From a virus, in the IMG/VR virus record IMGVR_UViG_3300027973_000239, positions 1 through 22,220 of that record: a DNA stretch of 22,220 nucleotides; one strand, written 5' to 3'. The position numbers and the translations under genes were made by a program. A model generated the notes under the pieces. It ran no database searches. It saw only the letters and a program-made list of their open reading frames with translations, and was not told where the DNA came from. Shown here piece after piece: positions 1 to 22,220 of the stretch. Each line of letters starts with the position of its first letter. Within the stretch, counting starts at the first letter, position 1.

Positions 1-1
1 T

Positions 2-3000
2 TATTCAAAAAAAGTTATTGTAAGTAGTGATAATTATATTATTGACGGACATCATAGATGGTATTACTCTTCAATGAATGATTTACCTGTTGATATAACT
101 AAAATAGATTTACCAATACAAGAGGCATTAAGCTATATTGGTCAATTAGATTTTATTGAACAAGATGAAATAGGTAAAATAAAACAGCAGAAAGCTATAA
201 AGTCAGAGCCTGTTGCTGGAAATAAATTATTTAATGAGCCATTAAAAGAGGCAGGTGATATCGCTGAGTCGTACATGAAGTCAATAGGAAAAGAATACGT
301 TCCTGTTGAAAAAATAACAAAGCTAGACGAAGGCCTATCTAAAAGAATTTCTGACGCTTACGATCAAATGAAAAATGATCCTACCGACCCAAAAGTAAAA
401 GCCGCTTATGAGGCAATGGCCAAGGAGACGTTAGATCAGTATGACGCTATATTATCAAAAGGATACAAGGTAGAGATAAATAATAACGAGCCATACTCTT
501 CTTCTGATGACATGATAAAGGATCTTAGAGATAATAGCAAAATGAATATATTCTCTACAGAGTCTGGATTTGGTGATGAAGCGATAACTGATAAACAAAG
601 AAAAGAAAATATATTGCTTAGAGATTCTGGTAGAAAGGATGCTAATGGAAAGGTATTATTAGTAAACGATGTATTTAGATTTGTACATGATTTCTTTGGT
701 CATGCTAAACTAGGAAATAGTTTTGGGCCAATAGGAGAGGAAAATGCGTGGAGGGTTCACTCTGAGATGTATTCACCAGAAGCTAAAAAAGCTATGACAT
801 CTGAGACCAGAGGTCAAAATAGTTTTGTCAATTTTAGCGGTGTTAATGACGCTGTATTTAAAAAGAGAGACAAGGCAAGAGAGCTACGAAAGGAAGGTAA
901 AATAGATCAGGCCAACCAGATGGTTGAAGAGGTGTACGAGGAAATGAAATTTGCTGATCAAAAGGTAGGCATATTGCCTAGTTTTGCGATTGAAGAAGGT
1001 TCACCATCCAAAATAAAACAGCAGAAGACTCCACAAGAAACAAGAATGGACAAGGAGTCTGAGGTTGTATTCAAGAAGTCAATGGACCGTGGAACAACTT
1101 GGGCCAAAGCTACTCAGAATGCACTAGAATACATACAGAAGTCAAAGTGGTATCAAGAGGCAACAGATATAGAAAGAGAGCAGAAGGTAAGAGACTTTAA
1201 AGAATCTAAAAAACAGAAACTAAAGAAGGCACCATCCGTATCTAAGGTACTAGGTAAACCTAAACCAAATATGGTTACAGTTAACGAGGCGGCTGCATTT
1301 AAAGATCAACTAAGACTAGAGGCCAAGGCAGCCAGAGAGGCTAAGGCTGACCTTAACTCAAAAAGAAAGTCATTGTCTGATGCCATCAAGGGGATGGTCA
1401 AGCTTGGAAAATTAAAGGTTAGCCAAGCGTCCACAATCATCAAGAGAGTTAGTCAAGTAAACCTTGACAACCCAGTTATGGTTGACAGACTTATCGACTA
1501 CGCAGCCAAGGTATTTGAGAGGGCAGACTATCAAGAAAGATTAGACAATGCATTCTCTTACAGAAGAGCTATCAAAAAATTATTAAAGTCAGACAATCAG
1601 GCACAGGTTGTAGGAATGGCCAATGAGTTTGCAAAGATAGACCCATCTATGGTTGAAAATATAGATGACTATATAGCTATGGCTGAGATAGTTAAGAACG
1701 CAGTAGCTCCGTCAAAGATAAAAGGACTAGACGTGGTACTTAAAGAATCTGCAAACATAGAGGCGGTATCAAACTTTTCAAAGGATGCACTTGAAAAACA
1801 AGAGCAGCAACTAAAGGCTGAGCTGTTGGCTATTAATAATGACCTATTACAATCTGGTGTTATATCTGGTAATATGACAATAAAAGAGATACAAGAGATT
1901 TTAAATGCGATCAAGGATCCAGAGTATAAGATGGATAGCCAAGAAAAGGAGAGATACATTAGATCTTATCTGTCAAAAAGATTTGAATCACTGGCATCAA
2001 TAGTTACAGAAATTATAAAGACTAATCAAAATCCACTAACTGGAGAACAGGTAGCTATAACAGTTAAAGATAGAGCTATAATATCAGATTTATTGGATGT
2101 TGACATGTCAGAGATGTCTATTAGAGATGCTATATTTGCTGTCGAGGCAATGGATAACTTTGTCAATAACGGAATCACTAGCAAGCTAGAGGGAGCGTTG
2201 TCTGCATACAAGGGGCAAGTTGGCCTTAAACAAGAGATAAAGTCTGGTAAGGTTGCTAGAGCATTAAGGCTTTACTTTAGTAAAAAAATAGGCAGGTATT
2301 TTGCAACTGAGTTCACACCTCTTCCACTAATGATGGAGAGGATGTTTAGTGGAGTTAAAAGTGGGATAAGTGTGATGAGGTCCATGGGACTTGATCTTGT
2401 TATTAACGGTGTTAATAAGGCGAACTATCTACACAATAAGATAATAAATGAGTACTACGAAAAGTTTATAAAGAATAGTAAGACATTCCATAACCCTGAA
2501 AATATATACGAAAGGGGCATGCTGTCATTCTTAAAAAGAAATGTTACTGGTTCATTAGAAGAAATGAAGGCAGAAACAAGCAGAAGAATTAAGATGATAG
2601 AGGAAAGTATTGCTACCCTAATGAATGATGGAGATGAAACACAAAAAGCTATGGCAGAAATTTATCAAAAGGTATTTGATAAGTTAGATGTAAGTTCTGG
2701 AGATATAAACGTGATCGACTCAAGGGCATCAAAGGAAAATAGAGATGCCGTTGACTGGTGGGTTGACCAGTGGTCCAAACACTATCAAGACCTTCACGAT
2801 GTTAGTTTGTCTGTATATAACTATGACCTAGGTAGTGATATTAACTATACCCCAGACAGATACAAGACAATAAAGACTGAATCATTTGATCAATCATTAA
2901 CAGAAAGAAACTCATCATTCTTAATCAACATGGACCACATGACAGATAAGGGTCAAACAGGAGTGTTGATGCAAGCAAACAGGCCAAAGGTTATGCCAGA

Positions 3001-4828
3001 GGGTAGGTACATAAGCCTTGATTTTGATACAAACAACTCAAGCTCGTTGAAGGGTGCACTGGTAGATATAAATACAGCAGCTGGTATAAGACAGGTAGAT
3101 GGATTCTTAAATTCAAAATTATTGAGTAAGCTAATACCTATATCTGAAGATAGAGCTGTACTAATACAAAGAACAAATAGATACATAAGAAGAGCCAAGG
3201 GGAAAATATTTATTCCTACAGATTTGTATAAGGATGTAGATGCTGTTCTTAATTTTGCCGCTAGCCTTGGTGTTGGTAAGGCACTAGGTGGCGTACTACA
3301 GTCAGTAAAACAAACAATACCTATCGCAATAAGCACAGCTATAAATACTGGAAAGTTTAACATGTCTAGCTTTGAGTTCAATGAGTGGCTAAACAAGACT
3401 GGTATGCCAATATCAAATAGAGGTATTGAGTCACTATCTACGATAGAGTCTATGGACAGAAGAATGGAAGCCAAAGGGACCAAGGTTAGGGACTCACTAA
3501 AGTGGATTCAAGAAAAACAACAGCTGTATGTAAAGTGGTTCTTATCAAAGCCAGATGTATTTATTGCAAGGTCTGGATTCCAGTCATACTACTTACAATA
3601 CATGGGAGAGAGTTCTATTGACTGGGCTAATCATGAACCAAATCAAGATGCATTAAACTATGCTCAGGCTATGGTTGACAGACAACAAAATATATCAGAC
3701 CCAATGCTTGGTGGAGAATTCTTAACTGCTGAAGACGGTATGAAGAGAATGGCTAAAAAAATATTATTCCCATTTGCTTCTTTTGGATTAAATCAAAAGG
3801 CTAGGTTAAATTCAGATATAATAAGTATATTCTCCAAGACAACTAGTACTGAAGATCGAAAAATTGCAAGAAAATCAGCTGCTGCTACATTAGCGGAGAT
3901 GGTTGCGTATAGGGCAATATCTATTGGTATTGGTTATGGTTTCTATAAGGCTGCTGCTGCAATAGTTTCGGGACTTATTGGTGATGATGACGATGACGAC
4001 AAGGAGAACGACAAGAAATGGCTTGAAAGTTCGACAAAGTTCCCTGTTAAGTCAATGATAAATGATATGTTTTCTCCTATTCAAATGACAGATAGATATG
4101 TTACAATGTCTACTGACTATTTACTATCTCTTACTACTGGAGACACTGAAGCTGAACTAGATGAACTAGTTAAACAAGAAAACGAAATAAGATCGTTAAA
4201 GGATCAAGATCCAATGACAGAGAGACAGGAAGAAAAGTTCAGACAAGAAACAAAGAATAAAAGTTTGTATCAGGTTGGAAGCAAGTATGATGATAATTAT
4301 GGATTAGGTATGATATCAATCGCATCAGATCTATATAAGAAAATATACGATGACTATAGCCTAGCTACTACTGGAGAATTTGAGGATGACTACAAGGGAA
4401 ACATAACCATAAAGAGGATTAGACCTGTAGAGCAAGACTTAATGAAGAATACTCTTTACTTCTCTACGCTATTTGCGATGGGTATACTTCCAAAAGAGTC
4501 AGACCAAATGGTTACAAAGGTTGTTAGTATGATTAAAAAGAATGCCATGTCTGAGTCAGAATATGAAAAGTATGAAGACTTTAAGAAAGAGTTTAAACGT
4601 GAGCCTTCTCCATTTGAGATGGGAATGATTAAGTCTGACAAGAAGTATGACTATATATCTAAAGATATTGACTGGGTAAACAGAGGAGGTGGATTAACAT
4701 TAGATCAAGGTAGAGAGTATGTTAAGCTATTAAATATAATGGGAGAGGTTAATAGTAGTACATTGCTTGAAATAAAGGCAGGAAAGACAGCAGATCAGAT
4801 ATCTAAGTCCATGAGGGCAAAGTTATAG
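2..4828 (+). CDS. Giant polyvalent/virion-type phage protein, 5' end cut by window edge
   Basis: The frame is open to the left edge: codons before the first ATG (position 74) read ...IIDGHHRWYYSS, so the true start lies outside and the ATG at 74 is internal. The IDGHHRW stretch resembles the conserved core of ParB-like nuclease domains. Numbering from that ATG, residues about 40-313 form a second module with HDFFGH at 205-210 and HSEMYSPEA just after, a pattern I recall from large phage polyvalent proteins. Residues about 390-740 are charged and helical. The C-terminal half (about 740-1584) has a hydrophobic segment near 1278-1303 followed by an acidic DDDDDD run. At least 1,608 residues are visible. 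Such giant proteins are thought to be packaged in the virion and injected with the DNA; that role is inferred here. It could instead be an internal virion protein without enzymatic activity. Confidence 0.85.
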   Translation, partial: YSKKVIVSSDNYIIDGHHRWYYSSMNDLPVDITKIDLPIQEALSYIGQLDFIEQDEIGKIKQQKAIKSEPVAGNKLFNEPLKEAGDIAESYMKSIGKEYVPVEKITKLDEGLSKRISDAYDQMKNDPTDPKVKAAYEAMAKETLDQYDAILSKGYKVEINNNEPYSSSDDMIKDLRDNSKMNIFSTESGFGDEAITDKQRKENILLRDSGRKDANGKVLLVNDVFRFVHDFFGHAKLGNSFGPIGEENAWRVHSEMYSPEAKKAMTSETRGQNSFVNFSGVNDAVFKKRDKARELRKEGKIDQANQMVEEVYEEMKFADQKVGILPSFAIEEGSPSKIKQQKTPQETRMDKESEVVFKKSMDRGTTWAKATQNALEYIQKSKWYQEATDIEREQKVRDFKESKKQKLKKAPSVSKVLGKPKPNMVTVNEAAAFKDQLRLEAKAAREAKADLNSKRKSLSDAIKGMVKLGKLKVSQASTIIKRVSQVNLDNPVMVDRLIDYAAKVFERADYQERLDNAFSYRRAIKKLLKSDNQAQVVGMANEFAKIDPSMVENIDDYIAMAEIVKNAVAPSKIKGLDVVLKESANIEAVSNFSKDALEKQEQQLKAELLAINNDLLQSGVISGNMTIKEIQEILNAIKDPEYKMDSQEKERYIRSYLSKRFESLASIVTEIIKTNQNPLTGEQVAITVKDRAIISDLLDVDMSEMSIRDAIFAVEAMDNFVNNGITSKLEGALSAYKGQVGLKQEIKSGKVARALRLYFSKKIGRYFATEFTPLPLMMERMFSGVKSGISVMRSMGLDLVINGVNKANYLHNKIINEYYEKFIKNSKTFHNPENIYERGMLSFLKRNVTGSLEEMKAETSRRIKMIEESIATLMNDGDETQKAMAEIYQKVFDKLDVSSGDINVIDSRASKENRDAVDWWVDQWSKHYQDLHDVSLSVYNYDLGSDINYTPDRYKTIKTESFDQSLTERNSSFLINMDHMTDKGQTGVLMQANRPKVMPEGRYISLDFDTNNSSSLKGALVDINTAAGIRQVDGFLNSKLLSKLIPISEDRAVLIQRTNRYIRRAKGKIFIPTDLYKDVDAVLNFAASLGVGKALGGVLQSVKQTIPIAISTAINTGKFNMSSFEFNEWLNKTGMPISNRGIESLSTIESMDRRMEAKGTKVRDSLKWIQEKQQLYVKWFLSKPDVFIARSGFQSYYLQYMGESSIDWANHEPNQDALNYAQAMVDRQQNISDPMLGGEFLTAEDGMKRMAKKILFPFASFGLNQKARLNSDIISIFSKTTSTEDRKIARKSAAATLAEMVAYRAISIGIGYGFYKAAAAIVSGLIGDDDDDDKENDKKWLESSTKFPVKSMINDMFSPIQMTDRYVTMSTDYLLSLTTGDTEAELDELVKQENEIRSLKDQDPMTERQEEKFRQETKNKSLYQVGSKYDDNYGLGMISIASDLYKKIYDDYSLATTGEFEDDYKGNITIKRIRPVEQDLMKNTLYFSTLFAMGILPKESDQMVTKVVSMIKKNAMSESEYEKYEDFKKEFKREPSPFEMGMIKSDKKYDYISKDIDWVNRGGGLTLDQGREYVKLLNIMGEVNSSTLLEIKAGKTADQISKSMRAKL

Positions 4829-4965
4829 CACCAGTGCACCATGTCAACTTGACGCTGTATAAAGAATGGATGGTAAGAGATCTCAATACGAACTCTTACG
4901 TTCTTCTTTTTATATATGTAGTCCTCGACTACGGCACACATTGCCTCTAGTGTTATATTTTCCAT
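4795..4965 (-). CDS. Hidden 56-aa protein, antisense to the end of the giant gene
   Basis: A 56-codon frame starts MENITLEAMC and ends ALMDLDI. The composition is protein-like (central KKKNVRVRIEISYHPFF), whereas the competing plus-strand reading of the same stretch is not. A good minus-strand promoter sits directly upstream: TACATTTG at 4976-4969 with TTTG 20 bp further up, leaving only three bases before the ATG, so the mRNA would be leaderless. The gene runs convergent with the giant gene and overlaps its last 34 bases, stopping inside it. No function is recognised. The promoter is the main support for it being real. Confidence 0.65.
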   Translation of the reverse strand: MENITLEAMCAVVEDYIYKKKNVRVRIEISYHPFFIQRQVDMVHWCYNFALMDLDI

Positions 4966-4968
4966 ACA

Positions 4969-5000
4969 CAAATGTACCTTTTTTTAAAATTACTAACAAA
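4969..5000 (-). promoter_or_regulatory. Bacteroidota-type promoter for the 56-aa gene
   Basis: On the minus strand a -33 TTTG (5000-4997) is followed after exactly 20 bp by the -7 box TACATTTG (4976-4969), matching TTTG-N20-TAnnTTTG. The ATG at 4965 is three bases past the box, so the predicted transcript starts at or very near the start codon. Confidence 0.7.
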
Positions 5001-5012
5001 AAAAATATACTG

Positions 5013-5020
5013 TATCTTTG
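5013..5020 (+). promoter_or_regulatory. Bacteroidota -7 promoter box for the 212-aa gene
   Basis: TATCTTTG matches TAnnTTTG and lies five bases before the ATG at 5026. No clear -33 TTG is visible at the usual distance; the upstream DNA is T- and A-rich. The box decides the start: the longer frame beginning at 4972 would run through the promoter. The mRNA is probably leaderless. Confidence 0.65.
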
Positions 5021-5025
5021 TAGAT

Positions 5026-5664
5026 ATGGCATATTTAAATTCAAACATTCCTACTATAACTTGTTTTATAAGAAATGAATTCTTATTTAATAATGAACAG
5101 GGTCACGGTGAGCATACTTTAGCTGACGTGCATTCAGTTGCATCTATACAAAAGAGGGTGCCATTATTTGAAGCATTTTTAGAGAATGGAGTTAACTGGA
5201 CGAGAAGACCTATAAACGCATTTTGTTGGAAAAAAGACGCTGAGATTTTGCCACTTACAGAGCATGTGTATTGGGATTGTTTTTCTTCTTATATAGACGT
5301 GCAGGTAAGAGAAAGAATGTTTGGATTACGTGCAGATTTAATTTCTATAACAAAAGTTAAGAGGCAGGGTACATATATGTTTACCCTTGATTGGTCACAT
5401 GAAAATAGAAACATGTTAGACACTAACTTTTCTGAAACACCTGAGCATAAATGTGGTCACGTATTTAAAATGGATAATGGTAATTACTTTATCTATCCTA
5501 ATAATAGAATAATTTGGGCAGACAAGTCATGGACTTTTAATAGAATAGACAAGAACCCAGGATATAAAATTGACATGAACATATACTCAGTAGAGAATGA
5601 TAACCAATATGAAACTGATTATAGTTATATTACAGAGTTTAATGAAAATAAAGACAATGGCTGA
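5026..5664 (+). CDS. Conserved phage protein of unknown function (212 aa)
   Basis: Begins MAYLNSNIPTITCFIRNEFL and continues with GHGEHTLADVHSV, PINAFCWKKDAE, YMFTLDWSHENRN and HKCGHVFKMDNGNYFIYPNNR. I recognise this from many tailed phages, where it often sits next to the small basic DUF6321-like protein, as here; no function is known to me. The late CGHVF...NGNYFIYPNNRIIW stretch looks like beta strands, and the several His and Cys could bind a metal. The start at 5026 is chosen because a promoter box lies just upstream and because family members start MAYLN. The 3' end overlaps the next gene by eight bases, suggesting coupled translation. Confidence 0.8.
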   Translation: MAYLNSNIPTITCFIRNEFLFNNEQGHGEHTLADVHSVASIQKRVPLFEAFLENGVNWTRRPINAFCWKKDAEILPLTEHVYWDCFSSYIDVQVRERMFGLRADLISITKVKRQGTYMFTLDWSHENRNMLDTNFSETPEHKCGHVFKMDNGNYFIYPNNRIIWADKSWTFNRIDKNPGYKIDMNIYSVENDNQYETDYSYITEFNENKDNG

Positions 5665-5944
5665 ACAAAAAAAAATGAAGACTGCTGCGTGGACACGCAG
5701 TGCTGGTAAATCTAAGTCAGGTGGATTAAACGCTAAAGGCGTGGCGAGTTATAGAGCAGACAACCCTGGAAGCAAACTTAAGATGGCAGTAACTACTCCT
5801 CCATCTAAAATTAAACCAGGGAGCAAGGACGAAAAAAGAAGAAAAAGCTTTTGCGCTAGAATGTCTGGCATGCCAGGCCCTGCTAAAAAACCAAATGGTG
5901 AACCTACAAGAAAGACTCTTGCATTAAAAAAATGGAACTGTTAA
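5657..5944 (+). CDS. DUF6321-like small basic phage protein (95 aa)
   Basis: Starts MAEQKKMKTAAWTRSAGKSK and carries the family signatures WTRSAGKSKSGGLNAKG near the N-terminus and RRKSFCARMSGMPGP plus PTRKTLALKKWNC at the C-terminus. It is rich in Lys and Arg, so nucleic acid binding is plausible but unproven. The ATG at 5657 lies inside the last codons of the preceding gene (eight-base overlap); a longer in-frame upstream extension lies entirely in the previous gene and is unlikely to be translated. This is the last plus-strand gene before the convergent terminator region. Confidence 0.85.
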   Translation: MAEQKKMKTAAWTRSAGKSKSGGLNAKGVASYRADNPGSKLKMAVTTPPSKIKPGSKDEKRRKSFCARMSGMPGPAKKPNGEPTRKTLALKKWNC

Positions 5945-5998
5945 GGCAAAATATAGTTTACAAAAAGTAGCCAATATGTTAGCTATATTATACATTAT

Positions 5999-6024
5999 GC
6001 CATCATTATGGCTATTATGATGGC
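5999..6024 (+). terminator. Hairpin after the plus-strand genes
   Basis: Perfect 8-bp inverted repeat GCCATCAT / ATGATGGC with a 10-base loop, 55 bases past the last plus-strand stop, followed by T-rich repeats. No uninterrupted U-tract directly abuts the stem, so it is a probable rather than classic intrinsic terminator. Confidence 0.5.
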
Positions 6025-6028
6025 TATA

Positions 6029-6064
6029 ACCAACCTTTTTACCAACCTTTTTACCAACCTTATT
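6029..6064. repeat. Three tandem copies of a 12-bp unit
   Basis: ACCAACCTTTTT occurs at 6029-6040 and 6041-6052, with a third slightly changed copy (ACCAACCTTATT) at 6053-6064. It sits between two hairpins in the gap between convergent genes. On the plus strand each copy supplies a T5 tract, so it may give stepwise termination; alternatively it may be a protein-binding array. Confidence 0.8.
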
Positions 6065-6086
6065 CTGGAAAAATTCATGCAAATAA

Positions 6087-6110
6087 ACGGTAATCGTCCG
6101 ATTATACCGT
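6087..6110 (-). terminator. Hairpin ending the minus-strand transcript
   Basis: ACGGTAATCG at 6087-6096 pairs with 6099-6110 except for a two-base bulge and a two-base loop. On the minus strand it lies about 40 bases past the stop of the metallophosphoesterase gene and is followed by TTTATTTG, which suits a weak intrinsic terminator. It may work on both strands. Confidence 0.5.
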
Positions 6111-6150
6111 AAAATTTTGTCACAAATCTTGGCATTAATTATGATTTTGA

Positions 6151-7254
6151 TTAAAATAGGTGCGTGAGTCTGGCCACCTGGCCGTGCTCCTTGTGGTGTA
6201 TGAATGCCTCGACCGCCTGTGGTGAATGCTGATACCCGTTACGGTGGTGCCAACTATCAGTGCCAGAGGGGCTACGCAAAGTTTCAACATTTACAGACAT
6301 GAAATCTTTCGAGCTCTTGTGGTGAACATGGTGCCCATAAATATATCTGTGCCTGCACTCGTGCCATGACGAACCAGACTCATGCGCCATAAGCAGTGGA
6401 AGGTTGGCAATCTTAGCACCATCCATGTGGGTTGATCCGATTAGGTTCTCACCATACACAGAGTACTTTCTGTGTCTCATGTCATTATTAAATGTGACAT
6501 TTTTTGATTTAATGAACCAAGCCTCAACGCATTGTAGTAGCATGAAACCAGACATGAAGTCATGGTTGCTTGGGTTATACACGACCTCAACGTCTGCAAT
6601 AGCAGACAGTGTCTCAATTATCTCTACAAGTAACTTCTTTGCTGTTACAAAGTTCTCGTACCACATGCCGTCAGTGTCCTGTGGAGTGCCTGATGTGGTA
6701 CCTCTCTTTGGATTGTCAATGTGTAGTATGTCGTTTCCAGTGATGAATATTATCTTGTCTATATTAAATCCACTAGACTTATTTAGTATGCCCTGTAGTC
6801 CCTCCTTAACCCTCTGAACTGCTATCTGAGAGTTGTAGTCCTCACCAGTCTCAAAAGACGAGCATAGCTTACCTATGTGTATGTCAGCTGGATCAAACAC
6901 TAGGCAGTGACCGTCCTTAATCTTCTCCCTCTTTATTTTTTTATAGTTAGGTGCCCAAGTCTTTACCTCTTCAATTAATTCACTTTGAAATTGATCAAGG
7001 TCTACCTTGTTGGATGCGTTTATTGAGAACTGCTTACCCTTGTACCAATAATAATTTACTGTCGCTGGATCAATACCGACCTCATTACATTCAGCATATA
7101 AGGCTCTGTTTTTAATGTAAGTAGAAATGCCTTTTCTTAGGGTATCGTTATGTTCAATTCTGAATTCTTTTGATATCAACTTAGATATCTCTGTCTTGTT
7201 TTTTTGACCGCCATTAAATAATTCAATAGCTCTGTCATAATAAGTAGTTTTCAT
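6151..7254 (-). CDS. Calcineurin-like metallophosphoesterase (367 aa)
   Basis: The metal-binding motifs of the family appear in order: DPADIHIGKL (D124, H126), TGNDIL (173-175), NPSNHD (N230, H231, D232), a later His (H276) and GHHVH (307-311). The usual GNHD is SNHD here. Residues 1-110 precede the enzyme domain; TEISKLISKEF near 21-31 looks like a helix-turn-helix, so the protein may bind DNA as well as hydrolyse phosphodiesters. Similar proteins are common in phages, sometimes near replication genes; the substrate is unknown. It is the last gene of the minus-strand array and its start overlaps the end of the upstream 56-aa gene by 20 bases. Confidence 0.88.
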   Translation of the reverse strand: MKTTYYDRAIELFNGGQKNKTEISKLISKEFRIEHNDTLRKGISTYIKNRALYAECNEVGIDPATVNYYWYKGKQFSINASNKVDLDQFQSELIEEVKTWAPNYKKIKREKIKDGHCLVFDPADIHIGKLCSSFETGEDYNSQIAVQRVKEGLQGILNKSSGFNIDKIIFITGNDILHIDNPKRGTTSGTPQDTDGMWYENFVTAKKLLVEIIETLSAIADVEVVYNPSNHDFMSGFMLLQCVEAWFIKSKNVTFNNDMRHRKYSVYGENLIGSTHMDGAKIANLPLLMAHESGSSWHECRHRYIYGHHVHHKSSKDFMSVNVETLRSPSGTDSWHHRNGYQHSPQAVEAFIHHKEHGQVARLTHLF

Positions 7255-7405
7255 GTGTTTTTTGGAGGTCCTTTAGGACTTTAATTAAATTTAAAATATT
7301 TGATTTTAATTCATCATCATTTTCATCCATAAGAGCTTCGTAAATATTATCAGTGAGTTCATTGATCTCTGACATCGTACTATTTACATAATTTACTATA
7401 CTCAT
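7235..7405 (-). CDS. Small acidic helical protein (56 aa)
   Basis: Reads MSIVNYVNSTMSEINELTDN...LKVLKDLQKTHENYLL-like helices, acidic in the middle (MDENDDEL). The ATG at 7405 is preferred over the one at 7468 because a TATATTTG promoter box lies at 7440-7433, between the two. It overlaps the metallophosphoesterase start by 20 bases, so the two are probably co-translated. No family recognised. Confidence 0.6.
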   Translation of the reverse strand: MSIVNYVNSTMSEINELTDNIYEALMDENDDELKSNILNLIKVLKDLQKTHENYLL

Positions 7406-7432
7406 ATATTTATTATTTAATATAAAGATTAG

Positions 7433-7440
7433 CAAATATA
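7433..7440 (-). promoter_or_regulatory. Candidate -7 promoter box (TATATTTG)
   Basis: On the minus strand TATATTTG matches TAnnTTTG and lies 27 bases before the ATG at 7405, in the short space between two minus-strand genes. No clear -33 TTG is visible and the DNA is very AT-rich, so a chance match is possible. Confidence 0.4.
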
Positions 7441-7448
7441 AATATAAA

Positions 7449-7703
7449 TTAATACTTATAAGACACATTTGATAAAAAAAATATATTTTTTATTTCATAT
7501 GTCATTGTGTATTTGTGTATATCATTTACTCTTGCTACATCTTCTATGGTACTAATAAATATTGGATTTAAGTTATTGTCTAAGGTTATTGGTTGTTTTT
7601 CAACAGTTCTGTGTACTCTAGATAGCTTGCTTGACTTAGATATTGGTAACAATGTGACACTAATATCTGCACAGTATACAGCTCTTAAAGGTCTAGTAAC
7701 CAT
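7449..7703 (-). CDS. Hypothetical protein (84 aa)
   Basis: Starts MVTRPLRAVYCADISVTLLP, mostly beta-like in composition, with an aromatic tail (FFLSNVSYKY). It begins 19 bases inside the end of the upstream 93-aa gene, in the same overlapping style as the neighbouring genes. No family recognised. Its position on the coding strand and the lack of another gene here support it. Confidence 0.6.
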   Translation of the reverse strand: MVTRPLRAVYCADISVTLLPISKSSKLSRVHRTVEKQPITLDNNLNPIFISTIEDVARVNDIHKYTMTYEIKNIFFLSNVSYKY

Positions 7704-7966
7704 TGCCTAAATATAGTGCCCATATTAACGACCTGTGTGTAGAATTCCATTAAATCTTCATCTGATTCATTAATAACTCTTTTGTTTAGTGAGTATCCCA
7801 TCTTGTCTACCTCTGCAATAAAGTCATTGCCAGATTTCTTTACCTGCCTGTTGTACAGGTGAGGATACTCATCCTTAACATCCTCCATGAAGTCCATCAT
7901 TACTGGTAAAATAGCTACCAAGCAGGCCAGCTTCTTCTCGTTGCTTATAGATTTTTTTTTCGTCAT
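7685..7966 (-). CDS. Hypothetical helical protein (93 aa)
   Basis: Starts MTKKKSISNEKKLACLVAIL, followed by MMDFMEDVKDEYPHLYNRQV and a helical C-terminus (DEDLMEFYTQVVNMGTIFRQ). It looks like a real folded helical protein but I do not recognise it. Its 5' end overlaps the HTH gene by 92 bases in another frame, an unusually long overlap, and its codons 3-5 lie in a run of nine A. A +1 shift there would join the upstream HTH protein to this frame; a sequencing indel in the A-run would look the same. Confidence 0.65.
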   Translation of the reverse strand: MTKKKSISNEKKLACLVAILPVMMDFMEDVKDEYPHLYNRQVKKSGNDFIAEVDKMGYSLNKRVINESDEDLMEFYTQVVNMGTIFRQWLLDL

Positions 7967-8201
7967 TGCTTAAATTTTTAAATGAATAGTTTTTTTCTGT
8001 TAACATTTCTTCTTCGGTAAAGTATGCCTGATCTTTATGTCCTAAAATAGCAACGCTTTTCTTTAGGGAAAAGAATGCATGTATTGACATAAAACTTATA
8101 CCTAACTTCTTTGCAATTTTTCGCATGCTATGTCCTAGCATGATAAGTTCTTTTATTTCATGGTACTTGTCAAGTATCAACTTCTCTTTTACCGTTCCCA
8201 T
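7875..8201 (-). CDS. HTH DNA-binding protein (108 aa)
   Basis: Residues 10-46 contain a helix-turn-helix of the type seen in small phage regulators and terminase-small-subunit-like proteins: YHEIKELIMLGHSMRKIAKK followed by LGISFMSIHAFF. The start is uncertain: ATGs at 8282, 8225 and 8201 are in frame. I chose 8201 (MGTVKEKL) because it minimises overlap with the nuclease gene that ends at 8170. The C-terminus (residues about 80-108) overlaps the next gene and may be replaced by it if frameshifting occurs at the A-run at 7960-7952. It is probably a DNA-binding regulator. Confidence 0.65.
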   Translation of the reverse strand: MGTVKEKLILDKYHEIKELIMLGHSMRKIAKKLGISFMSIHAFFSLKKSVAILGHKDQAYFTEEEMLTEKNYSFKNLSNDEKKIYKQREEAGLLGSYFTSNDGLHGGC

Positions 8202-8433
8202 CTTGTATATACGCCTTGATTCCATGATTATGAAGTTCTTTAATTCTATAAATTTGTAGTGGTCTTGGCTTCTTGCCGTCACGCTTTACCTCTATGAACT
8301 CAACGTCAGAGTTCTTTGGTATCGCTATTAGATCAGGTATCCCTGGCTTGTTTGTCATTGATAGCTTTATAACATAATAGCCATCAGCCTCCAGCTTCTT
8401 TATTATCTTTGCCTGTATCTGTTGCTCGGTCAT
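8170..8433 (-). CDS. VRR-NUC domain nuclease (87 aa)
   Basis: A stand-alone VRR-NUC domain: N-terminal helix TEQQIQAKIIKKLEADGYYV, then GIPDLIAI (catalytic D34), EFIEVK (E48, K50) and a following Q60 in PRPLQIYRI. This is the full PD-(D/E)XK active-site order. Phage VRR-NUC proteins act on branched or structured DNA, and families fused to or adjacent to SF2 helicases are known; the SF2 helicase gene here lies about 1 kb upstream on the same strand. It overlaps its upstream neighbour by 50 bases. Replication or recombination intermediate processing is the likely role. Confidence 0.88.
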   Translation of the reverse strand: MTEQQIQAKIIKKLEADGYYVIKLSMTNKPGIPDLIAIPKNSDVEFIEVKRDGKKPRPLQIYRIKELHNHGIKAYIQDGNGKREVDT

Positions 8434-8644
8434 TGAATATGCAATAGTGCTTGTCTAAGTGATTAGTAAGCTTACTTAAGTCAGCAAATCTAACAAAATT
8501 CATATTACTATCCAACACCTTTGCCTCTTTTATTTTAATGCACCCGTCTTCAAATGCATACCTTGATATCTGTATTACTAACTTAGTTGGTACCTCTAGG
8601 TCAAAGGTCTTTATTAACAACTGCACCATCGGATCGTTTATCAT
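8384..8644 (-). CDS. Hypothetical protein (86 aa)
   Basis: Starts MINDPMVQLLIKTFDLEVPT and contains NFVRFADLSKLTNHLDKHYC, with a polar tail. An alternative start is the Met at residue 6 (8629). It overlaps the zinc-ribbon gene at its 5' end (44 bases) and the nuclease gene at its 3' end (50 bases). No family recognised; gene order suggests a replication-accessory role, but nothing in the sequence proves it. Confidence 0.65.
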   Translation of the reverse strand: MINDPMVQLLIKTFDLEVPTKLVIQISRYAFEDGCIKIKEAKVLDSNMNFVRFADLSKLTNHLDKHYCIFNDRATDTGKDNKEAGG

Positions 8645-9011
8645 CTTTTCTATATTTAATTTCTTTATTAATTAATTCCATGTGCCATCCATCACCACCA
8701 TAGTCAATTACTGCCTGTAGGTAGTCATCATCCATATCAGCTATGGGTATCCACGTAAGTGGTTGTTTGCCATCCTTACCTCTGCTGCCTCTTGCTGCAT
8801 ACTTTCTGACTATCTCAAAATCATCATCTGCATAGACATAGTAAGTTTCAATCTTATCCATGCCCATTGCACCATATCTTTCATACTCATTGCCACCATC
8901 TGCCATAGCATCATTGGGGCATCCACATGTTACATAGTCGTGCCTGTGTCTACTTACTAATACCTTATTACACTCAAGGCATTTTACTGAGTTATATACT
9001 ATCTGTCTCAT
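8601..9011 (-). CDS. Zinc-ribbon phage protein, DUF7695-like (136 aa)
   Basis: The N-terminus has a zinc ribbon: CLEC at 11-14 and CGC at 29-31, with RHRHDY between, followed by MADGGNEYERYG. This C-x2-C...HRHD...C pattern followed by DGG is a familiar small phage family. Residues about 80-125 form a second part (LTWIPIADMDDDYLQAVIDY) of the kind found as a short tail domain in phage proteins. The metal would stabilise a nucleic-acid- or protein-binding fold; the exact role is unknown. It is the first gene after a 192-base non-coding gap. Confidence 0.75.
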   Translation of the reverse strand: MRQIVYNSVKCLECNKVLVSRHRHDYVTCGCPNDAMADGGNEYERYGAMGMDKIETYYVYADDDFEIVRKYAARGSRGKDGKQPLTWIPIADMDDDYLQAVIDYGGDGWHMELINKEIKYRKDDKRSDGAVVNKDL

Positions 9012-9203
9012 ATTATTTTTAGTTAATTATCGTGATTAATACTTAAATTTCATGCTTTGCGCTCATTTTACTTAATTTGCACCAAATTTTATCATTTCTA
9101 TTTAAGTAATGGGGCAATTTTTACCCCTTATACTTTATCAATTTGTTATGCTATACTTCGCCAAAAGTGGTTAAAATTTGTAGTTTTGGCTAGCTATACT
9201 TAA
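9012..9203 (-). promoter_or_regulatory. Non-coding gap with hairpin and repeats
   Basis: No gene is seen here. A hairpin at 9104-9135 pairs AAGTAATGGGG with CCCCTTATACTT (one mismatched stretch). The 9-mer GCTATACTT occurs at 9150-9158 and 9193-9201. CCAAAA and TTTTGG flank a 19-base loop near 9161-9188. There is no U-tract after the hairpin on the minus strand, so an mRNA leader structure or operator region fits better than a terminator. I found no TAnnTTTG box on the minus strand. Confidence 0.45.
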
Positions 9204-9533
9204 TTATTGTTCGTTTATATTTATTCTTTCACTATAAAAATCTTTTTCTATTTGAATCCAATCGTCAGTAATGAAATTTAACGGGTCTTCAAACACAACC
9301 TCCTCGATAGCTTTTTTTATTTCTTTAATCTCTTCAATACTTGAAAAGTAGGGATGCTGAAATCCATTGACCCACTGGTACCCGTTTTCTAAGTATACAT
9401 GTATTTTACACTCGTTTGTCTCTTTATTAAAGTGTTCGAAGTGCCAGCCAATCTCAAGATGAAACTCAATATTGTCAATCTCATAGTATAGCTCTGCTTT
9501 GTTTTTCTCAATTGTTAAGTCTTGTAAGTTCAT
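9204..9533 (-). CDS. Hypothetical acidic protein (109 aa)
   Basis: Starts MNLQDLTIEKNKAELYYEID; a beta-rich first half (ELYYEIDNIEFHLEIGWHFE, KIHVYLENGYQW) is followed by a charged helix (SSIEEIKEIKKAIEEVVFED). It is acidic and Trp/Phe-rich, which is common in small phage proteins that bind host proteins, but no family is recognised. It lies 10 bases after the stop of the SF2 helicase gene in the same operon. Confidence 0.7.
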   Translation of the reverse strand: MNLQDLTIEKNKAELYYEIDNIEFHLEIGWHFEHFNKETNECKIHVYLENGYQWVNGFQHPYFSSIEEIKEIKKAIEEVVFEDPLNFITDDWIQIEKDFYSERININEQ

Positions 9534-9543
9534 TTAATTAATT

Positions 9544-10782
9544 TTAAAGTTTAGTATAGTCTTTCTTAAATATATTCAAGGTATAGTTCTTCTTGCTTTT
9601 GACAGCACTATATATCTTGTCCTCTATCCCACCCCTCGAAAAGATCCAGTACACCTTGTTGTACATCCGATCAATTGTTGTCATCCGATCCCTAGCCTGC
9701 CAGTAAGACACTGCGCTAAAGTCTATGTTATAGAACACCAAGTACTTAGCATTCTTAAGGCTTATACCCTCACGACCAGATACTATCTGTAGAGCTATCG
9801 ACTTGTCCGTTGCATTAAATTCATCTAGGTCTGACGTTAGATTGTCTGGACCAAACGTTTCCATTAGTGCATCTAGCTCAGCCTTAAACTTGTAGAAGAT
9901 GCCGATCTTAGTGCCTGAGAATCTGTCTCTTATGAACTCAGCCTTGGAGTAGTCTATAACCATCCTGTTCTCACTCTCAAACTTTACGGTGCCACTCCAT
10001 AGCTGGTGTAACTTCTGCATCAACTTTACTGGGGTGTCGCCAAGTATCACCTCGTCTGATCCATCGACAACCAAGTCACGTTCCAGTCTCTTCACAATCA
10101 TCTTTGTCTTGTCGCTCATCTCCACGTACAATACCTCCTCGTCAATGTCGGTGCTGAATCCAGCCTCCTTTTGAGTGTACGATATGACGTAGCTAGATAT
10201 GGCTCCCATTATCTTTGTCTCGTTGCCCTTTGAGTACTCATTTATCATAAGCCCGTTGATCTTCCTCTGGAACTTATGCACGTAGTCATCTGCCCACCTA
10301 TAGAAGTTAATGTAATGCCTAAATGGGTTCATCGGATGAACGTAGAACTGATGGTATATCTGAGAGTAAGACTCTGGTGTCAGTGTGCCTGTCATTAGTA
10401 TCAACCTGCAACCATTGTTTAAACCTACCAAGTGCTTAACCTGTTTCGCCCTTAAGCTTGGCTTAGGGAACGCAGACATGGTGTGTGACTCATCGCATAT
10501 TATGAAGTCGTAATGAGTTTGCTTGATCTTGTGTATGCTCTCGTAGTTGGTAATGGTAATCTCAAATGGTGGTCGCATGGTGTCGTAGTCAGACTGTATG
10601 GATGATATAGCCTTCTTTTTTGTCAAGAACAGCACGTTCTTTGCTCCAGATAGCCTACACACCTCCATGGATGTGTAGGTCTTCCCAAGCCTAACCTCCA
10701 TCGCTAGGCATAGTATGTTGTGCCTGTCTATGATGTCTGCCCCCCTTCTTGATATATCTACCTGATAAGGTCTTAGTTCCAT
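9544..10782 (-). CDS. SF2 (SNF2-like) DNA helicase/translocase (412 aa)
   Basis: All main SF2 motifs are visible: RPYQVDISRRGAD at the N-terminus, motif I MEVRLGKTYTS (28-38; K34 binds phosphate), motif II DESH (97-100), motif III TGTLTPE (131-137), and motifs V/VI in the C-terminal half (IVSGREGISLKNAKYLVFYN, then YWQARDRM). This layout is typical of short phage SNF2-like helicases about 400-500 aa long. It likely remodels or unwinds DNA during replication and may work with the VRR-NUC nuclease encoded downstream. It starts four bases after the primase-helicase stop, so the two are translationally linked. Confidence 0.92.
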   Translation of the reverse strand: MELRPYQVDISRRGADIIDRHNILCLAMEVRLGKTYTSMEVCRLSGAKNVLFLTKKKAISSIQSDYDTMRPPFEITITNYESIHKIKQTHYDFIICDESHTMSAFPKPSLRAKQVKHLVGLNNGCRLILMTGTLTPESYSQIYHQFYVHPMNPFRHYINFYRWADDYVHKFQRKINGLMINEYSKGNETKIMGAISSYVISYTQKEAGFSTDIDEEVLYVEMSDKTKMIVKRLERDLVVDGSDEVILGDTPVKLMQKLHQLWSGTVKFESENRMVIDYSKAEFIRDRFSGTKIGIFYKFKAELDALMETFGPDNLTSDLDEFNATDKSIALQIVSGREGISLKNAKYLVFYNIDFSAVSYWQARDRMTTIDRMYNKVYWIFSRGGIEDKIYSAVKSKKNYTLNIFKKDYTKL

Positions 10783-10786
10783 CTGC

Positions 10787-13138
10787 TTAAAAGTTTAGTT
10801 CTGTGTTCACATCTTTCTTGGCGATGAACTCTACCATCTTTCCCATTGCATTTCTAAATATCCTTGGCTTTTCTCCAAACTTAAAGTTACCATATGAGTC
10901 GAGCCACTTGTAGAACTTGTTGTGGGATATCTTGTATCGTCCATAGTTGCCGTAGTCAGGGTACTCACTAACAAAATTATTATATATGTTCTGACCTATC
11001 GTTATCGAACCAAGCCTTGTGTCTACATTGTCATCAGCCGTTACCCATTCCCAAAAGTCAGTGCTGGTCTCAGCGATAAACTTGCGTGTCTTTAGGTTCA
11101 TGAACTGACTCTTTATCAGTCCACTAGACAAATATGTCTGTATGTTCTGTATCATGTAGTTGTCAAACTTAGTCCACTCAACCTTGCTCCATCCAGAGAA
11201 CAGCATGTGACCAAACTCACTCTCAGGAGTAAATGATTTGTTGTAGTACTGCTTGAACTCTAGGTCCCACTTACGCCTCTCGAACGAGTTGCCTGCACCC
11301 TTGATCGCATAGTTTGTCGTTATGACAATCTTTGGTGCGTCCTCAAATGGGATGTGTATCTCGTCCTTGTTCTTCTTCTCTAGGGTTATGCCCTCTGTAA
11401 TTATACTGAACAACCTCTCGAAGTCAAAGTTTTTACTAACGTCATCGAATACTAATGTCTGAGTGTCTACCTGTACCCTTTGGTATGGGAAAGACTTCTG
11501 GAAGCTAAACCCCTTGCCATCTATTATAACCATCTTCTTCATGTGGCTGATAGATTTTACAAATATCCCCTTGCCCGTGCCACCCTCTGGGTTGTCACTG
11601 ATGACCTCGTCATTAAGTATCACAGCAGGACAATAGCTAGCTGGCTTGTGGCTGTGCATCAGGTATCCAAGCGTAGACTCCATCGACCTCATCCTCTCAG
11701 CACTACCACCAGATATGTTCTTGATGAAGGTATTGAACTCACATATATCGCTTGGCGATTTTATGAAGTTACGACCGATCTTCTGCTTTTCCCACACGTA
11801 TCCGTTCAGCTCCCTGTAGTCTATTATCTCCACATCGTCCTTGGTGACCTTTACGGCACAGTTGTTATAGTATATATACGAATCGTCTATCGTGTCTACC
11901 ATGAACATTGGCTCTACCTTTGACACATAGTTTAAGAACGTCTCTTGAAAGAACTTAGTGTTAATAGCAAAGAAGTTGTACACAGACATGTCGTCAATTC
12001 CAAGCAGGTACTCAAGAACAAAGTCCTTTATCACCTCCTCGTTTACGTCAGATATGGTGTTGTTAACCACCCTAACAAATACAAAGTTGTTAGACTCAGC
12101 TGGGTAGTACTTGTAGAACCCATTGATTCTCAGGTACTCCCTAAACAGGTGAGGAACCAGATCAATCTTGCCCTTGCTTGTCTTGGTCCAAAATGTATTG
12201 CTGTCAGCTGTCTCGATCAGGTAGTCAATAACGTCTACGCTATGATTGGCCTTGACCTCCTTCTCTGGTACACCCTTCTTAAGGTCGTTCTTTATGTTGG
12301 TTGTCTTGTCTATGTCCTCGTAGAACTTAGTCCCATGTGATGCAATGTTTCTATACGCTGACCACACGATCGTGCCTATCTCCTTCTCCATGTCCCCATC
12401 GTCATAAGACATCAACACAGACTTGGCCTCCTCTTGTGGTATACCAAACTCATTTAATGCTGACGCTAGGATGAACAGGTTGTTGTTTCTCTGTCCCTTG
12501 ACCATGCCGTAGCTCTTGTTCCACCATATGGTGAGCCTCCTTGTTATCTCGTTTGTGTCGTTTATAACGATCTTTGGCCTTACGTATGCAACGTCTGACG
12601 AGTCAGAGTCCATCTCTGTCCACGTAGACGACAGCTCATTTACGTAGATGTTCTCGTCATATGACTCGTAGCACACACGTGAAATATTTTTACAGCTGAC
12701 GTCGAACTCGTCACAATCATAATACTTTTTAAGTGCAGAGAAATACTTCTTGTGGTTCATCGGGTCCTTTGGTATGCTAACCAAGACCTTTAGTCCATCA
12801 CCAGATGGTGACGTGAACACACAGTAGCTGTACTTATCCTCCATTAGCATCTCCCTCTTGTTGTACAGGTCCTGCTCATTTTTAAATCCGTCAAAGTCTA
12901 TGCATATAAATCCGCTGTGCTCTATAATCGCATTGTCTGATCGCCTGCTGAATGTACCAGAGAAACATATCGCTGGTAATTTCTTCTTCTTTTCGTTCCT
13001 CTCGTCCTTGTTAGATGAGTTCCTTACATCCATCACCTTGTCCTTTGAGGCACCATTTCTTATTCTATCGATTGCCATTGAGACATCCTTGTAGAACGGC
13101 TCAGAGGTGTCGTTTATACTTCTGAAGTAAGTTATCAT
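10787..13138 (-). CDS. Primase-helicase: BT4734-type primase plus SF3-type NTPase (783 aa)
   Basis: The N-terminal domain (about 1-170) matches the BT4734-like primase fold: ICIDFDGF (D81, D83), TSPSGDGLKVLV (109-120) and ISRVCYESYD (152-161). Residues about 217-265 (NNNLFILASALNEFG to VWSAYRN) resemble a primase C-terminal linker domain. The C-terminal ATPase has Walker A PEGGTGKG (517-524), Walker B LVFDDV (562-567), ITTN (606-609) and an arginine pair (621-622), like D5/DUF5906 SF3 helicases. It should make primers and unwind at the fork. Start: ATG at 13138 forms an ATGA overlap with the upstream stop; an upstream in-frame extension to 13213 lies inside the previous gene and is unlikely. 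This domain pairing is typical of Bacteroidota phages and mobile elements. Confidence 0.92.
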   Translation of the reverse strand: MITYFRSINDTSEPFYKDVSMAIDRIRNGASKDKVMDVRNSSNKDERNEKKKKLPAICFSGTFSRRSDNAIIEHSGFICIDFDGFKNEQDLYNKREMLMEDKYSYCVFTSPSGDGLKVLVSIPKDPMNHKKYFSALKKYYDCDEFDVSCKNISRVCYESYDENIYVNELSSTWTEMDSDSSDVAYVRPKIVINDTNEITRRLTIWWNKSYGMVKGQRNNNLFILASALNEFGIPQEEAKSVLMSYDDGDMEKEIGTIVWSAYRNIASHGTKFYEDIDKTTNIKNDLKKGVPEKEVKANHSVDVIDYLIETADSNTFWTKTSKGKIDLVPHLFREYLRINGFYKYYPAESNNFVFVRVVNNTISDVNEEVIKDFVLEYLLGIDDMSVYNFFAINTKFFQETFLNYVSKVEPMFMVDTIDDSYIYYNNCAVKVTKDDVEIIDYRELNGYVWEKQKIGRNFIKSPSDICEFNTFIKNISGGSAERMRSMESTLGYLMHSHKPASYCPAVILNDEVISDNPEGGTGKGIFVKSISHMKKMVIIDGKGFSFQKSFPYQRVQVDTQTLVFDDVSKNFDFERLFSIITEGITLEKKNKDEIHIPFEDAPKIVITTNYAIKGAGNSFERRKWDLEFKQYYNKSFTPESEFGHMLFSGWSKVEWTKFDNYMIQNIQTYLSSGLIKSQFMNLKTRKFIAETSTDFWEWVTADDNVDTRLGSITIGQNIYNNFVSEYPDYGNYGRYKISHNKFYKWLDSYGNFKFGEKPRIFRNAMGKMVEFIAKKDVNTELNF

Positions 13139-13356
13139 TTGCTTAGTTCTTTTTTTAGCTTGGTTAGGTATAGTATGTTGTCCATCTGCTCCTCTATGGC
13201 GTGGTCTATCCACTCAGTGACAGACAAATCATCTCTGTCCATAGTGTTGTTATACTTCTTAATCCCCTTGATCGATCTTTCTTTGAATCGAAAAATTACA
13301 GAGTCGACTATAGTGTCAACCTGACCTTGTGTTGAGTTTGAATACCACATATACAT
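13135..13356 (-). CDS. Small helical phage protein, MazG-like motif (73 aa)
   Basis: Contains FRFKERSIKGIKKYNNTMDR followed by EWIDHAIEEQMDNILYLTKL. This pattern (Y-G/N-T-x-x-DDLS-x-x-EWIDHAxEExMD) is common in phages; the EEQMD part resembles half of the metal site of all-alpha NTP pyrophosphatases, but only one ExxD is clear, so enzymatic activity is doubtful. Alternative start at codon 3. Its stop overlaps the primase-helicase start (ATGA). It follows a strong terminator by about 28 bases with no promoter box between, so expression may depend on read-through. Confidence 0.75.
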   Translation of the reverse strand: MYMWYSNSTQGQVDTIVDSVIFRFKERSIKGIKKYNNTMDRDDLSVTEWIDHAIEEQMDNILYLTKLKKELSK

Positions 13357-13384
13357 TAAAATTAAATTGATTACTTAAAAAAGA

Positions 13385-13411
13385 GGGTAGGCCATCCATA
13401 ACTGCCTACCC
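13385..13411 (-). terminator. Intrinsic terminator or attenuator upstream of the primase block
   Basis: Perfect 8-bp stem GGGTAGGC / GCCTACCC with an 11-base loop. On the minus strand it is followed at once by TCTTTTTTAA, a good U-tract; on the plus strand by CAGAGTTTTT, a weaker one. It lies between the tRNA-like element and the start of the 73-aa gene at 13356. As no promoter follows it, it probably acts as an attenuator or only partly efficient terminator. Confidence 0.8.
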
Positions 13412-13468
13412 AGAGTTTTTCCAAAAATGGTTGGTTAACCACAGAACCCTAACTGTACCTATGAAGTG

Positions 13469-13522
13469 AAGTCGGGATAGGACTCGAACCCATGACCATG
13501 TGACCATCTCACATCCCGACTT
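13469..13522 (-). ncRNA. tRNA-like element lacking an anticodon arm
   Basis: The minus strand folds as a short tRNA: acceptor stem AGTCGGG / CCCGACT (9 bp if both flanking pairs count), a D-arm-like hairpin GTGAGATGGTCAC, a six-base link where the anticodon and variable arms should be, and a full T arm ATGGG-TTCGAGT-CCTAT. The T loop fits the TTCRANY consensus. The whole element is 54 bases, about 20 short of a real tRNA, and no CCA is encoded. The acceptor plus T arm gives a 12-bp helix, the minimal RNase P substrate. It may be a decayed tRNA or a functional processing/mimic element. It sits between the small membrane-protein gene and the terminator. Confidence 0.6.
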
Positions 13523-13528
13523 ATCAAC

Positions 13529-13702
13529 CTATTTCTTTTTCATCATACTATCTAACCAATGACCGATGAATACTGGCATAGATAGCCAGCCTAGAAGCAC
13601 GCACCATAATATGATGACGAACTTCCCAATCCTATTTGTTAGTGGATCATGTAGCACGCCAAACATAAATAAGGATGAAAATAAATAATAAAACAACAAC
13701 AT
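13529..13702 (-). CDS. Small membrane protein (57 aa)
   Basis: Reads MLLFYYLFSSLFMFGVLHDP then ...IGKFVIILWCVLLGWLSMPV and ends DSMMKKK. Two hydrophobic segments (about 2-17 and 28-47) and a basic C-terminus suggest two membrane passes. The ATG lies two bases after the stop of the SSB-like gene, pointing to coupled translation. Size and topology would fit a holin-like or envelope-acting protein, but its place between replication genes makes that uncertain; no family is recognised. Confidence 0.65.
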   Translation of the reverse strand: MLLFYYLFSSLFMFGVLHDPLTNRIGKFVIILWCVLLGWLSMPVFIGHWLDSMMKKK

Positions 13703-13704
13703 AA

Positions 13705-14046
13705 TTAAAAGGGTAAGTCTGCGTCAGTGTCGTTTGCATCACCTACAGCAATAGCTGGATCTGGCATCTTAGCCCCCTCTATCGCATCTACCCTCCATGC
13801 CTCTAAGTTGTTGAAGTACTTGCCTTGGTACTCACGTCCTCTGATACGAAAGCATACCTCGACCTCTTGACCCTCAGCGATCTGATCTAACTTTTCGCAG
13901 TTGTTCTGCGTCAGCTGAAATGAAATATCTTGTGGATACTTCTCGTCAGGCTCGTTCAATACGAACTCTCGCTTTTGGAACTTGTCCGTGATCTGAACCG
14001 TGTCATTGATCACCTTAATCACCCCCCTCATTTTAAAATCACTCAT
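13705..14046 (-). CDS. DUF3127-like single-stranded DNA-binding protein (113 aa)
   Basis: The body (MRGVIKVINDTVQITDKFQK, REFVLNEPDE, VEVCFRIRGREYQG, FNNLEAWRVDAIE) matches the DUF3127 OB-fold family of Bacteroidota and their phages. The C-terminus ends DTDADLPF, an acidic tip with terminal Phe like the DDDIPF tail by which SSB proteins recruit partners. It should coat ssDNA during replication and recombination. The start overlaps the upstream nuclease stop as ATGA, and the small membrane gene follows two bases after its stop. Confidence 0.9.
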   Translation of the reverse strand: MSDFKMRGVIKVINDTVQITDKFQKREFVLNEPDEKYPQDISFQLTQNNCEKLDQIAEGQEVEVCFRIRGREYQGKYFNNLEAWRVDAIEGAKMPDPAIAVGDANDTDADLPF

Positions 14047-14813
14047 GTGTTTTTTGATTTTAGTAAATTATAATACTCATTTGCATACTTCTCGGCAGCA
14101 GCTAGCCGTTTGTCCATCTTGACAATATCATCGCTCGTAAGCTTTACAGGTACTATTGTAGCCCTCAGTTCATCGTTTAGGTCCTCCATGTAGTGAAGGC
14201 TATCATGCTCGTACTCTGGCTTTAACGCCTCTGGAGTGGTTGTCAAAATAAATGCAACCTCACCATCAGACCAGTCATCTCCAGTCATCTTAGTCAGCAT
14301 GTATAGGTAGTGTTTTACTTGCCACTCATAGCCACTATCGTATGCCTTCTTCACCGTTTTGGGAAACGTCTTCTTTGACCATGACGACTTCAAGTCGATC
14401 ACCTTTCTATTCTCAATATCAACAATGTCTGGGTGACCACCAGATATGCCGTGCTCAAGCTCGTAGAAATTGTCAAACGCCTCCTGCTTGTGGTAGCTCG
14501 TAAAGAAGATACGATTATATATCTCGCACGACTCTGCCTCCACGTCCCATCCCTTCTGTGTCTTTGAGTTGGAGAAGTTCTCCTCGTACATGTACACCTG
14601 CTGATCAATAATGTCCTCGATCAGTCCCTTGGCTCCTGTGCTTAGCTCTACCGAGTCCTTCTTTAGCTCCAGCTTGTCACGCTCAATTGCCTGCTTATCT
14701 GTTAACTTTATCTTAGACTTTAGTTCACTTAGCTTTGCCAGCTGGATGTCTGTAAGTCCGTCGTCGCCCAAGAACAATGGTGCGCATGACGATGATCTAA
14801 TTCTTAATTTCAT
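14043..14813 (-). CDS. PD-(D/E)XK exonuclease, RecB/Cas4-like (256 aa)
   Basis: Active-site motifs of a PD-(D/E)XK nuclease are present: acidic WDVEAES (about 89-95), ISGGHPDI (D129), VIDLKSS (D140, K142) and the RecB-type motif QVKHYLYM (Q165, Y169). Residues 15-70 form a charged helical N-terminus. Adjacent to an SSB-like gene, it most likely resects DNA ends for phage recombination or recycles host DNA. A YqaJ-like exonuclease is the nearest alternative name. It overlaps both neighbours (4 bases downstream, 17 upstream). Confidence 0.88.
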   Translation of the reverse strand: MKLRIRSSSCAPLFLGDDGLTDIQLAKLSELKSKIKLTDKQAIERDKLELKKDSVELSTGAKGLIEDIIDQQVYMYEENFSNSKTQKGWDVEAESCEIYNRIFFTSYHKQEAFDNFYELEHGISGGHPDIVDIENRKVIDLKSSWSKKTFPKTVKKAYDSGYEWQVKHYLYMLTKMTGDDWSDGEVAFILTTTPEALKPEYEHDSLHYMEDLNDELRATIVPVKLTSDDIVKMDKRLAAAEKYANEYYNLLKSKNT

Positions 14814-15282
14814 TTAGTATCTCCATTTGTTCGTTAGTAATAGTGTACGCCTTCTTGATCTTGTCAATGGTCGTTCTGCCAGACTCCAGAGCCTCGATGG
14901 CCTTTGTCATCTGGTCAGCTGTTAGTGTAGGTAGCTCCTTCTTTGGTAAAGGTCGGACGCTAAATCGTAGCGCATCAACCAATCCTTGAGGGCTCTTGAC
15001 CTTCTCTGTCATCATTACAATCTGCTTGCCTACGTAGTCTTCTGCGTTGAATGAGCTGAAGAATGTCTCTAGTCGCTTGAAGTTTGACCTGTTGCATATC
15101 ATTGGCTTGTCAAATTCTTTTAGCTTCACGAAGACCTTGTCCTCCTTGCCCATCTCTCCGACAAATACGTCTTGGTATATCCGTTCGATTGTTACAACCT
15201 TTGGCTCGTATTTTCCATTTACCTCCAAGTCCCACGAGCCTAGGTACTTGTTGTCTTTCATTAGATTTCTCCAGTGTGCCAT
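14797..15282 (-). CDS. Conserved phage protein linked to recombination genes (161 aa)
   Basis: Starts MAHWRNLMKDNKYLGSWDLE and runs through KYEPKVVTIERIYQDVFVGE, MICNRSNFKRLETFF, and EDYVGKQIVMMTEKVKSP to ALRFSVRPLP. The first 110 residues look beta-rich and OB-like; the last 45 are a helical tail (MTKAIEALESGRTTIDKIKK). I have a general memory of this family beside exonuclease and SSB genes in Bacteroidota phages, but no proven function. Its position suggests a recombination mediator or ssDNA-binding partner of the nuclease. It is the first gene of this block, 31 bases after the upstream stop. Confidence 0.75.
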   Translation of the reverse strand: MAHWRNLMKDNKYLGSWDLEVNGKYEPKVVTIERIYQDVFVGEMGKEDKVFVKLKEFDKPMICNRSNFKRLETFFSSFNAEDYVGKQIVMMTEKVKSPQGLVDALRFSVRPLPKKELPTLTADQMTKAIEALESGRTTIDKIKKAYTITNEQMEILNEIKN

Positions 15283-15313
15283 ATATATTTATTTAATTAG
15301 GGGGTTACAAAGA

Positions 15314-15703
15314 TTATAAAATTTCGCTTAACAGCAATGAATATCTATCTTTTTTTATTAACAATTTCTGTTTTCGTTCCGTGAGCTCGTTAATGTTGTA
15401 CAGGTCAGAGTCCATCTCGGCGTAGCGTATCAATGACTCTACCTTCTTAATCTTTCTGTCGCAAACGTCTACGTTTAGGTTGTAGCAACCTGCCAGCCAG
15501 CCGTTGTTCTCGAATACAAGCATCTGAAATTCATCTATCTTTTCGTACTTGTCGTTAGATGTCATCGTGTTCATAATCTCAATGCGATTGTCAGAGTCAA
15601 ACAACTCTATCTTTACTCCGTGGTCTATGTACCACGAGCTGTATCCCGTTCGGTAGATCTTATCTTCCGATGTCAGGTCGTTCCATGATTTATTCTGGTT
15701 CAT
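15314..15703 (-). CDS. Hypothetical protein (129 aa)
   Basis: Starts MNQNKSWNDLTSEDKIYRTG and ends in a coiled helix (KKVESLIRYAEMDSDLYNIN, ERKQKLLIKKDRYSLLLSEI). The middle contains VFENNGWLAGCYNLNVDVCD. The longer in-frame start at 15766 lies within the upstream secreted-protein gene and reads a hydrophobic, non-conserved-looking extension, so 15703 is preferred (14-base overlap). No family recognised. Confidence 0.65.
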   Translation of the reverse strand: MNQNKSWNDLTSEDKIYRTGYSSWYIDHGVKIELFDSDNRIEIMNTMTSNDKYEKIDEFQMLVFENNGWLAGCYNLNVDVCDRKIKKVESLIRYAEMDSDLYNINELTERKQKLLIKKDRYSLLLSEIL

Positions 15704-16076
15704 ATATATATAGATATTTATTAAAAAAAAATAATTCAGTGTACACATTCCCTTGGTGTTTAACAACTACTCTATAATATCCATTTTGTATTTTGTTACA
15801 AAATAAAACATATACACGATTTCTATCTTTATAGTCAGGCCAATGTGATACTATTAAAACATCAGACTTTTTATCTATAACAGTAAAATTTGTGTCTCGA
15901 TCATTAGCGTCTAACACACGCATGATTGTATGAATAGCCTCGTTTTTTGTCTTCAATATTGAGGAGAATACATCGTCCCCGTTATCTAATCGCACCGAGT
16001 CTAAACCCACGAAGTTTTGTGCGAATGATGCTACCGATATTCCTATGAATAGCATCGTTGTTTTAAGTGTTCTCAT
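15690..16076 (-). CDS. Secreted/periplasmic protein with signal peptide (128 aa)
   Basis: The first 20 residues MRTLKTTMLFIGISVASFAQ are a signal peptide: basic start, hydrophobic core, and a cut after SFAQ, as is usual in Bacteroidota. The mature part (about 108 aa) contains AIHTIMRVLDANDRDTNFTV and a beta-rich C-terminus (RVYVLFCNKIQNGYYRVVVK). Genes like this in a phage early region could act on the cell envelope, for example in superinfection exclusion, or could be acquired host genes. No specific family is recognised. Confidence 0.75.
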   Translation of the reverse strand: MRTLKTTMLFIGISVASFAQNFVGLDSVRLDNGDDVFSSILKTKNEAIHTIMRVLDANDRDTNFTVIDKKSDVLIVSHWPDYKDRNRVYVLFCNKIQNGYYRVVVKHQGNVYTELFFFNKYLYIYEPE

Positions 16077-16093
16077 TTTATATTTAATTTAAG

Positions 16094-16261
16094 TTAAATT
16101 ACTAATTCTCCAAATGCAATAATCATATAGTACACAAGGAATATAGACGAACCCATAGCTATTATAATTAAGGATCCCCCTATCAACCTGTGCCTTACAA
16201 GTCGTATTGATAGCCAGCACGATAGCGTGAAGACTGCCAACGATATTAAAAAATTTGTCAT
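16094..16261 (-). CDS. Small membrane protein (55 aa)
   Basis: Starts MTNFLISLAVFTLSCWLSIR and continues with HRLIGGSLIIIAMGSSIFLV. Two hydrophobic segments (about 3-19 and 27-51) separated by a short basic link (RLVRHR) predict a two-pass membrane protein. It starts three bases after the stop of the 89-aa gene. No family recognised; together with the next, secreted gene it forms a small envelope-directed pair. Confidence 0.65.
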   Translation of the reverse strand: MTNFLISLAVFTLSCWLSIRLVRHRLIGGSLIIIAMGSSIFLVYYMIIAFGELVI

Positions 16262-16264
16262 GTC

Positions 16265-16534
16265 TTAAGTTTTAGTGAACCTTGGACTGCACCCAAGGAG
16301 TATGCTAGGGCGGAAGCCCCTCTCTTTTATCTTGTAAATCTTAATCGTGTCATCTACTATCTCATCGAATACCTTCTCATCTATCTCGTAGTCCATGTAT
16401 GGTATAACCTTCTGACCCATCTCGTTGGTCTCTGCATTATTGAATAGCTCGTCAAACGATGCTGGCGGTGTCGAGTATGCGTACAGCTGTCGGTAGCAGT
16501 GCATGATCGCTATGTCTATTTTTTTTTGTCTCAT
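16265..16534 (-). CDS. Hypothetical phage protein (89 aa)
   Basis: Starts MRQKKIDIAIMHCYRQLYAY and contains TPPASFDELF, IPYMDYEIDEKVFDEIVDDT and FRPSILLGCSPRF. The composition and the conserved-looking STPPASFDEL stretch recall small proteins common in Flavobacterium phages; function unknown. Its start overlaps the previous stop as ATGA. Confidence 0.7.
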   Translation of the reverse strand: MRQKKIDIAIMHCYRQLYAYSTPPASFDELFNNAETNEMGQKVIPYMDYEIDEKVFDEIVDDTIKIYKIKERGFRPSILLGCSPRFTKT

Positions 16535-16701
16535 TGCTCTAGTTTTAGTTTCTCGATTAGTGTTAGTAATGTTATGTACTTAGTTTGTAGTCTCTGAGTG
16601 CTCGGGTCTTTGTATCCAAATTCAGATACCATCTCCTCGTACTCATCCTTTAGCTCTAGCATGTAGTCAAGGATAATTGCTGTCATTTGTTCTTTTTCCA
16701 T
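16531..16701 (-). CDS. Small helical protein (56 aa)
   Basis: Reads MEKEQMTAIILDYMLELKDE, then ...DPSTQRLQTKYITLLTLIEK. Two amphipathic helices with heptad-like Leu spacing suggest a small dimeric or partner-binding protein. Its ATG is preceded by CTAGAAACAA, a relative of the recurring start element found further right. The stop overlaps the next start as ATGA. Confidence 0.65.
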   Translation of the reverse strand: MEKEQMTAIILDYMLELKDEYEEMVSEFGYKDPSTQRLQTKYITLLTLIEKLKLEQ

Positions 16702-16712
16702 TTGTTTCTAGT

Positions 16713-16895
16713 TTAATAGTTCATACCATAATCTTTTAGGTCTATTGGAGAAATTTTTCCGCTCTCTAATAAATCAATTAGCCCGTGAAATTGTTCTGCT
16801 CCATCAATTCCCATGTCGTTCATATCCTTTATAAAACGAATCACGTGCTCATAACAATAGTCAATCGCATCGTCTGTTGTTGTTTCTTCTGTCAT
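16713..16895 (-). CDS. Small acidic protein (60 aa)
   Basis: Starts MTEETTTDDAIDYCYEHVIR and contains GIDGAEQFHGLIDLLESGKI. Strongly acidic and helical. It overlaps the upstream membrane-protein gene by an ATGA. No family recognised. Confidence 0.65.
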   Translation of the reverse strand: MTEETTTDDAIDYCYEHVIRFIKDMNDMGIDGAEQFHGLIDLLESGKISPIDLKDYGMNY

Positions 16896-17077
16896 ATCGT
16901 TTTTTTATAGTCAATAAAAAATCCTATCGCCACAATGATGTTCATACCGCATGACATTAGTATCTCGTGGATGTCAGCGTACACATTCATCGACAGGTGC
17001 ACGTGACCCACCATCCAAAAAGGTATGGACAAGTTTTGGCTTATCCACACCATCGTGTACAATAGGAATCTTCTCAT
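16892..17077 (-). CDS. Small membrane protein (61 aa)
   Basis: Starts MRRFLLYTMVWISQNLSIPF and ends with a hydrophobic segment CGMNIIVAIGFFIDYKKTI. Two hydrophobic regions (about 4-25 and 43-56) suggest a membrane protein. The start at 17077 overlaps the upstream stop as ATGA; the alternative three codons upstream is less likely. A strong promoter box lies six bases before the ATG, so this gene may also be made from its own leaderless mRNA. Confidence 0.65.
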   Translation of the reverse strand: MRRFLLYTMVWISQNLSIPFWMVGHVHLSMNVYADIHEILMSCGMNIIVAIGFFIDYKKTI

Positions 17078-17208
17078 AACTTGCAAATGTATATAATGTT
17101 ACCGCTGTCTCCAAACTTTTTTAAGGCATCGGAATAATTCCTTGCGTCTACGTTCACTCCCGAACATAGACCCCTCGATATCTCGAAGCATATGTGGTAG
17201 GTATTCAT
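17074..17208 (-). CDS. Small protein (44 aa)
   Basis: Reads MNTYHICFEISRGLCSGVNV then DARNYSDALKKFGDSGNIIY and ends ICKL. Both ends are ATGA overlaps with neighbouring genes, which is good evidence that the frame is used. Three Cys are spread along the chain without a clear metal motif. Function unknown. The codons near its end also form a promoter for the next gene. Confidence 0.65.
   Translation of the reverse strand: MNTYHICFEISRGLCSGVNVDARNYSDALKKFGDSGNIIYICKL
17084..17115 (-). promoter_or_regulatory. Internal Bacteroidota promoter within a gene end
   Basis: On the minus strand TTTG (17115-17112) is followed after exactly 20 bp by TACATTTG (17091-17084), the same layout as the promoter at 4969-5000. 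The ATG of the next gene is at 17077, six bases past the box. It lies inside the 3' end of the 44-aa gene, so the codons carry both signals. Confidence 0.55.
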
Positions 17209-17615
17209 AGCTCTAGCTCTATGTGATCAATAACCTGGTACTCGTAGTCAACGTCATTGTTGTACGGGTATGCCTGTATGATGTAGTTTAGCCACTCCTT
17301 CTCGTTCTTAAACTCGTGCTTCTGCATGTAGTCGAAGTGCACGTCAAACTTGCCCTCGGCAAACTCGATGGTGTACCACTCGTCTAGGTCATCAAACTGA
17401 ATGGTCTTGGTCTCAACTCCGTAAGTCAGCTCAACAAATCGGAGGATAGGATTGATTTTTGCTTTCATATTTTTATGGGTTATATTAAATTTACTCATTA
17501 TCTGCTCCTCCTCCATTATTAAGGCGGAGCCGTATACATTCATTATTTCATTTGAAGTCATTTGTTCATCTTTCATTAATTGGCTGAATAGCCATTCTAC
17601 TGCGGTTTGTTTCAT
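17205..17615 (-). CDS. Hypothetical protein (136 aa)
   Basis: Starts MKQTAVEWLFSQLMKDEQMT, with a helical first third and a beta-rich, acidic rest (TIQFDDLDEWYTIEFAEGKF, YEYQVIDHIELEL). MKQTAVEWLFSQL-type starts are frequent in small Bacteroidota phage proteins; function unknown. It is the first gene downstream of the repeat-rich non-coding region, and one repeat copy ends only three bases from its ATG, so it may be directly controlled by whatever binds there. Confidence 0.75.
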   Translation of the reverse strand: MKQTAVEWLFSQLMKDEQMTSNEIMNVYGSALIMEEEQIMSKFNITHKNMKAKINPILRFVELTYGVETKTIQFDDLDEWYTIEFAEGKFDVHFDYMQKHEFKNEKEWLNYIIQAYPYNNDVDYEYQVIDHIELEL

Positions 17616-17617
17616 TT

Positions 17618-17954
17618 AGTGTTGGTTTTTAGTGATTAGTGTTGGTTTATGTTGATTTTATGTTGATTTGAAATTCTGTATCCCTTGGTACTGCTAGGTT
17701 TGTGTTAGAATGTTAATTTTTACCCTTCTATAGAGAAAAAAAAAATAAATTATATATATATAGTATATAGTGAACTATATACTGTAAGTATTTTAATTTC
17801 ACGCTAGTTTTGTCTTCAAAATCAACATTTCGACACAAAGTCAATGGTAGTAAGGCTTTCAGAAAAAAAAATCAACACTAAATCAACACGAGTCAACACT
17901 AAAAATAGTTAAACGATTGATTGATAGGTTTTTAGCTGTTTTGATTTCAACACT
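17618..17954. repeat. Inverted arrays of a TCAACACT-type repeat, origin-like region
   Basis: The 344-base gap 17616-17959 holds no gene. On the left, AGTGTTGG occurs at 17618-17625 and 17638-17645 and TGTTGA at 17650-17655 and 17661-17666. On the right the opposite strand form appears: TCAACATT 17822, TCAACACT 17872, TCAACACG 17883, TCAACACT 17893 and 17947. Spacings of about 10-11 or 20 bp place copies on one helix face. Between the arrays lie a run of ten A (with one more 5'), alternating TA, and a palindrome. This is typical of iteron-type replication origins or multi-site operators. The binding protein is not identified. Confidence 0.6.
17762..17783. repeat. Palindrome in the AT-rich core
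   Basis: AGTATATAG-TGAA-CTATATACT is a perfect 9-bp inverted repeat with a four-base loop. It is preceded by alternating TA dinucleotides from about 17750. It lies midway between the two inverted repeat arrays and could be an unwinding site, cruciform or dimer-binding operator. Confidence 0.75.
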
Positions 17955-17959
17955 CACAA

Positions 17960-18316
17960 TCATAGGTCTATGGTGTGGCCGTTGTCAATGTTGAAGATGG
18001 CCTTCTGATTGTTAATCCTGCCCATCAAGATTGCGTCCACTAGGTTGGGCAGAACAATTGATACGTCGAGGTACAGCCACCCATCGTCTACCCAACCGCC
18101 TATATTGTTCTCAGGCATAGATAGTTCGAGCCCGTGTATAGATATGAATTCCTTGATTGTCTGCTCGATCGATTCTCGGGTCTCGTCTATTGGTGTCTTG
18201 GAGCCTCCCTTAAGACTGACCGCATATCCAGTTGTTGGTGATGTACCATTTGATAGATTGAATGTGGCTCCACCATTCTCGATGATGGAGTCCACGAAGT
18301 CATGTAGGTTTTTCAT
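17960..18316 (-). CDS. Conserved Bacteroidota phage protein of unknown function (118 aa)
   Basis: Starts MKNLHDFVDSIIENGGATFN, followed by GYAVSLKGGSK, a helix (ESIEQTIKEFISIHGLELS), GGWVDDGWLYLDVSIVL and a C-terminus naming NQKAIFNIDNGHTIDL. I recognise this layout (N-terminal FIIENGGATYNL, central GSWVD-x-G-x-x-YLDVS) from Bacteroidota phages and mobile elements; the role is not known to me. The start carries the recurring CTAGAAACTATG element. It is the last gene before the repeat-rich region. Confidence 0.75.
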   Translation of the reverse strand: MKNLHDFVDSIIENGGATFNLSNGTSPTTGYAVSLKGGSKTPIDETRESIEQTIKEFISIHGLELSMPENNIGGWVDDGWLYLDVSIVLPNLVDAILMGRINNQKAIFNIDNGHTIDL

Positions 18317-18321
18317 AGTTT

Positions 18322-18510
18322 CTAGTTGGTTGTTAAAATTATTTCCGTTAGTATTGAGTTAGTCTCAGCGTCATATAGACCTTCTGATATTCTATTCACT
18401 TGATTTACATCGCTGTCTTCGTCTTGTCTATAAGATACTTCGATGTTTGATAAATTATATCCATTGTATATTAATAAATTCAATTTATCTAATAATTCTT
18501 GTGCGTTCAT
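18322..18510 (-). CDS. Hypothetical small acidic protein (62 aa)
   Basis: Starts MNAQELLDKLNLLIYNGYNL and contains EGLYDAETNSILTEIILTTN. The layout (short N-terminal helix, then EVSYRQ and GLYDxETN...TEIIL strands) recalls small proteins frequent in Bacteroidota phages. Function unknown. The ATG follows a good copy of the start element. Confidence 0.7.
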   Translation of the reverse strand: MNAQELLDKLNLLIYNGYNLSNIEVSYRQDEDSDVNQVNRISEGLYDAETNSILTEIILTTN

Positions 18511-18530
18511 AGTTTCTAGGTTTTAAAGGT

Positions 18531-18704
18531 TTATATTTCGTTATTTAATCTAAGGAATTTCTCGTAATCAGAAAGTAATTTTATTAGACTTGTAGTTTGT
18601 GATTCATTGAATGTCTTACTTAATGTCTTAATAAATTTCTCAGCGTGAAGTTTTCTTGATACTTTCTCAAATGCCTCAAGTGCATTTCCGTTGTCAGATT
18701 TCAT
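18531..18704 (-). CDS. Hypothetical small helical protein (57 aa)
   Basis: Reads MKSDNGNALEAFEKVSRKLH then helices (AEKFIKTLSKTF, LIKLLSDYEKFLRLNNEI). All-helical and charged. Flanked by the start element (CCTAGAACATATG here) and by a 20-base gap to the next gene. No family recognised. Confidence 0.65.
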   Translation of the reverse strand: MKSDNGNALEAFEKVSRKLHAEKFIKTLSKTFNESQTTSLIKLLSDYEKFLRLNNEI

Positions 18705-18723
18705 ATGTTCTAGGGTTAGTTAA

Positions 18724-18873
18724 TTATTTTAATTCTTCAGCGTTCCAAATTCTGCGATGGGTATTTGTTTCGTACAACATACCAATGTAATTGGTTGTTT
18801 TATCGAATGGAATATCTCCACCGCAAAAGATATTATTCCTTACCAAAATTTCGTGGGCTTGTTCTTGTGTCAT
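18724..18873 (-). CDS. Hypothetical small protein (49 aa)
   Basis: Starts MTQEQAHEILVRNNIFCGGD and ends HRRIWNAEELK. The N-terminal helix MTxEQAxxxL resembles that of the 69-aa gene at 19026-19235 (MTTEQAKQVLRNAGYYVDNL), so the two may be distant paralogues. Preceded by a good start element. Confidence 0.65.
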   Translation of the reverse strand: MTQEQAHEILVRNNIFCGGDIPFDKTTNYIGMLYETNTHRRIWNAEELK

Positions 18874-18885
18874 AGTTTCTAAGTT

Positions 18886-19023
18886 TTAAAGGTTACAAAA
18901 AAAATCGTCATCAGAAAATAATGTCGCTATAAAATGTTCGTTTAATTGTTCGATTGTCATCTCTTCTCTATCTGATAATTCAAATAGCTCGTCTTGGTTT
19001 AATTGGCTTATTGTTCTGTACAT
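18886..19023 (-). CDS. Hypothetical small acidic protein (45 aa)
   Basis: Reads MYRTISQLNQDELFELSDRE, then EEMTIEQLNEHFIATLFSDD and ends DFFCNL. Acidic and helical. Its TAA stop lies inside the start element of the next gene (CTTTAAAAC), so termination here and initiation there are tied together. Its own start element is weak. Confidence 0.55.
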   Translation of the reverse strand: MYRTISQLNQDELFELSDREEMTIEQLNEHFIATLFSDDDFFCNL

Positions 19024-19025
19024 GG

Positions 19026-19235
19026 TTACTTAAGTTTAGTGGTTATTATTTCTATACCTACACCTATAGCGTAGAATATCTCTTCGTTGATGTGCTCGTT
19101 ATTAAACGCCATGTCTAGTGCTGACATCTTTTGTTTGTCAGTTAGGCTGTCGTCATCTACATCTCGGATGCTCCATAAATTGTCTACGTAATATCCTGCG
19201 TTGCGTAGTACTTGCTTTGCTTGTTCGGTTGTCAT
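19026..19235 (-). CDS. Hypothetical small protein (69 aa)
   Basis: Starts MTTEQAKQVLRNAGYYVDNL, then WSIRDVDDDSLTDKQKMSAL and a helical end (EEIFYAIGVGIEIITTKLK). The N-terminal MTTEQAKQVLRNAGY-type helix-and-strand unit is common among small proteins of Bacteroidota phages; function unknown. It has a good start element and lies two bases before the next ATG. Confidence 0.7.
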   Translation of the reverse strand: MTTEQAKQVLRNAGYYVDNLWSIRDVDDDSLTDKQKMSALDMAFNNEHINEEIFYAIGVGIEIITTKLK

Positions 19236-19258
19236 AGGTTCTGGGTTTTAAAGGTTAG

Positions 19259-19474
19259 TTACATTTCAATTCCACATTCAATTGCAGACATCTCGTCTAT
19301 GTCCCCGTTCGGCATGATGATGCCTCGGTCGATTAATAGCTTGGCCGTCCGTCCGTAGTGGCCTTGTAAACTCCATGCTGAGCCATCTTTTATTAGTTCA
19401 GCGAACAGGTACACCATACCTGCTCCGTCTAGCATACCACATTCGTATGCTATAATTTGATCAATTTTGTTCAT
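19259..19474 (-). CDS. Hypothetical small protein (71 aa)
   Basis: Starts MNKIDQIIAYECGMLDGAGM and contains LFAELIKDGSAWSLQGHYGR followed by TAKLLIDRGIIMPNGDIDE. This resembles a family of small phage proteins with the phrase LIKxGxAWxLQGxYGRxAxxLI, whose function is unknown. It has a good start element and a 23-base gap to the next gene. Confidence 0.72.
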   Translation of the reverse strand: MNKIDQIIAYECGMLDGAGMVYLFAELIKDGSAWSLQGHYGRTAKLLIDRGIIMPNGDIDEMSAIECGIEM

Positions 19475-19496
19475 AGTTTATAGGTTTTAAATTTGG

Positions 19497-19709
19497 TTAT
19501 CCGTATGTATAGTCGATTAGCTTGTAAGCCTTGAGCATCATTTCGAATGCCTTGACTTGATTCTTTAATTCATTAATATCGATTTCCTCCTCGTCAAGGT
19601 ATCCGTCAATATCGTAGGACATAGCATCAAAATGCACCATCGTGTAGTCCATTAAATCATCTCGTAGGCCAATGTACTTTCGTATTAATTTAATTTCTTT
19701 AGTTTTCAT
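19497..19709 (-). CDS. Hypothetical small helical protein (70 aa)
   Basis: Starts MKTKEIKLIRKYIGLRDDLM and continues through a low-charge middle (YTMVHFDAMSYDIDGYLDEE) to a helix (INELKNQVKAFEMMLKAYKL). All-helical, function unknown. Good start element. Confidence 0.65.
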   Translation of the reverse strand: MKTKEIKLIRKYIGLRDDLMDYTMVHFDAMSYDIDGYLDEEEIDINELKNQVKAFEMMLKAYKLIDYTYG

Positions 19710-19721
19710 AGGTTCTAAGTT

Positions 19722-20018
19722 TTAAAGTTCATATTCGTTTCCATTCTCGTCATAGTACACGTCATCGTCAATCTCTTCCCACTCCGTGTAGTACAAGACA
19801 TCATTGTCGTATGCATATGATAATAATTCATCGTCTGACATTTGTAACATTTTTTCTGCACCTAATTCGTCAAAATCATAGGCACCATCTCTTACGTCAT
19901 CTCTAAGTTCTTTCATGGTTAATTCAAGTGTTGAGGTGTAGTAAGTACCCTCACCCCATACCCACCCTTCGTTCATACCACGTCCCGTAGCATCACATTT
20001 TCTTGCATATTTTTTCAT
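19722..20018 (-). CDS. Conserved small Bacteroidota phage protein (98 aa)
   Basis: Starts MKKYARKCDATGRGMNEGWV, a phrase I recognise from small proteins of Bacteroidota and their phages. The CDATGRGM part has one Cys and does not form a complete zinc site. The C-terminus is very acidic and Tyr-rich (TEWEEIDDDVYYDENGNEYE), so it could mimic nucleic acid or bind basic host proteins, which is inference. Good start element. Confidence 0.72.
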   Translation of the reverse strand: MKKYARKCDATGRGMNEGWVWGEGTYYTSTLELTMKELRDDVRDGAYDFDELGAEKMLQMSDDELLSYAYDNDVLYYTEWEEIDDDVYYDENGNEYEL

Positions 20019-20023
20019 AGGTT

Positions 20024-20212
20024 CTAGTTTATTAGTGAATTTATTTTTCTATCATTCATTTCAATCATGTATAACTTACCATCGCTTTGGTCAAGCAAGA
20101 CTCTTGTGTCTCCACTTTCTATCTTGCCCACATAGGCATACTCGCCAGTCAAGTAGTATATGATTCCGTTTTGGTCAATCGTCTCTGCTGATTGAAGTTT
20201 TAAGATTGTCAT
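20024..20212 (-). CDS. Hypothetical small beta-rich protein (62 aa)
   Basis: Starts MTILKLQSAETIDQNGIIYY and reads LTGEYAYVGKIESGDTRVLL, DQSDGKLYMIEM. Alternating hydrophobic residues suggest a small beta barrel or sheet. It starts after a good element and ends five bases before the next ATG. No family recognised. Confidence 0.65.
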   Translation of the reverse strand: MTILKLQSAETIDQNGIIYYLTGEYAYVGKIESGDTRVLLDQSDGKLYMIEMNDRKINSLIN

Positions 20213-20224
20213 AGGTTCTAGGTT

Positions 20225-20452
20225 TTAAAATGTTAGTTTGTCAAATTCTGTGTACATGTCTGAATACTCCATTGGAAATCTGTCTTTCAATGCTTGGAGT
20301 AAGGTATCGTTGTCGTAGTACTCGTCGTCCCATATGCGTCCTGCACTTACGATTGGTTGTATGACCTTAGCAATTTGGTCATCGTCTAGTGTTGTTACTA
20401 GGTAGAAGTCCTCTTCTGACCACGCTGTTGTGTTGATTCTAATTACTCTCAT
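20225..20452 (-). CDS. Hypothetical small acidic protein (75 aa)
   Basis: Starts MRVIRINTTAWSEEDFYLVT and contains TLDDDQIAKVIQPIVSAGRI and YDNDTLLQALKDRFPMEYSD. The mix of strand and helix with TAWSEEDFYLxT is a familiar small phage pattern, but no function is known. Good start element. Confidence 0.7.
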   Translation of the reverse strand: MRVIRINTTAWSEEDFYLVTTLDDDQIAKVIQPIVSAGRIWDDEYYDNDTLLQALKDRFPMEYSDMYTEFDKLTF

Positions 20453-20470
20453 AGGTTCTAGGTTTTAGGT

Positions 20471-20986
20471 TTATAGTACTCTCTCTCTTACTAGCTCAAG
20501 GAAGTTTGTCTTAGCTACCAACTCTTCGATTGTATCAAATAGGTCATTAGAGCCGTTGTATTGGTATTGTAGTTTTACACCTCGTGAGTATATGTTACCG
20601 AATGAATCTATTACGTCATTTAAACGAGCGACTTTTACCCTTACGAGTACACAACTTTCATGGTGCGATGATTGGGTATCGTCTCGTCTAATCAATACAT
20701 CGGGCTGATCGGAGTGACCATTGTCCCTACCATACTTTTGAACTAAAGCCATAGGCAAGTCTGCTTTGAATAGATTCACTAAACGTATCGCCTCTTCGGT
20801 CGCTAGTTTATCCCATGCCTCCATATCAGCCTCTCTTCTAGCTAAATACTTTTCGATTTCATTTGTCTTATCGTTCAATGCATTTACGTTGATTAGATTG
20901 AACGTTGTAGTTGGTTTGTGCATAGCCTCAATTCTATTGAGTTCGTTTACTAATGCATCAACGATTTGCTGTTGGTTGGTTGTCAT
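20471..20986 (-). CDS. Hypothetical protein (171 aa)
   Basis: The longest gene of this cluster. Starts MTTNQQQIVDALVNELNRIE; residues about 1-85 form helices, residues about 85-171 hold mixed elements (VLIRRDDTQ, CVLVRVKVARLNDVIDSFGN, KLQYQYNGSNDLFDTIEELV). No catalytic motif is seen. It has a good start element (CCCTAGAAACTATG) and lies 18 bases before the next gene. Confidence 0.68.
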   Translation of the reverse strand: MTTNQQQIVDALVNELNRIEAMHKPTTTFNLINVNALNDKTNEIEKYLARREADMEAWDKLATEEAIRLVNLFKADLPMALVQKYGRDNGHSDQPDVLIRRDDTQSSHHESCVLVRVKVARLNDVIDSFGNIYSRGVKLQYQYNGSNDLFDTIEELVAKTNFLELVRERVL

Positions 20987-21010
20987 AGTTTCTAGGGTTT
21001 TAAAGGTTAA

Positions 21011-21184
21011 TTAATCTTGACAAGCATACAATACTTGCGTCAAGCTATTGTATAAGAATTTTCCATTGTATGTCTCGCATCCAAATCGATTGATAGTGAT
21101 GTCGTTATCACTTAGCTGTAGTGTAGTATAAGTTCCTGTGCGTTGACCATAGCTGTCAATATCGCATACATAATAAGTTCTCAT
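21011..21184 (-). CDS. Hypothetical small protein (57 aa)
   Basis: Reads MRTYYVCDIDSYGQRTGTYT, then TLQLSDNDITINRFGCETYN and NSLTQVLYACQD. Three Cys and many Tyr and Thr suggest a small beta protein. It has a weaker start element (ATAGAACTTATG). Function unknown. Confidence 0.65.
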   Translation of the reverse strand: MRTYYVCDIDSYGQRTGTYTTLQLSDNDITINRFGCETYNGKFLYNSLTQVLYACQD

Positions 21185-21189
21185 AAGTT

Positions 21190-21423
21190 CTATTTTTTAT
21201 TTGGTTGAAACATACTCTTTTTAAATCTAATCAATTGACCCTCCGTGTACTTAAGTAGGTCTTGTAGCTTGTCTCTATCAACGTCAATTATGCCGTGTAT
21301 TGGGTGCTTGATGTCGTTGATGCCCACAAAGTTAATGTTGCGGTTCAATTGCTCTCTGATGGTTATCTCTCTGATGTATCCATCGGTCTTGTGGAAGCCG
21401 ATATTGTTCATTCGCTCGTTCAT
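21190..21423 (-). CDS. Hypothetical small basic protein (77 aa)
   Basis: Starts MNERMNNIGFHKTDGYIREI, with HPIHGIIDVDRDKLQDLLKY and a basic end (GQLIRFKKSMFQPNKK). A start element variant (AATAGAAATTATG) precedes it. It ends five bases before the next start. The basic tail could bind nucleic acid; no family recognised. Confidence 0.65.
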   Translation of the reverse strand: MNERMNNIGFHKTDGYIREITIREQLNRNINFVGINDIKHPIHGIIDVDRDKLQDLLKYTEGQLIRFKKSMFQPNKK

Positions 21424-21444
21424 AATTTCTATTTTTTAATAATG

Positions 21445-21507
21445 TTAAATACTCCATACTTGTGGCTTCCTTGAGCCATTAATGATGTATTGCAGTTGAT
21501 ATATCAT
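21445..21507 (-). CDS. Possible 20-aa micro-gene
   Basis: A short frame MIYQLQYIINGSRKPQVWSI starts with an ATGA overlap at the stop of the 31-aa membrane peptide gene and ends 21 bases before the next gene. The overlap and tight fit argue for translation; the length argues against. Very uncertain. Confidence 0.35.
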   Translation of the reverse strand: MIYQLQYIINGSRKPQVWSI

Positions 21508-21599
21508 GGCTTTGTATTTAAGCTAATAGTGACATATATAATCATAGATAATGATAAAATCATTAAGCAAACACCGATATATGTTGTTATATTATCCAT
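21504..21599 (-). CDS. Single-pass membrane micro-protein (31 aa)
   Basis: Reads MDNITTYIGVCLMILSLSMI, then IYVTISLNTKP. One hydrophobic segment (about 7-26) predicts a single membrane pass. The ATG follows a poly-A stretch (AAAAAAAAAGAA) that may serve as an A-rich start signal. It lies next to the lipoprotein gene, so both may act at the envelope. Confidence 0.5.
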   Translation of the reverse strand: MDNITTYIGVCLMILSLSMIIYVTISLNTKP

Positions 21600-21613
21600 T
21601 TCTTTTTTTTTAG

Positions 21614-21826
21614 TTAATTATTAATTATTGCATAGCGTTCGTTAAATTGCTCTTGAGTTACCTCATTATTCTCGATGCCCAAGTTGAACGCCACCTCAGT
21701 GACGAATTCCTCGTTCTCAGGGTTCAAGATGCTGTCAGGCCAATAGCCCGTGCATGTTTCGGTCTCTTTGACCATAGCGCAACCGCTTAGGATTATCATT
21801 GCTATTAAAATTGATATCGTTTTCAT
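21614..21826 (-). CDS. Small lipoprotein (70 aa)
   Basis: The start MKTISILIAMIILSGCAMVK is a lipoprotein signal with lipobox LSGC (Cys16 would be lipidated). The mature part is short and acidic (NPENEEFVTEVAFNLGIENN). The ATG at 21826 is chosen because the recurring start element is directly before it; the frame could extend seven codons upstream. Small phage lipoproteins act in superinfection exclusion or lysis (spanin outer subunit); with no proline-rich region and no spanin partner, exclusion is the better guess, but it is unproven. Confidence 0.78.
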   Translation of the reverse strand: MKTISILIAMIILSGCAMVKETETCTGYWPDSILNPENEEFVTEVAFNLGIENNEVTQEQFNERYAIINN

Positions 21827-21831
21827 AGGTT

Positions 21832-21981
21832 CTAGTTTTGGTACCACGCCTCGTCAAACATGTAGTTATAACGATTCGTGATATAGTTGATAAAATTGTT
21901 TAAGTGACCCTCGTTTGAGAATTTTTTCTTCATAACGACCTGCTTTCCGCTGATGTTTATGAACGTCAGTACTACCTCCAT
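21832..21981 (-). CDS. Hypothetical small protein (49 aa)
   Basis: Reads MEVVLTFINISGKQVVMKKK, then FSNEGHLNNFINYITNRYNY and ends MFDEAWYQN. Its stop TAG lies within the CTAGAACC start element of the lipoprotein gene, and its start overlaps the end of the 35-aa gene by 10 bases. Function unknown. Confidence 0.6.
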   Translation of the reverse strand: MEVVLTFINISGKQVVMKKKFSNEGHLNNFINYITNRYNYMFDEAWYQN

Positions 21982-22079
21982 GCTCTTACTCTTAATTTGT
22001 TAGTTCGTACTAAGATTCCCTCGTTGTAGAAGCCCCAAATTTCGAAGGCTCCATCAATCATGATGATTTTACTAGTCAT
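21972..22079 (-). CDS. Hypothetical small basic protein (35 aa)
   Basis: Reads MTSKIIMIDGAFEIWGFYNE, then GILVRTNKLRVRAWR. A small beta-hairpin-like protein with a basic end. It is the first gene after the hammerhead ribozyme, and its ATG carries a good start element (CCTAGAAACAATG). Ribozyme cleavage would leave it as the first gene on an mRNA with a 24-base leader. Confidence 0.55.
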   Translation of the reverse strand: MTSKIIMIDGAFEIWGFYNEGILVRTNKLRVRAWR

Positions 22080-22097
22080 TGTTTCTAGGTTTTAATT

Positions 22098-22147
22098 GGT
22101 TAAGATGCCTCACGGCATTTCGGTCATTGAGACCTCATCAGTTAACC
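22098..22147 (-). ncRNA. Hammerhead ribozyme (type I)
   Basis: The minus strand contains every conserved hammerhead part in order: stem I 5' strand GGTTAA, core CTGATGA (22141-22135), stem II GGTC-TCAAT-GACC, core GAA, stem III ATGCC-GTGA-GGCAT, cleavage nucleotide C17 at 22104, and stem I 3' strand TTAACC. Stems I, II and III pair perfectly (6, 4 and 5 bp), with the expected G-C pair closing stem II and A15.1-U16.1 at stem III. Predicted cut between 22104 and 22103. The stop codon of the upstream gene (22144-22142) lies in stem I. Bacterial and phage hammerheads are a known class; this site's role is not known. Confidence 0.85.
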
Positions 22148-22219
22148 TCCATGTCTTGCATTAAGTTCATCTTCAAGTGATTTTATTGCAGATTTTAATG
22201 CATTTAAATTCCAAGATAT
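22142..22219 (-). CDS. C-terminal end of a gene cut by the right edge
   Basis: The last 25 codons and the stop are visible, reading ISWNLNALKSAIKSLEDELN then ARHGG. The helix with spaced Leu looks genuine. The start lies outside the window. The TAA stop and the last codons are part of stem I of the hammerhead ribozyme, so translation through the end of this gene would unfold the ribozyme. Confidence 0.6.
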   Translation of the reverse strand: MSWNLNALKSAIKSLEDELNARHGG

Positions 22220-22220
22220 C

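Follow-up and report, generated by a model that had tools for sequence, protein, structure and literature searches.

A tRNA-like element without an anticodon arm in a phage SSB operon, and a candidate class of phage mini-tRNAs

The 3′ untranslated region of a single-stranded DNA binding protein (SSB) operon in a viral contig holds, ahead of its terminator, a tRNA look-alike of 53 bases (minus strand, 13521-13469) from which, judged by its sequence, the anticodon arm is absent. We analyzed this element within the whole 22,220-nt stretch of IMG/VR record IMGVR_UViG_3300027973_000239 (hereafter the window). It is best explained as a genuine, selectively kept tRNA-like RNA minus only its anticodon arm, and similar elements found across viral contigs are best explained as recurrent 'mini-tRNAs', derived from the tRNA genes of phages, in which the acceptor stem, D arm, T arm and end signals persist. 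New relative to the initial annotation are this recurrent class, the cassette slot that the window element occupies and a second structured RNA that follows it.

Results

The window element keeps all tRNA arms except the anticodon arm

On the minus strand the element reads, in order, AGTCGGG, AT, GTGA-GATGG-TCAC, ATGGTC, ATGGG-TTCGAGT-CCTAT, CCCGACT and T (Table 1), so that the acceptor stem, D hairpin, T arm and six-base link in place of an anticodon arm, as first described, were all recovered in both sequence and fold. Acceptor pairing is complete (7/7; 13521-13515 with 13476-13470), with an optional eighth A-U pair between A at 13522 and T at 13469. The link resembles base 26 followed by a variable-loop-like xGGTC, and from its letters it looks as if the anticodon stem-loop alone had been excised. 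The feature that marks RNase P substrates, a 12-bp stack of acceptor and T stem (7 + 5 pairs) with a T loop (TTCGAGT), is present. Of the N73-C74 end, C74 is present and T73 is able to pair with A-1, so that the point of RNase P cleavage may be less sharply defined.

Table 1. Features of the element and its surroundings in the window
Feature	Position	Strand	Basis
Single-stranded DNA binding protein gene	13705..14046	-	PHROG 4932, E = 4e-27
Small upstream gene of 57 aa, its stop codon 7 nt from the element	13529..13702	-	ORF
Acceptor stem, 5′ strand, AGTCGGG	13515..13521	-	sequence, fold, CM alignment
D arm GTGA-GATGG-TCAC, GG kept in loop	13500..13512	-	sequence, fold
6-nt link ATGGTC replacing anticodon arm	13494..13499	-	sequence
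Canonical T arm ATGGG-TTCGAGT-CCTAT	13477..13493	-	sequence; two pairs differ in L007, pairing intact
Acceptor stem, 3′ strand, CCCGACT, with discriminator T73, then C74	13469..13476	-	sequence, CM alignment
Conserved pseudoknot RNA ending in terminator hairpin	13385..13456	-	covariation, 30 distinct sequences
P1 of pseudoknot RNA, ACAG/CTGT	13453-13456 with 13441-13444	-	covariation
PK1, from P1 loop, AGGGTT/AACTCT	13445-13450 with 13412-13417	-	covariation
P2, CCAA/TTGG	13431-13434 with 13421-13424	-	pairing kept in most rows
P2 loop CCAT kissing ATGG of terminator loop	13427-13430 with 13396-13399	-	covariation
Intrinsic terminator GGGTAGGC-AGTTATGGATG-GCCTACCC-TCTTTTTT	13377..13411	-	sequence; stem covaries
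Downstream gene, 73 aa, first ORF past terminator	13135..13356	-	ORF
Primase/helicase gene, query for finding relatives	10787..13213	-	PHROG 18375, E = 2e-30

The initial annotation expected no normal tRNA call, and ARAGORN was indeed silent on the window (0 tRNA genes, no tmRNA). Rfam at its own thresholds matched neither the element nor a tmRNA, and at a lax threshold its tRNA model (RF00005) scored the element at 17.6 bits, below the 29-bit gathering threshold. A canonical tRNA was rejected since, although the acceptor stem, D arm and T arm are present, the anticodon stem-loop is missing and both the tRNA finder and the Rfam threshold were failed; a tmRNA was rejected on the size of the element (53 nt) and the silence of ARAGORN and Rfam.

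The fold was modestly better than that of shuffled sequences (z = -2.1), and that of the relative L007 was better (z = -3.1). A scanner requiring a 7-bp acceptor, a 5-bp T stem and a T loop returned the element as the sole match in the whole window, three matches of 45-64 nt in 400 dinucleotide shuffles (8.9 Mb; ~0.0075 per window) and none of that length in a background of 777 kb, made up of viral contigs that are largely unrelated. The element also matched a covariance model (R1) trained solely on members of the class described below from unrelated phages, with no sequence of the window's phage group included: it scored 31.6 bits (E = 2.2e-9; second-best site in the window, E = 0.56), which places it in that class, and its relatives scored 16-42 bits.

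The element closes the SSB operon

Reading leftwards, the gene order is SSB, the 57-aa gene, the element, the structured RNA with its terminator, the 73-aa gene and the primase/helicase, with a gap of ~13 nt between the element and the structured RNA. The element had initially been placed before the primase operon as if in its leader, a placement that we correct here: it ends the SSB operon. No promoter was found ahead of it by a scan limited to sigma-70-type sites, which do not cover the Bacteroidota type; the same promoter and terminator scan overlooked the terminator at 13377-13411 because of its 8-nt loop limit. Similarity searches of phage records with the window locus gave no match, and those with the element plus the following RNA gave only short matches to T arms of ordinary tRNAs.

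A conserved pseudoknot RNA follows the element

Across 30 sequences of the downstream RNA, 96% of cells were paired and 15 pairs were changed on both sides, with a covariation score of 0.435 (0.18 when shuffled, at most 0.09 when slid). Covariation was seen in P1 and PK1, in the kissing contact and in the stem of the terminator. The RNA also occurs in L008, L010, L041, L050, L091 and others. Rfam at lax thresholds, run on the window locus and two array loci, held no family for it or for neighbouring RNAs, and its pattern had no match in bacterial genomes; a second, looser pattern gave mostly chance matches, and these chance loci were reused as background. An HDV-like or theta ribozyme was rejected as its identity, there being no Rfam HDV match even at E = 10 and the pairing order being different. 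Since the pseudoknot RNA exists without the upstream tRNA-like neighbour in some contigs (L091, L109, L011-L023), it is an independent RNA to which the element is not essential.

Long non-coding stretches were also seen in relatives (L062 7250-8060, L010 3730-4550, L013 2850-3520, L041 3400-4050, L046 (-) 5390-5930), where two or three further conserved structured RNAs without Rfam match, e.g. AAAAACGCTGATGTTCGGCATCGAAGAGTG...AACTCAATAGGTTAAGCGT and GAAGTACAAGGGATCGTAGG...AAGTTGGCAACTCTTTCGGAC, alternate with tRNA-like elements. A motif, GCWTACCGTAAGATCWGCTC, lies in a hairpin upstream of tRNA-like elements (L026 11400, L041 3470, L052 (-) 1230, L044 2720) and is found in 52% relatives as well.

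The same slot holds intact, armless and remodelled tRNA-like cassettes

Relatives were located via the primase and via the pattern of the structured RNA. Beyond the window, the armless element was found in five close contigs (L001/L036, L005, L007, L022 and L032), and in five further contigs (L002, L003, L004, L006 and L040) that are 96-98% identical, the very same slot, flanked in the same way, holds an intact tRNA-Lys(UUU). Trees built from the flanking genes mix contigs that have tRNA-Lys with contigs that have the armless form: armless L005 groups with L004/L006, which carry tRNA-Lys, and L007, the outgroup at 90% identity, is armless. We therefore conclude that the slot swaps cassettes and that the window element is not simply a decayed copy of the neighbouring tRNA-Lys.

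The compensatory changes that the initial annotation had proposed looking for were found. Between the window and L007 two T-stem pairs are changed with pairing retained, and between the armless and tRNA-Lys alleles the entire D stem and a single acceptor pair differ, again with pairing retained; the wider class described below covaries too.

In 70% relatives the slot carries other armless tRNAs (L010, L021, L044 (twice), L046, L049, L067), tRNA-Tyr or tRNA-Arg, elements in which ~30-110 nt have been swapped in for the anticodon arm (L010, L013, L041, L043, L061, L062, L072), a form with only acceptor and T arm (L042, L073), one that is very short (L039, L052) or a plain acceptor-like hairpin with an N73-C74 end (L018, L046, L064, L068-L070, L080). 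Some loci alternate ncRNA, tRNA-like element, ncRNA, tRNA-like element and pseudoknot RNA.

Two of these forms can be described further. The elements of ~98-136 nt carry a structured domain for the anticodon arm (L061 (-) 2519, L062 7538, L041 3617, L013 3090, L043 (-) about 864, L026 11438), and the closing stem of the 136-nt form covaries (GCGAC/GTCGC vs ATGAC/GTCAT). The slot hairpin (L018 about 1287; also L046, L064, L068, L069, L070 and L080) has 10 bp, AGTCATGGTA-AGTTGAGTCA-TACCATGACT, followed by N73-C74, and its L068 version shows the paired changes GGTTATGGTA/TACCATAACC.

Elements without an anticodon arm recur across phages

Two gap patterns were scanned over the 2.9 million viral contigs of IMG/VR. 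Matches to the serine-type pattern came from 7 contigs, the window's phage group accounting for 6. The class I pattern, AGCTCAGNNGGN{8,22}GGTTCGANTCC, which demanded intact D and T arms and left acceptor pairing free, had at least 120 matches. Among the 120 listed, the acceptor was fully paired (7/7) in 64, comprising at least 47 distinct sequences; one mismatch was seen in 9, two in 5 and three to six in 42. This bimodal distribution is unlike steady decay. The links that stand where the anticodon arm belongs are mostly 8-9 nt long (e.g. CTTGGGTC, CATGGTGC, TTTAGGTC).

Structure was assessed on 43 class members, in an alignment whose acceptors had been prefiltered for pairing and whose outer T-stem pairs had not: 99.1% of positions were paired, with a covariation of 0.81 (0.15 when shuffled), and the acceptor and T stems were 99-100% paired with both-side changes at 10 pairs. 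At the outer pairs of the T stem, both sides were changed in 7, 20 and 25 sequences. One conserved core is joined to four acceptors that differ from each other yet pair completely (L197/L238/L296/L299), and two homologous armless elements (L234/L250) are set apart by a clean exchange of a G-C pair to A-U. A similar pattern had 57 matches in genomes of bacteria and archaea (257 Gb). Of the 30 that are unmasked, 22 have full pairing, and several are identical to viral ones.

The large ORFs adjoining class members encode terminases, endolysins, capsid, portal, DNA polymerase and helicase, the adjacency to terminases being no claim of association because the first proteins were partly chosen for terminase-like ends. 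Our guess that class members would lie beside integrases was wrong, the adjoining large ORFs being of these other kinds. In two Bacteroides contigs (L319, L349) an armless element is closely followed by another tRNA-like stretch of greater length (GTAGGACAGTAGC...GCTGGTTCGAATCCGGCCTGTTCTAC). Armless elements with an encoded CCA also lie near ordinary tRNA genes in L321 (Vibrio), L337 (Ruminococcus) and L357 (Bacillota), from which the armless form may not be confined to phages. A search of the openly licensed literature found no description of anticodon-arm-less phage tRNAs, which is weak evidence as most subscription papers lie outside such a search.

Class members retain the end signals of tRNAs

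End signals were counted in 57 acceptor-distinct class members. A73 was found in 32/57, C74 in 37/57 (p = 7e-12), A76 in 34/57, an encoded CCA in 8/57 (p = 8e-7) and T at -1 (U-1) in 23/57, and positions 77 and beyond were flat. Ordinary phage tRNAs from the same loci bear the same signature, more strongly. Such retention of end bases would be expected of an element that is still a substrate of tRNA end-processing enzymes. An ordinary tRNA lies within 1 kb on the same strand in 13/42 members, and a terminator-like hairpin lies within 150 nt downstream in 9/57, compared with 3.2% of random places.

Short and full-length forms share a locus in cultured phages

A 61-nt form, unannotated, is present in the Lactococcus phages P335, ul36, bIL286, bIL309, TP712, CAP and others, and at its locus the Lactococcus phages 49801, 98101 and D6890 carry a 74-nt tRNA-Met; these tRNA-Met and short forms are mostly unannotated. 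In the shortened form the D stem pairs anew, as TAGCT/AGCTA. In P335-type phages the element follows the lysin region, and in phage D4840 it lies between the amidase region and the repressor gene. A 58-nt element of the Polaribacter phages Danklef_1-5 bears the annotation 'tRNA-OTHER, Undet (NNN)'; R1 scores it at 74.4 bits, and it lies behind a terminator, 13 nt before a start codon. In elemoE, a cultured phage of Flavobacterium, a full tRNA-Met precedes the primase and is followed by another structured RNA and a T run.

Discussion

What the element does can be narrowed to a few readings, and we give about an even chance to its being a signal for tRNA maturation by RNase P and RNase Z through which the RNAs on either side are released. 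Within the long SSB-operon transcript, the element would fold into the top half of a tRNA; host RNase P would cut its 5′ edge near 13521/13522 and the tRNA 3′-end enzymes would cut after the discriminator base. These cuts would part the SSB mRNA from the pseudoknot RNA with its terminator, both would gain defined ends, and the freed RNAs could then be put to use. RNase P measures the stack of acceptor and T stem and requires the T loop, not the anticodon arm (PMC4919913). Because the class keeps what RNase P needs together with the D arm and the end bases, because the element lies between an mRNA and a terminated RNA, and because the cassettes alternate with structured RNAs, we favour processing. 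Against this reading count the pseudoknot RNAs that have no tRNA-like element upstream, the T73 of the window element with its possible A-1 partner, and the variety of class settings, with few terminators close downstream and the Danklef element 5′ of a gene.

Of the three readings first offered (an mRNA processing signal, a tRNA mimic that binds tRNA enzymes, or a decayed tRNA), processing thus fits best, on the strength of the kept end signals and the place 5′ of a terminator-ended RNA, with the cleavage itself a prediction. More broadly, it is plausible, at somewhat less than even likelihood, that the class is a widespread, undescribed functional RNA class, repeatedly evolved from phage tRNAs, and that in the window's group it punctuates transcripts together with related cassettes, host RNase P and RNase Z cutting out phage ncRNAs that include the terminator-kissing pseudoknot RNA.

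A free mini-tRNA acting in trans, processed, CCA-tailed, perhaps charged and occupying host tRNA-binding proteins, is a somewhat unlikely alternative. Its targets could perhaps be end-processing or modifying enzymes, EF-Tu, or an anticodon-cutting defence nuclease unable to cut the mini-tRNA. The entire tRNA elbow is kept (D-loop GG, TTCRA T loop), beyond the RNase P minimum; A76 and the encoded CCA are enriched; the genomic settings vary as they would for independent RNA genes; and the short forms alternate with intact tRNA-Lys here and with tRNA-Met in Lactococcus phages. However, the acceptor and discriminator bases differ so widely across the class that there is no shared aminoacylation identity.

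We consider it unlikely that the element is a tRNA gene on its way out, with recurrent deletions of the anticodon arm leaving functionless remnants that linger or are renewed by recombination. Descent from tRNAs, as the initial annotation allowed, is borne out by the full-length tRNA-Lys in the same slot of close relatives and by the shared place of tRNA-Met (49801, D6890) and the 61-nt form (P335, ul36, TP712) in Lactococcus phages, and our pattern, in demanding intact D and T arms, would favour fresh remnants. Random decay, however, is disfavoured by the survival of the pairing, T loop and ends: acceptor pairing was not demanded, yet complete acceptors prevail among the matches listed and only 14 have one or two mismatches. 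Paired changes separate homologous armless elements, the outgroup L007 carries the armless form just as close kin do, and in the shortened Lactococcus form the D stem has been restored by new pairs.

An attP fragment of a host tRNA gene serving integration is very improbable and was dropped: fragments of tRNAs do occur at the attP of temperate phages, annotation is known to be misled by such partial tRNAs (PMC9897764) and some Lactococcus members lie near a record end, but both acceptor strands are present and paired, tyrosine integrase (PF00589) is absent from nine long related records while control genomes were positive, and phage D4840 has no integrase in 3 kb around its element.

Significance of the class

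Explanations of phage tRNAs turn almost entirely on decoding, as a supply of codons or as rescue from anticodon nucleases. Elements that keep all but the decoding arm suggest selection on some further property of phage tRNAs. Annotation tools skip armless elements or call them 'tRNA-Undet', and the class has therefore been overlooked. Natural pairs of mini and full tRNAs at one site, in Flavobacterium-like and Lactococcus phages, make the matter testable in laboratory phages, P335, bIL286 and TP712 among them.

Comparison with known systems

The element resembles a canonical phage tRNA in its 7-bp acceptor, D arm, variable-loop-like GGTC, TTCRANT T loop and tendency to A73/C74/A76, and differs in that it has no anticodon arm and cannot decode. 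In MALAT1/mascRNA, MEN-beta and the gammaherpesvirus tRNA-like elements, a tRNA-like fold is cut by RNase P and 3′-end enzymes, which frees the flanking RNA; these signals are eukaryotic and retain a small anticodon-like stem-loop. The element has no such stem-loop, and comparable processing here is what we infer. The bacterial Y RNA YrlA likewise has a tRNA-like module and mimics tRNA without decoding; this reading was dropped, as TROVE/Ro60 (PF05731) is absent from nine long related records and there is no Rfam match. Stable RNA species 1 of phage T4 (rnaC), a stable RNA from the tRNA cluster of that phage, resembles the element in the canonical T arm that its 3′ end bears, but it is 139 nt long, only its T arm matches R1 (14 bits) and it has no clear 7-bp acceptor. 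Theta (HDV-like) ribozymes lie directly 3′ of phage tRNAs, whose ends they are proposed to shape, in phages of Bacteroidota hosts (PMC10879173). Like the pseudoknot RNA, they are structured RNAs 3′ of a phage tRNA or tRNA-like element, whereas here the RNA is an H-type pseudoknot with a kissing loop to its terminator.

Follow-up and report, generated by a model that had tools for sequence, protein, structure and literature searches.

A compact type I hammerhead between two small phage genes, and a family of relatives placed in front of start codons

The window, that is, the whole stretch of DNA analyzed here, spans one IMG/VR contig from end to end (22,220 bases). Close to its last base, on the minus strand, the end of one gene is followed by 52 letters of RNA with the sequence and shape of a type I hammerhead, and then by two small genes. 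Because the contig ends there, the upstream gene and any further hammerhead copies are lost from view. The same strand continues into SSB, exonuclease, primase/helicase and helicase genes, which makes it reasonable to call the region early; a preliminary description had placed the element between early phage genes, and it does sit in an intergenic position with the replication genes further along the strand. The features are:

22142 to 22219, minus strand: end of the upstream gene, ...NALKSAIKSLEDELNARHGG and stop, running off the contig end
22097 to 22148, minus strand: compact type I hammerhead including two capping A residues (sequence, fold and held-out covariance model)
A22148 and A22097, minus strand: the capping A residues (sequence)
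22142 to 22147, minus strand: stem I 5′ strand GGUUAA, pairing with 22103-22098 (6 bp)
22142 to 22147, minus strand: the same letters, which also end the upstream ORF (codon GGU, then UAA; frame read from sequence)
22135 to 22141, minus strand: catalytic core C3-A9, CUGAUGA (sequence)
22122 to 22134, minus strand: stem II GGUC/GACC (strands 22134-22131 and 22125-22122; sequence and fold) with pentaloop UCAAU (family loop consensus U-N-A-R-U)
22119 to 22121, minus strand: core G12 A13 A14 (sequence)
22105 to 22118, minus strand: stem III AUGCC/GGCAU (strands 22118-22114 and 22109-22105) with loop GUGA
22118 and 22105, minus strand: closing pair A15.1-U16.1 (sequence)
22104, minus strand: H17, a C, with the predicted cut on its 3′ side by the hammerhead rule
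22080 to 22103, minus strand: predicted 24-nt leader of the downstream mRNA, beginning with the stem I 3′ strand UUAACC and containing AAAACCTAGAAAC
21972 to 22079, minus strand: 35-aa downstream gene MTSKIIMIDGAFEIWGFYNEGILVRTNKLRVRAWR, ATG at 22079
21832 to 21981, minus strand: the 49-aa gene that follows, whose start overlaps the 35-aa gene's stop

Read from 22148 to 22097, the minus strand gives A-GGUUAA-CUGAUGA-GGUC-UCAAU-GACC-GAA-AUGCC-GUGA-GGCAU-C/UUAACC-A, with the slash at the predicted cut. The preliminary description had claimed a complete core and three perfect stems. We find all of them, and folding the 52-mer to its energy minimum yields precisely the hammerhead structure (z −2.86). 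In the window as in the family introduced below, the core residues and A15.1-U16.1 are in place and H17 is not G, while three helices surround the core, open at stem I and backed by covariation, as expected of type I. Hammerheads cut 3′ of H17, a rule that puts the predicted cut between 22104 and 22103, the same place as proposed earlier. The short leader with a recurring start element, also proposed there, corresponds to the 24 nt from 22103 to 22080 in front of the ATG. A leader close to TAACCTTTAAAACCTAGAAACTATGA recurs on the minus strand of the window (18500-22100) before many small genes, whether or not these have a hammerhead. The earlier description overlooked that the element belongs to a set of hundreds, that an A caps stem I on either side, and that loop II is conserved.

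That description had also suggested a covariance-model search as a check, and here the outcome depends on the model. Rfam scans of the window, at the gathering score and at E ≤ 10, reported no hammerhead family. Nor did Rfam report any hammerhead at gathering score on 28 loci carrying more than 50 relatives; the best sub-threshold scores, on one locus (L052), were 28.1 vs. 56.3 for RF03152 and 22.5 vs. 48.5 for RF00008, and no member tested reached the curated gathering score of RF00163, RF00008 or RF03152. A covariance model built only from alignment A6 (27 sequences from other contigs, excluding close relatives of the window hammerhead, and none with the stem I sequence of the window) finds the window hammerhead as its sole match in the window, with 59.3 bits and an E-value of 1.6e-14. 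The same model also detects the hammerheads of the related contigs L121, L010 and L117 and those of cultured phages. The Rfam models were built on other hammerheads, so that their miss reflects a limit of curated seed sets, and the silence of Rfam owes more to the library than to the RNA in the window.

The family comprises 239 distinct copies in 154 loci. A first seed pattern, applied to viral contigs, required the core, GAAA and CTTAACC, and did not demand any pairing. It gave at least 111 distinct raw matches; among the matches listed, about 100 of 111 have the stems, the others being unrelated sequence. With a strict descriptor, 144 distinct hammerheads are found in 1.2 Mb, whereas 15 decoy descriptors, each with one essential core residue altered, find none in the same 1.2 Mb. 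A second pattern that leaves stems I and III free returned 100 distinct contexts, 92 of which fold as hammerheads; stem I has 6 bp in 91 of these 92, takes 40 different sequences, and has an A on both outer sides in all 92. A 2.2-kb nucleotide query against annotated phages gave no match. We had considered that stem I might be fixed as GGUUAA/UUAACC because UUAACCA is the leader element. This idea fails, since 40 stem I sequences appear once the search leaves stem I free; the uniformity came from the first search pattern. UUAACC does precede some genes that lack a hammerhead in the closest phages, and a local version of the idea is possible.

The evidence for a conserved structure is covariation, which is present in all three stems. 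Alignment A1 (50 sequences) has 137 double changes vs. 33 in shuffles, and A6 has a covariation of 0.73 vs. 0.15 shuffled; the rows of both were not fitted to the model, yet were picked by a descriptor that demands the stems. In A4, which like A2 was fitted to the model and whose pair counts lean toward the structure, covariation is 0.68 vs. 0.135 shuffled, with double changes at all six stem I pairs. Shifting the pair partners by 1 to 3 columns abolishes pairing in every alignment case. The less biased checks are the pairing-free first seed pattern and the pattern with stems I and III free. In copies that fit neither search pattern (two sets, of 36 and 37), G12-A14 and A15.1-U16.1 do not change at all, and H17 is always C or A, never G. 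Variation is seen at N7, in one copy as U4C, and in several as an extra U behind A9. A fixed core amid changing stems is the pattern expected of a working catalyst rather than of a hairpin.

The architecture is just as uniform. An A is found at position 2.7 in 236 of 239 copies and at 1.7 in 232 of 239. A 13-nt stem II hairpin, made of a 4-bp stem and a pentaloop, occurs in 139 of 156 copies, and the loop has the consensus U(100%)-N-A(86%)-R-U(89%). The A caps together with the conserved loop suggest a contact between loop II and the end of stem I. The extra U between A9 and stem II is seen at L121 1480-1532 and at L124 3750-3807 and 4527-4583; as such hammerheads recur in unrelated contigs, this is probably a tolerated variant of the core.

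Position is the other regularity. An ORF of at least 30 aa starts within 70 nt of the predicted cut in 223 of 235 copies (0.36 for random positions, a control that counts only ATG starts where the real set also includes GTG and TTG), and the distance from predicted cut to gene start has a median of 23 nt and an interquartile range of 20-28. On the other side, an upstream ORF ends between −40 and +12 of the first base of the ribozyme in 201 of 234 copies (random 0.23). Whole records carry 1 to 10 copies, always on one strand and usually within a few kb, and none of the 154 loci has copies on both strands. One locus, L190, has a hammerhead before nearly every gene across 3.6 kb. The family has the arrangement of several hammerheads flanking single genes per transcript known from Perreault-type clusters; the window itself has one hammerhead, over dozens of genes. 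Separately, the 82,750-base record L029 has seven hammerheads between 6225 and 11140, at least six of which are followed by a conserved block of about 27 nt, AAAAGT(C/G)AG..GCA(G/C)ACTATAACAGGC.

The genes that follow are small (median 72 aa), and 204 downstream proteins fall into 164 clusters, for which reason we rejected the idea of a cassette that travels with its gene. A conserved RNA in front of non-conserved genes is as expected of a processing site that acts in cis. Few downstream proteins belong to known families. Among them are one ArdC-like antirestriction protein and one Tad2-like anti-Thoeris domain, which suggests regions of host takeover or anti-defence.

Comparison with the closest phages shows both conservation and turnover. 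Relatives of the 35-aa gene are found in L121, L010 and L017/L117, and a hammerhead precedes each of them; stems II and III of these differ from those of the window but are still paired. In L121 and L010 the orthologous site is kept with compensatory changes in the stems. In the closest relative, L121, an extra U follows A9 and might slow the ribozyme. Other genes bear the element in one relative and lack it in another: the MRVIRINT gene (window 20452-20225) has a hammerhead in L117 and none in the window, and the MKTYYVC gene has one in L010 and none in the window. Related phages thus differ in which genes bear a hammerhead, so that no single gene can strictly require processing. Copies at least 90% identical make up 6% of pairs within a locus vs. 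0.9% between loci; near-identical copies before unrelated genes of one phage suggest that new sites arise when the ribozyme itself is copied.

Several carriers have been cultured, with one copy each: the Flavobacterium phages elemoA and elemoB, the Agrobacterium phage OLIVR1, and the pelagiphages HTVC019P, HTVC131P, HTVC201P, HTVC304P and Jormungand of Pelagibacter. One carrier is a Niabella genome, and among 197 bacterial genomes of its family only the carrier itself matches, which led us to reject a prophage reservoir in that family. The single match in 197 also indicates that the model is specific and that the RNA is mainly a phage feature. In the elemo phages, an ATG lies roughly 25-30 nt after the predicted cut. 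Two annotations there overlap the ribozyme and are probably mis-annotations: a start codon inside it (L126 12035, NC_062741.1 gp69), and an antisense ORF across it (L238 1462-1569, elemo89C_phanotate43).

What could the element do? From core and fold we infer self-cleavage of the RNA in the window and of its relatives. By analogy with other hammerheads the cut would fall after C22104. The upstream mRNA would then end in stems II and III with a 2′,3′-cyclic phosphate, and the downstream mRNA would begin with a 5′-hydroxyl and a 24-nt leader holding the translation start signals. To work in the cell, at low Mg2+, a small hammerhead needs a tertiary contact, which the A residues flanking the 6-bp stem I may provide by docking with the U-N-A-R-U loop of stem II. 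The phage may benefit in that its tiny genes could be translated and degraded independently. Given the uniform position in front of unrelated genes, intercistronic processing of the mRNA is the reading that fits best: the compact type I hammerhead probably cuts the polycistronic early RNA of the phage between two small genes. We take the halovirus and prophage precedents (PMC3088659) as support for this reading.

The simplest rival is that a short motif resembles a hammerhead by chance. Hammerhead motifs are indeed short, but when the window was simulated 10,080 times with a first-order Markov model, no equally good one appeared (a looser version did in 11), which agrees with the earlier remark that a chance origin was very unlikely. 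Together with the orthologous sites and the hundreds of covarying copies, the simulations rule this reading out. A structured RNA that does not cleave, acting as an insulator or as a 3′ hairpin that protects the upstream mRNA or exposes a ribosome site, would account for a stable fold placed between a stop and a start. It would have no need for CUGANGA, GAA, A15.1-U16.1 and a non-G H17, all of which are fixed while the stems turn over, and we judge it highly improbable. We also think it very unlikely that the ribozymes serve to circularize RNA or to mobilize genes in the manner of retrozymes. Animal type I hammerheads do sit in retrozymes (PMC7229834), and the near-identical copies within one phage would fit; against this, the downstream sequences of paired copies are mostly unrelated, so that paired hammerheads do not bound a repeated mobile unit. 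Circularization by a phage ligase was rejected, as no RtcB is present in 20 carrier records, although the host could supply one.

A further suggestion is that cleavage is a switch gated by translation, in which a ribosome ending the upstream gene would cover stem I and the core, and the RNA would cut only when upstream translation stops or is sparse. The preliminary description had noted the upstream stop within stem I, and the UAA is indeed there in the window. In the family, the upstream stop is the stem I UAA in 52 of 234 copies and the core UGA in 41 of 234, and most other stops lie within a few nt of the 5′ end of the ribozyme, from where a ribosome footprint could reach the core. Since stops abutting or entering the ribozyme are general in the family, ribosome interference is plausible. 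But dense packing of phage genes alone yields such stops, and the overlap is not a conserved one: the stop position varies over the family, and at the orthologous site in L121 and L010 the stop is upstream of the ribozyme. We consider regulated gating of this kind unlikely, and intercistronic processing stays our preferred reading. Its widest extension is that many phages run a ribozyme-based maturation of their mRNAs, in which a dedicated, compact hammerhead subclass precedes one gene after another (as many as 10 copies in a record), spreads within genomes and cuts early transcripts to short-leader 5′-OH mRNAs, the terminating ribosome gating each cut. This is a tentative proposal and, taken whole, a somewhat doubtful one. 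If it held, mRNA ends would carry a 5′-OH in place of the 5′ phosphates recognised by host decay enzymes.

Clusters of hammerheads in phages, and the idea that they yield single-gene mRNAs, are already known. Prophages carry hammerhead clusters around genes, some of which cut in vitro and in E. coli; the sets of A. tumefaciens, C. scindens and A. caulinodans cleave in vitro, and Perreault et al. (2011) proposed that long phage transcripts are cut to gene-length mRNAs (PMC3088659). As in those clusters, several hammerheads here flank single genes or short blocks. All three types, I, II and III, occur in the 2011 set, about 40% of which uses a pseudoknot between stems I and II (PMC3088659), whereas ours is uniformly type I and combines an open stem I of 6 bp with A caps and the U-N-A-R-U loop II, reaches 10 per record at about 23 nt before start codons, and comes from environmental contigs and a few cultured phages. 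The HHphage hammerhead of the haloarchaeal viruses HF1/HF2 likewise lies just upstream of the start codon of an early gene, at 13 nt, and a mapped 5′ end falls within 3 nt of the cut; it differs in being a core insertion variant of other architecture, in a single copy, in a high-salt virus (PMC3088659). The Rfam families Hammerhead_1 (RF00163), Hammerhead_3 (RF00008) and RAGATH-1-hammerhead (RF03152) have the same catalytic core, and RF00163 also shares the type I topology. Theta ribozymes of gut phages are self-cleaving RNAs that likewise serve as transcript processing signals, but they have an HDV-like fold, are linked to tRNAs, and are not hammerheads (PMC10879173). De la Peña (2017) considered the role of hammerheads in prokaryotes and phages an open question (PMC6155905). 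A literature search over the main texts of openly available papers found none on the compact subclass or on the pelagiphage copies. The compact subclass and its placement at start codons look undescribed; novelty is likely, not certain.

We have, then, a large and uniform covarying set with one consistent map position that the standard RNA library does not report. The cultured carriers make the processing idea directly testable, and the compact architecture of 6-bp stem I, A caps and U-N-A-R-U loop should be of use for structural and engineering work. The signature could find many more hammerheads, and it marks early operons rich in uncharacterised genes, a few of them anti-defence-like.

Elsewhere in the window, a tRNA-like sequence lies on the minus strand at 13521-13469, with an acceptor stem AGTCGGG/CCCGACT, a D arm and a T arm GGGTTCGAGTCC, and no anticodon arm; ARAGORN reports no tRNA for it. 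It is followed by a terminator-like hairpin at about 13410-13378. An Rfam tRNA match stretched over 137 nt in L117 (3954-3818, minus strand) may be the corresponding region. Finally, the intergenic stretch 17640-17890 has repeated GTGTTGA / TCAACA(C) words flanking an AT-rich segment with a T run, and looks like a promoter or operator region.
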